NCBI GenBank assembly: GCA_024239075.1
Contig: JANBVI010000050.1
Location: forward strand, 1 to 64,000
DNA length: 64,000 nucleotides
From: Fischerella sp. CENA71
Lineage (GTDB): Bacteria; Cyanobacteriota; Cyanobacteriia; Cyanobacteriales; Nostocaceae
Direction of reading: 5' to 3'
Under the pieces are notes generated by a model, which was not told the origin of the DNA, searched no databases, and saw only the letters and a list, made by a program, of their open reading frames with translations. Of the stretch, positions 1-64,000 are shown one piece after another. The position numbers and the translations under genes were made by a program. The stretch's first letter is position 1; every line of letters begins with the position of its first letter.

Positions 1-121
1 ATGCACAGGGGAAAAGCAATAAACCAGACCATCCTACGAATACGAAGCGATCGCGCTTCAACCAGTCGTCGAGAACGTCAAACCACCCTCTGGTAGTACT
101 ACGTCCAATTGCGATGGTCAT
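1..121 (-). CDS. psbD: Photosystem II D2 protein, N-terminal part (cut by window edge)
   Basis: Read on the minus strand, an ATG at 119-121 opens a frame that runs off the window after 40 codons. The translation contains [20 protein letters not shown], the highly conserved start of the photosystem II reaction-centre protein D2, which binds chlorophyll, pheophytin and the QA plastoquinone in the thylakoid membrane. Only the N-terminal stromal tail and the beginning of the first membrane helix are present; the gene continues to the left of the window. It is divergent from ycf4, so both promoters must lie in 122-515. A GCGATCGC site falls inside the coding sequence. The fragment is short but the match to D2 is unmistakable. 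Confidence 0.95.
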
Positions 122-515
122 CGAACTAAAATCCTCTTTTTTACTAAAATTGCACGTTATTGAGGAATTAACGTTTTTTTGACACTACACAGATACTTTT
201 ATGTACCTGATTTTATGAGAAACTACTGCTAGATTCAGTCAGTTCTTCTCAGGGTTGTGTCACTACCCAATAACACCAGCTGTAAATTTAGCTAGTGATT
301 CCTTAATGCTTCTTAACTTATCATAATTTGTCTTGTTTTGTGCCTGATGCACCTGCGTAAATCAGGTATTTTGCACAGACCTATTAAATATTATCAATAT
401 CAGAAATTTTACAATTTGACACAACTTTTCTCAGAAATCTTAAAAGAAACTTGCAATAGATCCATAGACAGTGGCAGACTTTTAAAGGGAATTTATCAAA
501 CGCCAAGGTAGTTCC
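122..515. promoter_or_regulatory. Divergent psbD / ycf4 intergenic region
   Basis: This 394-bp AT-rich spacer separates the divergently transcribed psbD (minus) and ycf4 (plus), so it must carry both promoters and their leaders. It has poly-T and poly-A runs next to psbD (for example 137-142 and 173-180). I see no clear -10/-35 pair that can be named with confidence, and no open reading frame of interest. Light regulation of psbD is typical of the family but cannot be read from the sequence. Confidence 0.5.
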
Positions 516-1085
516 ATGACGACATCAACAACCATCAACAAAGACGAACGCGTCTTGCATCAAAAGGTTCTCGGTTCACGTCGGTTGAGTAACTACTGGT
601 GGGCAAGTATTGTAACTTTAGGTGCCACAGGCTTTTTCTTGGCTGCGCTATCCAGCTACCTACAAGTTAATTTACTCATAGTTACCGACCCAACTCAACT
701 TATTTTTGTCCCACAAGGATTGGTGATGGGATTGTACGGAGCAGCAGGTCTGCTTCTCGCTTTGTACCTGTGGTCAGTAATTCTCTTGGATGTGGGTGGC
801 GGATACAACGAGTTTAACCAGGAAACTGGCAAAGTCAAAATCTTCCGTTGGGGTTTTCCTGGCAAGAATCGTCGTATCGAACTTGACTTTAACACCCAAG
901 ATGTACAATCCGTACGAGTCCAGATCAAAGAAGGTCTAAATCCTCGTCGTACCCTCTACTTACGCGTCAAAGGTCGTCGAGATATTCCCCTAACAAGGGT
1001 AGGTCAACCGATGTCTTTAAAAGACTTGGAAATTCAAGGAGCAGAATTAGCTAGATTTCTGGGAGTACCTTTGGAAGGTTTGTAG
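516..1085 (+). CDS. ycf4: Photosystem I assembly protein Ycf4
   Basis: A 189-residue protein with two hydrophobic segments near residues 30-50 and 65-93, followed by a soluble basic domain that includes the Ycf4-type stretch GGGYNEFNQETGKVKIFRWG. Ycf4 is a thylakoid membrane factor that helps assemble the photosystem I reaction centre. Its length is the usual 180-190 residues, and the ATG start is the only sensible one. It lies head-to-head with psbD. The stop is followed by degenerate TTTGTCATT repeats rather than a clear terminator. Identification rests on family recognition over the whole length. Confidence 0.95.
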   Translation: MTTSTTINKDERVLHQKVLGSRRLSNYWWASIVTLGATGFFLAALSSYLQVNLLIVTDPTQLIFVPQGLVMGLYGAAGLLLALYLWSVILLDVGGGYNEFNQETGKVKIFRWGFPGKNRRIELDFNTQDVQSVRVQIKEGLNPRRTLYLRVKGRRDIPLTRVGQPMSLKDLEIQGAELARFLGVPLEGL

Positions 1086-1165
1086 GTTGCTTTTTGTCAT
1101 TTGTCATTGGTCATTTGTCATGGGTAAAAACTTTGGACTATTGACCATTGACGCTTGACTACTAA
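1086..1165. repeat. Short heptamer repeats (TTTGTCATTGG type)
   Basis: Several imperfect copies of TTTGTCATT / TTGGTCATT and TTGACCATTGACG follow the ycf4 stop. These are short tandemly repeated repetitive sequences common in filamentous cyanobacteria; the complementary form ATGACCAATGAC recurs at 45.7, 46.7 and 54.2 kb in this window. Confidence 0.7.
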
Positions 1166-1234
1166 ATTTCTACACATTACTCATACTCGCAATCAGAAGC
1201 TAAGATACACTGGTTGAGTCTATAGAACTAGCTA

Positions 1235-2053
1235 ATGCGGTTAAAATTTTCGGAGCTTTTGGTTGTATTTGTGATTGTCAGTGTCTTGATAGTGGGTGGG
1301 TGTTCGACACAACAAGTATCTTCTGACACTTCATCTACCACACCCACAGCCACGGAGGCAAGCACCAATACAACTACACAGGCGACAGCAGAAACAACTA
1401 CAGAAACAACTTCTGTATCTCAAGCTACACAAGAGGCTATTCCTGGAATGAAAGATTTACCAAGACTTGAAGGCAAAGCTACCGTGGTCATGACCGTCAA
1501 TGGTTCTCCAATTACCATTGAAGTAGATGGTACTAATGCCCCCATCACTGCTGGTAACTTTATAGACTTAGTACAACGTGGTGTATATGATGGTTTAGTT
1601 TTTCACCGAGTTGTGCGTCAACCCCAACCTTTTGTTGTCCAAGGTGGCGATCCCCAAAGTAAAGACCCAAAAGTAGCAGCTAACAGGTTAGGAACTGGTG
1701 GTTTTATTGATCCTAAAACAGGTAACGAGCGCTATATTCCCCTGGAAATTAAGCCTAAAGGAGCAGACGCCCCCATTTACGGCAAAACATTAGAATCGGC
1801 TCGTATCAATCAACCACCCGTGTTGACACATAAACTGGGTGCAGTCGCAATGGCGCGATCGCAAATGCCAGATTCTGCTTCTTCACAGTTTTACTTTGCC
1901 CTAGCTGACTTAGGCTTTCTAGATGGCAGCTACGCCGTATTTGGCTACGTCACAGAAGGTATGAATGTAGTAAACAAAATTCAGCAAGGCGATCGCATCG
2001 AATCAGCCAAAGTCACCCAAGGTGCAGAAAATTTGAAAAACGCTGGAAAATAG
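1235..2053 (+). CDS. Cyclophilin-type peptidyl-prolyl isomerase, lipoprotein
   Basis: A 272-residue protein. Residues 1-23 form a signal peptide ending in a lipobox (IVGGC), so it is probably lipid-anchored facing the periplasm or thylakoid lumen. A Thr/Ser-rich linker (about 25-75) follows, then a cyclophilin domain (about 80-265). Cyclophilin hallmarks are [20 protein letters not shown] and the SQFYFAL core with the active-site phenylalanine. Cyclophilins catalyse cis-trans isomerisation of prolyl bonds and assist folding of exported proteins. The ATG start is the one giving an intact signal peptide. The gene is followed within a few bases by the long GGGATC repeat block, so it is probably transcribed alone. 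Confidence 0.92.
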
Positions 2054-2202
2054 GGATCGGGGATCGGGGATCAGGGATCAGAGACCAGGAATGGGCAGAA
2101 ATTTCTTCCTTGTCCTCCTTGTCTTCCCTGTCTTCCTTATCCCTATTCCCCGATCCCCAATCCCCGATCCCCAATCCCCGATCCTCGATCCCCGATCCCC
2201 AA
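2052..2202. repeat. Inverted GGGGATC / GATCCCC repeat block
   Basis: Copies of GGGGATC(A/G) directly after the cyclophilin stop (2052-2085) are complementary to a run of GATCCCCAATCCCC units at 2150-2202, with a TCCTTGTC-rich stretch between. The two arms could form a very stable hairpin of about 30 bp. The block runs right up to the next gene and in one frame reads as a false N-terminal extension of it. Confidence 0.8.
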
Positions 2203-2205
2203 AAC

Positions 2206-3375
2206 TTGGTAGAAGTCGTTGTCACTGGTATTAGTTTAGTTTCTGCCTTAGGTCAAAACCTAGCAGATAGCTGGCAACAATTGCTAGCAGGTAAATCTGG
2301 GATTAAAATTTGTCAACCATTTCCAGAATTAGAACCACGTCCTCTTGGGTTAATTGACAAGCAACCAGCACAGTTGAGATTACTGACTCAACAGCTGGTT
2401 GCTTCTGCATTAAAAGATGCAGGATTAGTTTATCCTCTGCCAAATTGTGGCGTTGTCATTGGTTCGAGTCGCAGTCATCAGGCGACGTGGGAAGAGATGG
2501 CGAAAAATAGGTGGGCAGAGGAAATGGTAAATTCCAATCCCCAATCCCCGATCCCCGATCCCCGATCCCTAGATAATTGGCTAGACACCCTCCCACACAT
2601 GAATGCGATCGCAGCTGCGAGACAAATTGGTGCGACTGGGATTGTTTTAGCACCGATGGCGGCCTGTGCGACTGGTATTTGGGCGATCGCTCAAGCTACA
2701 TATTTGATTAAATCTGGACAATGTCAGCAAGTCATGACAGGAGCAACAGAAGCAGCAATTACGCCTCTGACTTTGACTGGCTTTCACAAGATGAGCGCCT
2801 TGGCTAAAACTGGGGCATATCCCTTCGATTTGCGTCGTGAAGGCTTAGTTTTAGGAGAAGGGGGAGCGATCTTGATTTTAGAATCGGCAGCATCAGCAAA
2901 ACAGCGCCAAGCCAAGGTGTATGGAAAGATACTTGGTTTTGGCTTAACAACAGATGCATATCATGCCAATACTCCAGAACCAGAAAGTCAGAGTGCGATC
3001 GCAGCAATTAAGCAATGTTTGCAACGCAGTCACTTAACGCCAAAAGACATTGATTATATCCATGCTCACGGTACGGCTACGCAAATTAACGATCAAGTAG
3101 AAAGCCAATTAATACAAAGCTTATTTTCTTCACAGGTGGCAGTTAGCTCTACGAAAGGAGCCACAGGGCATACTCTCGGAGCATCAGGAGCTTTAGGTGT
3201 AGCTTTTTCTCTGATGGCATTACAGCAGCAAATATTACCGCCATGTGTAGGCTTACAGCAACCAGAGTTTGATTTAAATCTGGTAAGAGAAGCACGTGAA
3301 AGTAAAGTTCAACGGGTATTGTGTTTTAGTTTTGGATTTGGAGGGCAAAATGCTGTCTTAGCACTAGAAAAATAA
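2206..3375 (+). CDS. Beta-ketoacyl-ACP synthase (KAS II / FabF-like)
   Basis: A thiolase-fold condensing enzyme for Claisen condensation of malonyl-ACP with an acyl chain. The catalytic triad is complete: Cys154 in AACATG, His288 in HAHGT and His322 in TGHTLGASGA. An open frame extends back to 2110, but that part is translated GATCCCC repeat, so I place the start at the TTG at 2206, where the usual VVVTG beginning of the family follows. No good ribosome-binding site is visible. The protein is 389 residues from that start, slightly shorter than housekeeping FabF. It stands alone, so it may serve a specialised lipid or polyketide rather than bulk fatty-acid synthesis (inference). A 12-residue Pro-rich insert encoded by repeat DNA lies at 2534-2570. 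Confidence 0.88.
   Translation: MVEVVVTGISLVSALGQNLADSWQQLLAGKSGIKICQPFPELEPRPLGLIDKQPAQLRLLTQQLVASALKDAGLVYPLPNCGVVIGSSRSHQATWEEMAKNRWAEEMVNSNPQSPIPDPRSLDNWLDTLPHMNAIAAARQIGATGIVLAPMAACATGIWAIAQATYLIKSGQCQQVMTGATEAAITPLTLTGFHKMSALAKTGAYPFDLRREGLVLGEGGAILILESAASAKQRQAKVYGKILGFGLTTDAYHANTPEPESQSAIAAIKQCLQRSHLTPKDIDYIHAHGTATQINDQVESQLIQSLFSSQVAVSSTKGATGHTLGASGALGVAFSLMALQQQILPPCVGLQQPEFDLNLVREARESKVQRVLCFSFGFGGQNAVLALEK
2534..2571. repeat. GATCCCC heptamers inside the ketosynthase gene
   Basis: The coding sequence contains tandem CCAATCCCC / CGATCCCC units identical in type to the block just upstream of the gene. They keep the frame open and encode a NPQSPIPDPRS-like segment, about residues 110-122, before NWLDTLPH. 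Confidence 0.85.
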
Positions 3376-3567
3376 AAATTCAAGATTTAATTTGCCTAAT
3401 TCAAAAAATAAATAACCCGTAAATTTTATTTACTAAATTTTACAAGTTAGTCTGTCAATTCTCTGTGATTTCAACAGATTTTGACTGACAAATGCTTCTT
3501 TTAGACGTCATTTAGATAAAATAGATATGATAATAAAAGTCGATAAAACTTAAAAATTATTTATCTA

Positions 3568-5016
3568 ATGCTGGTTTCCTCCTCTGGCTTGTCCAAGGTC
3601 AAAGAATCAATAAAAGAAAAAATTTTTTTTGGCAATGAACCAACAGCCGAATTAATTGCCATTCTTACCGTTTACTTTGTCCAAGGTATTTTGGGATTGG
3701 CACGTTTAGCAGTCAGCTTTTTTCTCAAAGATGAACTAGGACTAACTCCAGCCCAAGTATCAGCCCTAATGGGTATAGTTGCCATACCCTGGATTGTCAA
3801 ACCATTATTTGGTTTTATTTCTGATGGCTTCCCCATTTTTGGCTACAGACGACGACCATATTTGGTGTTATCGGGGATAATAGGAGCGGCTTCTTGGGTG
3901 AGCCTAGCCACAATTGTTCACACACCTGTAGTTGCAACAGCAGCGATCGCTCTTGGTTCGGTATCTGTTGCTGTGAGTGACGTCATCGTTGACTCATTAG
4001 TTGTAGAACGAGCCAGGGTAGAATCTCAGGCGGAAGCAGGTTCTTTACAATCTCTATGTTGGGGTGCTTCCGCCTTCGGTGGTTTGATAACTGCTTACTT
4101 TAGTGGTGTCCTCTTAGAGCATTTTAGTAATCGCACCGTATTTTGGATTACTGCCTCTTTTCCCCTCATAGTTTCAGCAGTAGCTTGGTTAATTGCTGAA
4201 TCCCCAGTCAAGCATGATATCAACACCAACAACAATCCCAACTTCCAATCAATCAAGTATCAAATTGGACAACTACGCCAAGCCATTACTCAAAAAGCAA
4301 TTTGGCTACCAACAGCATTTCTTTTCATCTGGCAAGCTACGCCAACTGCTGAATCAGCCTTTTTCTTCTTTACGACAAACGAATTACATTTTCAACCAGA
4401 ATTTTTAGGACGAGTACGCTTAGTGACAAGCGTTGCTTCCTTAGTAGGTATTTGGATCTTTCAACGTTTTCTTAAAACCGTCCCTTTTCGCGTCATTTTT
4501 GGCTGGAGTACTGTTCTTTCAGCCGCTTTAGGAATGACAATGTTGCTCCTGGTAACTCATACAAACCGGACTTTAGGCATTGATGATCATTGGTTTAGTT
4601 TGGGTGATAGCCTGATTCTTACCGTTATGGGACAAATTGCCTATATGCCAGTATTGGTGCTAGCAGCCAGACTTTGTCCATCGGGAGTAGAAGCAACATT
4701 ATTTGCCTTGTTAATGTCAGTTACTAACTTAGCAGGACTGCTTTCCTACGAGTTCGGTGCAGTATTGATGCATTGGTTTGGAATTACAGAAACAAACTTT
4801 GAAAAACTCTGGATTTTGGTAATTCTGACTAACTTCAGTACTTTGTTACCATTACCCTTTCTCAACTGGTTGCCTGCTGCTGAGTCTGAAACCGAAACAT
4901 CTAAGAATTTACCACCAACTTCAGTTCCGGATCATGAAGAATCTTTTGTACCCAATATGATGCCAGAGTTGATGCTGCGAGAACTAGAGTCAGAAGTAGT
5001 TAGGGATAGGGGATAG
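3568..5016 (+). CDS. Folate-biopterin transporter family (BT1) membrane carrier
   Basis: A 482-residue, 12-helix carrier of the major facilitator type. The motif region FISDGFPIFGYRRRPYL after the second helix pair and the SDVIVDSLVVERAR helix are characteristic of the BT1 folate-biopterin family found in kinetoplastids, plants and cyanobacteria; a Synechocystis member is reported to move folates. It sits in the cytoplasmic or possibly thylakoid membrane. The ATG at 3568 follows a long AT-rich leader. The last residues (VVRDRG) are encoded by the beginning of a GGGGATAGGGGATC repeat, suggesting that repeat entry reset the stop codon. Substrate is inferred from the family only. Confidence 0.88.
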   Translation: MLVSSSGLSKVKESIKEKIFFGNEPTAELIAILTVYFVQGILGLARLAVSFFLKDELGLTPAQVSALMGIVAIPWIVKPLFGFISDGFPIFGYRRRPYLVLSGIIGAASWVSLATIVHTPVVATAAIALGSVSVAVSDVIVDSLVVERARVESQAEAGSLQSLCWGASAFGGLITAYFSGVLLEHFSNRTVFWITASFPLIVSAVAWLIAESPVKHDINTNNNPNFQSIKYQIGQLRQAITQKAIWLPTAFLFIWQATPTAESAFFFFTTNELHFQPEFLGRVRLVTSVASLVGIWIFQRFLKTVPFRVIFGWSTVLSAALGMTMLLLVTHTNRTLGIDDHWFSLGDSLILTVMGQIAYMPVLVLAARLCPSGVEATLFALLMSVTNLAGLLSYEFGAVLMHWFGITETNFEKLWILVILTNFSTLLPLPFLNWLPAAESETETSKNLPPTSVPDHEESFVPNMMPELMLRELESEVVRDRG

Positions 5017-5165
5017 GGGATCGGGGATTGGAAACAGACGCGGTGACGCGGAGAGTAAAAGACGCGGAGAATCTATCAGAAATATTCTCTGTGTCCCTGT
5101 GTCGCTGTGTCCCTGTGTCCCTGTGTCCCTGTGTCCCTGTGTCCGTGTGTCCCCGTGTTCCTCTT
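5017..5165. repeat. Repeat block: GGGATC units and (CTGTGTCC)n
   Basis: After the carrier stop come GGGGATCGGGGATTGG units, a GACGCGG(T/A)GACGCGGAG stretch, and then about nine tandem copies of the octamer CTGTGTCC (about 5090-5160). Open frames read through the octamers on both strands are artefacts. Confidence 0.85.
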
Positions 5166-5193
5166 TCTTTATCCCCAATCCCATTTTTAAGAT

Positions 5194-6714
5194 ATGCAAA
5201 CTTTTGAAACTCAAAAACAAATTTCTCAAGTTTTCACCAAACCTTATAACCGTAACGATTGGCAAGGTGGATATAAATCTTTAAAACAAGAATTTGATTA
5301 TTGGATAGATGACATAGAAGGACGAATTCCACCAGAACTTAACGGTACTTTATTCAGAAATGGCCCTGGTTTGTTGGATATAAATGGGCAATTAATTCAT
5401 CATCCCTTTGATGGAGATGGGATGATTAGTCGCATAACTTTTGCAAATGGTCGCGCCCACTTCCGCAATCGCTTTGTCCGCACTGATGCGTATTTGGAAG
5501 AACAAAAAGCGGGTAAAATTCTCTATCGTGGTGTCTTTGGTACACAAAAACCAGGTGGTTGGCTAGCAAATGCCTTCGACTTTAAACTCAAAAATATTGC
5601 TAATACCAATGTTATCTACTGGGGTGAGAAACTGCTGGCTCTGTGGGAAGCAGCAGAACCTCATCGCCTTGATCCTCATACACTAGAAACCTTGGGTAGA
5701 GAATACTTTCACGGTGTGCTGTCAGAAGGTGAAGCATTTAGCGCCCATCCCCGTTTTGATCCAAGTTGTGAGTTCGACGGTGGTGAACCTTGTTTGGTAA
5801 ACTTTTCCATCAAAGCAGGACTATCCACAACTATTACTATTTTTGAGTTAGACACAACAGGCACTATTGTAAGAAAGCACGCCCATGATGTGCCGGGTTT
5901 CGCCTTTATTCACGATTTTGCTATTACCCCAAACTACTGCATATTTTTTCAAAATCCTGTGAGTTTCAATCCCATACCTTTTGTCTTAGGAATGCGTGGT
6001 GCAGGCGAATGTGTTAAGTTTCAACCCAATAAAACAACGCGAGTCATCATTATTCCTCGCCAAATCCCCCTAAAATCCCCCCTTGATAAGGGGAGACTAA
6101 AGGAGGTGCAAATTCTCGAAACTCACTCTGGTTTTGTTTTCCACCATGCCAATGCTTTTGAGCAAGGAAACGAGATTATTATTGATTCTATTTGCTACGA
6201 ATCCTTACTGGAAGTTGAACCAGAAAGTGATTTTCGACAGACTGATTTTGATGCTATCAAGCCTGGACAACTCTGGCGTTTTCACCTCAATCTCCAAGAC
6301 AAGACTGTACGGCGAAAATTGTTAGAAAGCCGTTGTTGTGAATTTCCGACTTTGCATCCTCAAAAAGTGGGGCGATCGCATCGTTATTTATATATTGGTG
6401 CTGCTCATGCTCCCAGTGGTAATGCTCCCTTACAAGCATTTTTGAAGATGGATCTTCACTCAGGAGAACGACAACTTTGGAGTGCTGCACCCAAAGGTTT
6501 TGCTAGCGAACCAGTGTTTGTACCCCGTCCCTATTCTCAAAGGGAAGACGATGGTTGGGTGTTAGCTTTGGTTTATGATGCCAGTTGCGATCGCTCAGAT
6601 GTAGTAATTCTAGATGCCTGTAATTTCAACCAAGGTCCAGTAGCAAGGCTACATCTTAAACATCATATTCCTTATGGTTTACACGGGAACTTTAGTTCTG
6701 AGTTGTTTGTGTGA
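5194..6714 (+). CDS. Carotenoid oxygenase (apocarotenoid-15,15'-oxygenase type)
   Basis: A 506-residue protein of the RPE65/carotenoid-cleavage family, a seven-bladed propeller with a non-haem iron held by four histidines. The ligands can be placed at His185 (SAHPRFDP), His240 (FIHDFAIT), His317 (FVFHHANAF) and His497 (GLHGNF). These match the spacing of Synechocystis apocarotenoid oxygenase (183, 238, 304, 484) except for about 11-13 extra residues between the second and third ligands. The extra residues coincide with a repeat inserted at 6061-6106. The expected reaction is cleavage of apocarotenals to retinal. The ATG start is good, and the gene is monocistronic between repeat-rich spacers. 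Confidence 0.92.
   Translation: MQTFETQKQISQVFTKPYNRNDWQGGYKSLKQEFDYWIDDIEGRIPPELNGTLFRNGPGLLDINGQLIHHPFDGDGMISRITFANGRAHFRNRFVRTDAYLEEQKAGKILYRGVFGTQKPGGWLANAFDFKLKNIANTNVIYWGEKLLALWEAAEPHRLDPHTLETLGREYFHGVLSEGEAFSAHPRFDPSCEFDGGEPCLVNFSIKAGLSTTITIFELDTTGTIVRKHAHDVPGFAFIHDFAITPNYCIFFQNPVSFNPIPFVLGMRGAGECVKFQPNKTTRVIIIPRQIPLKSPLDKGRLKEVQILETHSGFVFHHANAFEQGNEIIIDSICYESLLEVEPESDFRQTDFDAIKPGQLWRFHLNLQDKTVRRKLLESRCCEFPTLHPQKVGRSHRYLYIGAAHAPSGNAPLQAFLKMDLHSGERQLWSAAPKGFASEPVFVPRPYSQREDDGWVLALVYDASCDRSDVVILDACNFNQGPVARLHLKHHIPYGLHGNFSSELFV
6061..6106. repeat. Interspersed repeat inserted in frame in the carotenoid oxygenase gene
   Basis: The stretch begins CAAATCCCCCTAAAATCCCC, continues CTTGATAAGGGGAGAC, and resembles a widespread cyanobacterial interspersed repeat whose two ends (AATCCCC and GGGGAGA) are partly complementary. 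It reads as residues 290-305 (QIPLKSPLDKGRLKE) without breaking the frame. Confidence 0.8.
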
Positions 6715-7097
6715 GGTTTAAAGGCGTAGGGGTATAGGAGGATTTTGGGGGTGTAGCTAAAAAATTTAGAGCTATGCAAGGATATAGATTTCAAAAAACT
6801 ATTTTTGTCTTTTATTCCTTCACACTATCACATCCCCATACCCTTACACCCTGTCATACATAAACATAAAAAAGAAATGAACACAGATAATAAGTATAAT
6901 TTTTAATCTGTGTTCATCTATGTGTATCTCTGGTTACTCTATATTACTATCTTGAACTCGAGCAAAAAAAGCTACATCGCGAAATTTTGTAACATAAATT
7001 ACATAAATTATAGTTTTTCTCAAAAATAAACGTTAGCCTAGACATAGACCTCCGGTTCCATAGATTTTGTGGAAGCCTGATAGGAAGAGAAAAATCT
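6715..7097. other. Intergenic region before gdhA
   Basis: A 383-bp spacer with no credible gene. It contains G-rich GTAGGGGTATAGGAGG just after the oxygenase stop and a partly complementary CCCCATACCCTTACACCC at about 6835-6853, which together could form a stem and may terminate oxygenase transcription. A TCTGTGTTCATCTATGTG-type repeat lies near 6905. The gdhA leader at 7045-7097 ends with AGGAAGAG, a usable ribosome-binding site. Confidence 0.5.
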
Positions 7098-8387
7098 ATG
7101 ATTACAACTTCTATACAACCACTGGAAGCTTCTTCTCCAGCGTATATTTGCCCATTAGATCAAGCTTGTAGCTATTTGGAAGCAGCAGCACGAGAATTAA
7201 AGCTAGATTTAGGTCTGTTGCAGGTACTTAGTCATCCACGTAAGGTAGTTACAGTCTCCATTCCTGTAAAACGGGATAATGGCGAGATACAAATTTTAGC
7301 AGGACATCGAGTCCAACACTGTGATGTCTTGGGACCTTACAAAGGTGGCATTCGTTACCATCCAGCTGTGACGTTGCGGGAGGTATCAGCCCTAGCAATG
7401 CTAATGACTTGGAAATGTGCGTTACTAGGTATTCCTTACGGCGGTGCCAAAGGTGGTATTGCTCTCGATCCAAAACGTTACAGTGTGGGTGAATTAGAAC
7501 GGCTCACCCGACGATACACGAGCGAATTAATCAAGGATATTGGCCCTAGTGTAGACATCCCGGCACCAGATATGGGTACTTCTGCCCGTGAAATGGCTTG
7601 GATGATGGATACTTACTCTGTCAATGTTGGTCATGCTGTTCCGGGAGTTGTGACTGGAAAACCGCTATCTATTGGTGGTTCACTGGGACGGGAGATGGCA
7701 ACAGGACGTGGCGTAATGATTATTGTCAGGGAGGCACTAGCTGATCAGGGTAAGTCATTAGCAGATGTGCGAGTAGTTATCCAGGGTTTTGGTAACGTCG
7801 GTAGTGCAGCAGCTTTGTTAATGCATGAAGCAGGAGCGAAAGTGATAGCTGTATCGACTGGATCTGGAGGAGTTTATTCAGAAACTGGTCTTGATATTCC
7901 TAATTTGAAAGCCTATGCTTCTGAGAACCGTATGAGTGTGGTTGGCTTTCCACAAGCAATACCAATTAACAATGCAGAGTTACTAACTTTACCTTGTGAT
8001 GTCTTAATTCCCGCAGCTTTGGAAAACCAAATCACAGAAGACAATGTGAATCAAGTTCAAGCCAAGATAGTTGCAGAGGCGGCTAACGGGCCAGTGACTC
8101 TCATAGCTAACCAAGCGCTAGAGGCGCGTGGTGTAACTGTACTACCAGATATTTTGGCTAACGCGGGTGGTGTGGTAGTGAGTTATTTAGAGTGGGTACA
8201 AGGTCTTTCTTATTTATTTTGGGATGAGCAACGAGTCAACCGCGAATTGGAACACTTGATGGTACAAGCATATCGTCAAGTTATTAAGCATTCCAAAACA
8301 CGACAGATTCCTTTAAGACTCGCAGCTTATACGTTAGGGGTTGGTCGAGTTGCTCAAGCTTTAACTGATAGAGGTTTATATCCTTAA
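7098..8387 (+). CDS. gdhA: Glu/Leu/Phe/Val dehydrogenase (NAD(P) glutamate dehydrogenase)
   Basis: A 429-residue cytosolic hexameric-type dehydrogenase that interconverts glutamate with 2-oxoglutarate and ammonium. The substrate domain has the YKGGIRYHP block and the catalytic lysine region in GIPYGGAKGGI; PAPDMGT follows. The Rossmann domain begins at about residue 220 with VVIQGFGNVGS, and ANAGGVVVSYLEW closes the active site. Length and motifs fit the short hexameric class. An AGGAAGAG sequence 5-12 nt upstream supports the ATG. In cyanobacteria, where GS-GOGAT dominates nitrogen assimilation, this enzyme is accessory. The gene appears monocistronic. Confidence 0.93.
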   Translation: MITTSIQPLEASSPAYICPLDQACSYLEAAARELKLDLGLLQVLSHPRKVVTVSIPVKRDNGEIQILAGHRVQHCDVLGPYKGGIRYHPAVTLREVSALAMLMTWKCALLGIPYGGAKGGIALDPKRYSVGELERLTRRYTSELIKDIGPSVDIPAPDMGTSAREMAWMMDTYSVNVGHAVPGVVTGKPLSIGGSLGREMATGRGVMIIVREALADQGKSLADVRVVIQGFGNVGSAAALLMHEAGAKVIAVSTGSGGVYSETGLDIPNLKAYASENRMSVVGFPQAIPINNAELLTLPCDVLIPAALENQITEDNVNQVQAKIVAEAANGPVTLIANQALEARGVTVLPDILANAGGVVVSYLEWVQGLSYLFWDEQRVNRELEHLMVQAYRQVIKHSKTRQIPLRLAAYTLGVGRVAQALTDRGLYP

Positions 8388-8563
8388 CCATGTTTAATCT
8401 ATTGAATTAGCTTTTAAAGACAAAGCTACTCTGTATTATTCTGTCAGCTAACTTGCTAATAGATACTGTTGATTAAGTTTGTCATGACGATCACGTCAGC
8501 GACTACTCTGTTAATGATAAATATTTTCCTTGGACGTACACTTCAGCTCAATCCCATCTATTA

Positions 8564-8594
8564 AGCGCTCAGTTCAATAGAAGAACTGAGCGCT
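8564..8594 (-). terminator. Perfect hairpin, likely terminator of the truncated 5S locus
   Basis: AGCGCTCAGTTC (8564-8575) pairs perfectly with GAACTGAGCGCT (8583-8594) around a 7-nt loop. It lies about 45 nt beyond the 3' end of the minus-strand 5S fragment, where an rRNA operon terminator would be expected. It could alternatively serve gdhA coming from the other side. Confidence 0.55.
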
Positions 8595-8638
8595 ATTTTA
8601 CACCAAAAAGATAGGAGGCTTATGGAAAGAAAAAAAGT

Positions 8639-8737
8639 CCTGGCATCGAGCTATTTTGACGGTCGGCAACCCGACAACTATCGTCGCCGCAGCAGCGTTT
8701 CACAACTGAGTTCGGGAAGGGTTCAGAGTGGTTCCAC
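8639..8737 (-). rRNA. rrf: 5S ribosomal RNA, 5'-truncated copy
   Basis: The minus strand reads GGAACCACTCTGAACCC, then CCGAACTCAGTTGTGAAACG, CTGCGGCGACGATAGTTG, and ends CAAAATAGCTCGATGCCAGG, the conserved body and 3' end of bacterial 5S rRNA, immediately followed by a T-rich stretch. About 18-20 nt that should form the 5' strand of helix I are missing, so the closing stem cannot form and the RNA would not be functional. The break coincides with the beginning of a truncated ROK kinase frame. No 23S or 16S sequence is present in the window. Either this is a real deletion/recombination joining an rRNA operon to a kinase gene, or an assembly misjoin at a multicopy rRNA operon. Confidence 0.9.
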
Positions 8738-9453
8738 CTATTGCTATTGGTGTTGGTACTCCCGGCCCAGCGGATGCAACTAGGCGGATTGCCAAATTAG
8801 CTATTACCCTGCCAGGATGGGTTGATGTTCCTTTGGCGGAGGCTTTAGAAGCGAAAACAGGCAAACCAACTATCCTTGATAATGACGCCAATTGTGCAGG
8901 TTTGGGAGAAGCTTGGTTAGGAACCGGTCGCCACTTTCAAAATATTATCTTGTTAACTTTGGGGACTGGTGTTGGTGGAGCAATTTTTATTGATGGTAAA
9001 TTATTTGCCGGTCATTATGGTGCTGCTGGGGAATTGGGTTTAATCACATTTAACCCAGATGGACACGTATGTAAGAGTGGTAACAAAGGTTCGTTAGAAC
9101 AACAGGTTTCAATTACAGCAATTCGTCGCCGCACAGGGAAAGATCCTTCTGAATTAGGCATTTTGGCACAAGCTGGAGACAACGACGCCTTAAATTTTTG
9201 GCAAGAATACGGTAGATACTTAGGTATTGGTTTAACAAGTTTAATTTACGTACTGACACCACAGGCGATCGTTATTGGTGGCGGTGTCAGTGCTAGCGCT
9301 AACTTTTTTTTACCAGCAGCCAAAGCAGAAATCGAGAAACGAGTTTTGCCTACATCTCGCCTAGATTTACAAATCATACCAGCCGAATTAGGTAATACTG
9401 CGGGAATGCTGGGTGCAGCGAGGTTGGCGTGGGGGATGGTGGAGAGAAAATAA
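8728..9453 (+). pseudogene. ROK-family sugar kinase (glucokinase type), N-terminus missing
   Basis: The frame encodes the catalytic and C-terminal parts of a ROK kinase: GVGTPGPAD, the DNDANCAGLGEAW block with the catalytic Asp, TLGTGVGGAIFIDGKL, and IVIGGGVSAS. Complete ROK kinases have about 300 residues and begin with a DLGGTxxK phosphate-binding loop. Here about 55 N-terminal residues, including that loop, are absent. The first codons of the 241-residue frame (GTG at 8728) are 5S rRNA sequence read on the opposite strand. ATP binding should be lost, so I call it a fragment. It may be intact in the true chromosome if the junction is an assembly error. Confidence 0.85.
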
Positions 9454-9487
9454 TTAAAAATTAAAAATTAAAAATTAAAAATTGGGG
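9451..9487. repeat. (AATTAAAA)n tandem repeat
   Basis: About four copies of the octamer AATTAAAA followed by ATTGGGGGACAAGG, lying between the convergent ROK fragment and the CHASE2 kinase. Confidence 0.8.
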
Positions 9488-9529
9488 GACAAGGAAGAAA
9501 ACAGAAAGCTAATAAAACTAACAACAAAA

Positions 9530-11761
9530 TTATTCAATTTTTTTCAAATCTTGGAGAACATCAGTGGCAGAGTGATAGCGATCGCTAAAGTGATAGCGCA
9601 CCATTTTATCCAAAATTTCTGCTAAATTCTCGCTAACTTTTACCCCATGACGCCATTCCACAGTACCAGTTTCAGGATGAGGATGCAGTTCGTGTGGTGG
9701 GATTCCAGTAATTGCTTGAATCGCAATCATTCCCAAAGCATAAATATCACTGGATAATCGAGGATGACCAGCAAATTGTTCTGGTGGTGCATAACCGCGT
9801 GTTCCAATGGCTACTGTAGCTAATTCGGTTTGTTCACTAGATTTTGGTTGCATCATTTTCACTGCGCCAAAATCAATTAGCACTAAGCGATTATCTGTAT
9901 CAGACCTAATAATATTACTCGGTTTAATATCTCGATGAATTACACGATGTTCATGAACAAATACTAAAACTTCTAATATCCCTTTTATCATCTCAATGAG
10001 ATCAGATTCAGTTTTAATATTGTGATGGGGTGGTAATTCATCACTCAGGGCATGTCCAGAAATATATTCTTGTACTAAATAAAATTCGTTATTTTCTTCA
10101 AAATATGCTAATAATTCTGGTATTTGATGATGTTTTCCTAAAACTTCTAAAATCTCTGCTTCTGCATCAAATAATCTTCTCGCAACTTGCATAAATCTGG
10201 TATCTCGTCGGGCTGGCATTAATTGTTTGACTACGCAAATTGGATTCCCCGGACGTTGAGTATCTTTTGCTAAATAAGTACAACCGAATCCACCCGAACC
10301 AAGTACTTTATGAATCTGATAACGTCCACCTAAAAGAAAATCACCAGTGACTTTTTCTGGATTCTCATCTGTGTTGTCAGAATGGATGTGTTTGTCATAA
10401 ACGCGCGTCGTTTCTTTTAAAAGTGTATTTAATTGTTCTATTGCTTCTTTTTGTTTTTCAACTTGTAAAATAATTATTTTAGTTTGTTGTTGAGTTTGGT
10501 AGGTACTGTAAGCCATAACACTCACACCACTCAACACCAAAGCCACAGCAGGCGGTATCACTGGCAACCATGCCCCTTGCAAAAATAGCAAATAGCAAAC
10601 ACCCACTAAACTGCCTAAAGATACAGTACCAGCCAAACCCAGACGCACAGGATATCGCAGTCGCCATGCTAAAACACCACCTACTATCGACCATCCCCAC
10701 AGCCAAACAGCTTCAGCCCAGTTTGGTAAGTACCAAATTAGGTGACGATTATCCAATACTGTACTGATAATCTGACTTGCTATCTGTGCATGAATATACA
10801 CAGGCGCTATTCTCAGTGGATACTTAGCTGAAGCGCTGTAGGGTGTATAAAAACCTGGATGAACACTACGGGCTGTAGTACCAATAATGACGAGACGATC
10901 TTTAATCCAATTAGGATCTACCTGATTCTCTAAAACTTGTGTGAGAGTGACTTGCTTTGCAAATTGAGACGGATCACGGTAGTTTAGTAGAATTTGATAA
11001 CCTGCTGCGTCTATATTTTCATAACCACCTGCATCTTCTGATAAACGCGGAAATAGAGTTTTACCCAAATAAAAATGGTCTTGATCGGGGAAACTATATT
11101 TAATGTCTTGTTTTTCTAGATAATTAATAGCTAATAGGGCAGCAAAAGAAAATCGTGTTTGACATTTTTTGTCATTGGAAGCAGCAAATAACAAACTGCG
11201 ACGCACAATCACATCTTCATCGTCAGAAATCACATCACTAAAGCCGACTTGATATTTTGGGAAATTGGGTGGTGGTGGAATTTCTGGACTGCCCATGCTG
11301 CTGAATGTGCAGTAAGTGATAACATTATCTAGATTGGAAAGACCGGAGCCTAAATTTTTCTGTTTGGAACGATCAATACTTAATCCAATGACACGCGGTT
11401 TATAAGACTGGATTTTAACTAATAGCTGATTGATAATTTTATCTGGCAGAGAAAAATCTTGTGATCCCAAATCTTCTTCAGTGACACTAACTATTAACAG
11501 GTGAGGATCTGGTGCTTCAGCAGGGCGTAGCCGTATCATTTGGTCATAAGCACTTAATTCCCAAGTTTGTAACCATTTGAGATGGCGAACTCCCAGCACT
11601 AAGACAGTAACTCCGACACTGGTGATAAAAATAGTTTGTAGCCAGCTTCTAGTAGTGGTGTCCTGAGAATCTCTATCTTTTGTCCGTAAAGCAGTGCGGA
11701 GTTTCCTGAATAGTGTAATCACGGTTTGATGGCTATAGCCAGAATTTGGTAGATAGTGCAA
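9530..11761 (-). CDS. CHASE2-domain serine/threonine protein kinase
   Basis: About 743 residues. The order is a transmembrane helix (about 47-62), an extracytoplasmic CHASE2 sensor (about 70-350; begins LSAYDQMIRLRP), three closely spaced transmembrane helices (about 355-440), a short coiled-coil segment, and a C-terminal Hanks-type kinase. The kinase has the glycine loop GSGGFGCTY, the VVKQL lysine, HRDIKPSN catalytic loop and DFGAVK metal-binding motif, so it should be active. CHASE2 kinases are membrane receptors for unknown external signals, typical of multicellular cyanobacteria. The start is uncertain: the frame opens with TTG at 11761, and a GTG at 11722 is an alternative with equally little ribosome-binding sequence. 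Confidence 0.9.
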   Translation of the reverse strand: MHYLPNSGYSHQTVITLFRKLRTALRTKDRDSQDTTTRSWLQTIFITSVGVTVLVLGVRHLKWLQTWELSAYDQMIRLRPAEAPDPHLLIVSVTEEDLGSQDFSLPDKIINQLLVKIQSYKPRVIGLSIDRSKQKNLGSGLSNLDNVITYCTFSSMGSPEIPPPPNFPKYQVGFSDVISDDEDVIVRRSLLFAASNDKKCQTRFSFAALLAINYLEKQDIKYSFPDQDHFYLGKTLFPRLSEDAGGYENIDAAGYQILLNYRDPSQFAKQVTLTQVLENQVDPNWIKDRLVIIGTTARSVHPGFYTPYSASAKYPLRIAPVYIHAQIASQIISTVLDNRHLIWYLPNWAEAVWLWGWSIVGGVLAWRLRYPVRLGLAGTVSLGSLVGVCYLLFLQGAWLPVIPPAVALVLSGVSVMAYSTYQTQQQTKIIILQVEKQKEAIEQLNTLLKETTRVYDKHIHSDNTDENPEKVTGDFLLGGRYQIHKVLGSGGFGCTYLAKDTQRPGNPICVVKQLMPARRDTRFMQVARRLFDAEAEILEVLGKHHQIPELLAYFEENNEFYLVQEYISGHALSDELPPHHNIKTESDLIEMIKGILEVLVFVHEHRVIHRDIKPSNIIRSDTDNRLVLIDFGAVKMMQPKSSEQTELATVAIGTRGYAPPEQFAGHPRLSSDIYALGMIAIQAITGIPPHELHPHPETGTVEWRHGVKVSENLAEILDKMVRYHFSDRYHSATDVLQDLKKIE

Positions 11762-11957
11762 ACGGGTAATTTTTAATTATCCCAAGTATTCATCAATGTA
11801 GCAATTGGTTACTTTTTAGCGCGACTATTGAGTCATTTGCTTGTGTTAGAAACAATACAAGGGTATCTTATGGCTTTAGCTTAACGCACTGCTGATAAAA
11901 TAGTGTGTTAAGCGCGTATTTTAATATCATTTTTAACGAAAAACATGATTTGAACGC

Positions 11958-12171
11958 CTAAGCTCGACTTTATCCATTTTTTTCACAATGCGATGCCTGC
12001 GGCAAGCCGCTAAAAATCGTCTACGCTATCGCTGAAACCTCTGTGGGACGGTAGTTTTACTTTTTTAACTTCATAGATAATCTGTGAGGTGGAAAAAGTA
12101 TTTACCAAAAAGCCAGGGTTTTGCCGGATAAAGAAAACTAAGCTCTTAATTTTGTATAAAGTCGAGCTTAG
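11958..12171. mobile_element. Candidate non-autonomous element with 16-bp terminal inverted repeats
   Basis: CTAAGCTCGACTTTAT (11958-11973) recurs as its exact reverse complement ATAAAGTCGAGCTTAG (12156-12171). The 214-bp interval codes for nothing credible, which fits a miniature inverted-repeat element or a decayed insertion-sequence remnant. I see no clear target duplication outside the arms. Confidence 0.5.
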
Positions 12172-12195
12172 AGTTACCCGGCTTAACTAATAAGT

Positions 12196-12411
12196 TCATA
12201 AATTAAACCGGATTCCTATATTGCTTTTTTCTAATATTTCTCTGCCTTCTCTGATTAGGTATTTACTGTAGTCTATTTCTTGTTTACAGAGCCAATAATT
12301 TATTTTTATTAATTCCCGAAGACTACTAGAACGTAATCTAATGTATCGGCTTCTAGAATGGAGTACTTCAAGTATGATAGTTCTTTGCTCTTTGTCATGA
12401 ATAATATACAT
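12196..12411 (-). pseudogene. Possible RelE/ParE-type toxin remnant
   Basis: A 71-codon frame (extendable upstream by 13 sense codons to a stop) whose beginning, MYIIHDKEQRTIILEVLHSR, resembles the last beta strands of RelE/ParE toxins (pattern Y-x-I-I-x-D-...-I-I-x-L-x-V-x-H-x-R). The normal N-terminal two thirds and any antitoxin gene are absent, and the rest of the frame is not recognisable. It may be a relic or chance; I would not assign a function. Confidence 0.25.
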
Positions 12412-12725
12412 ATATATTTCACTATATTTACAGCTTATATAGATAAAGTACTAAGTCTATTATCTGTTTTGATTCAAACTAACAATCTTATTAATAAACA
12501 GCTATGATTTGACAATTTTTCACAGTAAGCATCAGCGTAAAATGTGGCTATTTTTGAGATATCTGGTCTATTCTTGAGTCTAAAATTTTTTTGTAAGGAT
12601 TTTGTGAGTGAATTAATAATCCATATCACAAAAATTTATAGAATTTACTTCGCAACACTTGTATTCCATACTTAACAAGGTGATAATTCACGCTATTAGT
12701 TTTGGTACATAAGGGTAATAAATTT

Positions 12726-13901
12726 ATGGGGTATGACTTGAAAGCCTTAGCAGAGCTTTACAAAAACACACTTTTTAACGATGTACTTCCTTTTTGGGAA
12801 AAATATTCTTTGGACTGGGAGTACGGTGGCTATTTTACCTGCCTAGATCGTCAGGGTAAAGTTTACGATACAGACAAATTTATCTGGTTGCAAAATCGCC
12901 AAGTATGGAATTTTTCAATGCTTTGCAATCAGCTAGAAAAACGCGAAAATTGGTTAAATATTGCTCGCAATGGTGCTAATTTTCTCGCCCAAAACGGTAG
13001 AGATGCTGATGGTAACTGGTACTTTGCTCTAAATCGTGCAGGTGAACCACTAGTACAACCTTACAATATCTTTTCTGATTGTTTTGCTGCTATGGCATTT
13101 AGTCAATATGCGCTTGCTTCTGGTGAAGATTGGGCAAAAGATGTGGCAATGCAAGCTTATAATAACGTTTTGCGGCGTAAAGATAATCCCAAGGGTAAAT
13201 ATACCAAAACCTATCCTGGCACACGACCGATGAAATCTTTAGCTGTGCCAATGATTTTAGCTAACCTAACTTTAGAAATGGAATGGTTGCTATCTAGGGA
13301 AATTCTGGAAAATGTTCTAGCTGCAACTGTTCAGGAAGTGATGACTGATTTTTTAGATCAAGAAAAGGGGTTAATGTACGAAACTATTGCTCCCGATGGT
13401 TCACATGTTGATTGTTTTGAGGGACGATTAATTAATCCTGGTCATGGGATTGAGGCGATGTGGTTTATTATGGACATTGCCCGTCGTAAAAACGATACCA
13501 AAACTATTAATCAAGCTGTTGATGTGGTGTTAAATATTCTCAATTTTGCTTGGGATAATCAATATGGCGGCTTGTATTATTTTATGGATGCAGATGGTCA
13601 TCCACCACAACAATTGGAATGGGATCAAAAGCTGTGGTGGGTACATTTAGAATCGTTAGTAGCCTTAGCAATGGGTTATCGTTTGACAGGACGGGAAGTA
13701 TGTTGGCAATGGTATCAAAAAGTACATGATTATGCCTGGTCGCATTTTGCCGATCCAGAATACGGTGAATGGTTTGGTTATCTCAATCGCCGTGGTGAAG
13801 TGCTTTTGAATCTCAAAGGTGGGAAATGGAAAGGCTGTTTTCATGTGCCGCGTGCTATGTATCTTTGTTGGCAGCAATTTGAGCTACTGTTGAAAAGCTA
13901 G
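12726..13901 (+). CDS. N-acylglucosamine 2-epimerase family protein
   Basis: A 391-residue (alpha/alpha)6-barrel protein of the AGE / renin-binding-protein family, which interconverts N-acetylglucosamine and N-acetylmannosamine. The two catalytic histidines of the family are visible in [12 protein letters not shown] and GCFHVPRAM, and the aromatic barrel motif [10 protein letters not shown] is present. Cyanobacterial members (an Anabaena enzyme is well studied) have this activity. I chose the ATG at 12726, preceded by AAGGG, over a TTG at 12702. The NahK-like kinase two genes downstream supports a role in amino-sugar metabolism. A related activity such as cellobiose 2-epimerase cannot be excluded. 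Confidence 0.9.
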
Positions 13902-13921
13902 AGTCAAAACAGATTTATCTG

Positions 13922-14554
13922 ATGGGTGTCCCTATGAACGTTGTTACACCGAAGCGATTCACAATTGACGAATATCATCGTTTGATTGAACTGGGATTTC
14001 TGACGGAGGGCGATCGCATTGAGTTAATTCGAGGAGAATTGATCCAAATGACTGCAAAGGGAAGGCCACACACAGTTTGTAATTCTATTTTGTGCCGTCA
14101 ACTAGATCGAATTTTAGGCGATCGCGCTGTCATTCGTGGACAAGATCCGATTACACTACCAAATCAAAGTGAGCCAGAGCCAGATGTAGTAGTTGCACGC
14201 GGAAGAGATGAGGATTATCTGGCTCATCATCCTTACCCCGAAGATATTTTTTTGGTCATCGAAATTTCAGATTCTACATTGACATATGACCAAACAAAGA
14301 AGCTAGAACTATATGCAGAAGCCAGAATTTCTGATTATTGGATTATGGATTTAAATACTCGCCAATTAGAGCGTTACAAAGAGCCTTATCAAAATCTTCA
14401 AGGTAAGTTTAATTATCTTAGCAAGCAAATTTCTCTGGCGAATGAGTCAGTAGCGATTCCTGGGTTTGAAGAGATGTTCTTGGATTTGAGCCGGATTTTT
14501 CCCATAAATGATAATGATGTTGGTGAGCGCGAGCAGCGTAGAGAAGTTTTATAG
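13922..14554 (+). CDS. Uma2 family putative restriction-endonuclease-fold protein (DUF820)
   Basis: A 210-residue protein with the Uma2 pattern: an N-terminal MTxxEYHRL-like segment (RFTIDEYHRLIELG), the EPEPDVVV acidic motif, FLVIEISDSTLTYD, then KKLELYAEARISDYWIMDL. These supply the acidic residues and lysine of a PD-(D/E)XK nuclease-like core. The family is hugely expanded in filamentous cyanobacteria, and its function is unproven; a role linked to mobile DNA is often assumed. ATG codons at 13922 and 13934 are both possible. It begins 20 bp after the epimerase stop, so it may be co-transcribed, but it is more likely an independent small insertion into the amino-sugar group. Confidence 0.88.
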   Translation: MGVPMNVVTPKRFTIDEYHRLIELGFLTEGDRIELIRGELIQMTAKGRPHTVCNSILCRQLDRILGDRAVIRGQDPITLPNQSEPEPDVVVARGRDEDYLAHHPYPEDIFLVIEISDSTLTYDQTKKLELYAEARISDYWIMDLNTRQLERYKEPYQNLQGKFNYLSKQISLANESVAIPGFEEMFLDLSRIFPINDNDVGEREQRREVL

Positions 14555-15080
14555 AACATATGGATAATGACAGAGGTGCATTCATACTGCTACAAATGCG
14601 TATAAACGCTGTAATATTTACTTAATGAAGTTTGTTATTATACGGTTATATCTCAAAAAGTATTCTGTATAGTATGCAACACTTAGAACTGATTATATTT
14701 ATTCTGGATTTGTTTCCAAATTATATGGGTTCAGACAAGTTATTGAGAATCTTAAAAATGCTTGATAATCATTTTGATGTAATTGATATGCAGATGAATG
14801 AAATTAAAGCTCTTCTATCTATGTTGTAATTAGGTAGAGTGTGTTATCTATAAAATGTTCATTACATCGGATTCTGGCCTTGCTCTGGTTGTTTTGTTAA
14901 AAACTTCATTTTATATCATATTTGATATATTATGCAGGTATAAGGTTGGAACTGAATACACTTAAAGACTTTATTAGCCATCATTGAATTTGCGACACAT
15001 TTATATAAACCTGGTGTGAAACTTGCGCTAATATATCCCCTATTGCCTTTGTGCAATTATGTGGGGAGTAGTGAAAGAAT
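14555..15080. other. Spacer with one doubtful small ORF
   Basis: The 526-bp region contains a frame whose ATG at 14674 would encode MQHLELIIFILDLFPNYMGS and end at 14829 (51 residues). It has no recognisable domain or clear ribosome-binding site, so I do not call it as a gene. An AT-rich dyad, TATATCA...TGATATA, lies near 14912-14932, and GTGGGGAGTAG at about 15060 could be the ribosome-binding region of the next gene. Confidence 0.4.
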
Positions 15081-16199
15081 ATGACCGAGTATCTCAAAAC
15101 ACAGGACATAGACAATCTCATTCAGATTGCTAACCAATTCACTCTTCAAGGAAAGGTTGTAAGTGTAAAAGTATTTGGCAGCGGTAATATAAATGACACT
15201 TTTCTGGTGACATTAGATTCTTCCAACGATAAATATTTTGTCCTGCAACGCATTAATACACAGGTATTTCGTCAGCCAGAGTTGATTATGCAAAACATGT
15301 GTATTTTCACAGAGCATGTTAGCGCTCGGCTACAACTTCACCCCCTGAATCGTCGTTGGGAAGTACCGCGTGTATTATTCACAAAAGATAATCAAGATTA
15401 TTGCAGAGATACTAATGGCTCGTTCTGGCGGGCGATTAGCTTTATTGCAGGTTCCCAGTCTTTTGACACGATGCAAAATATCGAACAAGCCAAAGAAATT
15501 GGTTACGCTTTGGGGATGTTCCATAATCTGATCAGTGACTTACCGCCACAAAGACTCGCTGATACCCTCGAAGGTTTTCATATTACGCCGCTTTACCTCC
15601 GCCACTATAACCAAGTTTTAGCTAAAACTACCCCGTGTCAATCCCCAGAAGTCAATTATTGCTTACAGTTTGTGAGCGATCGCCAAACTTTTGCCCATAT
15701 TCTAGAAAATGCCAAAGCTACAGGTAAATTACCCCTGCGTTTGATGCATGGCGACCCCAAAATTAACAATGTCATGTTTGATACTACGACTCGGCAAGCC
15801 GTCAGCGTTATCGATCTCGATACCGTGAAGCCAGGACTTGTACATTACGACATTGGTGATTGTTTACGCTCCGGTTGTAATCTTGCTGGAGAAGAAACAG
15901 AAGAATGGCAAAGCGTTTCTTTTGATACAGATTTATGTCAGGGAATTCTCCAAGGTTATCTCTATGTCGCCAAGGAATTTCTTACAGAAAACGATTATAC
16001 CTATATCTATGATGCAATCCGTCTCATCGCTTTTGAATTGGGATTGCGGTTTTTTGCTGACTATTTAGCCGGGAATGTCTACTTCAAAGTCAAGCACCCA
16101 GAACACAACTTAGCAAGGGCGCTTGTTCAGTTTAAGCTAACCGAAAGCATAGAGTCTCAGGAAGCAAACATTCGCAAAATTATTCAAGATATGAAATGA
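15081..16199 (+). CDS. NahK-like sugar kinase (aminoglycoside phosphotransferase fold)
   Basis: A 372-residue kinase of the APH/choline-kinase fold. A flexible nucleotide loop (FGSGNINDTFLV), the lysine-equivalent region FVLQRIN, the catalytic loop LMHGDPKINNVMFD and the metal-binding VIDLDTVKPG are all present. The last motif, followed by YDIGDCLRSG, matches N-acetylhexosamine 1-kinases of the Bifidobacterium NahK type, which phosphorylate GlcNAc or GalNAc at C1. With the nearby 2-epimerase this suggests salvage or supply of activated amino sugars, which is inference. The stop overlaps the next start by 4 bp (ATGA), indicating translational coupling with the DOMON-like gene. Confidence 0.82.
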   Translation: MTEYLKTQDIDNLIQIANQFTLQGKVVSVKVFGSGNINDTFLVTLDSSNDKYFVLQRINTQVFRQPELIMQNMCIFTEHVSARLQLHPLNRRWEVPRVLFTKDNQDYCRDTNGSFWRAISFIAGSQSFDTMQNIEQAKEIGYALGMFHNLISDLPPQRLADTLEGFHITPLYLRHYNQVLAKTTPCQSPEVNYCLQFVSDRQTFAHILENAKATGKLPLRLMHGDPKINNVMFDTTTRQAVSVIDLDTVKPGLVHYDIGDCLRSGCNLAGEETEEWQSVSFDTDLCQGILQGYLYVAKEFLTENDYTYIYDAIRLIAFELGLRFFADYLAGNVYFKVKHPEHNLARALVQFKLTESIESQEANIRKIIQDMK

Positions 16200-16735
16200 A
16201 TAACCAAAAATTTTCGCTCCAACCTTTTGGTGATGCCAAGTTGCTGCCTAATTTAAAAATAACAGGTAGTATTACCCGACATGCTAATCAGCTTAATCTA
16301 TGCTACATGCTTTCCGGCGATTTAGAAAAAGTTGCGATCGCTCCACCATCAAATACACCACAGCGCAAGCATGAACTTTGGAAAAATACTTGCTTTGAGT
16401 TCTTCTTAGGTGTTAAAGATTCAGATAAATACTGGGAATTCAATCTTTCTCCGACTGGAAACTGGAATATTTATCGTTTTGACAGATATCGTCAAGGGAT
16501 GCAAGAGGAAATAGCTTTTTCAGTCTTACCATTTAACGTCCAGCATCAACCTAACGGTTTGGTGGTTGTTTTGGAAATGGATTTGAATAGTATCGTCTTG
16601 GCAGAAGAAATCCTTCAAATTGCAATTACTACTGTTATTAAATGCAAAGACGGTGAAGTAACTTACTGGGCGTTAACTCATCAAGGGAAAGAGGCTGATT
16701 TTCACCTGCGAGATAGTTTCATCATTGATTTATGA
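16196..16735 (+). CDS. DOMON-like domain protein
   Basis: A 179-residue beta-sandwich protein with a carbohydrate-binding/DOMON-like pattern: LCYMLSGDL, ELWKNTCFEFFLG, WEFNLSPTGNWNIYRFDRYRQGM, and a C-terminal WALTHQGKEADFH. Proteins of this kind in cyanobacteria have no signal peptide and no assigned reaction. The WEFNLSPTG and TCFEFF segments are the family signature. It overlaps the upstream kinase by 4 bp, so the two are almost certainly one transcript, and a sugar-related role would fit the sandwich fold. That role is inference only. Confidence 0.8.
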   Translation: MNNQKFSLQPFGDAKLLPNLKITGSITRHANQLNLCYMLSGDLEKVAIAPPSNTPQRKHELWKNTCFEFFLGVKDSDKYWEFNLSPTGNWNIYRFDRYRQGMQEEIAFSVLPFNVQHQPNGLVVVLEMDLNSIVLAEEILQIAITTVIKCKDGEVTYWALTHQGKEADFHLRDSFIIDL

Positions 16736-17090
16736 TATCTGTTTTTAGTAAGTGAAAACATAATTTTGAGGTTATTAACTAAAATTTTCGTGTGAATATA
16801 GAAGTTAATTATCCCTGACTGATTAAAGAAGTCGGGGATCACATTTTTCAGAGATTATTTATGACTTCTATGATAAAGAACTTGTGTGTATTTTTGTTGA
16901 TTTTTCGCTCAGAGAAACTAAATAAGATATACCTATTTCTTTAGATGGAGATGCTATTTCTCCCAATGGTATATATGCAAATTCATCCAAGCGATTGATG
17001 AATAATTAATCACAAATAAAGCTTAATAGAGCTAAGTTACATGCGTCAAATTCACTTTAAAAAATAAATAAATTTTTGGTGGTAAGAAAT
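16736..17090. other. Spacer with terminator-like hairpin
   Basis: ATCCCTGACT (16811-16820) pairs with AGTCGGGGAT (16830-16839), one G-U pair, followed by CACATTTTT. This is the likely end of the kinase/DOMON transcript. The rest of the 355-bp region is AT-rich and shows no gene. The next gene starts at 17091 after a weak GGTGGTAAGAA. Confidence 0.5.
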
Positions 17091-19136
17091 ATGGTTGTAG
17101 GTATACACAGACGTGCTGTAGGAGTTTTTTCTCATCGTCGTGATGCAGAAGCAGCTCTACATGAATTAAGAGATGCTGGTTTTCCTATGGACAGAGTCTC
17201 TGTCGTCGCACGCGATGTTGATCGCAATGATCAAATTGCTGGTACAGAAGTAACAGAAAACATTGGTAATAAAGCTGATGAAGGAGCAGCAACCGGGGCT
17301 GTTTCTGGTGGTGTTTTAGGTGGATTGACTGGTTTATTAGTTGGTCTTGGTACTTTGGCAATTCCGGGAATTGGCCCAATTATGCTGGCTGGTGCAGTAG
17401 CTACTACTTTGGCTACAACTTTAGCAGGGGCTGGAATTGGTGCTGTAGCTGGTGGTTTGCTTGGTGCTTTGATTGGTTTAGGAATTCCCGAAGAACGTGC
17501 CAGAGTATATAATGAACGAGTAGATAGAGGACATTACTTAGTAATCATAGATGGCACAGATGAGGAAATTGCTAGAGCTGAAGCAATTCTTAGACGTCGA
17601 GGAATAGAAGAGTTTGAAGTCTATGATATACCTGTTGGTACAGCAAATTATACCCCTACCCCTGGTGTAACTCACAAACACGCGATTGGTTATTTCTCTC
17701 GTCTAGAAGATGCGGAAGCTGCAATAAATGATTTGCGGACTGCGGGTTTCCCCTTGGGTCAAATTTCCTTGATTAACAGAGATTGGTCACGACGCGATCG
17801 CTTTGCGGGAGTTACTTTACGCGATCGCTTTGATGATACTATTAACAACCTGAAATTGCGACTTCCAGATCATCGTAGTCGTTTCTATCATGAGCGCATC
17901 AATCACGGTGATTATGTAGTTGTTGTGAGCGGTACAGATGCGGAAATTCAACGTGCTGCTGCGATTCTCAATCGTCATGGAATTCGAGATTGGGAAATTT
18001 TCGACCCCACAGTAGATTACGCTGCTACTCCTAGTCGAGATCTGGGTGTAACCCACAAACACGCCATTGGTTATTTCTCTCGTCTAGAAGATGCGGAAGC
18101 TGCAATTCATGATTTGCGGACTGCGGGTTTCCCCTTGGGTCAAATTTCCTTGATTAACAGAGATTGGTCACGACGCGATCGCTTTGCGGGAGTGACTTTA
18201 CGCGATCACTTTGATGATACTATTAACAACCTGAGATTGCGACTTCCAGATCATCGCAGTCGTTTCTATCATGAGCGCATCAATCATGGTGATTATGTAG
18301 TAGTTGTCAGTGGTACAGATGCGGAAATTCAACGTGCTGCTGCGATTCTCAATCGTCATGGAATTCGAGATTGGGAAATTTTCGACCCCACAGTAGATTA
18401 CGCTGCTACCCCTGCGCGAAATGTAGTAAATACACCAGTTTCTGGTTACGGTACAACACCTTTACACAGAAATAGAAGAGCAATTGGCGTATTTTCTCAT
18501 CGTCGAGATGCAGAAGTAGCACTCATGGAACTGAGAGACTCTGGATTTCCGATGAACCAAGTATCTCTGATTGCGAAAGATAGTGGCGATCGCCTTCCTG
18601 GTGTAAATACAGGTGTGGGTGTAAATCAGAACAATGTAGCAGCACAAACCAAAGCTGATGAAGGTGCAAAAGCAGGAGCAGCTACAGGCGGAGTGTTGGG
18701 TGGTTTAGGAGGGTTATTAGTTGGTTTGGGAGCCTTAGCCATTCCGGGAGTCGGCCCTGTAATTGCAGGTGGTGCTATAGCAACAGCTTTAGCAACAACT
18801 GTTGCAGGTGGTGCGATTGGTGCTGCTGCTGGCGGTTTAACAGGTGGACTAATTGGCTTGGGAATTCCTGAAAACCGGGCGCGCTTGTATAGCGATCGCT
18901 TCAACAGAGGTGATTATTTAGTGATGGTAGATGGTACTGATGAGCAAATCCATCATGCAGAAGCCATTCTCAAGCGCTGCGGAATTACAGACTTTGACAT
19001 TTTTGATGCTACTGATATAAACCGTACACATCACGCTGCATCAGTTACTGATACCAGTCAAACCACCTATTCACCAGAATTAGGAGTCGAAGATCCGAAG
19101 GTCATTATTGTTGATCGTCGGGAAGAAAAAATCTAA
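17091..19136 (+). CDS. General stress protein with duplicated YflT-like and glycine-zipper domains
   Basis: About 681 residues. The order is a YflT/GS17M-type module (GVFSHRRDAEAALHELRDAG), a Gly/Ala-rich membrane-inserting zipper (about 63-135), two nearly identical 127-residue YflT modules with no zipper (from about residues 192 and 319), and a last YflT module with a second zipper (about 525-580). Each module carries the hallmark (V/I)GYFSxxxDAE or FSHRRDAE, then YLV/YVVVVSGTDEEI. Function of the family is unknown; members accumulate in stress. The two central copies differ by a handful of bases over about 370 bp, evidence of a recent tandem duplication. A GTG at 17076 is an alternative start. 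Confidence 0.82.
   Translation: MVVGIHRRAVGVFSHRRDAEAALHELRDAGFPMDRVSVVARDVDRNDQIAGTEVTENIGNKADEGAATGAVSGGVLGGLTGLLVGLGTLAIPGIGPIMLAGAVATTLATTLAGAGIGAVAGGLLGALIGLGIPEERARVYNERVDRGHYLVIIDGTDEEIARAEAILRRRGIEEFEVYDIPVGTANYTPTPGVTHKHAIGYFSRLEDAEAAINDLRTAGFPLGQISLINRDWSRRDRFAGVTLRDRFDDTINNLKLRLPDHRSRFYHERINHGDYVVVVSGTDAEIQRAAAILNRHGIRDWEIFDPTVDYAATPSRDLGVTHKHAIGYFSRLEDAEAAIHDLRTAGFPLGQISLINRDWSRRDRFAGVTLRDHFDDTINNLRLRLPDHRSRFYHERINHGDYVVVVSGTDAEIQRAAAILNRHGIRDWEIFDPTVDYAATPARNVVNTPVSGYGTTPLHRNRRAIGVFSHRRDAEVALMELRDSGFPMNQVSLIAKDSGDRLPGVNTGVGVNQNNVAAQTKADEGAKAGAATGGVLGGLGGLLVGLGALAIPGVGPVIAGGAIATALATTVAGGAIGAAAGGLTGGLIGLGIPENRARLYSDRFNRGDYLVMVDGTDEQIHHAEAILKRCGITDFDIFDATDINRTHHAASVTDTSQTTYSPELGVEDPKVIIVDRREEKI
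17664..18415. repeat. 381-bp tandem duplication within the stress-protein gene
   Basis: The segment starting GGTGTAACTCACAAACACGC at 17664 is repeated from 18045 with only scattered single-base differences (for example AATAAATGAT versus AATTCATGAT, CGCGATCGC versus CGCGATCAC). The period is 381 bp, or 127 codons, so the frame is kept. Confidence 0.9.
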
Positions 19137-19179
19137 GCAGAACCTGAATTTGATAGTCTTCTCTTTCGCTGCTAATTCT

Positions 19180-19209
19180 AAACCTCTCCCTTTTGGGGAG
19201 AGAGGTTTT
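19180..19209 (+). terminator. Hairpin terminator after the stress-protein gene
   Basis: AAACCTCTCCC and GGGGAGAGAGGTTTT face each other around TTTT, 43 bp after the stop codon, ending in a T-run. A two-base bulge is needed in the stem. The same motif is a common dispersed element in cyanobacteria, so it may also be a repeat. Confidence 0.6.
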
Positions 19210-19295
19210 CCAGAGAGAGCAAATCTAATTACTAGCTCTCAATAACTCAATTTTTCTAATTTCCATATCTTGTATTAATGTTAAGAGTTAAACAA

Positions 19296-19763
19296 ATGAA
19301 AAAGATAACTTTCTTATTAATTAGTGGTCTTTTAGTATTGAGTGTTGGTTGTGATACTGTTTCCAAAACAAGCGAAACAGCACCAAATAACACTAATGTC
19401 TCTCAAGTAGAAACACCTAAAGCTGAACAAACTCAAGCTGCTAAAGAAGACGCGCAAAGTGAACTCCGCAGAAGACAACTAAACCAAGATATTCGTGCTC
19501 GTGAACAACGAAATAATGCATTTAATGAAGGTAGCGCTCAAAACAGAAGTGAAAACAATATCGAAAGTGAAGTTCGTTCTAAGTTAGAAGCAAATATCCC
19601 CAGAGGTAGTTTAACAGTTAAAGCCTCTGACGGTGGTGTGATCACAGTTTCCGGAACTGTAACAAATCAACAAGAGCTAGCTAAGATTGAACGTTTAGCG
19701 AAGGAAATTAAAGGCGTCAAAACTGTCAATGTCAAAGCCGTAGTTGCTCCACCAAAAAGCTAA
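19296..19763 (+). CDS. BON-domain lipoprotein
   Basis: A 155-residue protein. Residues 1-20 are a signal peptide with a lipobox (LSVGC), then a Gln/Glu/Asn-rich linker, then a C-terminal BON domain (about 88-150: SEVRSKLEANIP, DGGVITVSGTV, IKGVKTVNVK). BON domains bind phospholipid or protect the envelope under osmotic stress (OsmY-type), so a periplasmic or outer-membrane-facing role is likely. I prefer the ATG at 19296 to one at 19278, because it places the positively charged MKK directly before the hydrophobic core. It follows the general stress gene, so both may belong to an envelope-stress response, but a terminator separates them. Confidence 0.85.
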   Translation: MKKITFLLISGLLVLSVGCDTVSKTSETAPNNTNVSQVETPKAEQTQAAKEDAQSELRRRQLNQDIRAREQRNNAFNEGSAQNRSENNIESEVRSKLEANIPRGSLTVKASDGGVITVSGTVTNQQELAKIERLAKEIKGVKTVNVKAVVAPPKS

Positions 19764-20226
19764 AGCAGTTCATAATTCCGCCCAGCAAAAAACAATATTT
19801 TCGTGCTAGTTAATTGAGTGCTTTTGGTCAAGTAGAAAAATTATTTTCTACTTGACTATTTTTGATAAATATACTTTTTCATATGAATTTGATATTAATA
19901 CCAATTCACAGTGTGGGAGTTCCCAAGGACTGAAGCCGGAATCGAATAGGGAAGCCTGTCGCGTTGTAGCACGTGTCGTCACCTGGCGTTTGAGGGACAT
20001 AGACGAACCCTGCGGGGCTTCAAGATAGAGTAACCCAACACATCAAAATCTTATATTTGTTGGGTTTCACTGCGTATCCTACGGAAAGCAAGCTACAACC
20101 CAATCTACCTATCTGTTTCATTTTAAATCTTATTTATTAATGATGTCTCAAACATTCTTTTAGGGAAAACTAAACTAAAACACAGTAATCTCAAATCCAA
20201 AATTGTTTGAGCCAAAGTAAATATCT
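19764..20226. other. Spacer with GC-rich patch and interspersed repeat
   Basis: A markedly GC-richer, gene-free stretch at about 19910-20025 stands out from the AT-rich flanks and could be a decayed element or structured RNA. I could not match it to a known RNA. It is followed by AACCCAACA (20031-20039) and TGTTGGGTT (20059-20067), which form a hairpin belonging to the dispersed GTTGGGTT repeat type, and TACAACCCAATCTACC near 20094-20109. Confidence 0.5.
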
Positions 20227-23200
20227 ATGCTGAACTTATTGCAAAGCTTTTTTGAATCCGGATCATTTATTCCACATGGGCATTGTTATCTTTGGAAGCC
20301 AGGGTTGGTGTGGTTACATCTTTTATCAGATTCTCTGATAGCCCTAAGCTACTATTCTATTCCCATCACAATTGTCTACTTTGTTCACAAGCGAAAGGAT
20401 TTGCCCTTCAAATGGTTGCTGCTACTATTTGGAAGCTTTATCGTCTCTTGTGGTACAACCCATGTGATGGACGTGTGGACACTTTGGCATCCGACTTACT
20501 GGTTATCTGGTTTGTTCAAAGCTATTACCGCATTTATTTCTGCATACACAGCACTAGCACTGATCCCAGTAATTCCTCAATTACTGGCTTTACCAAGTCC
20601 TATACAACTAGAGACAGCCAACCATAAACTAGATTTAAAAATATCTGAACTTAAACAAACACAGAAGGCTTTAAAGTCAGTGATGACACTCCAGCAAGCC
20701 ATTTTCAATAGTGCAAACTATACAATTATTTCTACTGACACGAATGGTATAATTTCCACTTTTAACACGGCGGCGGAAAAATTGTTAGGATATACAGCCA
20801 CCGAAGTTATTGGCAAAGCAACTCCAGCAATTATTCACGATCCAAATGAGGTGGCACAACGAGCAAAAGAACTATCGCAGGAACTTGCTCACCAAATTGC
20901 ACCAGGGTTTGAGGTGTTTGTAGCGAAAGCACGACTGGGGCAAATTGATGAACGAGAATGGACATACGTTACTAAAAATGGTTCACGCTTTCCAGTATTG
21001 TTGTCAATAACTGCCCTGCACGATGAAAGCGGTGAACCGAAGGGATTTCTGGGTATTGGTAGCGATATCAGCGATCGCAAAGCCCTGGAGCAGGAACTGG
21101 CTCAAAAACAACAGTTACTAGATGCATTTATTACCAGTGCGCCTGTTGGCATTACTTTGCTTGATAGCCAACTGCGTTATATAGTCATCAATGAAGTATT
21201 GGCAGAAATTAATGGACTTCCCGCAGTCGAGCATATTGGCAAAACAGTGTGGGAAATTGTCCCGGATTTGGCACCCCAGGTTGAACAAATATTCCAGCAC
21301 ATTTTGACTACCGGGGAATCTGTTCTCGATCTTGAAGTGAGTGGAGAAACTACCAAATTCCCAGGTGTAAAGCGAACCTGGTTAGCTTCTTACTTTCCAA
21401 TTCAATCGATTAACAGCCAGCCTATAGGAATTGGCATCGTTGTTGTTGATATTACGGATCGCAAAGCGTCAGAAGAGGCTTTATTACAAAGTGAATCTAC
21501 CCTCCGCAGCTTTTTCAACAGTGGTGCAATGATGATGGGTATTGTCGAGTTACATGACAATGATATTCGACATCTCTCAGATAATCTCATTTCTGCCCAA
21601 TTCTTTGGTACTACCCCAGAGGGGCTACAAAATCGGTTTGCAACAGATTTGGGAGTACCGCGATCATATTTGAACCTCTGGATTAGTCACTATCAGGAAG
21701 CAATACGGACTCAAGCGCCGATAAAATTTGAGTATCGACACGAGACTGCTAAGGGTCAAAAATGCTTATCTGCAACCGTTTGCCCAATTGAAAGTCGTCC
21801 TGGTGAATATCCACGACTGTCATACGTAGTTGAAGATATCACTGATATTACTGTTCGCAAGCAGGCTGAAGCCACACTGCAACGACAACTTCGACAAACC
21901 TTGCTACTCAAACAAATTACTGAGGAAATTCGTCTAAGCCCGGATACAAAAAAGACCTTTCGGACTGCTGCGATCCAAATTGGACAAGCATTTCAAGTTG
22001 ATCGCTGCCTAATTCACTCTTATGTTAGCGATCCTAGTCCGCGAATTCCCTCAGTTGCCGAGTATGTTGTTCCCGATTACAACTCCATGTTCGAACTTGA
22101 TATTCCGGTGGATGGCAATCCTTATGCCGAGAAAATTCTTGCACAGGATGGGGCGATCGCTTCCAGTAATGTGTACGCCGATCCTTTACTTCAAGATGTC
22201 CAAGAAATTTCTCAGCAGATTGGACTAAAATCCATACTAGCAGTCCGTACCTCATACCAAGGAAACCCCAACGGCATAATTGCGATACAACAGTGCAGTC
22301 ATTTTCGCCAGTGGACTGAGGAAGAAATTGAGTTATTGGAAGCAGTCGCAGCTCAAGTCGGCATTGCCTTGGTACAAGCAGATTTACTAGAGCAAGAAAA
22401 ACGTCAACTAGAAGAACTTACTTGGAACAACTGGGCTTTAAGGCAGGCAAAACGTGAAGCAGAAGCCGCAAATCGTGCCAAAAGTGAATTTTTGGCGATG
22501 ATGAGTCATGAAATCCGCACCCCCATGAATGCGATTATCGGTATGACAGGGCTGTTGCTTGATATGCAACTGACTCCTCAACAACAAGATTTTGTTGAAA
22601 TTATTCGCACTAGTAGTGATGGCTTGCTGACTATCATCAATGATATTTTAGATTTCTCTAAAATTGAGTCCGGGAAATTAGATTTAGAGGCACACCCTTT
22701 CAACCTCTGTCATTGCATAGAAGAAGCTTTAGACTTACTAGCTCCTCAAGCTGCTGCGAAAAAGCTAGATTTAGCCTACCTCATAGATACTCAAACCCCA
22801 AGTATGATTATTGGGGATGTCACACGATTGCGACAAATATTGGTGAATTTAACTAGTAATGCAGTAAAATTCACTACAGTTGGGGAAGTAGTAATTTCTG
22901 CAACGGTCAAACAAATAATCAGTCCAGACAAATACGAAATTCAGATTGCCGTTAAGGATACAGGTATTGGCATTCCTCAAGAACGGATGGAGCGATTATT
23001 TAAGCCTTTTAGCCAAGTTGACGCATCAATGACACGCCAATATGGCGGTACTGGATTAGGTTTAGTCATCAGCAAACGATTGTGTGAAATGATGGGTGGC
23101 AGTATGTGGGTTGAGAGCGAAGTTGGAGTTGGTTCGACCTTTAATTTTACACTGATGGCTCAGTTGGCTTCTAGTATCGGAAATCTTGGAAATCTTGACC

Positions 23201-24483
23201 TTGAATCAACTATTCAACCAAATTTAACTGGAAAACGTCTGTTAGTGGTTGATGATAATGCAACTAGTCGCCAAGTAGTGAGTTTACAAGCTTCTAATTG
23301 GGGTATGTTTGTTTGCTCGGTTGAGTCAGGTTTGCAAGCTTTGGAATTGATGAATTCCGGTGAGCAATTTGATACTGCGGTTTTAGATATGTGGATGCCA
23401 GATATGGACGGTTTAACTCTGGCAGAAAATATTCGCTCCTTACCTGGTTGTCAAAATCTGCCCTTAGTCATGCTGGGTTCTGTAGAAGGATTAATCCAGA
23501 GAGAGCATGAAGAAAAGCTAGGTTTTGTTACGACTTTAAGTAAACCAATTAAGCGATCGCATCTTTATAACATATTAATTAGCACGTTGCATGGACAACA
23601 ATACTCGGAGACATCTAGGCAATCACTCTTACCGGCATTTGATTCTCAGTTGAGTCAAAAGCTACCATTACGCATTCTCTTAGTAGAAGATATTTCTTTA
23701 AATCAGAGGGTGGCTCTACAAATGTTCGAGCGAATGGGTTATCGCGCCGACATAGCAAATAATGGCTTAGAAGCACTGTCAGCTTTACGCCAAAAATCCT
23801 ATGATTTAGTCTTCATGGACGTACAAATGCCAGAAATGGACGGGTTAGAAGCGACTCGCAGAATTTGCCAGGAATGGCCAGAAGACAGCCGGCCTTGGAT
23901 TATTGCTATGACTGCCCATGCTATGCAAGGCGATCGAGAGGAATGCCTCAATGCTGGGATGAATGACTACATTAGCAAACCCATCCGCATGAAGGCTCTT
24001 GTCCAAGCTCTCTATAAATATCAAAATTCCCACTCATCAACTCAGGAAAATCAACAATCAACGGCTTTTACCAACAAGGACGAGCCAGCTTCTCAACCTC
24101 AAATAGAATCAGAACTCATCCTAGCTCCAGCTATCGATGCAGAAACGTTTCAAGCTCTCAAAGATATGGTTGGTGATGATCAAGAAATTTTGGCAGAGTT
24201 CATTGATAACTATTTAGAAGATGCGCCACAAAGGTTATTGGCTATTCATGAGGCAATTGACAAACAAGATGCTGCCGAACTTCGTAGTTTTGCTCATGCT
24301 TTGAAATCCTTGAGTGTCACTATCGGTGCTATGCCTCTTGCTCAACTGTGCCAAGAATTAGAAGCGATCGGTCGTGCTGGTTCTATAGTCAGTGCTTCTA
24401 CTCTGGTTTGCGAAGTCGAAACAGAGTATCAAAGGGTAGAAGCTGCTTTAAAATTACAACATCCTAATAGACAAAATGATTAA
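20227..24483 (+). CDS. Hybrid histidine kinase with ethylene-receptor-like sensor
   Basis: A 1418-residue sensor kinase. Residues 27-125 form three to four membrane helices that match the plant ETR1 ethylene-binding domain: Asp35, Tyr42, Ile45-Pro46, Cys75 and His79 have exactly the ETR1 spacing (D25, Y32, I35-P36, C65, H69), including the copper-binding Cys-x3-His. PAS domains follow (about 150-275, 285-405, 410-540), then a GAF domain (555-720), HisKA with HEIRTPMN (about 760), HATPase with NLTSNAVKF (about 870-980), two receiver domains (about 1002-1120 and 1146-1262) and a C-terminal Hpt domain (HALKSLS, about 1356). Synechocystis Etr1 is a known ethylene-binding relative. It overlaps the next regulator gene by 8 bp, so the two probably form one phosphorelay. 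Confidence 0.9.
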
Positions 24484-25459
24484 TCAAGACTTGCAATCTC
24501 AACCACCTTTAGTTCTTGTTGTCGATGATGAGAGAGCCTTGCGATTGGTGGTACATCGAGCGATGGAGAAAGAAGGATATCGGGTGATCGAAGCGCAGAA
24601 TGGTCAACATTGTTTAGATATTTGTCAACAGGAAATGCCAGATTTAATTTTGTTAGATGCAATGATGCCAGGCTTAGATGGCTTTAGCTGTTGTCACCAG
24701 ATGCAAGCACTTTTCAATGAGAATTGTCCTCCAATTTTAATGATTACTGCTCTCGACGATCAAGAATCTGTTGATCGAGCATTTGAAGCAGGTGCAACAG
24801 ACTACATCACAAAACCAATCGATTGGGGTGTACTTAGTCAGCGAACTAATCGCTTGTTGACATCAAGGTGGGCAATGGCGGAACTGCAAAAAAAGATTCA
24901 ACGAGAATGTATGCTGACGGCACAGGTAGAAGCTGCAAATCGAGAGTTGCAACGTCTCGCTTCTGTCGATAGCCTGACTCAAATTGCTAATCGTTACTAT
25001 TTTGATGAATACTTACAGCGCGAATGGAACCGCTTGCAAAAGTATCAATTATCTCTGTCTTTGATTTTGCTGGACGTTAACTTGATCAAGGCTAATTACG
25101 AGTATTTATCTCTAGATCAATATCTGTGTCAAATCGCTGATATTCTACGTAAGTGCAAGCAACGTGGGTCAAATTTACTAGCCCGCTTTGATGAGACACA
25201 ATTCGCGATGATTTTACCGAATACTCAAGCAGAAGCAGCTTTGCAGATAGCAGATACGATTCTCTCTGCTATGAAAGCTATTGACATAACTGATAATGAT
25301 TCAAAATCCGACGAACTCTTCAGATTCAGCTTAGGTTTAACAAGTTTTCTTCCTAGTTCTCAAATCTCTGTCAATCAGTTGATATCCACAGCAGAAAAAG
25401 CTCTCTCTCAAGCAAAAGTATCAGCTAGCGATCGCATTGTCTTTTTAACTCAAGATTAA
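24476..25459 (+). CDS. Response regulator with degenerate GGDEF domain
   Basis: A 327-residue protein. The receiver domain (residues 10-130) has the acidic pair VDDE, phospho-acceptor Asp in [13 protein letters not shown], and lysine in ITKPI. A GGDEF-type domain (about 155-325; begins [18 protein letters not shown]) follows, but the GG(D/E)EF signature reads FDETQF, so diguanylate cyclase activity is not expected; the domain may bind or simply dimerise. It starts inside the last codons of the ethylene-receptor-like kinase (8-bp overlap), which implies translational coupling and makes it the likely phosphorylation partner of that kinase through its Hpt domain. Confidence 0.88.
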
Positions 25460-26489
25460 TTTAAGTTCTTACCATAAAAAGTTTTGTATAAATATTTTGT
25501 GGTATGCCTATTGATTTCTATGTGATCGAAACTTAACTTAAATCTAAAATTGATTTTTTCCATCACCAACAGTGGCGGATAATACAAGTGTTGAAGCGGA
25601 GATGATATAAGTCTGTGATTGACTTGTGATACTAATATTTATTGATATGACTCCGTTTTTACGTAGCCTAAAATATTTACTCATTCTCTATAAATAGACT
25701 ATTTTCAAAGTTTTTCGCTTAATTAAACTGTAAATAGATAGCAGGAAAATATTTAAGTTTTTCTATAAGCTTAATCTATGACTTAGATAGGACTTTGCTG
25801 CACAAAAATCAATATGATCTGTCAAATGATAGATAGAAATATTCAATTGAAAATTTTACTCTATCATAAAGCTAAGATGGAATTGAAAAGTTCCTTATAC
25901 TCTATCAACACTAAAATAACCATATTATCTGAACTCAAAAGTTTAAAAAACAAAGTTTTGGACTCTTGAGGTTTGAATTTCGATGATTTCTGAGAATTAA
26001 ATGTAAAGACGCACTTTAGCTAAGCCATGTGCGACAGCGCTATTGACACGTCTCAACAAATCACCAATCTCACTAAAAATCCTTAACTGAACTGTATTGT
26101 TGTACAACTTTATCTTTGATAATATAGGACTCCTATTTGATTTTTGTTGGCGTAGAATGCTCTCTGCGCTGAAAATTTCGTAGATTTTGACCTTAAGCAT
26201 AAGCATCTGCTTTCCCTATTGCCTGCCTCTACGAATAAGTTCACCCAATCAAATCGGATTGCTATATTTGCCCAAAACTTTTCAGATATCTCTGCCTAAC
26301 TTGATCAGCGAAATATGCAGACCAACTATCTTTATCAAAGTACTTCTGGTGCAAAAAATAATGACAATTTAGGTTGTGCATAGTGTATCGCTGCGCCTTT
26401 TTGCTCAATTTAACCAAGCTAATGAGCAAACATCAACTCAACTGTTTAACTGTGTCGTAATTGTTGAATAAACAGAGGAAAATGGGAAA
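25460..26489. other. Long AT-rich spacer
   Basis: About 1030 bp with no credible gene. A dispersed repeat lies at 26002-26054 (listed separately). Small frames on both strands here have no domain, no ribosome-binding site and codon use unlike the neighbours. The last 90 bp lead into the next kinase in frame only from a TAA at 26469-26471, so any missing N-terminal part of that gene is not encoded here. Confidence 0.5.
26002..26054. repeat. Dispersed TGTAGAGACGCG repeat, copy 1
   Basis: TGTAAAGACGCACTTTAGCT, then AAGCCATGTGCGACAGCGCT and ATTGACACGTCT, match a second copy at 39880-39924 at about four positions in five. GCGC-type arms inside can form a hairpin. Confidence 0.75.
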
Positions 26490-27851
26490 GTGAAGGAAGC
26501 TCTACGGCAAGTCCGTGATGACTTAGAAAACCGAGTACAGCAAAGAACTAGGGAACTTTTAAGCATTAACCAGCAATTGCACAAAATTTTGGGAAAACTG
26601 CACATTACAGAAGAGGAGCTACGCCAGCAGAACAAAGAATTAACTGCTACTCGTGAGATGTTGAAGTTGGAACGCCAGCGTTACCAGGATTTGTTTGAGG
26701 AGAAGAAAAACCTGGAACAACAATTTTTGCGCGCCCAACGCCTAGAAAATGTTGGTACTCTGGCTAGTGGCATTGCTCACGACCTGAACAATGTTTTTAC
26801 CCCCATTGTAATGATTTCGCAATTACTACCAATAAAATTGCTGGCTGTTGATGAACAAGTTGAGGAACTATTGGAGGTACTGAGACATACTTCCAAGCGA
26901 GGGTCTGATTTAGTCAAACAAATTCTGGCATTTGCGCGAGGGACAGAGGAAAAATGCAATTATGTACAACTTGGACACTTGCTTTTAGAAGCAGCCAAAG
27001 TGACTAAACAGACATTTCCCAAATCCATTGAAATCTGTACTCAGATTCCAACTACAAACCTATGGATGGTTGATGCTAATGCTACCCAGCTGCATCAAAT
27101 ATTTATGAATCTTTGTGTAAATGCTCGTGATGCTATGCCCAATGGCGGGATTCTGAAAATCTCAGCTGAAAATCAAGTTGTTGATCAGACCTATGCTCAA
27201 ATGTATCTTGATGCTCGTGAAGGAAACTATGTTGTGGTCACCATCTCCGATACAGGGATAGGGATTCCCTCAGAATTCATGGAACACATTTTTGATCCGT
27301 TTTTCACCACTAAAGAAACTGGTCAAGGTACAGGATTGGGTCTTTCAACTGTTCTCAGTATCGTTAAAAATCATGGTGGCTTTGTGCAGGTGTTAAGTGA
27401 AGTGAACAAAGGCACTCAATTTAAAGTTTACTTCCCAGCAGCAAATATTAACCCCACTAACCAAGTACAAGAGGAGGATACTCCAACAGGTAACGGAGAA
27501 TTAATTTTGATTGTGGATGACGAAGCAATGCTGCAACAGGTAACTCAAGCATCATTACAAGAAGCTAATTACAACACCTTATTAGCTAGCAATGGCATCG
27601 AAGCGATCGCACTCTATGCCCAGCATAAGCAAAAAATCAGTGTGGTCTTCATTGATATGATGATGCCGACAATGGATGGATTAATCGCTATCCGTACCTT
27701 AAAAAAATTGAATCCACAAGTAAAAATTATTGCCACCAGTGGATTACCTACTATGGAACAACAAGCTTTGTCAGCTGGTGCTAAGGCATTCTTATCAAAA
27801 CCCTACACGGCAAAGGAATTATTAAAAAATTTACACCAGCTAATCATTTAG
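26490..27851 (+). CDS. Hybrid histidine kinase lacking a sensor domain
   Basis: A 453-residue protein. Residues 1-75 are a long coiled coil (RQVRDDLENRVQQRTREL and following), next a HisKA domain with GIAHDLNNVFTPI (about residue 90), an HATPase domain (about 195-320: FMNLCVNARDAMP, DTGIGIP, GTGLGLSTV), and a C-terminal receiver (about 338-450: ILIVDDE, FIDMMMPTMDG, LSKPY). The coiled coil is the kind that normally joins a PAS sensor to the kinase, and an in-frame TAA lies 21 bp upstream, so the gene seems to have lost, or never had, its sensor. The GTG start has GAGG about 11 nt upstream. Confidence 0.85.
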   Translation: MKEALRQVRDDLENRVQQRTRELLSINQQLHKILGKLHITEEELRQQNKELTATREMLKLERQRYQDLFEEKKNLEQQFLRAQRLENVGTLASGIAHDLNNVFTPIVMISQLLPIKLLAVDEQVEELLEVLRHTSKRGSDLVKQILAFARGTEEKCNYVQLGHLLLEAAKVTKQTFPKSIEICTQIPTTNLWMVDANATQLHQIFMNLCVNARDAMPNGGILKISAENQVVDQTYAQMYLDAREGNYVVVTISDTGIGIPSEFMEHIFDPFFTTKETGQGTGLGLSTVLSIVKNHGGFVQVLSEVNKGTQFKVYFPAANINPTNQVQEEDTPTGNGELILIVDDEAMLQQVTQASLQEANYNTLLASNGIEAIALYAQHKQKISVVFIDMMMPTMDGLIAIRTLKKLNPQVKIIATSGLPTMEQQALSAGAKAFLSKPYTAKELLKNLHQLII

Positions 27852-27861
27852 ATAACTGTAC

Positions 27862-27883
27862 AGACGCGAGGAACATCGCGTCT
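27862..27883. terminator. Hairpin between convergent genes
   Basis: AGACGCGA (27862-27869) pairs perfectly with TCGCGTCT (27876-27883) around GGAACA. It lies between the stops of the convergent kinase and outer-membrane protein genes and can serve both directions, although it lacks a long T-run and resembles a dispersed repeat. Confidence 0.5.
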
Positions 27884-27897
27884 CTAACTGACAACTG

Positions 27898-28590
27898 TCA
27901 AGGCATCCACTCCAAACCCACTCCTATACTACTATCTTGATCCTGTTGTGAAGTCCGTTGCTTAAAACCAGTAGATAGACGTAAATTACGTGTAACCGCA
28001 TAACCAATCGCAGCCGTTGTTAAACCTACTTCTTCTTCACTACCAGGAGAAATCCAGCTTTGAGTTACCGAAATATCGGCAGCACCACCACGAGATAATA
28101 CCAACAGCAACTTGATACCTATATTTACCCCATCTGTAGAATTATCACTAGTTCGTAAATACTGATATCCTACCAACGGCGCAAAGTTAACATAACTACC
28201 TAAAGGACGTAGATAATAATATAAATCAGCACCATAAGATTCATGCTTACCGTTGAATGATGACTCATACTCAGCACCCACGGTTAAACCACTCCGACTG
28301 ATAAATACATCTTCGACACTAAAATTTATTCCCCCTCCCTGTTCCTCAGAACTGAATCGAGAATAACCCAGCCGTATTTTAGTGCGAAAACTAGGATTAT
28401 TTTGGATTTCTGACAATACATTTGGTACTCGACGCCGCCAGCGTTGTAAAACTGGACTCTTTTTAATAATTTCTGGACTTATATCCAAATCCTGGGCAGA
28501 TTTACTAGGAGTTTCACACCAACCAGGGCTAGCTACCAAAAGTAAATTCATACCCAACCCTAAACAAAAAATAGACAACTGACCTCTCAT
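27898..28590 (-). CDS. Predicted secreted or outer-membrane beta-barrel protein
   Basis: A 230-residue protein with a signal peptide of about 25 residues (hydrophobic core, then SPGWCETP). The mature part alternates polar and hydrophobic residues in short strands separated by turns (YSRFSSEEQGGGINFSVEDV, GLTVGAEYESSF, SYGADLYYYL, SYVNFAPLVGYQYL, SIGVGLEWMP) and ends in an aromatic-rich strand. This pattern suggests a small outer-membrane beta barrel. I do not recognise a named family. An AAGGA precedes the ATG, inside a CCAAGAGACCAAGGACGCC-type repeat. It is convergent with the sensorless kinase; no functional link is evident. Confidence 0.7.
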   Translation of the reverse strand: MRGQLSIFCLGLGMNLLLVASPGWCETPSKSAQDLDISPEIIKKSPVLQRWRRRVPNVLSEIQNNPSFRTKIRLGYSRFSSEEQGGGINFSVEDVFISRSGLTVGAEYESSFNGKHESYGADLYYYLRPLGSYVNFAPLVGYQYLRTSDNSTDGVNIGIKLLLVLSRGGAADISVTQSWISPGSEEEVGLTTAAIGYAVTRNLRLSTGFKQRTSQQDQDSSIGVGLEWMP

Positions 28591-28622
28591 TCCTTGGCGT
28601 CCTTGGTCTCTTGGCGGTTAAT

Positions 28623-28656
28623 AAAAAAAGTGGTCCTGCATTCAGCAGAACCACTT
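28623..28656 (-). terminator. Rho-independent terminator of acsF
   Basis: On the minus strand AAGTGGTTCTGC pairs with GCAGGACCACTT around TGAAT and is followed directly by seven T residues. It lies 25 bp after the acsF stop. This is one of the clearest intrinsic terminators in the window. Confidence 0.88.
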
Positions 28657-28680
28657 AATTTTTAGCAAAACCTAGACAAC

Positions 28681-29757
28681 TTAGCGCACACTACCTTCAG
28701 CAGCAGCAGCATCAATAGGCTTGATGAAATACAAGCGCAGAGTTTGCCAACCATTAGAAATGTAATAGGGCAGCTTTTGGAAAAATTGTAAGAATTTAGG
28801 AGTGTTAGAATTCGCGATCGCTGTCAATTTTTCGTTATTCTTCACACAAATTTCCAAGCGATCGTAAAACTCTGGATTGTTAACATCCAGCATCACTGGG
28901 AACACCCGTCCAGCAGTTTCATTTGTCTTCTCAATCACATATTTGTCATATTCTCGCGCATCCAACCCAATAGAGGCGTAGAAGTCTTGACGCTGGATAT
29001 CATTGAGATACATTGTGGCAAATACTGAAAGCAAGAAGAATCGGCACCACAACCGCGCCTTCCAGTCATTTAAGATTTGTGGCTGTGCTTTCATCACAGC
29101 ATCAAAGAAATCACCGTGGCGGTTTTCATCTTGACACCAGTTTTCAAACCACCGGAAAATAGGATAAATTCGGTCTTCAGGATGTGCTTCCAAGTGGCGA
29201 TAAATTGTGATATAGCGCCAATAACCAATCTTTTCAGAAAGATAAGTAGCGTAAAAGATAAATTTTGGCTGGAAGTAGGTATAATTTTTGCTCTTAGTCA
29301 AAAATCCTAAATCCAAAGACAGGTTAAAATCTGCCAATGCTTTGTTCAAAAAACCAGCATGACGCGCTTCATCGCGCGACATTAGGTTAAAGCATTCTGC
29401 CAATACAGGGCTTTTGTCCTTGAGGCGCCGGCTGAGTTCTTTGTATAGCAAAAAGCCAGAAAATTCTGCCGTACAAGAACGCTCTAAAAATTCAACAAAT
29501 AAGCGGCGAGTATCCCCGTCAATATGATCCCAGGATTGTTCAAAGTCCACATCCCGAACAAAGTGATGACGGTTGTAGTCAGCGCGGAACTCTTCTAGGA
29601 TGGCTCTCAACTCGTCTTCGTTGACGGAGATATCCATCCGCGCCATCGCATCAAAGTCTGTGGTGTAAAACCGGGGTGTTAACAGGGTTTCTTTTGCCGG
29701 GACTTTAATTCCCGGACGCAATTCTTCAAAACCTGGTTTTTTTAGGGAATCTACCAT
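28681..29757 (-). CDS. acsF: Mg-protoporphyrin IX monomethyl ester oxidative cyclase
   Basis: A 358-residue aerobic cyclase that forms the isocyclic ring of chlorophyll (Mg-protoporphyrin monomethyl ester to divinyl protochlorophyllide) using O2 and a di-iron site. Carboxylate/His ligands appear in [22 protein letters not shown] and [12 protein letters not shown]. The N-terminal [20 protein letters not shown] is the standard cyanobacterial start, so I use the ATG at 29757 instead of one 12 codons earlier. It has its own strong terminator. Cyanobacteria may have a second, low-oxygen copy; nothing in this sequence identifies which type this is. Confidence 0.97.
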
Positions 29758-29980
29758 GTTGTGATTGCTCTTGTGTCTTTTTTTATTGTTCAATGCCCTA
29801 GAAAGCCAAGGTTTTTGCTTTCAGGCGGTGCAACAGACAGAATAATGCATTTTGTGTATTAAAAATCAGTCTAACAAGGCATGGCGTAACAGTAGAAGGA
29901 TAAAACGTTAAGAGTTGCAACAAATTTCGGGGTTAGGGATCGGGGAAAGGGGATCGGCGATTGGCCATTGGGCATGAATT

Positions 29981-30009
29981 AGTGAACAGTTAACTATTAA
30001 CTGTTCACT
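29981..30009. repeat. Perfect 13-bp hairpin (AGTGAACAGTTAA)
   Basis: AGTGAACAGTTAA, a 3-nt loop, and TTAACTGTTCACT, located 9 bp beyond the FG-GAP gene stop (minus strand). It may act as a terminator, but the same words (GTTAACTGTTCACTG) recur at 31937-31957 after the second FG-GAP gene, so it is also a dispersed repeat. Confidence 0.7.
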
Positions 30010-30017
30010 GGTAACTG

Positions 30018-31217
30018 TTAAAAAACGCTCCACTCAGTACCAACTTGCGGTAGAAACGTACCATTAGCAGTTGTGCCATTCATAAACCAAACAGCAACTT
30101 CACCGGTTTCACCATTACGCCAGAAGACATCTGTCTTGCCATCACCATCATAGTCGCCGATGCTTGGTTGCCAAGATGCACTAGTCGCAGGTAAGAAAGC
30201 CGCAGTTCCTACTGATGTACCATCCATTAACCAAGCGGTGTTTTCGCCAGTTGTCTGATTGTGCCAAAATACATCTGTCTTACCATCGCCGTTGAAGTCT
30301 CCAATAGAAGGTTTCCAAGCAGAGTCTTGTTTCGATAAATTACCTTCACTGATGAAGATACCGTTCATCAACCAAACTTTATTCTCGCCTGTTTCGTAGT
30401 TACGCCAGAGGATATCACTGTTACCATCGTTATTGAAGTCACCAACATTGGCTTCCCAGTTACCTTCCAATGTGCTTAGAGCATATTCTGATGTATTTGT
30501 GCCATTCATGAACCAGACTTTATTTTCACCGGTGATATTATTGCGCCAAAAAATATCGTTTTTGCCATCACCGTTAAAATCAACGATGCTAGAAGTCCAG
30601 GTTGTGTCAGTGGTAGGTAAAAAAGCAGCAGTTGTGACATTTGTACCATCCATCAACCAGGTAGCATTTTCTCCAGTCTGAGTATTACGCCACAACACAT
30701 CACTCTTACCATCACCATTAAAATCTGCAATGTTGTAAGTCCAAGCTGGGCTAATTGTTTGTACAGTAGCTTGAGAAGCAATGTTTGTGCCATCCATTAA
30801 CCAAATCACATTTTCACCGCTATTTTTATTGCGCCAAAAGATATCAGTTTTGCCATCGCGGTTAAAATCGGCATAAGTAAAGTCCCAGGATGCATCTACT
30901 GTAGTTATATTAGATGCTCTAGGATTGCTGCCATCCATCAGCCAAATTGCAGTTTCACCTGTTTGAGAGTTACGCCAAAATTTATCAGCTTTGCCATCTC
31001 CATTGAAATCTGCAACAATGGCTGCATTGCTGAATCTAGAATTAGGATTAGGGTTTTTTGCTGCTACTAAAGATTGGTTTTCATCATTTGAGCTTGAAGA
31101 ACGTCCCAGGCTAAAATTAAGATTGGGAACAGTATTGTTATCAAAAATATTTGTGGAAGCATATTTTGAGGCGCTAGTTTCTATAGACAAATTCGAGGGC
31201 GAATTAGAGTTAGACAT
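30018..31217 (-). CDS. FG-GAP/VCBS repeat protein 1 (predicted seven-bladed propeller)
   Basis: A 399-residue protein. Residues 1-65 are Ser/Asn-rich and look disordered; the rest consists of seven 46-48 residue repeats with the consensus DFNGDGKTDIFWRN, TGEN, VWLMDGT. The DxNxDG loops are calcium-binding EF-like/FG-GAP loops, and seven copies predict a closed propeller. There is no Sec signal peptide and no membrane segment, so export, if any, would need a type I or other leaderless route. A close paralogue lies 750 bp upstream on the same strand, evidently by duplication. Molecular function is unknown; adhesion or extracellular matrix is a guess based on the fold. Confidence 0.85.
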   Translation of the reverse strand: MSNSNSPSNLSIETSASKYASTNIFDNNTVPNLNFSLGRSSSSNDENQSLVAAKNPNPNSRFSNAAIVADFNGDGKADKFWRNSQTGETAIWLMDGSNPRASNITTVDASWDFTYADFNRDGKTDIFWRNKNSGENVIWLMDGTNIASQATVQTISPAWTYNIADFNGDGKSDVLWRNTQTGENATWLMDGTNVTTAAFLPTTDTTWTSSIVDFNGDGKNDIFWRNNITGENKVWFMNGTNTSEYALSTLEGNWEANVGDFNNDGNSDILWRNYETGENKVWLMNGIFISEGNLSKQDSAWKPSIGDFNGDGKTDVFWHNQTTGENTAWLMDGTSVGTAAFLPATSASWQPSIGDYDGDGKTDVFWRNGETGEVAVWFMNGTTANGTFLPQVGTEWSVF

Positions 31218-31960
31218 ACTGTTTCTTTATTACTAGTACAGGTCGGCAGAGTCTTATTTGTAATTTGAAATTCCCAATTAATATTTGAGAATTGCAAATG
31301 TACAATAGTTCATCAAATTTTCATCTATTGCTCATATTATTTTTGTCAAAACATAACATCTAACACTTTTAATAATGTTGTCTATGATTAACAGTTTTGA
31401 AACTCAAAAATTCATTTAATAAGCTACAAATGATAATATTTGATGAATGCTTATAGATAACATCTATATTCAGAGTACAGAAGCTCAATTTCTCTAATAG
31501 TTCAGTGATATTATTGTGCAGAAATGATTTAGAAATGCTATTGAAATGATCACATTTTAATGTGTTTAAACATTGACAGAAGGCAACACCAAAAACTTCA
31601 TCTCATAAGCGGGTGGTAGATGCATTGATACTTGCACAAAATTGCGATCGCTCTAGTGATCTGTCCCATTAGTTATGAGGTGTTCGTAGTGAGCGATTTA
31701 TCGCTCAATTTTTAAGGACTAAAGTCCTTACTACGAACTTATACAACTCATCTAGCCAAGAAATAAATTTCTTGGGGGTTCAAAAAATAGGTGCAATATG
31801 TGACACCAAGAATCTCCAAGAAAATTACCCGCTATGAATGAAAATCTTTAGGCAGTGTGGATCGTTATTTCAGCGCTTATTGTCAACGAGCAGTTATCAG
31901 TTATCAGTTATCAGTTATCAAATTAAATAATTTACCGTTAACTGTTAACTGTTCACTGAA
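31218..31960. other. Spacer between the two FG-GAP genes
   Basis: 743 bp without a gene. It carries one copy of the three-way-junction repeat (31682-31738) and a heptamer array CAGTTAT (31891-31920) followed by GTTAACTGTTAACTG words next to the downstream stop of the second FG-GAP gene. The AT-rich part near 31218-31300 should hold the promoter of FG-GAP gene 1. Confidence 0.6.
31682..31738. repeat. Three-way-junction repeat, copy 1
   Basis: GTTCGTAGT (31682-31690) pairs with ACTACGAAC (31730-31738). Between them lie two hairpins, GAGCGATTTATCGCTC (31691-31706) and AAGGACTAAAGTCCTT (31714-31729). In other copies the first hairpin has a different sequence but still pairs, evidence that structure is conserved. 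Confidence 0.85.
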
Positions 31961-33145
31961 CTAAAAGGTATACCATTCTTTGCCAAGTGTAGGTAGAGCG
32001 GTAGGAGTAGAATCAGTGCCAGTTACAATCACAACGGCGTTTTCACCTGTTTCGTAATTCCGCCAGAAGATGTCGGTTTTACCATCGCCATTGGTATCGC
32101 TGATACTGGGTACCCAAGCACCACTGGGTGCATCCGCAGCAACTGTAGTCAGAACATTGCTACCATCCATGATCCATATCTGGTTCTTACCAGTTTCCTG
32201 GTTGTACCACAAGATATCGGTCTTACCATTACCGTCAAAATCACCAATTAACGGTTTCCAACTAGAACCTTCGAGCGTAGGTAGAGCAGTGTCACTAGCA
32301 ACTGTTGTACCATTCATTAACCAAACTTTGTTCTCGCCTGTGGCTTTGTTGCGCCAGAGAATATCGGTTTGGTAATTGAGGTCAAAATCACCCAAAGTAG
32401 CTTCCCATTCTGTGCCTAGTGTGGGTAAAGATGCACCAGTGGCGTTTGTACCATCCATTGTCCAGACAGCATTTTCACCTGTGGCTGTATTGCGCCAGAA
32501 GATATCTGTCTTACCGTCGCTGTTGATATCAACAATGTTGGCTGTCCAGTTGGAATCAACAGTTTGGAGAAAAGATGGGGTGGTGACTTGGGTTCCATCC
32601 ATTAACCAAGCTGCGTTTTCGCCGGTTGTTTTATTCCGCCAGAGGATGTCAGTTTTGCGATCGCCATTGAAATCTGCAATCACTGGTGTCCAGTCTGGAC
32701 TTAGTGTTGCTAAGGAAGCTTCAGAGACAACAGTTTGTCCATCCATCAGCCAAACCTGGTTTTCACCTGTGGCTTTGTTGTACCAGAGTAAGTCTGTTTT
32801 GTCATCACCGTTGAAATCGGCGATTTTAACATCCCACTCTGTACCCATTGTCTTGGCAAAATCCGCAGAGGCGACATTTGTACCATCCATCAACCAAATG
32901 GCATTTTCACCAGTTTGAGAGTTACGCCAGAACTTGTCGTTTTTACCATCACCGTTGAAATCGGCTACAATTGCCGCACTCGTGAATACAGGATTAGGAT
33001 TTTGCAGATTCGGAAGCTCAAGCTGAGAGTTTGCATCCGAAGAACTCCTGTAGCCTGAGTATGTCTCTGTCTGTAATTGATTTTTGCTTGTGTATTTGTC
33101 TGTTGAGATTGGAGCGCTACTAGAAGTAGAAATCTGATCGGACAT
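31961..33145 (-). CDS. FG-GAP/VCBS repeat protein 2 (predicted seven-bladed propeller)
   Basis: A 394-residue paralogue of the preceding FG-GAP protein, with the same layout: a Ser/Thr-rich N-terminal tail followed by seven repeats of about 47 residues (ADFNGDGKNDKFWRN, WLMDGT and so on). Some loops are degenerate (DFDLNYQTD in repeat 5, DFNGDRKTD in repeat 3), so not every calcium site is intact. No signal peptide or membrane anchor is visible. I use the ATG at 33145 (MSDQIST) instead of a TTG six codons upstream. The tandem pair probably arose by duplication and then diverged; role unknown. Confidence 0.85.
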   Translation of the reverse strand: MSDQISTSSSAPISTDKYTSKNQLQTETYSGYRSSSDANSQLELPNLQNPNPVFTSAAIVADFNGDGKNDKFWRNSQTGENAIWLMDGTNVASADFAKTMGTEWDVKIADFNGDDKTDLLWYNKATGENQVWLMDGQTVVSEASLATLSPDWTPVIADFNGDRKTDILWRNKTTGENAAWLMDGTQVTTPSFLQTVDSNWTANIVDINSDGKTDIFWRNTATGENAVWTMDGTNATGASLPTLGTEWEATLGDFDLNYQTDILWRNKATGENKVWLMNGTTVASDTALPTLEGSSWKPLIGDFDGNGKTDILWYNQETGKNQIWIMDGSNVLTTVAADAPSGAWVPSISDTNGDGKTDIFWRNYETGENAVVIVTGTDSTPTALPTLGKEWYTF

Positions 33146-33672
33146 GGCGTGTGTTTGAGACAAGTGGTCATAAACCTTTTAACTGTTTTTTTATTTGAGA
33201 TTCAAGTGTTAGTTAATAACATATCTTGCTTCTTAAGATTTTCTTAACAAGTGTCATGCTTTGCCTAAATTTAAAGCCTTTTCTAGCTATTTTCTGAAAA
33301 AAAAACAAGTACAAGATAATCACTTTTGTGAGATGTTAATGCTAATTATAAACAAATTGTTAACTAAACAAACATCTATAAATTATCAACTGTTTTTATA
33401 TGGAGTTTAAGAGTTAAATAATAAACATGTACTAAATTTTTCTGAGTATTTATTATTTTTTATACACTTATATATTTATAGGATTTTAAGTTTGTAGTAA
33501 GTGGCTCTAGCCCTGATCATGAAAACTTTAGTCCTGACTACAAACAGAAAAAGAGAATTGTATGTAATACCTGCATAAGTTCTAATTTAATTAGAATAGG
33601 GATTGAAACTTGTCAACAACTTGAGATACAGCGATTAAGCTAGAAAATAGGAATATCAACAGGGAGACGAAT
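33146..33672. other. Divergent spacer between FG-GAP gene 2 and a hydrolase
   Basis: A 527-bp, very AT-rich region that should contain the FG-GAP gene 2 promoter (minus) and the hydrolase promoter (plus). It also holds a decayed three-way-junction repeat at 33491-33545. AGGGAG at 33661-33666 is the ribosome-binding site for the hydrolase. No gene seen. Confidence 0.5.
33491..33545. repeat. Three-way-junction repeat, diverged copy 2
   Basis: The outer arms TTTGTAGT (33491-33498) and ACTACAAA (33537-33544) are perfect complements. The inner arms (GGCTCTAGCC and AACTTTAGTCCTG) retain the repeat words, but their pairing is only partly intact. Confidence 0.7.
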
Positions 33673-34596
33673 GTGAACAGTATAGTTCACTGGCAACAAA
33701 GAGTAGGGAATCAAAGAGACTGGGTATGGCGGGGTTGGCAAACTCGCTATACTTATATTCGCTCTAGCCAAAATCACCGCAACTCAACCCCCCTAATTTT
33801 GCTGCACGGGTTTGGTGCTTCCATAGGACATTGGCGACACAATTTAGAAGTATTGGCACAACAGCATACAGTCTACGCGCTAGACATGTTGGGTTTTGGT
33901 GCTTCCGAAAAAGCTTGTGCAAATTATAATATTATGCTTTGGGTAGAACAGGTTTATGACTTTTGGAAAACATTTATCCGTCAGCCTGTAATCTTAGTAG
34001 GTAACTCTCTCGGTTCACTGGTTTCCTTAGCTGCGGCTGCTACTTATCCAGAGATGGTACAGGGTGTGGTGATGATGAGTTTACCAGATCCATCTTTAGA
34101 GCAAGAAGCGATTCCTGCTTTTCTACATCCTGTTGTTGCCACAATTAAAAATATGGTGGCTTCGCCATTATTAATGAAACCTCTATTTTATTTTGTTCGC
34201 CGACCAAATATACTACGACGTTGGGCTGCTCTTGCCTACGCTAACCCAGAAGCGATTACCGATGAACTAGTAGAAATATTAGCAGGGCCTCCCCAAGACA
34301 GAGGTTCGGCGCGTGCTTTTAGTGCTTTATTTAAAGCAACAATTAGTGCCAACTTGGGCATGAGTGTCAAGTCTATGTTGCCTAACTTAACAATTCCCAT
34401 GTTGTTAATTTGGGGACAAAAAGATAAATTTGTGCCGCCAGCACTAGCTAATGAATTTGTTCAGTATAACGAAAATTTACAATTGCTAAGTATAGAAGAT
34501 GTTGGTCATTGTCCCCACGATGAAAATCCAGAAATTATCAACCAAGCAATTTTAGATTGGATTAATTCACTCTCGCGATCGCCAAAACAAAAGTAA
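33673..34596 (+). CDS. Alpha/beta-fold hydrolase
   Basis: A 307-residue cytosolic hydrolase with no signal peptide. Hallmarks are LILLHGFGASIGHWR (oxyanion HG), the nucleophile elbow GNSLGS with Ser near residue 115, LLIWGQKDKFVPP carrying the acid, and the catalytic His in VGHCPHDE. It closely resembles the hydrolase at 60738-61655 (shared GASxxHWRxN, ExxGHCPxDE), a group widespread in cyanobacteria and plastids with pheophytinase-like or esterase annotations; no substrate can be stated. The GTG start is preceded by AGGGAG. It is followed, after a repeat-rich gap, by a type II thioesterase. Confidence 0.88.
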   Translation: MNSIVHWQQRVGNQRDWVWRGWQTRYTYIRSSQNHRNSTPLILLHGFGASIGHWRHNLEVLAQQHTVYALDMLGFGASEKACANYNIMLWVEQVYDFWKTFIRQPVILVGNSLGSLVSLAAAATYPEMVQGVVMMSLPDPSLEQEAIPAFLHPVVATIKNMVASPLLMKPLFYFVRRPNILRRWAALAYANPEAITDELVEILAGPPQDRGSARAFSALFKATISANLGMSVKSMLPNLTIPMLLIWGQKDKFVPPALANEFVQYNENLQLLSIEDVGHCPHDENPEIINQAILDWINSLSRSPKQK

Positions 34597-34766
34597 CTCT
34601 GTACTAGATATTGGTTCAGTTCAAAAGTGTTAAATTGTTCAGTCTGTAGTGAGCGCTACCCTGCGGTAACACTGCACGTACAGCGCTAAAGCATGATATA
34701 TTAAACCAGCCAAAAATCAATTTTTTATAAGCTAGATGTCTCCGCACGAGCAAAAATAGTAGCAAG

Positions 34767-35528
34767 ATGTCCAACACTTCAAATCTAGATTCTTGGTTTA
34801 TTTGCCCTAAACCGAATCCAGAAGCCAAAATTCGCTTATTTTGTTTTCCCTATGCTGGTGGTAGCGCAAATATCTTTCGTAGCTGGTCAAATCATCTTCC
34901 AGCAACCGTAGAAATTTGTGCGATCGAGCTTCCTGGTAGAGGAATGCGGATCAAGTTGCCTTCATTCACTCAATTAGAACCTCTAGTCACAGAGTTAGCA
35001 ACTGTTTTTAAACCAAACTTAGACAAACCATTTGCTTTCTTTGGTCACAGTATGGGCGGGCTTGTGAGTTTTGAACTTGCTCGTCTACTTCGCAAACAAT
35101 ATGGTGTAAAACCGAGTCATCTGTTTGTATCAGCTCGCCGCGCACCCCAACTTGTTGAGAATAAACCACCTATTCACAGCTTACCAGAGGCAGAGTTTAT
35201 TGAAGAATTACGGCGTTTAAATGGCACTCCAGAAGATTTACTAAAAAATGATGAACTTATGCAATTATTCATGCCGATTCTACGGGCAGATTTTGCAGTA
35301 CTAGAAACTTATATTTACAATCAAGAAACACCACTTGATTGTCCTATTACTGCTTTTGGTGGTTGGCAAGATCAAGAAGCTACTCATGATCAAATTCAAG
35401 CATGGCAGGAGCAAACAAGCGCTTCTTTCTCATTACATATGCTCCCTGGAGACCACTTTTTTTTGCACTCATTTCAGTCATTTTTACTAGAGATTATTTA
35501 TCAGAAAATAAATGATATCAATCCCTAA
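34767..35528 (+). CDS. Type II thioesterase (alpha/beta hydrolase)
   Basis: A 253-residue protein of the GrsT/TesA family that releases wrongly loaded acyl groups from carrier proteins of polyketide or nonribosomal peptide synthases. Motifs are LFCFPYAGGSANIFRSW, ELPGRGMR, the nucleophile elbow FFGHSMGGL (Ser near residue 96), and the catalytic His in LPGDHFFLH. Length is normal. No synthase is present in this window, so its partner must be elsewhere; the solitary ketoacyl synthase at 2206 is too distant to be considered linked. The ATG start at 34767 is convincing, though no strong ribosome-binding site is visible. Confidence 0.92.
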   Translation: MSNTSNLDSWFICPKPNPEAKIRLFCFPYAGGSANIFRSWSNHLPATVEICAIELPGRGMRIKLPSFTQLEPLVTELATVFKPNLDKPFAFFGHSMGGLVSFELARLLRKQYGVKPSHLFVSARRAPQLVENKPPIHSLPEAEFIEELRRLNGTPEDLLKNDELMQLFMPILRADFAVLETYIYNQETPLDCPITAFGGWQDQEATHDQIQAWQEQTSASFSLHMLPGDHFFLHSFQSFLLEIIYQKINDINP

Positions 35529-35608
35529 TAGGGATTAAGCTCACTGGCAAAGTCAATCTTGACTGTGAAAAAAGTAGGCTCAAAATCATTCCTAATAATT
35601 ATATTCAA

Positions 35609-35719
35609 AGTTAGCGTCAACCGATTGTAAGTTGTGAAGAAGTTAAAAATTAGAACCAAATAAAACTTTCTGTGATTCAATTTTTATCCTTGATCAAAAC
35701 CTATAGGTTGACGCTAACT
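35609..35719. mobile_element. Candidate miniature element with 14-bp inverted ends
   Basis: AGTTAGCGTCAACC (35609-35622) is the exact reverse complement of GGTTGACGCTAACT (35706-35719), bounding a 111-bp AT-rich non-coding interval between the convergent thioesterase and beta-helix genes. Size and perfect ends fit a miniature inverted-repeat element; a target duplication is not obvious. Confidence 0.55.
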
Positions 35720-35765
35720 CTGTTAAATCATTTGTTACTTAATAACACATTAATTTTGTGATTCC

Positions 35766-37667
35766 TCAACTACTAACCGTAACATTCTTGGGGATTAATA
35801 CATTTTGAGACTGACTAGAGTCTAGAAGCTGATTGGGGTCAACATTAATAGATGCGCCTAAGCCTGGTTGGCGTGATCTGATGTATTCGCTAAAAAGATT
35901 GTGGCCAGAAGACTTAGATTTATTCCAATTTTGGCTATCATTGATCACACCATTTGTAGAATTGGAATTTGGGATGGTGTTATCCTCTGCTGATGTATTT
36001 GAGTAGATCAATCCATCGCTACCTGTTGCATCCGTTGACTGCGTATAAGTAGAATCACCAATTAAAATGTCATTATTGTTATTAGTAACCAACTGAGTAT
36101 TATTGTTACTTCCGGTTAATACATCGTTACTTTCAACATTGTTAGTAATGTTATTTTGTGATGAAGATGTGTTACTCAGTAAAGGATCTTCTGAACTGGA
36201 TTGGGGAGATGCAGTGACAACCATCTCAAATGCTCCAATATCAGGTTGACTATCTCTGCTGCTCCCTAGTTGGTCAGTAGTGGGTATACCGCTTACTGTG
36301 ACACCACTGTTAATAGCAGGACTACCTGATAAAAGGGGATGTACTAGAACTCCTCCAATATCTTGTAAAGGACCAATCAGAGGATCAACAATTTGACTAC
36401 CTGCGACAACTTGACCACCGAACTTTGGTCCTGGAAATTCGATATTACCGCCGCCATCCTGTAGTTGATATCCAACCTGTTGTTGTGAAGGGTCGCTAGA
36501 AGTATTATAGGCAACAATCGAGTTGGTGAGGGTAACTGCTTGTGTTGGACTGTGGGTCCAAAATGCCCCATTTGCCCGTCCGGCTTCGTTATAGACGATA
36601 GTTGAATTAGTAATGTTGACGGGTACAGATTCGTCAGTGTTAATAAACACCGCTCCGCCAGCATCTTCAATTGCCTTATTTCCAGAAAAGGTGGTGTTGG
36701 TGATGTTGACTGGCGAAGAGCCATCTATCCATAAACCTCCACCCTGCTTTGCCGCTGTATTGTTGGCAACGGTGACATCGTTCATGATGAGTTCACCGTG
36801 AACTACCAGTCCACCTCCTCGACCTATGCCGTTAGTATCAAAATCTGCTGTATTACCAACAATGCTGCTGTCTTCGATAACTATCTTGTCTGAACCGTAA
36901 CCCCAGAAATAAATTGCACCACCCTGTCCTGTGGTATGATTGTTCTCAAACTGAGAGTTACGAATTGTGAGTGTGCCTCCGACAGTAGAACCGGGACCTA
37001 CTGGGTTTGCTCCATCGCTAAAGATTGCGCCACCATTACTTTCTGAACTATTGTTAAGAAAAACTGAGTTTTCTACGGTTACTTCACCTAACAGGTTGTA
37101 TATTGCTCCACCACTGATACCTTTGTTATTGGTGAATTCGCAATCTTTAACAACAAGTACACCGGAACCATAAGTACCGATCGCCCCACCGCTAAATCCA
37201 GAATCTCCTAGAGTGCCATTGTTATTGTCAAAGCTGCTACCAAGTACTGTCGCTTTACTGCCGTGACCAACATAGATAGCTCCGTCTTGCCAAGCGCTAT
37301 TGTTGTTAAAATTACAGTTCTCTACCTGAATTGTGCCATAGTCCCAGACTGCGATCGCACCACCTCTCCCGTCTGTTCCTGTCGCCAAACCGTTGGTGAG
37401 GGTGAGGTTTTTTACTGTAGCATTGACATAACTGCATACAGAAAATATCCGTGTACTATTATTGCCGCTAATTGTTAAATTTTCTGCCCCTCCACCATCA
37501 ATTGTTACGTCTTTTGCAATGGGAATTTCTCCACTAGTCAGTGTGATCGTCTGATTGGCAAGACTGGGATCAAACTTGATGATGTCTCCTGCTTGAGCAG
37601 ATGCGAGCGCTGCTCGTAAAGAACCTTCTCCACTGTCTGCATTGTTGGTAACGTTAATGATAGCCAT
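35766..37667 (-). CDS. Right-handed beta-helix repeat protein, leaderless
   Basis: A 633-residue protein. It begins with INVTNNADSGEGSLRAAL, the short module that opens many bacterial polymorphic surface and choice-of-anchor-Q beta-helix proteins. About 400 residues of beta-helix coils follow (GGAI repeats: GGAIAVWDYGTI, GGAIYNLLGEV, GGAIFSDG, GGAIYFWG, GGGLVVHGE, GGGLWIDGS). The C-terminal third (from about 480) is Ser/Asn-rich and low-complexity. I start at the ATG 37667, with AAGGGA 10 nt upstream; a longer frame from 37754 adds an unlikely N-terminus. No signal peptide is present, so secretion would be by a leaderless route; role unknown, probably cell surface or matrix. Confidence 0.82.
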   Translation of the reverse strand: MAIINVTNNADSGEGSLRAALASAQAGDIIKFDPSLANQTITLTSGEIPIAKDVTIDGGGAENLTISGNNSTRIFSVCSYVNATVKNLTLTNGLATGTDGRGGAIAVWDYGTIQVENCNFNNNSAWQDGAIYVGHGSKATVLGSSFDNNNGTLGDSGFSGGAIGTYGSGVLVVKDCEFTNNKGISGGAIYNLLGEVTVENSVFLNNSSESNGGAIFSDGANPVGPGSTVGGTLTIRNSQFENNHTTGQGGAIYFWGYGSDKIVIEDSSIVGNTADFDTNGIGRGGGLVVHGELIMNDVTVANNTAAKQGGGLWIDGSSPVNITNTTFSGNKAIEDAGGAVFINTDESVPVNITNSTIVYNEAGRANGAFWTHSPTQAVTLTNSIVAYNTSSDPSQQQVGYQLQDGGGNIEFPGPKFGGQVVAGSQIVDPLIGPLQDIGGVLVHPLLSGSPAINSGVTVSGIPTTDQLGSSRDSQPDIGAFEMVVTASPQSSSEDPLLSNTSSSQNNITNNVESNDVLTGSNNNTQLVTNNNNDILIGDSTYTQSTDATGSDGLIYSNTSAEDNTIPNSNSTNGVINDSQNWNKSKSSGHNLFSEYIRSRQPGLGASINVDPNQLLDSSQSQNVLIPKNVTVSS

Positions 37668-38231
37668 GCTTTGAATTCCCTTAAAAATGAGTATTTTGAG
37701 AGCGACATGTTGAACAAAATCACACAAATTGTGATTTAGAAGCGATCGCGTCATCGTTTGAAACGATGGGAATCACAGACAGCACCCTATTACCGTTACG
37801 TGGAAGTTAAAAGCCCTGATGTTCTTATATTTTTGACCTATTTTCTCAATTTTATGTTGATTTTCCACGTAATCTGCTAATTTTCTTTTTCATACATTTT
37901 TTTAGTCAACAGGAATTCTTTGTTTAACCAGTGATTAAAAACGTGGATATGCTGGAAAATATGAAAAATTTAGTCCTATTATCTGGGATTTCCCACAAAT
38001 AGATTAATCAATCAATGAATAAACCACATCATCACGCACCAAAACAAGAGACGAATGAGCAAAACAGAGGGTTTTTGCGTGAACTGGATGGATATTTTTT
38101 CTTTAGAAGTTTCTATTTTGGAAATAATATTTTGATTTTGGGAAGCACCCTGGAGAAATTTAAGTCCTCGAAGAATCGAGTTTTGGATATTAACAATGCT
38201 TCAGAGCAGTAGCACAATTGTGCTATCTAAA
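37668..38231. other. Spacer upstream of the beta-helix gene
   Basis: Gene-poor 564 bp. It includes CATCGTTT/AAACGATG (37753-37769 region), a compact dyad, and AATCACAATTTGTGTGATT, another dyad near 37722-37740; either could be an operator for the beta-helix gene. A 65-codon plus-strand frame at 38015-38212 (MNKPHHHAPKQETNEQNRGF...) has no domain and only weak signals, so I leave it uncalled. Confidence 0.4.
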
Positions 38232-39665
38232 TCAAGTTTCAGCCTCTGCGGCAGATTTTTGTGCATGTTCTGAACGCATCCAATGTGTAGGAAAATCCAA
38301 GTAATCAGGTAAAACAGTTGTGCGATCGCCTATTGCAAATCTAATTTGGTGGGATTGCAAGTTTTTGGCTCCTGTCAGAGTGGCTCCAGCCAGTTTCACA
38401 TCACACAAATTTGTACCAAAGAAGTCTACTCCCATCAGATTTGCATCGCAGAGATTGGCTTCATGGAACATTGCTTTTTGCAAGTTAGTTCCCATCAAAT
38501 TAGCTCCGTAGAGATTGGCTTCTCTCAGGCTAGCTTCAGAGAAATTAGCAAAAAATATCTCTGTGTGTTCTAGTTTGGCTGCATTCAAATTTGCTTGTTG
38601 CAAATTAGTTCCATTCAGGTTTGCGCCTTTGAGGTTTGCACCAATTAATCCTGCTTCCTGCAAGTTGGCTTTACCAAGCTTTGCTCCCTGTAAGTTAGTA
38701 AGAAATAGCTTGGCATGAGAAAGATTTGCCACTTTCAGGTTACAAGATTGCAAATTAGCTTTATACAGATTTGCTCCACAGAAATTGGCTGCACGCAGAC
38801 TTGCTCCAGACAAGTTTGCTGATCGCAAATTGGCCTCAGTCAAGTTGGCTCGATTTAAGTTTGCTCCACACAGATTGGCTTCTTCGAGGTTGCATGATTG
38901 TAAATCGGCTTCATATAAAACTGTGCCACAAAGTTTTGCGCCTTCGAGTCTTGCCTCAAATAAGTTAGCTTTCTGGAGGTTAGCTTTTGTCAGATTTGCT
39001 CCCCGTAGGTCTAAACGTTGTAAGTTGGCGTTAGATAAGTCTACTCGTCTAATATCAGTATTCCTTAAATCGAGTTTTTGATTTTTTTGATCTTGTTCCC
39101 AGTTGCGTCTGCCAATTACGGTTAAGGCTGCTTGTAAATCTGTAGATACTTTGGCAACTTTTGCCAGTTCTTCTACAGAATTTTCTTGTTCTGGTTTGAT
39201 GCTACTATTTTCTCGCACAAATGCAGTCAGAATTTCCATAATTGTCCAGTATTGTTTTGGTGAATCCTGGGCAATTTTTTCGAGGGCATAAATTGCCCCG
39301 ATCCGGGTTGCTACATGTTCATGTCCTAACTGGGTAATGGCTGCTGTCAAACGCTCCGCAATCAAGCGTTCTTGGGCTAGTTCTAGATTATGAATGCCAA
39401 TTTCGTTATTTTTTTCGGCTGCGATCGCACTCTTTTTCAATGCTTCAGTGCGCTTGGCTGCGTAATAAGCATTAATTATCACTGCTAAACCTATAAATAA
39501 GCTAGCTGTTGTGTTTAACGCTTGATTCCTGCTGACTATTTTTTGTTCATTTGATAATCCCTCAACTTGTGAAACTGCAAAGAAAATAACAGTTGGTGAT
39601 AGGCTAAAGAAAATTGCGATCACTAACAACCAGCTTTTCAATCCGTCTGTCTTCCTGCCAGACAT
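38232..39665 (-). CDS. Membrane-anchored pentapeptide-repeat protein
   Basis: A 477-residue protein. Two N-terminal transmembrane helices (about 9-30 and 45-62) are followed by a charged helical region (65-180) and then about 45 tandem A(N/D)LxX pentapeptides (about 190-440: ANLQRLDLRGANLTKANLQK and so on), forming a right-handed quadrilateral beta helix on the cytoplasmic side. Such proteins are abundant in cyanobacteria and mostly of unknown function. I choose the ATG at 39665 with GAGG 11-15 nt upstream; a GTG at 39683 is possible. A 27-residue tail follows the repeats. The antisense strand of the repeats gives long but false open frames. Confidence 0.9.
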   Translation of the reverse strand: MSGRKTDGLKSWLLVIAIFFSLSPTVIFFAVSQVEGLSNEQKIVSRNQALNTTASLFIGLAVIINAYYAAKRTEALKKSAIAAEKNNEIGIHNLELAQERLIAERLTAAITQLGHEHVATRIGAIYALEKIAQDSPKQYWTIMEILTAFVRENSSIKPEQENSVEELAKVAKVSTDLQAALTVIGRRNWEQDQKNQKLDLRNTDIRRVDLSNANLQRLDLRGANLTKANLQKANLFEARLEGAKLCGTVLYEADLQSCNLEEANLCGANLNRANLTEANLRSANLSGASLRAANFCGANLYKANLQSCNLKVANLSHAKLFLTNLQGAKLGKANLQEAGLIGANLKGANLNGTNLQQANLNAAKLEHTEIFFANFSEASLREANLYGANLMGTNLQKAMFHEANLCDANLMGVDFFGTNLCDVKLAGATLTGAKNLQSHQIRFAIGDRTTVLPDYLDFPTHWMRSEHAQKSAAEAET

Positions 39666-39879
39666 ATGGCTAGTAATCCTCACTACACAGAATTATTACG
39701 GACAATATTGAAGAAAAAGAGTATATCATTTGTCAAGAAATTTCAATATCTATCATAAGGTGCAATCAAAATATTAATCATTGGGTTTGTAATTGTCTAT
39801 TGATTATTAATTGTTATGTCGATGTGTCACAATCTAGCTATACATATCACTCAATTCCTGTTAGATAGGTCGTCACAAA

Positions 39880-39924
39880 TGTAGAGACGCGCCTTAGCGA
39901 AGCCATGCGCGACAACGCTATTGG
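39880..39924. repeat. Dispersed TGTAGAGACGCG repeat, copy 2
   Basis: TGTAGAGACGCGCCTTAGCG, AAGCCATGCGCGACAACGCT and ATTGGC: the same element as at 26002-26054, here 35 bp before the next gene's start, so it forms part of that gene's leader. Confidence 0.8.
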
Positions 39925-39959
39925 CTATTCTGAAAAATCATTTCTAAACACCTCAATAT

Positions 39960-41165
39960 ATGCAGCAATATATACAGCCAATTACTAAAGATTTAGTACT
40001 GATTGGTGGTGGTCATAGCCATGCAATAGCTGTGTTAATGTTTGGAATGAAACCTCTGAGTGGAATCCGATTAACGTTAATAACTGATAAAGTTGATACA
40101 CCTTATTCTGGGATGCTACCAGGGTATATTGCTGGTTTTTACAGTTATGAACAATGTCATATTAATTTGCGACAACTGACGAATTTTGCCAAAGCAGAAT
40201 TATATATTGACCAAGTCATTGATCTTGACCTGGAAAATAAAAAAGTGATTTGTGCCAACCGTCCAGAAGTAGCATTTGATCTACTGTCTATAGATATTGG
40301 TAGCACTTCAGCCACAATTTCTGTTCCGGGGGCAGCAGAATATACAATTAGGGCAAAACCAGTGGCGAATTTATTGCACAACTGGAATCAGTTACTGGAA
40401 AAATTAACTGAACATCAGCAAGAGGATTTAGCTATTGGGATTGTAGGGGGAGGGGCTGGTGGTGTGGAATTAGCGTTATCGATGCAAGCTCATTTGTATC
40501 AGGCGTCCAAAGTGTATCCCCACAAATTCTCCTCAAAAAGAGAAGTTATGGATAATAATACACCAAAACAGGGAAATTTGGATATTCATTTATTCCAGCG
40601 TGATGCTCATCTCATGCCCAATCATCATTGGTCTGTACAGCGTACAGTCAAGCAACTTATAATCAAACGCGGTATTCAACTGCATTTAGGCGAGAGTGTA
40701 TGTAAAGTTGAACCAGGTAAAGTTATATGTAAATCTGGGTTGATGGTAGAGTGCGATCGCATTTTTTGGGTGACACAAGCCTCAGCACCACAGTGGTTAA
40801 AAGCGACTGGATTAGCGACTGATGAGCAAGGCTTTATTTTGGTAAGTGACACATTGCAATCGTTGTCTCATCAGTACGTGTTTGCGACAGGGGATATTGC
40901 CACAATGGTAAATCATCCACGTCCGAAAGCAGGAGTCTTTGCTGTTCGCCAAGGTAAACCTTTATTTGAGAACTTACAGCGATTTTTATTAGACAGACCT
41001 CTCAAACCTTACATACCACAAAAACAATATTTAAGCTTAATCGGTACGGGTGACGGCAGAGCGATCGCCACACGCGGATGTTTGACTTTACCACCTCACC
41101 GATTACTGTGGCAATGGAAAGACTGGATTGATCGCCGTTTTATGGAACAGTTTCGTAGGGGATAA
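39960..41165 (+). CDS. FAD/NAD(P) oxidoreductase of the type usually fused to SelD
   Basis: A 401-residue flavoprotein. The FAD-binding Rossmann motif is LVLIGGGHSHA (residues 12-22), TPYSGMLPGYIAG follows, and a second nucleotide-binding motif IGIVGGGAGGVELA (about 160) and the terminal ATGDIATM motif complete the NADH-dehydrogenase-like fold. GGGHSHA and the SGMLPG motif are characteristic of the oxidoreductase domain that in many cyanobacteria is the N-terminal half of a protein fused to selenide, water dikinase (SelD). Here the frame stops at FMEQFRRG, inside the first bases of a GGGGATAAGGGATCGGGG repeat, and no SelD domain follows. Function without that half is uncertain. Confidence 0.82.
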   Translation: MQQYIQPITKDLVLIGGGHSHAIAVLMFGMKPLSGIRLTLITDKVDTPYSGMLPGYIAGFYSYEQCHINLRQLTNFAKAELYIDQVIDLDLENKKVICANRPEVAFDLLSIDIGSTSATISVPGAAEYTIRAKPVANLLHNWNQLLEKLTEHQQEDLAIGIVGGGAGGVELALSMQAHLYQASKVYPHKFSSKREVMDNNTPKQGNLDIHLFQRDAHLMPNHHWSVQRTVKQLIIKRGIQLHLGESVCKVEPGKVICKSGLMVECDRIFWVTQASAPQWLKATGLATDEQGFILVSDTLQSLSHQYVFATGDIATMVNHPRPKAGVFAVRQGKPLFENLQRFLLDRPLKPYIPQKQYLSLIGTGDGRAIATRGCLTLPPHRLLWQWKDWIDRRFMEQFRRG

Positions 41166-41250
41166 GGGATCGGGGACATGAGGGAGATGGAGATATGATT
41201 TAACAATTTCCCCGCGTCACCGCGTCTCCCTTTCTCCGCGTCATTATCTA
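41161..41250. repeat. GGGATC repeat block after the oxidoreductase
   Basis: GGGGATAAGGGATCGGGGAC at the stop codon, then GAGGGAGATGGAGATATG and CCCCGCGTCACCGCGTCTCC with TTTCTCCGCGTC, the same repeat vocabulary as at 5020-5080. It ends about 18 bp before the next gene. Confidence 0.8.
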
Positions 41251-41268
41251 CGACCATCTGGAGGTATT

Positions 41269-42063
41269 TTGCCAAAAGTTCAAGTTAACGGAATTGAATT
41301 GTTTTATAGCATTCATGGAACTGGCGAACCCTTAATATTAATTGCTGGATTTGACTCTGATAGTTCCACTTGGTCGTTGCTGATGCCATTTTTGGTCAAA
41401 CACTATCAGGTTATCAGGTTTGATAATCGGGGAGTGGGGCAAAGTTCCGCACTAAAAACTTCCTACACTATTCAGCAAATGGCTGTTGATACTTTTGCCT
41501 TACTTGAGTACCTGGGAATTTCTCAAGTGCATGTAGCAGGTCATTCAATGGGTGGTCAAATTGCCCAAGAACTCACATTAGCACATCCTGAAAAAGTTCA
41601 AAGCCTGATCTTGCTATCATCTTGGGCAAAAGGAGACAGCAAATTTAATGCAATAATTGAATTGTGGGGTGATTTGACCTCAAAGTTAAATTCGGTACTG
41701 TATCAAACAACCTTATTGCCCTGGTTATTTAGTGATAGATTTTATGCAACTCCAGGAGCGATCGAACAAATTATTAACCAGATCCAGAAGTACCCATATT
41801 TACCAGAACCTGAGGCACTTTATCATCAAAGCCGAGCTATTCTCAACAGCGATACTTCCGAACGTCTTGCCAGTATTCACGCTCCTACCTTAGTGATGGT
41901 GGGTGAACAAGATATGATCACACCAGTAAAATTTTCTGAACACCTCGCTCAGGGTATTCCAAATACTGAACTTGTGATGCTTGAAAAATTAGGACATGCC
42001 TGTTTTATAGAGTCTCCAGAGGTCGTAGCCCAAGAAATGCTCAAATTCTTAACAAAGCAATAG
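41269..42063 (+). CDS. Alpha/beta-fold hydrolase
   Basis: A 264-residue hydrolase. Motifs are LILIAGFDSDSSTW (oxyanion region), FDNRGVGQS, nucleophile elbow VAGHSMGGQ with Ser near residue 93, catalytic acid in VGEQDMITP, and His in LGHACFIE. It fits 3-oxoadipate enol-lactonase or BioH-like esterases, but substrate specificity is not readable. The start is a TTG with an excellent GGAGG 5 nt upstream, which decides it. The gene is alone; the repeat-rich spacer on each side argues against an operon with the oxidoreductase. Confidence 0.9.
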   Translation: MPKVQVNGIELFYSIHGTGEPLILIAGFDSDSSTWSLLMPFLVKHYQVIRFDNRGVGQSSALKTSYTIQQMAVDTFALLEYLGISQVHVAGHSMGGQIAQELTLAHPEKVQSLILLSSWAKGDSKFNAIIELWGDLTSKLNSVLYQTTLLPWLFSDRFYATPGAIEQIINQIQKYPYLPEPEALYHQSRAILNSDTSERLASIHAPTLVMVGEQDMITPVKFSEHLAQGIPNTELVMLEKLGHACFIESPEVVAQEMLKFLTKQ

Positions 42064-42084
42064 TACTCCGCCCCATTAGCAGGT

Positions 42085-42138
42085 GTTTGTAGTGAGGACT
42101 TTAGTCCTCAAGAAAGGACTAAAGTCTTTACTACAAAC
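42085..42138. repeat. Three-way-junction repeat, copy 3
   Basis: Outer arms GTTTGTAGT (42085-42093) and ACTACAAAC (42130-42138), inner hairpins GAGGACTTTAGTCCTC (42094-42109) and AAGGACTAAAGTCTTT (42114-42129; one G-U pair). The first hairpin differs from that in copy 1 but is equally paired. Confidence 0.88.
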
Positions 42139-42176
42139 CTCTCAAAATTAGTGTGGTGCAATAGTAGTAGTAGTCC

Positions 42177-42254
42177 GTAGGGTGTATTACGCGGTAGGAA
42201 TCGCGCACCTTGAATTGTTGACGGTGCGTTGCGCTGCGCGACAACACACCCTAC
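42177..42254. repeat. GTAGGGTGT inverted-repeat element
   Basis: GTAGGGTGT (42177-42185) and its exact reverse complement ACACCCTAC (42246-42254) enclose a GC-rich centre (GCGCACC, GGTGCGTTGCGCTGCGCG) able to form further stems. It resembles dispersed GTAGGGTG repeats of cyanobacteria. Confidence 0.65.
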
Positions 42255-42315
42255 ATTTAAATTTATTAACATAGCTTGAAATATTAGCACCGACTTACTT
42301 ATGTCTCCTGAATTT

Positions 42316-42413
42316 GTGATCTAACGACACAAGTTCGTGATCTAACGACACAAGTTCGTGATCTAACGACACAAGTTCGTGATCTAATGACACAAGTTCG
42401 TGATCTAATGACA
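42316..42413. repeat. 21-bp tandem repeat, about 4.7 copies
   Basis: The unit GTGATCTAACGACACAAGTTC is repeated head-to-tail from 42316; units 4 and 5 carry the change AACGACA to AATGACA. No spacers occur between units, so it is not a CRISPR array. Confidence 0.92.
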
Positions 42414-42707
42414 GCTAATTGTGGAATCACTTCATGTGCATTTCAAGCATAGAAACATATTTACTTTGCTGTTAAGTAGGGGCTACTTTCCAAAGACTAA
42501 TATTAGCGATACCTTACGGCAAGTTGCTGCGCGTCTACGCAAACATTGAATAAATGTAACAAATTTAAAAATTTCTAGTTATTCGATCTGAGAAATGATA
42601 TGACGTAGGTCTTTGCTGCTGAACTTTATTCGTGCGACCCTACTTGGAAGCTTTACCTCGCTGTGGTCAAATAAGTAGATTAATAGATTTAGGGAATTTT
42701 GACACTG

Positions 42708-43949
42708 ATGAAACAAACAATTGCTCGGACAACAGCATTGTTGGCTTCTTGTACTCTCCTCATCACAGCTTGTGGTGGTAATACTGGTACAAGCACTAGC
42801 ACAAATAACAATGGCACTGATACCGCTACCACTACCTCAACAACAGCTAAATCTGGCCCCATACCCATTGGTATTGCTTTTGCCCAGACTAGCAACGTCG
42901 CATTACTTGGTCAAGAAGGAGTTGCAGGTGCAAAAATTGCTGAAAAGTATTTTAATGACAAAGGCGGCGTTAACGGTACTCCGATTAAATTAGTATTTCA
43001 AGATGCTGGTGGTGATGAAGCAGGAGCAATTAACGCTTTTCAAACTTTAATTAATAAAGATAAAGTCGTCGGTATTGTCGGCCCGACTTTATCACAACAA
43101 GCCTTTAGTGCTGATCCAGTTGCTGAACGGGCAAAAGTACCAGTAATTGGCGCATCCACTACAGCTAAAGGTGTTCCCGAAATTGGTGATTATATTGCTC
43201 GTGTATCTGCACCAGTTTTTGTTGTTGCACCCAATTCTGTGAAAGCTGCATTAAAACAAAATCCTAAGATTAAAAAAGTAGCAGTTTTTTATGCTCAGAA
43301 TGATGCTTTTAACAAATCAGAAACTGAAATTTTCCAAAAAACAGTTAAAGATCAAGGACTAGAAGTAGTCACAGTTCAAAAATTTCAAACTACTGATACC
43401 GATTTTCAAGCTCAAGCTACCAATGCTCTGAATTTAAAACCAGATTTAATTATTATTTCTGGTCTGGCTGCTGATGGTGGTAATTTAGTTAGACAACTAC
43501 GAGAATTAGGTTACAAGGGTGCGATTATTGGTGGTAATGGTCTGAATACATCAAATGTACTTTCAGTTTGTAAAGCTCTCTGTGATGGCGTGATGATTGC
43601 TCAAGCTTACAGTCCGGAACATCCAGGAGAGATTAACGCTACATTTCGCAAAGCTTACGTAGAGCAATACAAAAAAGAACCACCCCAATTTAGCGCTCAA
43701 GCTTTTACAGCAGTGCAGGTGTATGTAGATGCTTTGAAAGCTTTAGATCAAAAAACCAAAGTTAACACTCTTCCTGTAGCTAAACTGCGGACAGAATTAA
43801 ATAAACAGATACTCGCAGGTAAATACAATACACCGCTGGGTGACATTTCATTTAGCCCAGAAGGCGAGATTGTACAAAAAGACTTTTATGTTGCCCAAAT
43901 TAAGATGGAAAAAGATGGCAGCACTGGTAAATTTGCATTTATCAAATAG
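42708..43949 (+). CDS. Branched-chain/neutral amino-acid ABC transporter, substrate-binding lipoprotein
   Basis: A 413-residue lipoprotein. Residues 1-22 are a signal peptide ending in lipobox LITAC, then a Thr/Ser-rich linker to about 50, then a type I periplasmic binding fold (IPIGIAFAQTSNVALLGQEG, VVGIVGPTLSQQAFS, ADPVAERAKVPVIGASTT). It belongs to the Leu/Ile/Val-binding (NatB/LivJ) family that delivers amino acids to the membrane permeases encoded next. I use the ATG at 42708, preceded by AGGGA, rather than a TTG three codons upstream. The full cassette (binding protein, two permeases, two ATPases) is intact apart from an inserted cupin gene, so the transporter should be functional. Confidence 0.92.
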   Translation: MKQTIARTTALLASCTLLITACGGNTGTSTSTNNNGTDTATTTSTTAKSGPIPIGIAFAQTSNVALLGQEGVAGAKIAEKYFNDKGGVNGTPIKLVFQDAGGDEAGAINAFQTLINKDKVVGIVGPTLSQQAFSADPVAERAKVPVIGASTTAKGVPEIGDYIARVSAPVFVVAPNSVKAALKQNPKIKKVAVFYAQNDAFNKSETEIFQKTVKDQGLEVVTVQKFQTTDTDFQAQATNALNLKPDLIIISGLAADGGNLVRQLRELGYKGAIIGGNGLNTSNVLSVCKALCDGVMIAQAYSPEHPGEINATFRKAYVEQYKKEPPQFSAQAFTAVQVYVDALKALDQKTKVNTLPVAKLRTELNKQILAGKYNTPLGDISFSPEGEIVQKDFYVAQIKMEKDGSTGKFAFIK

Positions 43950-43957
43950 TTGCAATT

Positions 43958-44908
43958 ATGGATATATCTCTATTTTTGCAGCAGTTTTTAAACGGGTTAT
44001 CTATTGGTAGCGTCTACGCTATTTTTGCTTTAGGATATACTCTGGTTTACTCAATTTTGGGCATCATTAATTTAGCTCATGGTGCTATTTTTACTCTGGG
44101 TGCATATTTTACTTATGCACTAATTGGTGGGAGATTTGGATTTAATGGTTTGCTAGCAAATGCAGCTTTACCTGTGCAATTACCTTTTGCTTTAGCTTTA
44201 ATTGTAGGAAGTATTTTGGCAGGATTAGTCGGGGTAGCGGTAGAACGAATTGCTTTTTTACCCTTACGTCAACAAGGTTCTGATCCTTTGCTAACGGTTG
44301 TTTCTAGCTTGGGTGTAGCAGTGGTAATTGTCAATTTAATTCAGTATTTAGTGGGTGCAGAAAGTTATACTTATCCAGGAAATACTTATGGCAATTTACC
44401 ACCTGCAATTAACTTCGGTTCCCAAGCAAATCCAATTCCAATTCGCACTGTGCAGGTGGTGATTTTTGTCGTTTCTATGGTATTTGTCGCTATTCTGACT
44501 TATTTTATTAGTCGTACAAAATACGGTAAAGCGATGCAGGCGATCGCAGAAGATGCAACAACAGCCAGTTTATTAGGAATTAACTGCGATCGCTTTATTA
44601 TCCTGACGTTTTTTATCAGCAGTTTTTTAGCAGGAGTGGCGGGAACTTTAGTCGCTTCCAGTGTGAGTATAGCTGGGCCTTATTTTGGCATTGGTTTTGG
44701 ATTACGCGGGTTAGCAGTAATCGTTTTGGGTGGTTTAGGTAGTATTCCCGGTGCGGTGTTAGGGGGTTTGGTAATTGGATTAGTGGAAGCATTTGTTCCA
44801 GGTGAATTTTCTGGCTACAAAGATGCTGTTGCTTTTGGGATTTTGTTTATTATGCTCTTAGTTAGACCACAGGGTTTGTTAGGAAAAAGATTTATCCAGA
44901 AGGTTTAA
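43958..44908 (+). CDS. livH: ABC transporter permease, LivH type
   Basis: A 316-residue membrane protein with about eight helices. FLQQFLNGLSIGSVYAIFAL and LGYTLVYSILGIINLAHGA form the classic LivH N-terminus, and the cytoplasmic EDATTASLLGIN and RGLAVIVLGGLGSIPGA loops contact the ATPases. With LivM it forms the channel for branched-chain or neutral amino acids. The start lies 8 bp after the binding-protein stop, so it is in the same transcript. The copy-4 three-way-junction repeat begins 75 bp after the stop and may affect read-through to the distal genes. Confidence 0.93.
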   Translation: MDISLFLQQFLNGLSIGSVYAIFALGYTLVYSILGIINLAHGAIFTLGAYFTYALIGGRFGFNGLLANAALPVQLPFALALIVGSILAGLVGVAVERIAFLPLRQQGSDPLLTVVSSLGVAVVIVNLIQYLVGAESYTYPGNTYGNLPPAINFGSQANPIPIRTVQVVIFVVSMVFVAILTYFISRTKYGKAMQAIAEDATTASLLGINCDRFIILTFFISSFLAGVAGTLVASSVSIAGPYFGIGFGLRGLAVIVLGGLGSIPGAVLGGLVIGLVEAFVPGEFSGYKDAVAFGILFIMLLVRPQGLLGKRFIQKV

Positions 44909-44982
44909 AGAGGGTATAAATTTTCCAGAATTATCATTAACAGCAGAGCAAGTATTAACAGCTTGAATAATCTCATCTTTTT

Positions 44983-45037
44983 GTTCGTAGTGAGGACTTG
45001 AGTCCTCAAAATAAGGACTCAAGTCCTTACTACAAAA
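44983..45037. repeat. Three-way-junction repeat, copy 4
   Basis: Outer arms GTTCGTAGT (44983-44991) and ACTACAAAA (45029-45037; imperfect at the ends), inner hairpins GAGGACTTGAGTCCTC (44992-45007) and AAGGACTCAAGTCCTT (45013-45028). Loop and stem bases differ from copies 1 and 3, but pairing is kept. It lies inside the transporter operon, just before the cupin gene. Confidence 0.88.
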
Positions 45038-45068
45038 TTAAAGTAATAGTTACTCAAATTTACTTTTT

Positions 45069-45530
45069 ATGATTATTGATCCAAAAAAAGTACCTAATGA
45101 AACAGGTTCCACTTATCCTGATGAATTTAAACCTAAAGTATCAGGAAGAATTCGCCAACGCTTAGGCAATTTTGCCGGATTGAAAAACTTCGGGGTAAAT
45201 TTAGTGAAATTAGAACCTGGAAGTTCTTCTGCTTTACGACATTGGCATTCATGTCAAGATGAATTTATCTATGTTTTAGAAGGCGAGTTGACATTAATTA
45301 CAGATGCGGGTGCAGAAGTTCTCAAACCAGGAATGGCGGCGGGATTTCCCGCAGGTGAAGCCAATGGACATCATTTGGTAAATCGTTCCTCAACAGTTGC
45401 AGTTTATTTGGAAGTAGGCGATCGCACTCCCAATGATGAAGCTAGCTATCCCGATGATGATTTAATTACAAAAGCTAGTCCTGATGGCAAATCTAGAATT
45501 TTTGCTCATAAAGATGGAACATTATATTAA
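45069..45530 (+). CDS. Cupin-domain protein
   Basis: A 153-residue single-domain cupin. Motif 1, RHWHSCQDEFIYVLEGEL, carries the His-x-His...Glu metal ligands, and motif 2 ends with the fourth ligand in GEANGHHLVN, so a metal-binding site is likely. Similar proteins are annotated as cupins with no assigned substrate. It sits between the two permease genes of an amino-acid ABC operon, a place where a cupin is unusual, and has repeats on both sides (copy 4 upstream, GGGATC block downstream), so it may have been inserted. No ribosome-binding site is obvious. Whether it acts with the transporter is unknown. Confidence 0.85.
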   Translation: MIIDPKKVPNETGSTYPDEFKPKVSGRIRQRLGNFAGLKNFGVNLVKLEPGSSSALRHWHSCQDEFIYVLEGELTLITDAGAEVLKPGMAAGFPAGEANGHHLVNRSSTVAVYLEVGDRTPNDEASYPDDDLITKASPDGKSRIFAHKDGTLY

Positions 45531-45694
45531 GGGATCGGGGATTGGGGATTCTCTAGAGGAGACGCTTCGCGTAGACGCGTAAGCGGCTTCACGTAGAGTA
45601 CGGGGACAAGGGAGACAAAGGGGAATTTCTCTTTCCTGTTAAGAGTTTCCCGATCCCCTTTCCCTAATGACCAATGACAAATGACTATTGACAA
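45531..45694. repeat. Composite repeat block before the second permease
   Basis: GGGATCGGGGATTGGGGATT at the cupin stop, then GAGACGCTTCGCGTAGACGC with CGTAAGCGGCTTCACG, GGGGACAAGGGAGACAAAGG, and finally ATGACCAATGACAAATGAC and TATTGACAA reaching the ATG of the next gene. Confidence 0.85.
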
Positions 45695-46624
45695 ATGGCT
45701 GATTTTATTAGTATCTATGGTGCTTTAATTGTCTCTATGGTATTGGGGGCTTTGCTAGGACTATCGTTGTATTTGCCATTAATGGCTGGACAATTATCTT
45801 TAGCTAGCCCTGGATTTTATGCTTTGGGTGGATATATCGCAGCGATTCTATCAACAACTGTTTTTAATTCTAGTGGTGATCCTTTTCCGATTCCATTACT
45901 ATTATTAGAAATGTTAATTGCTGGTGTAGTTTCGGGATTGTTGGGTGTAGCAGTCGGAATTCCAGCTTTGCGATTACGGGGAATTTATTTAGCGATCGCC
46001 ACAATTGCTTTTGTCGAAGTTTTACGGGTTCTCTCCCTCAATTTAGATATTACAGGTGGTGCTGTGGGAATTTTTGGTATTCCTCAACCTTTCCCAACAC
46101 AAATTGAATATTTATGGATTGCCCTACCATTATTAATAATTAGTATGGTATTGATTTATCGTTTAGAACGTATTCGTGTAGGTAGGGCTTTAACCGCAAT
46201 TCGTGAGGATGAGTTAGCAGCAAGCGCCATGGGAATTAACCCAACTTACTACAAAGTTTTAGCTTTTACATTAGGAGCAATTTTAGCTGGAGTAGTCGGT
46301 GCAATTAGCGCTCATTTTCTCAATACTTGGAATGCCCGACAAGGTACATTTGATGCCAGTATTATTTATCTAACTTTTGTCTTAATTGGTGGTTCGAGAA
46401 CTTTTTTAGGTGCTGTAGTCGGAGGTATGTTATTTACAGCTTTACCAGAAGTCTTAAGAAGTATCGCTGACACAGGTGGTTTACCAACTTGGCTAGCACA
46501 ATTTTTAAGAGATGGTAGATTAATTATTTTTGGTTTATTAATAGTTTTAGGAACAATCTTTTTCCCTCAAGGACTTGTTACCCCAGATATTTTTAAAAGA
46601 CGATCAATAACAAATAACAAATAA
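45695..46624 (+). CDS. livM: ABC transporter permease, LivM type
   Basis: A 309-residue membrane protein of the LivM family: LYLPLMAGQLSLASPGFYAL near the N-terminus, GIPALRLRGIYLAIATIAFV in the core, and the cytoplasmic coupling loop REDELAASAMGINPTYYKV. It pairs with LivH in the amino-acid permease. About 165 bp of repeat DNA separates it from the cupin, and the ATG directly follows ATGACAAATGAC heptamers, so its translation-initiation region is repeat-derived. Confidence 0.93.
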   Translation: MADFISIYGALIVSMVLGALLGLSLYLPLMAGQLSLASPGFYALGGYIAAILSTTVFNSSGDPFPIPLLLLEMLIAGVVSGLLGVAVGIPALRLRGIYLAIATIAFVEVLRVLSLNLDITGGAVGIFGIPQPFPTQIEYLWIALPLLIISMVLIYRLERIRVGRALTAIREDELAASAMGINPTYYKVLAFTLGAILAGVVGAISAHFLNTWNARQGTFDASIIYLTFVLIGGSRTFLGAVVGGMLFTALPEVLRSIADTGGLPTWLAQFLRDGRLIIFGLLIVLGTIFFPQGLVTPDIFKRRSITNNK

Positions 46625-46684
46625 CCAATGACCAATTATTCCTTGATGGTACACAAGCCCCCAGATTTATCCGTGGAATAAATC

Positions 46685-46740
46685 GAAAATCCAAAATCCA
46701 AAATCCAAAATCCAAAATCCAAAATCCAAAATCCAAAATC
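46685..46740. repeat. (CCAAAAT)n heptamer array
   Basis: About eight tandem copies of CCAAAAT (first unit GAAAATC), ending in CGG two bases before the LivG start. Confidence 0.92.
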
Positions 46741-46742
46741 GG

Positions 46743-47513
46743 ATGACCAATGACATACTTTTAGAAGCAAAATCCTTAACTCGCCGCTTTGGTGGTTTAG
46801 TAGCAGTAAATAACGTATCTTTTAATGTTAAAAAACATGAAATTTTTGGATTAATAGGCCCTAATGGTGCTGGTAAAACAACATTATTTAATTTAATTAC
46901 AGGCTTAATTCCACCTTCCAGTGGACAATTAGCTTATCAAAATCAAGAAATTTCCCAATTACGTCCTCACCAAATCGCTGCTTTAGGTATTGCTCGGACT
47001 TTCCAAAATATTCGCTTATTTGGTGAACTTTCAGCACTAGAAAATGCAATTATTGCTCGACATTTACATATTCACAGCAATATACTTACAGGTGTGATAG
47101 GAATCCCACCAGCATCAGCAGAAGAACGTAAAAGTAAGCAAAAAGCTTTGGAATTATTAGAACTTGTTGGTTTGCAAAAACGCGCTGAGGAAAAAGCTAA
47201 GAATTTTGCCTATGGTGATCAACGACGGTTAGAAATTGCTCGTGCTTTAGCCTTAGAACCACAAATTTTACTTCTCGATGAACCAGCAGCTGGAATGAAC
47301 CCCAGCGAGAAGCAGCAACTCAGTGAGTTTATTCGCAATTTACGCGATCGCTTTGATTTAACAATTATCCTGATTGAACATCATGTACCCCTAGTCATGG
47401 GTTTGTGCGATCGCATTGCGGTTTTAGATTTTGGTCAGTTAATTGCCTTGGGAGAACCAGAGATTGTAAAAAATGATCCGAAAGTAATCGAAGCTTACTT
47501 AGGAAGTGAATGA
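46743..47513 (+). CDS. livG: ABC transporter ATPase, LivG type
   Basis: A 256-residue ATPase with Walker A GPNGAGKT (residues 37-44), Q-loop, the signature region [13 protein letters not shown], Walker [14 protein letters not shown], and the His switch IILIEHH. AGMNP after Walker B and the C-terminal [16 protein letters not shown] tail mark it as LivG. It energises the LivH/LivM permease. Its first codons ATGACCAATGAC are identical to the interspersed heptamers found elsewhere, so the start codon seems to come from a repeat. The gene is adjacent to LivF. Confidence 0.94.
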
Positions 47514-47538
47514 TGATATTAACCAAAGATGCACACAG

Positions 47539-48270
47539 ATGAACACAGAGAACCAGAAAAGCTACCCAATTTTAGAAATAAAAAACCTATATGTTAATTA
47601 TGGGGGTATTAAAGCTCTCCAAAATATTAATTTAGTTGTCAATAGTGGTGAAGTAGTCACTCTCATCGGTGCCAACGGTGCAGGTAAAACTACTACTCTG
47701 CGGGCTATATCTAAAATTATCAATTCTAAAAGCGGCGAAATTATCTATAGTGGACGCAATATTACCCGTCGCCAAGCCCACGAAGTTGTGCAATTGGGTA
47801 TCGCCCATTGTCCAGAAGGGCGTAGAGTATTAACGCGACAAACTGTTTATGATAATTTGCTTTTAGGTGCATATATTCGTTCTCAGCAAGCAGAAATCAA
47901 GAATGATATTCAGCACCAATTTCAGCTATTTCCACGTTTAGCACAGAGACGCAATCAACTAGCGGGAACCCTGAGCGGTGGTGAACAACAAATGTTAGCG
48001 ATCGCTCGTGCTTTAATGAGTAGACCAAAACTTTTATTATTAGATGAACCAAGTTTAGGTTTAGCACCTGCAATAGTTAGAGAAATATTCGGGATTATTG
48101 AAAATTTACGAGCGACAGGCGTGACTATTTTATTAGTTGAACAAAACGCCAATTTAGCATTACAGATTGCAGATCGGGGATATGTTTTAGAAGCTGGTTG
48201 TATTACTCTCACAGGCGCAGCATCAGAATTAATCACAGATGAGCGAGTGAAAAAAGCTTATTTAGGATAG
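47539..48270 (+). CDS. livF: ABC transporter ATPase, LivF type
   Basis: A 243-residue ATPase: Walker A GANGAGKT, signature LSGGEQQMLAIARALM, Walker B LLLLDEPSLGLAP, His switch-like ILLVEQNANLAL, LivF-type tail ITDERVKKAYLG. It forms the second ATPase subunit of the amino-acid permease. The start is uncertain. A GTG at 47506 overlaps LivG by 8 bp, but its sequence up to 47539 (AACCAAAGATGCACACAGATG) is a dispersed repeat type; I chose the ATG at 47539, which gives a normal N-terminus (ILEIKNLYVNYGG). Confidence 0.92.
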   Translation: MNTENQKSYPILEIKNLYVNYGGIKALQNINLVVNSGEVVTLIGANGAGKTTTLRAISKIINSKSGEIIYSGRNITRRQAHEVVQLGIAHCPEGRRVLTRQTVYDNLLLGAYIRSQQAEIKNDIQHQFQLFPRLAQRRNQLAGTLSGGEQQMLAIARALMSRPKLLLLDEPSLGLAPAIVREIFGIIENLRATGVTILLVEQNANLALQIADRGYVLEAGCITLTGAASELITDERVKKAYLG

Positions 48271-48536
48271 TTTAATATAACACACCCTAAAGTGATTTTA
48301 TTTTACTTATTAATATATTTATTCTCTCTCTTTCTATAGAGTAACTAATACGTCTATGGAAAGACGCCTCAGGTAAAAAGCATACGTTAATTTATAAAAA
48401 AACAAAGCTAAACGAAGCAAATCAAAATTAATTATTAGTTTTTCAAGGTTTATTAAATACTTAAGTCTGTACAAATAATAAACATAAATAAAAATTTTGT
48501 TTGTTTCCAATAGCCATTTTTGAGGAGATAGCAAAA

Positions 48537-48974
48537 ATGAGTCTGCTACAGCAGAGTCGTAAATTTATTACGGCTGTTGTCTTGATTTTGGTTTTAACTA
48601 TTACTACTGCTTGTGGTGGTAACGTTGCCCAAGTTGACCGTACCACAAATCCGCCAGCAGTTGGTCGAGATGTTGCTTATGCACAATTAGAGCGAGGAAA
48701 TACTGCATCTGGACAAACTTTTGGTAACTGGGTTGTACAAACATCGCGGGGATTAGTCCAAGATGCTTACGTGCGCGACAATAATAAGTTAGGCGTGGTT
48801 ATTTCCCCACAAGTTCGTCCTAACGAAGTACGTCCTTTAGCAAGATCCTTAGTCGAAGGTTTTCGGAAAAATTTCCCCAATCAAGATTTAACTGTTTTGG
48901 TATACGCGCCTGACAAAAAGCTGATTTTGACAGCTAGGTATGATACCCAAACCAATCAAGTTCAATATAGCTAG
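48537..48974 (+). CDS. Hypothetical cyanobacterial lipoprotein
   Basis: A 145-residue protein. Residues 1-25 form a signal peptide with lipobox TTAC (ITTACGGN). The mature part (about 50-145) has a small alpha/beta pattern (GNWVVQTSRGLVQDAYVRDN, KLGVVISPQV, ARSLVEGFRKNFPNQDLTVL, KKLILTARYD). I recognise no named domain. The ATG at 48537 is fixed by an excellent GAGGAG 10 nt upstream; a longer frame from 48501 is not needed. It is followed after 63 bp by another uncharacterised gene with an equally good start, and the two may be one transcript. Confidence 0.78.
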   Translation: MSLLQQSRKFITAVVLILVLTITTACGGNVAQVDRTTNPPAVGRDVAYAQLERGNTASGQTFGNWVVQTSRGLVQDAYVRDNNKLGVVISPQVRPNEVRPLARSLVEGFRKNFPNQDLTVLVYAPDKKLILTARYDTQTNQVQYS

Positions 48975-49037
48975 AAATTTTTGTTTGTTGTTTAGTGTCT
49001 TAACTATCAACAAGAATAAGAAAAGGAGATTAGTACA

Positions 49038-49565
49038 GTGAGTAGCAGCGAAGAGTATAAGCGCCAAATTATGAAAGATTTGGCTCAAGGTGATGTTGAG
49101 TATCTTGGTGATGCTCCTAGTGGTGATCCATCACAAGATTATCAAAGCTTTGATGATTTTGCTCAACGTACAACAACGTCTCAGCGTCGCCAAATGTTTG
49201 AACGCTCTTTTAATTCAAACAGCATTCCTCCTAGTCAAATGGAGCCAGAATTGCAAAAGGCGATCGCTAATATTAAACCAAATGAACGAGATGATGTCGC
49301 ACGCGCCTTTTTCAAGCACTTCAAACAAAGAGGATTGGATGAGCGCCATCTTGAGCAACAACTAAGTCTTTCTACTCACAACCCCAACCGTATGAGTGCG
49401 GATGATGTCAGCAGACTCGCCTCATTTGCATATCATAACCATCCTGACATTTTCAAAGAAGTGTTAGCAGAACAGCCAGCTATTATCAAGTTTCTCAGCA
49501 ATCCTGTCGTGGGAGCTATTGTAGGACTTGCTGCTGCTAAGTGGTTAGGTGGTCGTAACAAGTAA
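49038..49565 (+). CDS. Hypothetical protein with C-terminal membrane-like segment
   Basis: A 175-residue protein of unknown function. It is polar and helical (EEYKRQIMKDLAQGDVEYLG, ELQKAIANIKPNERDDVARA, FFKHFKQRGLDERHLEQQLS), followed by a hydrophobic Gly/Ala segment at the C-terminus (PVVGAIVGLAAAKWLGG), which may insert in a membrane. The GTG start at 49038 follows AAAAGGAG, a strong ribosome-binding site. A clear hairpin terminator at 49674-49709 closes the unit. No named domain recognised. Confidence 0.75.
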   Translation: MSSSEEYKRQIMKDLAQGDVEYLGDAPSGDPSQDYQSFDDFAQRTTTSQRRQMFERSFNSNSIPPSQMEPELQKAIANIKPNERDDVARAFFKHFKQRGLDERHLEQQLSLSTHNPNRMSADDVSRLASFAYHNHPDIFKEVLAEQPAIIKFLSNPVVGAIVGLAAAKWLGGRNK

Positions 49566-49673
49566 TACTAATTCTCTATTATCTCGCAACAAATCAATCT
49601 GCGCGTTCCCGCGTCATCATCTGTAAGCATCTTTTGGAGAATTAGTATAAATCTGAAGTTCATAGCACAGGAC

Positions 49674-49709
49674 AAAAAACAAGGGTGGTAAGCTCCATCC
49701 TTGTTTTTT
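49674..49709 (+). terminator. Rho-independent terminator
   Basis: AAAAAACAAGGG and CCTTGTTTTTT pair around TGGTAAGCTCCAT (GTGG with TCCA extends the stem), ending in a run of T residues. It lies about 108 bp after the stop of the hypothetical protein gene, and can function in both directions. Confidence 0.85.
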
Positions 49710-50118
49710 AGGTGTTTATTTGTGTTTGAAGCATAAATACTGAAAAGACTTTATACAAGAAACTGTAAATTTAGGCGTTCTTTAGTCTTAAATAATTATT
49801 TCAATGATGATGTTGATTGATGTGCGATCGCCCTTCAGAATGACAGTTATGATCTTAACTTTATGAAACTTTTATCCAGTCCTCTAAGGAAGCTATTTCT
49901 CACAAGTCTTACCAGAAGATGCTTACAATCAAAAACCTTTTTTTACAAGTATAAACTTTTTGTAAAGCTAAATAAGAAGACTTTATTTATACTATACAAT
50001 TAGTATCGCTTATTACTTAAATCTAGTAAATCTAGATAACAGATGCGTTTAGTACTATAAAGCTAAAATCATTTGTGTACTTTCTAGTACATATAGTTAG
50101 TCCTTCTGTCTAGGACAC

Positions 50119-50190
50119 GGCAGGGTAGCAAACCTCTGTCGCTGTAATTTTTAAATTATGACAGTTGGAGAGCAAACAACCTCACTCCAG
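50119..50190 (+). promoter_or_regulatory. Possible structured 5' leader of the exosortase island
   Basis: Three consecutive hairpins can be drawn: GGCAGGGT-AGCAA-ACCTCTGTC (50119-50140), CTGTAATTT-TT-AAATTATGACAG (50142-50164), and TGGAG...CTCCA (50166-50189). AGCAAAC occurs in the loops of hairpins 1 and 3, next to CCTC. The motif ends about 45 bp before the PEP-CTERM gene. I could not match it to a known riboswitch class. Confidence 0.4.
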
Positions 50191-50234
50191 GGAAGTCTAC
50201 CATCGATTTTTATCATGTTGTAGGGGTGAGTTAA

Positions 50235-50960
50235 ATGACAGGGTTGCAATTAGCAAAAATTCGAGACAAACTTAATTTTGCCATAACACCAAGCAAATCT
50301 CAGATAAAGAAGAAATTGCGGGAGACTGCAACCATAGCTACATCTGTTGCTATTGTGATCGGGGTAATTCAGACAAAACAGGCTCAAGCTGTCACTGTTA
50401 CCTTCGATGATCTTTCTGGCTCTCAAAACACAATTTCTGATGGCTACGCAGGATTGAATTGGGAAAACTTTTATGATCTCGATACAACTTCTTTTATTCC
50501 TTCAGGCTATGTAAATGGAACAGTATCACCAAAAAACATTGCTTACAATGGCTTTGGTAATTCTGCTGTTATAAGTACAGTTGATGAGATTTTCGATTTT
50601 AATAGTACGTACTTAACAGCAGCTTGGAATAATGATTTGACTGTGCTGGTGGAAGGTTACACGGGAGGAATCTCTGGGGAAAAGAAATATTCCCAGACAG
50701 TGGTTTTGAATACAAACACTCCTACACTATTTACATTTGATTTCTTGGGAATTGATTATTTAAAATTGACATCTTCTGGAGGTAATAACGCTGGCTATAG
50801 CGGAAACGGTACGCATTTTGCGATAGATAACTTTACTTTCAACAAAAAAACTAAAGCTGTTCCTGAACCTTTAACTATCTTTGGTTCCTTAACAGCAGGT
50901 AGTGTTGGTTTTGCTTTATATCGAAAACAGAAGCAACAACAAAAAGATGTAAATAAATAA
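50235..50960 (+). CDS. PEP-CTERM sorting-domain protein
   Basis: A 241-residue secreted protein. Residues 1-55 contain a long signal sequence with an Ala-rich end (TKQAQA). The mature part has VTFDDLSGSQNTISDGYAGL, a beta-rich domain common in cyanobacterial PEP-CTERM proteins. The C-terminus carries the sorting tag VPEP, a hydrophobic helix (TIFGSLTAGSVGFALY) and a basic tail (RKQKQQQK). Exosortase cleaves near the VPEP motif and leaves the protein attached to the cell surface. It lies 100 bp before the cyanoexosortase A gene, making it the prime candidate substrate. The ATG at 50235 follows GGGGTGAG. Confidence 0.88.
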   Translation: MTGLQLAKIRDKLNFAITPSKSQIKKKLRETATIATSVAIVIGVIQTKQAQAVTVTFDDLSGSQNTISDGYAGLNWENFYDLDTTSFIPSGYVNGTVSPKNIAYNGFGNSAVISTVDEIFDFNSTYLTAAWNNDLTVLVEGYTGGISGEKKYSQTVVLNTNTPTLFTFDFLGIDYLKLTSSGGNNAGYSGNGTHFAIDNFTFNKKTKAVPEPLTIFGSLTAGSVGFALYRKQKQQQKDVNK

Positions 50961-51064
50961 TTTTTAAAAATTATTTATTGAGAGGCTGAAATGTTTTCTG
51001 ACATCCGAAAATCGAAATGTAATGTTTTGGAAATTTGAGAGCAAAGCTGGCATTCAATTACGCA

Positions 51065-51925
51065 ATGAAAACTAGTAAACTGGCTAAAGCTATAAGACTT
51101 GATCATCCTCAGTTCTGGCTCTTAACGATAGGTTCAGGCTTAATTTCAATTCACCTAACGCTAGCTTGGAGATCAGGAAACTCGAATCTTTTGAGTACTA
51201 GTTTGTTGTTTTGGGCAGCTATCTCTTTTATTGTCTGGGAAAAACGAGATAATCTAAGTTTAGAAAGTGGAATTATACCTAGCTTCTTAGGCTTCTCACT
51301 TATTTGGATAGCACTGTTCAAGAGCGCATCCATGACTAGCTTCGGAGGTTTTTTGTATGTCTTACCCGTTATTTTTGGCTTAGGACTTGCTTTAATAGCT
51401 TCTGGCTTTAAAGGATTAAATCAATACACGGGTGAGTTAATCACGCTTTTTTCTCTTAGTTTATCTAAGTTATCACCAGAATCGATAATTTATCCGCTTA
51501 CACTCCTAACCGCCAAATTATCAGCTTTTATACTTTGGTATACGGGCTTTGAAGTAACTCTTTCTGGAATTAATGTTTATCTACCAAATGGTAGTGTAGA
51601 AGTACTTAGTGGTTGCTCTGGTCTAGAATTAATTTCTCAGATGCTGGGTTTCGCAATACTTTTTCTGTTAGTTTTTCCTCAGAATTGGCAGCAAAAAATA
51701 TTAGTACCAGTTGTAGCTGCTACGGTAGGATTTATTGTTAATGCTGGACGAGTTGCACTTATGGCTTTCATAGTCACAAAAGATAATATAGATGCTTTTG
51801 ATTACTGGCATAGTGGCAATGGCTCTCTGTTGTTTTCAATAATTTCTGTGATGATTTTTGGTTCTTTCTGTTGGTTTTTAATTGGACGGAGTGAATCTGA
51901 AAATCAAAATTCTAGGTTGTCATAA
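51065..51925 (+). CDS. crtA: Cyanoexosortase A
   Basis: A 286-residue integral membrane transpeptidase with about eight helices. The exosortase catalytic set is complete: Cys184 in LSGCSGLEL, Arg229 in NAGRVAL and His249 in YWHSGNGS. Cyanoexosortase A cleaves PEP-CTERM proteins after export. The ATG at 51065 is preferred over an upstream in-frame TTG. It is followed after 7 bp by the cyanoexosortase A-associated protein gene, and the PEP-CTERM substrate is immediately upstream, so the cassette is self-contained. I take the identification to subtype (A, not B) from the two neighbours, which are A-specific. Confidence 0.9.
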   Translation: MKTSKLAKAIRLDHPQFWLLTIGSGLISIHLTLAWRSGNSNLLSTSLLFWAAISFIVWEKRDNLSLESGIIPSFLGFSLIWIALFKSASMTSFGGFLYVLPVIFGLGLALIASGFKGLNQYTGELITLFSLSLSKLSPESIIYPLTLLTAKLSAFILWYTGFEVTLSGINVYLPNGSVEVLSGCSGLELISQMLGFAILFLLVFPQNWQQKILVPVVAATVGFIVNAGRVALMAFIVTKDNIDAFDYWHSGNGSLLFSIISVMIFGSFCWFLIGRSESENQNSRLS

Positions 51926-51932
51926 TTAAAAT

Positions 51933-52589
51933 ATGATTACTTGGAAAAAAATCCGTATTTCATTCTTAATTCTAGGTTGTAGCAACGTGTTATTGGTATT
52001 GGGGCAAATTCTTTTTTTGCCAAGCCAATCTAAAAATCCTGTGAATCTTTTTCTGAACTCAGAAGCTCCATCTTTACCCCAATGGCAACTCAAATCTACC
52101 AAAGCTTTACCTCAAAATATACAAGATTATTCTGAATTATTAGCCCAAAAAAATTATCAATATATGCATAAAGATTTACCTTTAGATATCGAAATGCGTT
52201 ATGTAAAAATAGGAGATGTTAATCAACTGATTAGAAAATATACTAAAATTTCATCGTCTGCGGTTGTACGCCAAAAAGAAGGTATAGGTTATTACGGTTT
52301 AGGATTTGAAGAACAAAAAGCTTATCTCAGCGCCTGTATTAATTTGTATGGCAATAGCACTTTTACTAATACACAATTTGACCAAAATCAGCAGCAAAGA
52401 AAGCAACCTTGGCAACGTTTATTACCTTGGTTACTAGGACGAGAACAATTAAGAGAACACAACCCTTGTCTCTGGGCGCATTTGTCGGTTCCATTGAAAA
52501 ACTCTTCCCCAGAAGCCGCTTATCAAGTTTTAGAAACTGCCTGGTTTTCCTGGTATCAATACTGGCATTCTAATTTACAGAAATTTTAA
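51933..52589 (+). CDS. Cyanoexosortase A system-associated protein
   Basis: A 218-residue protein with one N-terminal membrane helix (about 9-25: SFLILGCSNVLLVLGQILF) and a periplasmic alpha/beta domain that resembles EpsI-type exosortase partner proteins (LDIEMRYV, YYGLGFEEQKAYLSACINLY, PCLWAHLSVPL). Such proteins accompany cyanoexosortase A genes in cyanobacteria. The start is 7 bp after the exosortase stop; the genes are clearly one transcript. Molecular role is unproven; it may present substrates or be part of an export complex. Confidence 0.85.
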   Translation: MITWKKIRISFLILGCSNVLLVLGQILFLPSQSKNPVNLFLNSEAPSLPQWQLKSTKALPQNIQDYSELLAQKNYQYMHKDLPLDIEMRYVKIGDVNQLIRKYTKISSSAVVRQKEGIGYYGLGFEEQKAYLSACINLYGNSTFTNTQFDQNQQQRKQPWQRLLPWLLGREQLREHNPCLWAHLSVPLKNSSPEAAYQVLETAWFSWYQYWHSNLQKF

Positions 52590-52634
52590 AATTTGGTCTA
52601 TAAAAATTTTTGTTTTGATAATTTGTAAGGAATT

Positions 52635-53336
52635 ATGACAAAATCTAAAATTGAAAAATTGAATTCTCCTCAGTTTGTCTTAACACAGGAAAGTTCGCTC
52701 ACTATTCTGCGATCGCTCGGCTACGGTCTGTTAATATTATCTTTGTTTGATTGGGTAGCAATGTTTATTCCATCAAACTTTTTTAACCCTGCTTGGGAAT
52801 TTCAAACCATAGGAGCAATAGTTGAACGTGTACCTGTACCTTTAATTGGGTTAGCACTAGTGTTTTATGGGGAATTGCATTCGCGGAACAGATGGGAATT
52901 TCCTATTTTAAAATTGTTATCTTGGCTAACTTTATTGTTGGCAGCATTATTTGTACTCATGATACCTTTGGGAGTTTCTAACACTATCCGGCTAAACAAG
53001 GAAAATGTCACGCAAATAAATAATATATCTACACAACAAATATCTCGTGCTGAACAATTACACCAGAAACTCAGCCAAGCAACTCCTGAACAATTAGATA
53101 ATCTTTTAAAAAGCCGGGGCGGTTCCCTATATGGAAAAAAACCAGAAGAAGTAAAGAATGAACTTTTGTCTCAAGTTTCTAGAGCAAAAGCACAAATCAA
53201 AGATCAAGCAGAAACTACCCAATCTTTGCGAGGTGTAACCTTAATTAAGACTTCCACAAAATGGATTCTTGGCGCTTTAGTCTCTGCTTTTCTGTTATTT
53301 GGTTTGTGGAAAGGAACAGATTGGGCCAGATTTTAA
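52635..53336 (+). CDS. HpsJ-like protein, cyanoexosortase A-associated
   Basis: A 233-residue membrane protein: helices at about 28-46, 60-80, 92-113 and 205-225, with a cytoplasmic or periplasmic helical loop (EQLHQKLSQATPEQLDNLLK) between the third and fourth helices. The layout matches HpsJ-type proteins described from hormogonium polysaccharide loci and those linked to cyanoexosortase A. It is the last gene of the four-gene unit (45 bp after the preceding stop), followed by a strong bidirectional terminator. A link to polysaccharide export is inferred from the name family only. Confidence 0.8.
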   Translation: MTKSKIEKLNSPQFVLTQESSLTILRSLGYGLLILSLFDWVAMFIPSNFFNPAWEFQTIGAIVERVPVPLIGLALVFYGELHSRNRWEFPILKLLSWLTLLLAALFVLMIPLGVSNTIRLNKENVTQINNISTQQISRAEQLHQKLSQATPEQLDNLLKSRGGSLYGKKPEEVKNELLSQVSRAKAQIKDQAETTQSLRGVTLIKTSTKWILGALVSAFLLFGLWKGTDWARF

Positions 53337-53351
53337 ATTTTAAATCAATAA

Positions 53352-53384
53352 AAAAAGGGCGATCGCTATTCGATCGCCCTTTTT
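53352..53384. terminator. Bidirectional terminator containing HIP1-like core
   Basis: AAAAAGGGCGATCG, loop CTATT, and CGATCGCCCTTTTT form a perfect 14-bp stem flanked by A- and T-runs between the convergent HpsJ-like gene and rpe. It can end both transcripts. Confidence 0.92.
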
Positions 53385-53399
53385 ATTTATGGCTTAAGC

Positions 53400-54107
53400 T
53401 TATACTTGTGCTAGTTCTGGTGTGGGACGCTTGCTATTACGAACAGCTGCGATCGCCTCGCCATAGTCCTTAGCATTAAACACAGCCGAACCAGCAACAA
53501 TTGCATTGGCTCCAGCTTCCAAAACTTGCCAAGTATTATTTGCTTTCAGTCCACCATCTACTTCAATCCAAGGATCAAGACCACGTTCATCACACATTTG
53601 ACGCAGCTTACGGATCTTGGGAACAACTGCTGGAATAAAACTTTGACCGCCAAAACCAGGATTGACACTCATAATCAACACTAAATCGCAAACTTCCAAC
53701 ACATACTCAATCAAATCTAAAGGTGTAGATGGATTGAGTACAACACCAGCTTGCTTACCAAGTTCTTTAATTTGGCACAAAGTACGGTGTAAGTGTGGCG
53801 ATGCATTGTGTTCACAATGTACAGAGATAATATCTGCACCAGCCTTGGCAAAATCTGCAACATATTTTTCTGGTTCCACAATCATTAAGTGGACATCCAG
53901 TGGTTTTTTTGTAACCGGACGAATCGCCTCCACTACCAGAGGACCTATCGTAATATTAGGTACAAAGCGACCATCCATTACATCAACATGAATCCAATCT
54001 GCTCCCGCCTCATCTACGGCGCGTACTTCCTCTCCCAGACGACTAAAATCGGCTGATAGGATAGATGGAGCAATTACAATCGGCTTGTTAGATAGCGTTT
54101 TGGTCAT
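53400..54107 (-). CDS. rpe: Ribulose-phosphate 3-epimerase
   Basis: A 235-residue TIM-barrel metalloenzyme that interconverts ribulose 5-phosphate and xylulose 5-phosphate in the Calvin-Benson and pentose-phosphate pathways. Signature elements are [47 protein letters not shown] (phosphate loop) and WIEVDGG, with the metal-binding His and Asp residues visible. The ATG at 54107 gives the usual MTKT... start; a 19-codon extension is not supported. It is monocistronic and terminated by the shared hairpin. Confidence 0.97.
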
Positions 54108-54194
54108 GGCTAGTGGATATTTAAGCGTCCTTATTCTGTAAATATTGTAACAAAACTTGAGCAAACGCTCATAAGTTTTGTATGAGCTTTTTTA

Positions 54195-54310
54195 GGGATA
54201 AGGGATCAGGGAGACGTGGGGACAAAGGAGAATAACCAATGACCAATGACCAATGACCAATGACCAATGACCAATGACCAATGACAAATGACAAATGACA
54301 AATGACAAAC
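54195..54310. repeat. (ATGACCA)n / (ATGACAA)n heptamer array
   Basis: GGGATAAGGGATCAGGGAG, then AATAACC and about seven ATGACCA units followed by four ATGACAA units, ending 5 bp before the protease start. On the opposite strand it gives a false 87-codon frame. Confidence 0.93.
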
Positions 54311-54314
54311 AACT

Positions 54315-55904
54315 ATGGTAAAAAAAATTAGCTGGGTCGTTTGGGGATTAAGTGCTTCTTGTTTGAGTCTACCGGTATTAGCTTTGGAAATTTCCATGAG
54401 CACTAACGGTATTGACGCTCTGAAGTTACATAAACCCCCGTATAATCTCATAGGTCGCAAGATTGCCATTGGTCAAGTGGAAATTGGGCGTCCTGGGAAG
54501 TTTGGTTTAGATAAAGCGGTTTCTAAAAATCGCTCTGTCAATATAACAGGTGTGTTTTTACGCAATAGTCCTGCTAAGTCAAATAGTGGTGTTGACCCCC
54601 ACGCCTACAATGTTGCTGGTGTCATGGTTAGTACAGATAAAGGCTTCCCAGGAATAGCTCCAGGGGCGCGGTTGTATTCGTCTGCTGTAGGTTCCACGAA
54701 AATGGGACAGCCAGAAGAATGTTTGTCTGCACAGCATGTAGCACTGCAAAATAGTGGCGACGTTCGTGTCATCAACTTTAGCTTTGGCGAACCTTTAAAC
54801 CGCGATCCTCGACCGGAGGCTGTTTTGGATGGTAACGCCTTACTAACCCAATGTATTGATTGGTCTACTCGCGCTCACAATGTTTTATATGTGATTGCTG
54901 GCAACCAAGGTAAAGGAGGAATTCCTATCCCTACCGATAATTTTAATGGAGTAAACGTGGCTTTTTCCTCTCGTCGGGGAGGAATTTTTAATAAAGTAGA
55001 CGTTTCCAATTTGGTAGCGACAACTGAAGCGATGACCCTCCGTTTATCGGGCAAGGAAATCAATGTCGGTTCCCGTGGCACAATTAGTTTAGTGGCTCCT
55101 GGTAGTAATATTCCCTTGCTTACTCCTGATGGCAAAATCAATAAAGTCACAGGGACAAGTTTTGCAGCACCTCACGTTACAGCTACCGTTGCTCTATTGC
55201 AAGAGTTTGGTGACAAACAATTACGAACAAAACAACCAAATTGGAGTACTGCTTCTCGCCAAAATGAAGTCATGAAAGCTGTTTTATTAAATTCAGCTGA
55301 GAAAATTCAAGATGCTGGCGATGGCTTGCGGCTAGGAATGACCAGAACACTCATCAATAAACAAAATCAAGACTGGCTGGCTTCTGATGCTTATAAAAAT
55401 GCCAAAATTCCCCTAGACAATCAGATGGGGGCTGGTCATTTAAATGCTTTTCGTGCTTATCAGCAATTTAGTGGAGGTCAGTGGAAACCATCACAATCTG
55501 TACCTGCGATTGGTTGGAATTATGATACTATCAATGCTGATTCATCAGTGGAATATGTTTTAGCTAAACCATTACAGCAGAACAGTTTTGTGGCTATTAC
55601 CTTAGCTTGGGACAGGCTAGTAGAACTGAACGATAAAAATAAGAATAATCAATTTGATGCAGGAGAAAATTTTCGCGATCGCGGTTTAAATAACCTTGAT
55701 GTCTATCTAATCAAAGCCGATGCAACACAAAATAAAGACACAGAGACTGTTTGCGCCTCAACTAGTGATGTCGATAGCGTAGAACATATTTTTTGTCCCG
55801 TCCCCACCACCGATAAATATAAAATTCGCGTCCAGTTTCGCAACCAAGTAAACGAAGCCACTCAACCATACGCTTTGGCTTGGTGGGCTGTGGAAAAAAG
55901 ATAG
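54315..55904 (+). CDS. Secreted subtilisin-like (S8) serine peptidase
   Basis: A 529-residue exported protease. A signal peptide (residues 1-23, WVVWGLSASCLSLPVLA) precedes the S8 domain. His96 in DPHAYNVAG, the oxyanion Asn in AGNQG and Ser282 in GTSFAAPHVTA are intact, but the strand that normally carries the catalytic Asp (D-T/S-G) reads GQVEIGRPG, with Glu56 at the expected position. A C-terminal beta-rich part (about 390-529) contains an acidic calcium-like loop (NDKNKNNQFDAGEN). Activity with Glu in place of Asp is uncertain. The gene precedes a lipoprotein serpin on the same strand. Confidence 0.88.
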   Translation: MVKKISWVVWGLSASCLSLPVLALEISMSTNGIDALKLHKPPYNLIGRKIAIGQVEIGRPGKFGLDKAVSKNRSVNITGVFLRNSPAKSNSGVDPHAYNVAGVMVSTDKGFPGIAPGARLYSSAVGSTKMGQPEECLSAQHVALQNSGDVRVINFSFGEPLNRDPRPEAVLDGNALLTQCIDWSTRAHNVLYVIAGNQGKGGIPIPTDNFNGVNVAFSSRRGGIFNKVDVSNLVATTEAMTLRLSGKEINVGSRGTISLVAPGSNIPLLTPDGKINKVTGTSFAAPHVTATVALLQEFGDKQLRTKQPNWSTASRQNEVMKAVLLNSAEKIQDAGDGLRLGMTRTLINKQNQDWLASDAYKNAKIPLDNQMGAGHLNAFRAYQQFSGGQWKPSQSVPAIGWNYDTINADSSVEYVLAKPLQQNSFVAITLAWDRLVELNDKNKNNQFDAGENFRDRGLNNLDVYLIKADATQNKDTETVCASTSDVDSVEHIFCPVPTTDKYKIRVQFRNQVNEATQPYALAWWAVEKR

Positions 55905-56070
55905 GGATTGGGGATTGGGGATTGGGGAGGGGATCAGGGATCGGGGACAAGGGAGCAGGAAGTGTGGGGAAGGAAGTGTGAGGAGTGTGGGGGGAATTAT
56001 TTAACAAGTCTCTTCCCAATCCCCAATCCCCAATCCCCAATCCCCAATCCCCAATCCCCAATCCCCAATA
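55905..56070. repeat. Inverted (GGGGATT)n / (AATCCCC)n array
   Basis: GGGGATTGGGGATTGGGGATT directly after the protease stop is complementary to about eight tandem TCCCCAA units at 56020-56070, with GGGGACAAGGGAGCAGG and GGAAGTGTGAGGAGTGTGG between. It separates the protease from the serpin gene. Confidence 0.92.
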
Positions 56071-56159
56071 AAATTGTTGCCAAAACTGTAACCACCTAAT
56101 GGCTGTGTTGCTTGAAATGTCATAGTCAATAAATAGACTCTGCCTTGTGGTGTAGTAAG

Positions 56160-57476
56160 ATGAAGCAGAAATTTGGTAATGCTTGGGAAAATTTTCTACA
56201 AAGACGTTACGCTGTTCGTTTGGGAAGACGCTACGCTTTGGCAGCAGCTAGTGTAGTTTTGATGGGTGTGATTGGATGTACTCAAATTGATAGTAATACA
56301 AAAGTTTTTGCCCAATCCAGTGTACCTCGCTCAGAATCTCCTGTCCCTCAAAAGTCTGTCTTGCCTGATACTAAACTCGTTAATGCTAACACTAAATTTG
56401 GCTTCAAAATTTTTGAAGAAGTTCTCAAACAGGAGAACAATAAAAATGTCTTTATTTCACCTGCCAGTATAGCGATCGCTTTAGATATGACCTACAACGG
56501 TGCTAGTGGTAGCACTCAGCAAGCAATGGCAAAAGCACTGGAATTACAAGGATTAAGTATACAGGAAATTAATTCTTCAAACACAACATTAAAACAGCTT
56601 TTAGAAAATCCAGATCCACAAATTCAATTAAGTATTGCTAACTCGCTTTGGGCAAATCAAGAAGTTAGCTTTAAACCTGATTTTATAAAAACTATTCAGG
56701 ATTATTATCAAGCAAAAGCCACAAATTTAAACTTTCAAGATTCAGGCTCAGTTGATACTATTAATAGTTGGGTAAAGGAAAATACTAACGGCAAAATTGA
56801 CAAGATTGTTGAAAATATAAAACCAGATCAAGTCTTATTTATTCTTAATGCCATTTATTTCAAAGGTAGATGGACAAACGAATTTGACAAGCAGCAAACT
56901 GCTCAGCAACCCTTTTATCTGACATCTGGTAATCAGAAACAACATCCGATGATGTCACAAAAAGGTAGATATAAATACTATGAAAACGAACAATTTCAAG
57001 CAGTAAGCTTGCCTTATAGTAAAGATGGTAAAATCAGCTTTTATGTTTTTCTACCAAAATCAAATTATAATCTGAAATCTTTTTATCAAAATCTCAATTC
57101 TGACAACTGGGAAAAATGGATGTCTCAGTTTAGCCAGCAAGAAGGTTTTATTCGCTTACCCCGTTTCAAGATGGATTATGAGGTGAGACTGAACGATGCT
57201 TTGCAAGCATTAGGTATGGGTGAGGCTTTCACCAACAAAGCTGATTTTTCTAAAATGGGGGAAAAATTTGCAATTAGCGAAGTTAAGCATAAAACTTTTG
57301 TGGAAGTAAATGAAGCAGGAACAGAAGCTGCTGCAACTACTTCTGTGGGTATAGTCGCAACGTCTTTATCTGTGAATGAACCATTCCGAATGATTGTTGA
57401 CCGTCCGTTTTTCTGTGCGATGCGCGACAATCAAACTGGAAGTATTTTGTTTATGGGTTCAATTCTAGACCCTTAG
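56160..57476 (+). CDS. Serpin-family protease inhibitor, lipoprotein
   Basis: A 438-residue serpin. The signal peptide ends with lipobox VIGC (about residue 40), so the inhibitor is probably lipid-anchored outside the membrane. The serpin fold follows (NKNVFISPASIAIALDMTYN, ILNAIYFKGRW, FIRLPRFKMDYEV) with the hinge motif EAGTEAAATTS, which matches inhibitory serpins; counting from Thr(P14) predicts P1-P1' at about Thr-Ser in VATSLS. It ends RPFFCAM...GSILFMGSI. I start at the ATG 56160. The N-terminal RRYAVRLGRRYA segment is encoded by AGACGTTACGC/AGACGCTACGC repeat words. Targets unknown; the neighbouring S8 protease is an obvious candidate. Confidence 0.9.
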   Translation: MKQKFGNAWENFLQRRYAVRLGRRYALAAASVVLMGVIGCTQIDSNTKVFAQSSVPRSESPVPQKSVLPDTKLVNANTKFGFKIFEEVLKQENNKNVFISPASIAIALDMTYNGASGSTQQAMAKALELQGLSIQEINSSNTTLKQLLENPDPQIQLSIANSLWANQEVSFKPDFIKTIQDYYQAKATNLNFQDSGSVDTINSWVKENTNGKIDKIVENIKPDQVLFILNAIYFKGRWTNEFDKQQTAQQPFYLTSGNQKQHPMMSQKGRYKYYENEQFQAVSLPYSKDGKISFYVFLPKSNYNLKSFYQNLNSDNWEKWMSQFSQQEGFIRLPRFKMDYEVRLNDALQALGMGEAFTNKADFSKMGEKFAISEVKHKTFVEVNEAGTEAAATTSVGIVATSLSVNEPFRMIVDRPFFCAMRDNQTGSILFMGSILDP

Positions 57477-57482
57477 TCAAGA

Positions 57483-57525
57483 GTCCATTGTCAAGAGTTA
57501 TAACCATTGACAAATGACAAATGAC
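57483..57525. repeat. ATTGACAAATGAC repeats
   Basis: AACCATTGACAAATGAC and AAATGACTCACAAC words in the short convergent gap between the serpin and the AI-2E family gene. Confidence 0.7.
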
Positions 57526-57531
57526 TCACAA

Positions 57532-58761
57532 CTAAGCAGTCGGAGGAGATGTTTCGGGTGTCACAGGTGTACCTACCTCTACCGATCGCACATTTGGGGT
57601 TTCATTTATTTGTTTGCGACAAGATTCTTCCCCCTGTTCAGGACTGTGAGTAGTGACATCTCCGGTTTCGCTGTGGTTAGATGCCATATCAGGGCGCAAC
57701 GCGCTTAAAGCAGTCTTAATCACAACGGCAGTGGGTACTGCTAAAATAACACCCAAAAGACCACCGATTCTTGCTCCTGTTAAAACCGAAATTAACGCCC
57801 AAACTGGATTTAAACCAGTAAAGCTACCTAAAATTCTGGGCCCAATCAAGTTTTCGAGAATTTGCTGAACAATTACCGCTGCAATTAAGACTCTTGCACC
57901 CATCCAAACATCTTGTAAAGCTACTAACAGAGTAGTTAAGGCAATACCCACAGACCCACCATAGGGAACAAGAGCCATAATGCCAATACTCAAGCCAAAT
58001 AGCAATCCAAATGGTACTTTCAGCCATAAAAAGGTCGGAATTAAGGCTGATGCCATACAGGTAGATAAAATGAGCTGAGTGATGAAGAAATTTTGAAAGC
58101 TGAGGCGTACAGTTTGAGAAAAAGCCTCACGAAATTTGCTTGGTAGCCAACTGACTAGACTTTGCCAGAGTTCATCCCCATGCTGCAACAGGTAAAAAGT
58201 CAAAACCATTGTCAGCAGAAAGTCCAGCAAACTGGTGAAAGTGACTACCGCCAGATTCAAAACCTGTCCTGCGATCGCCTGCAATTGTCCCTTAACACGA
58301 TCATTGATTTGCACTAACAAAGCATCAAGATTAATGGGTATGCCCATACTTTCAGCTTTCTCGTTCAAAATCATTAATTGGGAGCGTCCAGAGTCAATTA
58401 ACTCCGGTAAACGTGCTACCAATTGCTGCGCTTGGGTTAGAGCTAGTGGCACTAGAGTCACACCTAATGCCAATAAAATTGACAAAGCCAGTAAAAACAC
58501 TAAAATAGCTACTTGCTCTCGCCTAGCACCATGACGTTCCATCCAACTTACAGGGTAATTGAGCAGAAACGCTAGTACGGAAGCTGCCACTAAAATGACA
58601 ATCAGCGAGTGAAAATAATGAAAAATGACTGAAAGGGCCCAGCCATTCAACACTAGAAGTGGAGCGAATAAAGCGATCGCACCTAATCGGGCTAATGGTG
58701 TGAGTGTTTGCCACCAGTTTAAGAGCTTGCGTGTCTGCATCTGCCGATTGCCGGATAACAC
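57532..58761 (-). CDS. AI-2E family (TqsA/PerM, UPF0118) membrane protein
   Basis: A 409-residue permease-like protein with about eight helices: ALFAPLLVLNGWALSVIFHY, VASVLAFLLNYPVSW, and the family core LTMVLTFYLLQHG, FGLSIGIMALVPYGGSVG, GPRILGSFTGLNPVWALISV. The family includes TqsA, which affects autoinducer-2 export in E. coli, and sodium/proton antiporters, so the cargo is unknown. The GTG at 58761 has AAGGA 8 nt upstream and is kept; an ATG at 58740 is possible. The C-terminal tail of about 45 residues is Thr/Pro-rich and hydrophilic. Confidence 0.92.
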   Translation of the reverse strand: MLSGNRQMQTRKLLNWWQTLTPLARLGAIALFAPLLVLNGWALSVIFHYFHSLIVILVAASVLAFLLNYPVSWMERHGARREQVAILVFLLALSILLALGVTLVPLALTQAQQLVARLPELIDSGRSQLMILNEKAESMGIPINLDALLVQINDRVKGQLQAIAGQVLNLAVVTFTSLLDFLLTMVLTFYLLQHGDELWQSLVSWLPSKFREAFSQTVRLSFQNFFITQLILSTCMASALIPTFLWLKVPFGLLFGLSIGIMALVPYGGSVGIALTTLLVALQDVWMGARVLIAAVIVQQILENLIGPRILGSFTGLNPVWALISVLTGARIGGLLGVILAVPTAVVIKTALSALRPDMASNHSETGDVTTHSPEQGEESCRKQINETPNVRSVEVGTPVTPETSPPTA

Positions 58762-59190
58762 AAATATAATCCTTATCTAAAGCTTATTATCTCTAACTAC
58801 ATCAATATCATTCATCCCTCTAATTTAGGATTGCAATCAACCAAATGAATAATTTTGAACCAAGATCCGGAAATACAGGAACAGGGAAGGGAGACAAGAA
58901 GACAAGGAGGACAAGGGAGACTATCAATTAAAAATTAAAATTAAAAAATAGATTTTTTTCACGTTCTCTAGTCAAATGCTGCCTAATATTGCCATACTTC
59001 ATAAAGAAAACCTTTAAAGCGTTTTTAAATGAACGAAAAAATTCAGAAGAATGCTGTGAGAAGTGTTACATAAGACACTTAATCCACTAATTTTCCACTA
59101 ATAATTAAGAGTTAGGTATTATAGTCTGATTCGCCTGTTTTTCCAAAAGTGGATTCATCAAGTATTATTCAATAAAGTGTGAGGAAGTCT
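58762..59190. promoter_or_regulatory. Divergent spacer with GGGAGACAAG and AATTAAAA repeats
   Basis: A 429-bp region between the AI-2E gene (minus) and the LCP gene (plus). It contains ACAGGGAAGGGAGACAAG and ACAAGGAGGACAAGG words (58878-58918) and AATTAAAAATTAAAATT (58925-58945). GAGGAAG at 59181 serves the LCP gene. No gene or named site recognised. Confidence 0.5.
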
Positions 59191-60603
59191 GTGACCATTC
59201 AAAGAGGTTCGGCGTCAAAAAACCATTCTAAGTCCCGCTCCAAATCTAGTGCTAGAAAGGTCAATCGTTCTAAATCTGGACGTTGGCTATGGTTTTTGCT
59301 GGGTATGGGCGGTATTGCGATCGTGTCAGCCACAGCAGGAGCATTACTGTCCTTAAGCAGTACACCTCTGATGCAAGCCAATCTGAGTGCGGATGAAGCA
59401 GCAGTTTTTGATGGCGATCGCATTTCTGGAGGAGGGCTACGATTTTCAGAACTAACTCGCCCCGTCAATATCCTAGTCATGGGGATGAGTGTATTGCCCC
59501 CAGATGTCCAAAATGCCCCAGAAGAAACTAAAAGTTTGGGATATCTACCCCAAATTAATTCCTTTGATGGTCTTTCTGACGTCATGCTCTTGATCAGATT
59601 TGATCCAGAAACTAAAAAATTAGTCATGCTTTCCATTCCTAGAGATACCCGTGTGGAAATTGAAGGACATGGGAAGAAAAAAATTAATTCGGCCAATGTT
59701 CAAGGTGGGCCTGCTTTAGCTGCCAAAACCGTTAGTAACCTCTTGGATGGAGTAGGAATTGATCGCTACATCCGTATCAATATTTTGGGAGTTGCCAAGC
59801 TGATCGATGCCTTGGGAGGGGTTACTGTTTACGTACCCAGAGATATGAAGTACCAGGATGATTCTCAACATCTGTACATAAATTTAAAGAAAGGCAAACA
59901 GCATCTCAATGGTGATCAAGCACTACAACTTTTACGTTTCCGCCACGATGAAAACGGCGATATTGGGCGGATTCAACGGCAACAAATGGTGATGCGGGCA
60001 TTGATGGATCAAGCTCTTAACCCAACAACAATGGCACAACTGCCCAACATTCTCAACGTAGTGAAAGAACACATTGATACTAACTTGTCAGTTGAAGAAT
60101 TAGTAGCATTGGTGGGTTTTGGAGCCAAAACAAACCGTTCTAATATGTTGCAATTGATGCTGCCCGGTCGGTTTAGCGAACAAGGAGAATATAACGCTAG
60201 CTATTGGATACCAAATAGCGATCGCATTGCGACTACGATGGCACAGTATTTTGATATACAATCGTCTGACCAACAACAAACAGTAGATCCAACAAATCTA
60301 CGAGTAGCAATTCAAGACAGTACTGGTAGTGATAACACTAATCTTCAACCACTAATTAGAAACCTGCAAAAAGCTGGTTATCGCAATGTCTACATAGCTA
60401 AAAGCTCAGGTGAACCATTAGATACCACTCACATCGTCGCTCAAAAAGGAGATGGCAACAGCGCCGAATCAATTCGTAACAGTTTAGGATTTGGAGAAGT
60501 ACGAGTAGAAAGTACTGGTAATCTCTATTCTGATATCAGTATTCAAGTGGGTAAAGATTGGTTAGAGCAAAAAAGCTTACTTGAGCAGCCAATCTCATAC
60601 TAA
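59191..60603 (+). CDS. LytR-CpsA-Psr (LCP) family protein
   Basis: A 470-residue membrane protein. A basic cytoplasmic N-terminus (SKSRSKSSARKVNRSKSGRW) is followed by one transmembrane helix (about 33-55), the LCP domain (about 90-285; VMLLIRFDPETKKLVMLSIP, RDTRVEI, ALGGVTVYVPRDM, LLRFRHDENGDIGRIQRQQ with the conserved Arg and Asp residues), and a C-terminal LytR_C domain (about 365-460). LCP enzymes transfer glycopolymers from lipid carriers to the cell wall or other acceptors. I start at the GTG 59191, with GAGGAAG 3-9 nt upstream. Its acceptor in this organism is unknown. Confidence 0.93.
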   Translation: MTIQRGSASKNHSKSRSKSSARKVNRSKSGRWLWFLLGMGGIAIVSATAGALLSLSSTPLMQANLSADEAAVFDGDRISGGGLRFSELTRPVNILVMGMSVLPPDVQNAPEETKSLGYLPQINSFDGLSDVMLLIRFDPETKKLVMLSIPRDTRVEIEGHGKKKINSANVQGGPALAAKTVSNLLDGVGIDRYIRINILGVAKLIDALGGVTVYVPRDMKYQDDSQHLYINLKKGKQHLNGDQALQLLRFRHDENGDIGRIQRQQMVMRALMDQALNPTTMAQLPNILNVVKEHIDTNLSVEELVALVGFGAKTNRSNMLQLMLPGRFSEQGEYNASYWIPNSDRIATTMAQYFDIQSSDQQQTVDPTNLRVAIQDSTGSDNTNLQPLIRNLQKAGYRNVYIAKSSGEPLDTTHIVAQKGDGNSAESIRNSLGFGEVRVESTGNLYSDISIQVGKDWLEQKSLLEQPISY

Positions 60604-60737
60604 TAAGACAGTCCCAATAAAAATAGGACTCCTCTTACACCCCTACACCCACTTTCAATTCAGAAATCATCAAGCTGGAGGAAGCAGAAAGAACAAGTAT
60701 TTTTAGTTAAAAACTAAATTTCTCCGCTTATCCATTA
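60604..60737. other. Convergent gap with weak terminator-like hairpin
   Basis: TTTAGTTAAAAACTAAA near 60702-60718 is a compact AT-only hairpin between the LCP gene and the minus-strand hydrolase, and could end either transcript weakly. Confidence 0.35.
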
Positions 60738-61655
60738 CTAATTTTCCGAAGTCTGAATTCTTGTTCTTTCCCATATCCAGTCCTGCAAAATCGGATTGAC
60801 TACCTCCGGAGCTTCATCCTGGGGACAGTGTCCTACGCCTTCCAAAGGTATAAACTTTTGCACTTGTGGAAAGTTAGCTAATTCTCTACCTAACTCAATT
60901 GGTTCCCAAGGGTCAGCTGTTCCCCATAAAATAATTGCTGGACAAGGCAATTGAGGTAAAAGGTCTTCTGGTAGGGGACCTTGAGAATAAGAAGTAAAAG
61001 CAAGAAACACTGCTGCTGCACCTGGATCACTAGCAGGAGAGGTGAGAATATCTACAAGCTCTTCTGTCACCATTGCAGAATTAGCATAGGCTTGTAGTAG
61101 TACTTTACGTACAGTTTTAGGTTTGGCAATTTGATAGAAAAAAAATTCACCAATTGGTTTAAAAGATAATACACGTTGTAAAAGCGGCGCTCCTACACGA
61201 CGGGACCAAGGTAAACTTTGGCGTTTACGATCATGTAATAGCCGCAAAGAACAGTTGAGTAATGCTACTCCTAAAGCAATATCAGGGTTGCTGACAGCTG
61301 TTTGCATCGCTACAATACAACCAATCGAATTGCCAATTAAAAAAGCAGGCTCTCCCACAACTTCACGACAAAAATCAGCTATTTGTTGTCCCCAAGTCTC
61401 AAATGTATAGTTGATATTTTTACCAGGTTCAGGTTTTGCTGAAGCACCAAAGCCGATCAAATCAATTGCATAAACACGACAATTTTGCGCCAGTTCTGGC
61501 ATGTTTTTTCGCCAGTGCCACCATGAAGCTCCAAAGCCATGCACAAGGATCACAGCTGGACCAATACTTCCTTGAGATTGATAGCAAATAGAAAAGCCTT
61601 GCCAAATCCAGGTTTTTGTTTGAGTAAATGCGATCGCAGAAGTTGAGGAAGCCAT
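60738..61655 (-). CDS. Alpha/beta-fold hydrolase
   Basis: A 305-residue hydrolase, paralogous to the one at 33673-34596. VILVHGFGASWWHWRKNM carries the oxyanion HG, FLIGNSIGCIVAM the Ser nucleophile (about residue 121), AIILWGTADPWEP the acid, and EGVGHCPQDE the His. It belongs to the cyanobacterial/plastid hydrolase group often likened to pheophytinase or haloperoxidase-type enzymes. The substrate is not known. No signal peptide, so cytosolic. The gene stands alone. Confidence 0.88.
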   Translation of the reverse strand: MASSTSAIAFTQTKTWIWQGFSICYQSQGSIGPAVILVHGFGASWWHWRKNMPELAQNCRVYAIDLIGFGASAKPEPGKNINYTFETWGQQIADFCREVVGEPAFLIGNSIGCIVAMQTAVSNPDIALGVALLNCSLRLLHDRKRQSLPWSRRVGAPLLQRVLSFKPIGEFFFYQIAKPKTVRKVLLQAYANSAMVTEELVDILTSPASDPGAAAVFLAFTSYSQGPLPEDLLPQLPCPAIILWGTADPWEPIELGRELANFPQVQKFIPLEGVGHCPQDEAPEVVNPILQDWIWERTRIQTSEN

Positions 61656-61904
61656 GAGTATTTAATGAAATAAGATGAAAATTGGGAAAAATGCAGATAT
61701 CTTTATACTAATTATTTCTATTTTTAGAAAATTTTATATATTCTTACAACTAGAAAATTTTATGCTTTTACTTTCATTCTGAGACTTGGGTTCTTGAAAT
61801 TCAGTAGTTTCACAATTCACGACAGCAAAACTGGTTTATAAAATAGTCGAAACATCAAACATTTCCTTTAAAGGTGTGTTCTTAGTTCCTGCGAGTCAGA
61901 AAAT

Positions 61905-62459
61905 ATGAATCAAGTAGAAACACATAATACTCCTGTAGGAAGTTACGCACCCGATTTTGAATTGCCTGGAATTGACGAGCAGGTACATCACCTGAGCCGT
62001 TATTTAAATCAATTTCGTGGCGTTGGTGTCATTTCGATGTCCAATAATTGTCCTTATGTAAAATTGTATCTAGATAGGCTCAAAAAAATTCAACTAGAGT
62101 TTTACAAACAGGGTTTTACAATCATTGGCTTAAATGGTAACGATGCTACTCTATTGCCAACAGAAGATTTTGAAAGTATGAAAGCTTTTGCAAAAGTCAA
62201 CAAATTGAACTTTCCCTACTTGTGGGACTCTACTCAAGATGTGACTCGTAGCTTTGGTATTAGCAAAACACCGATGGCTTTCTTAATAGACACAGAAGGT
62301 GTAGTTCGCTACAAAGGGATGATCGATGATCAACCGTACAACCAATCAGCTGTGAAGAGAAATTACCTCACAAAGGCGATCGCATCACTCATTCAAGGTC
62401 AAGAAATTTATCCTAAAGAAACTGAACCGACAGGTACTTATGTGATGTTGCGTAACTAA
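61905..62459 (+). CDS. Thioredoxin-fold (AhpC/TSA-like) protein
   Basis: A 184-residue cytosolic protein of the thioredoxin-like peroxiredoxin group. APDFELPGIDEQVHHLSRYL is the peroxiredoxin-type start, and MSNNCPYVKLYLDRL carries the single Cys at the peroxidatic-like position. A cis-Pro-like KTPMAFLID completes the fold. Only one Cys is present, so if it is a peroxidase it would work as a 1-Cys enzyme. Related cyanobacterial proteins are annotated simply as thioredoxin family; the reaction is not proven. ATG at 61905; no operon partner. Confidence 0.85.
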   Translation: MNQVETHNTPVGSYAPDFELPGIDEQVHHLSRYLNQFRGVGVISMSNNCPYVKLYLDRLKKIQLEFYKQGFTIIGLNGNDATLLPTEDFESMKAFAKVNKLNFPYLWDSTQDVTRSFGISKTPMAFLIDTEGVVRYKGMIDDQPYNQSAVKRNYLTKAIASLIQGQEIYPKETEPTGTYVMLRN

Positions 62460-62603
62460 AGGATAAAGGGTGTAGTTGTTTAGGGGAAAGGGCTAGCGAT
62501 TAACACTGGTTAATTTGATGGTCAAGTACTAGAGACAGATAGTCACACTACTGTTATCTTTAATTGGAGGTAATTAGCATATTTTTCGATAAAGCGTAAC
62601 TTC

Positions 62604-63332
62604 ATGGGAACAAATTACCGACGGGTTTTACTTAAACTAAGCGGTGAAGCCTTAATGGGCAACATGGGCTATGGAATTGACCCAGAAGTGGTCAAAGAAA
62701 TCGCTCAAGAAGTAGCAGAGGTAGTAGCCACTGGTGTTCAAATCGCCATAGTCGTTGGCGGGGGTAATATATTTCGTGGTGTCAAAGCGGCATCGGCGGG
62801 GATGGACAGGGCAACAGCTGACTACATTGGTATGATTGCCACGGTAATGAATGCCATGACGCTGCAAGACTCACTAGAACGAATAGGGGTACAGACGCGG
62901 GTGCAAACCGCGATCGCCATGCAAGAATTAGCTGAACCATACATTCGTCGTCGCGCCATCCGTCATCTAGAAAAAGGACGGGTGGTTATTTTTGGCGCAG
63001 GTTCTGGCAATCCTTTTTTCACAACCGATACCACTGCTGCTTTAAGAGCCGCAGAAATTGAAGCCGAAGTCATTTTTAAAGCGACTAAGGTAGATGGAGT
63101 GTATGACGCTGACCCACACATTTATCCTGATGCCAAACGTTACAATAGTCTGACTTTTGGACATGTTTTGGCAAAAGATTTGCGGGTAATGGACAGTACC
63201 GCGATAGCCTTATGTAAAGAAAATAATATCCCAATTCTTGTTTTTGACTTGGGCGTACGGGGTAATATCCATCGCGCAGTCATGGGAGAATCTATCGGCA
63301 CCCTTGTGGGAGGTACTTGTGAAATTAGCTGA
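62604..63332 (+). CDS. pyrH: UMP kinase
   Basis: A 242-residue bacterial UMP kinase of the amino-acid kinase fold, which makes UDP from UMP and ATP in pyrimidine synthesis. Key motifs are [41 protein letters not shown] and [18 protein letters not shown]. The ATG at 62604 is the usual start. It overlaps the ribosome recycling factor gene by 14 bp, the conserved bacterial pyrH-frr arrangement, so the two are translated from one mRNA. Confidence 0.97.
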
Positions 63333-63867
63333 AGCTGAAAGTACAATGCAAAAAACCGTTGAGGCGACACAACGAGCTTTTAATACTATTCGCACAGGTC
63401 GCGCCAATGCCAGCTTGTTAGACAAAGTGACGGTGGACTATTATGGTGCATCTACACCTCTAAAATCACTTGCTAACATCAGTACACCAGATGCTACAAC
63501 GATTTTGATTCAGCCTTATGATCGCAGTTCTTTAAACCTGATCGAAAAGGCTATTTCTATGTCAGATGTGGGCTTAACCCCTAGTAACGACGGTTCTGTC
63601 ATTCGACTGAATATTCCCCCACTGACAAGCGATCGCCGTAAAGAATTAGTAAAAATTGCTGCTAAGTATGCTGAAGAAGGTCGTGTTGGCATTCGTAACA
63701 TCCGCCGCGATGCGCTAGATACCATTCGCAAAATGGAAAAAAACTCTGAGGTATCCGAAGACGAAGCACGTGATCAACAAGACAAATTACAAAAACTGAC
63801 GGACAAATACACTGCCAGAATCAATGAACTATTGGCAGAAAAAGAAAAAGACATCACTACCGTCTAA
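63319..63867 (+). CDS. frr: Ribosome recycling factor
   Basis: A 182-residue factor that, with EF-G, splits post-termination ribosomes. Family features are [37 protein letters not shown], and the C-terminal helical bundle [21 protein letters not shown] place the start at the GTG 63319, with GGGAGG six nt upstream and inside the pyrH end; the open frame extends back to 63238 but that part is pyrH sequence in another frame. The length equals that of typical bacterial RRF. Confidence 0.96.
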
Positions 63868-63883
63868 TCAAGGTACTAGGTAA

Positions 63884-63929
63884 AAGGTAAAAGGTAAAAA
63901 TCGGGACAGTGATTTTTACCTTTTACCTT
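63884..63929 (+). terminator. Long GGTAAAA hairpin after pyrH-frr
   Basis: AAGGTAAAAGGTAAAAATC (63884-63902) pairs perfectly with GATTTTTACCTTTTACCTT (63911-63929) around GGGACAGT. The arms are GGTAAAA heptamers. It starts 17 bp after the frr stop and is likely the terminator, although no separate T-run follows. The last 70 bp of the window after it contain nothing I can identify. Confidence 0.7.
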
Positions 63930-64000
63930 ACCTACATCAACAGCAATTCCTTGCATCACATCAGTGGTTTAAGTCAGTCGTCATTTATACTTGGTAAAGA

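Follow-up and report, generated by a model that had tools for sequence, protein, structure and literature searches.

The apparent fusion of a truncated 5S rRNA gene with a beheaded ROK-family sugar kinase is, on sequence comparison, almost certainly an artefact, an assembly chimera that arose at one copy of a repeated rRNA gene, rather than part of the strain's biology. The window, the whole stretch of 64,000 nucleotides that was analysed, corresponds to positions 1-64000 of contig C50 (JANBVI010000050.1) in an assembly (G000) of 7.47 Mb and 95 contigs. The features under study are collected in Table 1.

Table 1. Features on both sides of the junction in the window.
Feature	Position	Strand	Basis and remarks
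gdhA-type glutamate dehydrogenase (PF00208/PF02812)	7098..8387	+	ORF list, Pfam; convergent with the 5S gene, part of the left piece
Inverted repeat AGCGCTCAGTTC...GAACTGAGCGCT between gdhA and 5S, putative terminator	8564..8594	.	By-eye reading
121-bp word common to the end of C57 and the start of C29	8618..8738	-	5S model position 18 to the 3' end, plus the first downstream bases
5S rRNA without its first 17 nt	8638..8738	-	Rfam, comparison with C57 and C29; 5' end expected where the kinase starts, 8739
Spurious start of the mechanical ORF 8728-9453	8728..8738	+	ORF list; GTG in antisense 5S
Blunt junction, very probably chimeric	8738..8739	.	Base 8738 (C) alone common to both parents
ROK-family sugar kinase (PF00480), about codon 60 to stop, N-terminus absent	8739..9453	+	Pfam, DNA of relatives

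The two parents meet without any transition. Beyond 8738, contig C57, which carries an intact copy of the 5S gene, reads GCGCCATAG..., whereas the window reads TATTGCTATT...; at the point of departure from 5S, 8739, C57 continues with GCGCCATAGACACC and the window with TATTGCTATTGGTG. Identity to the kinase locus of Westiellopsis prolifica IICB1 (L233), counted in 50-base bins, jumps from 12-14/50 left of the junction to 47/50 right of it, so the switch is blunt. No run of N stands at the join 8738/8739. The original prediction had both partners cut at a single junction near 8738, which is what was found, with 5S sequence up to 8738 and kinase sequence from 8739. Microhomology-mediated deletion was considered as an origin of the junction and rejected; the parents share a single base there (8738), with no inserted sequence between them.

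On the minus strand, the window scores 39.9 bits as 5S rRNA over 8757-8638 (Rfam, RF00001), close to the gathering score of 38. This low score goes with a replaced 5' end: kinase sequence stands in place of the first 17 nt of 5S, and several pairs of the closing stem are flagged as non-standard. The sole other 5S gene among the matches listed in the assembly (best 150 of 203 candidates scored), at C57:196829-196946, reaches 71.3 bits. Over the 121 bp of window positions 8618-8738, identity to C57 is 100%. The loss can be located by comparing the start of the C57 gene (196829) with the start of the shared word (196846), and the 5S copy of contig C29, cut at the same base as the window copy, matches model positions 18-120. 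The minus-strand 5S had been predicted to lack about 18-20 nt at its 5' end, a claim that holds with the figure set at 17 nt by the comparison with C57 and C29.

To place the junction in the context of the assembly, both ends of all 95 contigs (190 ends) were taken, of which 160 were usable. The remaining 30 belong to 15 small contigs of 1.0-2.8 kb whose letters are all N and were left out of the end comparison; 4,000 bases of C72 are also N. Contig-end words that recur inside other contigs represent mixed repeat copies and were excluded from the argument. Among the usable ends, seven pairs form exact end-to-end dovetails of at least 25 bp, and all seven overlap by exactly 121 bp. Forty-seven end pairs have a common start of at least 25 bp: 22 share 121 bp, 22 share 118-120 bp and three share 32-33 bp, with none above 121. 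Such end overlaps are what is expected from a graph assembler with a 121-base overlap between its pieces.

The end of C57 and the start of C29 make up one of the seven dovetailing pairs, and they do so at the 5S word of the window. The first base of C29 corresponds to window position 8738; from there C29 and the window agree for exactly 121 bases and diverge at 8617, while the end of C57 is the base paired with 8618. The junction therefore stands exactly one overlap length (8738 to 8618, 121 bases) from the point where the repeat copies diverge, and other contigs end at the same edges, with C29 starting at 8738 and C57 ending at 8618. The piece carrying gdhA would accordingly be a second exit from this collapsed 5S gene, and under the 121-base rule its end had to fall at 8738. 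The 121-base start of the kinase side is absent from every other usable contig end. The edge of the right-hand piece is thus unexplained by the overlap rule and must be a dead or trimmed end; its partner piece could sit in the 15 small N contigs or in the 4,000 N bases of C72.

The rRNA operon itself is present elsewhere in the assembly. C57 holds a continuous 16S-tRNA-tRNA-23S-5S operon with an intact 5S gene, so at least one intact 23S-5S junction exists in the genome; such a junction had been proposed as something to look for outside the window. Four 5S genes each are listed in two congeners (G003 and G004), compared with one whole and two cut copies here. The regions downstream of the 5S genes of G003 map to C64, C70 and C78 of the present assembly (best 40 candidates scored for each), apart from one repeat-like match of 139 bp at C50:12032-12170, right of the junction. 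The flank on C29 matches the loci L062 and L063. None of the listed 5S-flank matches falls in window positions 1-8738.

Gene order in relatives does not carry across the junction. Right of 8738 the window is colinear with the kinase loci of relatives, in one case (L234) to 19.8 kb, where the L234 locus ends. In one set of 29 kinase loci of relatives, no window alignment starts left of 8736, and a set of six named loci (L231-L236) has no match longer than 150 bp left of 8738. In the 6.7-Mb scaffold of G004, gdhA (C1:2446616) and the kinase (C1:1358427) lie 1.09 Mb apart; in G003 they are on different contigs. The idea that a 5S gene normally lies beside this kinase was also tested, and discarded: in G003 and G004 the 5S genes are found elsewhere, and what precedes the kinase in the five closest loci inspected (L007-L011) is a permease and a small gene (gene kinds judged by eye). 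Two further genomes are uninformative on this adjacency, G001 having no 5S match and G002 a single one at a contig end.

At the DNA level, plus-strand identity from 8739 onwards to the ROK kinase genes of L231-L236, the six nearest named relatives, is 88-96%. At the protein level, the nearest named relatives of the kinase part are W. prolifica IICB1, Fischerella muscicola SAG 1427-1, Fischerella sp. PCC 9431 and Pelatocladus maniniholoensis HA4357-MV3, with 92-96% identity, which points to a Fischerella-like cyanobacterium as the source. The DLGGT motif is the N-terminal ATP-binding loop of ROK kinases. It is found in nine of the ten named relatives inspected (L231-L240), the remaining one reading DVGGT, and in L231-L236 the frame holds 63-70 in-frame codons, DLGGT included, between the upstream stop and the position of the junction. 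The kinase in the window has no such part and no complete domain: the PF00480 profile is covered from 58 to 291 of 294, compared with 1-292 in Fischerella sp. PCC 9431 (L231). The orthologues of PCC 9431 and of W. prolifica IICB1, which are 93% and 96% identical to the part present, respectively, both have the N-terminal DLGGT part. The absence of the ATP-binding loop and the opening of the kinase frame inside the 5S gene had both been called from the sequence, and both stand. The GTG at 8728 is meaningless as a start, being no more than a by-product of the kinase frame running open into antisense 5S.

The missing left side of the kinase points to a different contig. DNA of G003 from upstream of the kinase (L009:2-1560) was compared with the assembly. 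Over the first 1021 bases this DNA aligns with C76:193508-194545 at 92% identity, and its last 59 bases match the window from 8738. Past base 1040 and up to 1500, nothing was found among the matches listed (best 40 of 577 candidates scored); bases 870-1040 also match scattered short repeats. C76 ends at 194549, inside an array of ATCCCCA units. In all five relatives measured (L231-L235), the end of the C76 homology and the junction position are separated by 588-779 bp, a stretch that includes the kinase N-terminus. The corresponding stretch of L232 (587 bp) gave zero matches in 157 stretches of the strain's own genome totalling 1.62 Mb. That of L233 (614 bp) gave short repeat matches only against the same 157 stretches: the 12 listed all lie in its first 55 bases, and 0 of 32 extend beyond base 250. 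A kinase N-terminus elsewhere in the assembly, which the original prediction had suggested searching for, was accordingly not found in the sequence searched.

Judged from these alignments, the true left neighbour of the kinase should be the permease block of C76, followed by a gap expected to hold a small gene and the N-terminus. The N-terminus presumably lies in that gap or in one of the N contigs, and has not been deleted. The true neighbours of both halves are thereby found at other contig ends, the 23S-5S continuity at the end of C57 and the upstream block of the kinase at the end of C76. Arrays of 7-bp units like those of C76 (L047 1080-1150) also occur in the window at 2139-2202 and 56015-56069, and such arrays may break this assembly elsewhere too.

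The following course of events accounts best for these observations. In a de Bruijn-type assembly with 121-base overlap, a multicopy rRNA operon would collapse into one path, here C57, with a fork just beyond 5S that offers two or more ways out, among them C29 and the gdhA piece (window 1-8738). This would place the end of the gdhA piece at 8738, 121 bases short of the fork. The other piece would begin within the ROK kinase at 8739 and run to the right, its left end having been left open by the assembler with a tandem-repeat gap beyond it, and a scaffolding or gap-closing step would have joined both pieces without Ns. The real genome would then have a 5S gene that runs on into 23S rRNA, and a kinase complete with its N-terminus and preceded by the permease block of C76. 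Edge positions, contig ends and synteny were observed directly; the type of assembler and the joining step we infer.

According to the riboSeed report (PMC6009695), rDNA repeats are problematic in short-read assembly and can be collapsed or joined incorrectly. The present case resembles a collapsed rRNA-operon repeat with misjoined flanks in a short-read (de Bruijn graph) assembly, with the multicopy operon as one path, overlaps of fixed length and a flank placed on an unrelated locus. It differs from collapsed-rRNA misjoins in that the wrong partner is the middle of an unrelated gene instead of an rRNA flank, and in the lack of Ns.

Two readings had been offered originally, a contig misjoined at a multicopy rRNA operon and a real deletion that fused both genes. 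The 121-bp edge, the end of C76 and the synteny of relatives all speak strongly for the former. Under the latter, a deletion or rearrangement would have removed 23S-16S together with the DNA upstream of the kinase and its N-terminus, so that what is left of 5S would abut a broken kinase. The contig is indeed continuous without Ns, the DNA supposed to be deleted was not found in the assembly sequence searched, and rearrangement of the region is conceivable, since synteny in the left piece breaks off at 8468. However, the breakpoint of such a deletion would have hit the assembler edge by chance, and falling exactly on the 121-base edge would be about a 1-in-100 coincidence in a gene of about 118 nt by our estimate. 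Moreover, the kinase flank is missing just where a contig stops inside a tandem repeat, and after a real fusion C57 and C29 would be each other's sole remaining partners among the usable ends, yet they were left unjoined.

The conservation of the kinase also bears on a deletion. In 56 of 59 other genomes the best match falls within an open frame of 295 aa or more, so loss of the kinase would be unusual. One of the 56 (G045) has a TAG inside the kinase match; the exceptions are a fragment in G010, a distant relative only in G037 and a 277-aa frame in G051. Taken with the coincidences above, a deletion is very improbable; if a deletion or recombination inside 5S were nevertheless true, one rRNA operon and a sugar kinase would have been lost together. 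Still less credible, to the point of being negligible, is a decayed 5S pseudogene that came to lie beside the kinase by chance. Its low Rfam score of 39.9 bits would suit decay, but the intact C57 copy has the very same 121 bp before the junction, no decay is visible, and this candidate was rejected.

With an assembly chimera as the preferred reading, the ORF at 8728-9453 should be annotated neither as a pseudogene nor as a loss of the kinase in the strain. Nor should any use be made of the gene order gdhA-kinase; the contig needs to be split at 8738/8739. The importance of the finding is one of quality control only. Asking whether a suspect junction falls on the edge of a contig-end overlap of fixed length can indicate a misjoin without reads.

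The left piece has features of its own. The gene at 7098..8387, which we take to be gdhA, faces the 5S gene across an inverted repeat that probably serves as a two-way terminator. Homology of the gdhA region to three congeners (G002, G003 and G004) stops at 8468, 150 bases before the 5S word, G001 giving no match, and in the 39 other genomes searched nothing matches 8440-8645. As none of the usable contig-end words falls at 8468, the position of gdhA beside an rRNA operon may be the true arrangement of the strain, possibly the product of a strain-specific rearrangement that placed an rRNA operon behind gdhA. This arrangement is without bearing on the junction at 8738. The genes found downstream of gdhA in relatives are on C20:267488-270909, 6-9 kb from the end of C20 that carries the word of window positions 1-121. 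That word reads inward from the C20 end, and the left edge of the window is itself a repeat branch.

Farther to the right, window positions 17076-19136 hold an ORF of 686 aa in which repeat domains alternate with glycine-rich stretches (by-eye reading). It contains an internal tandem duplication of 381 bp (17664-18413, two copies, 96% matches), and the relative L234 also aligns to 17076-19136, in the form of overlapping repeat alignments.
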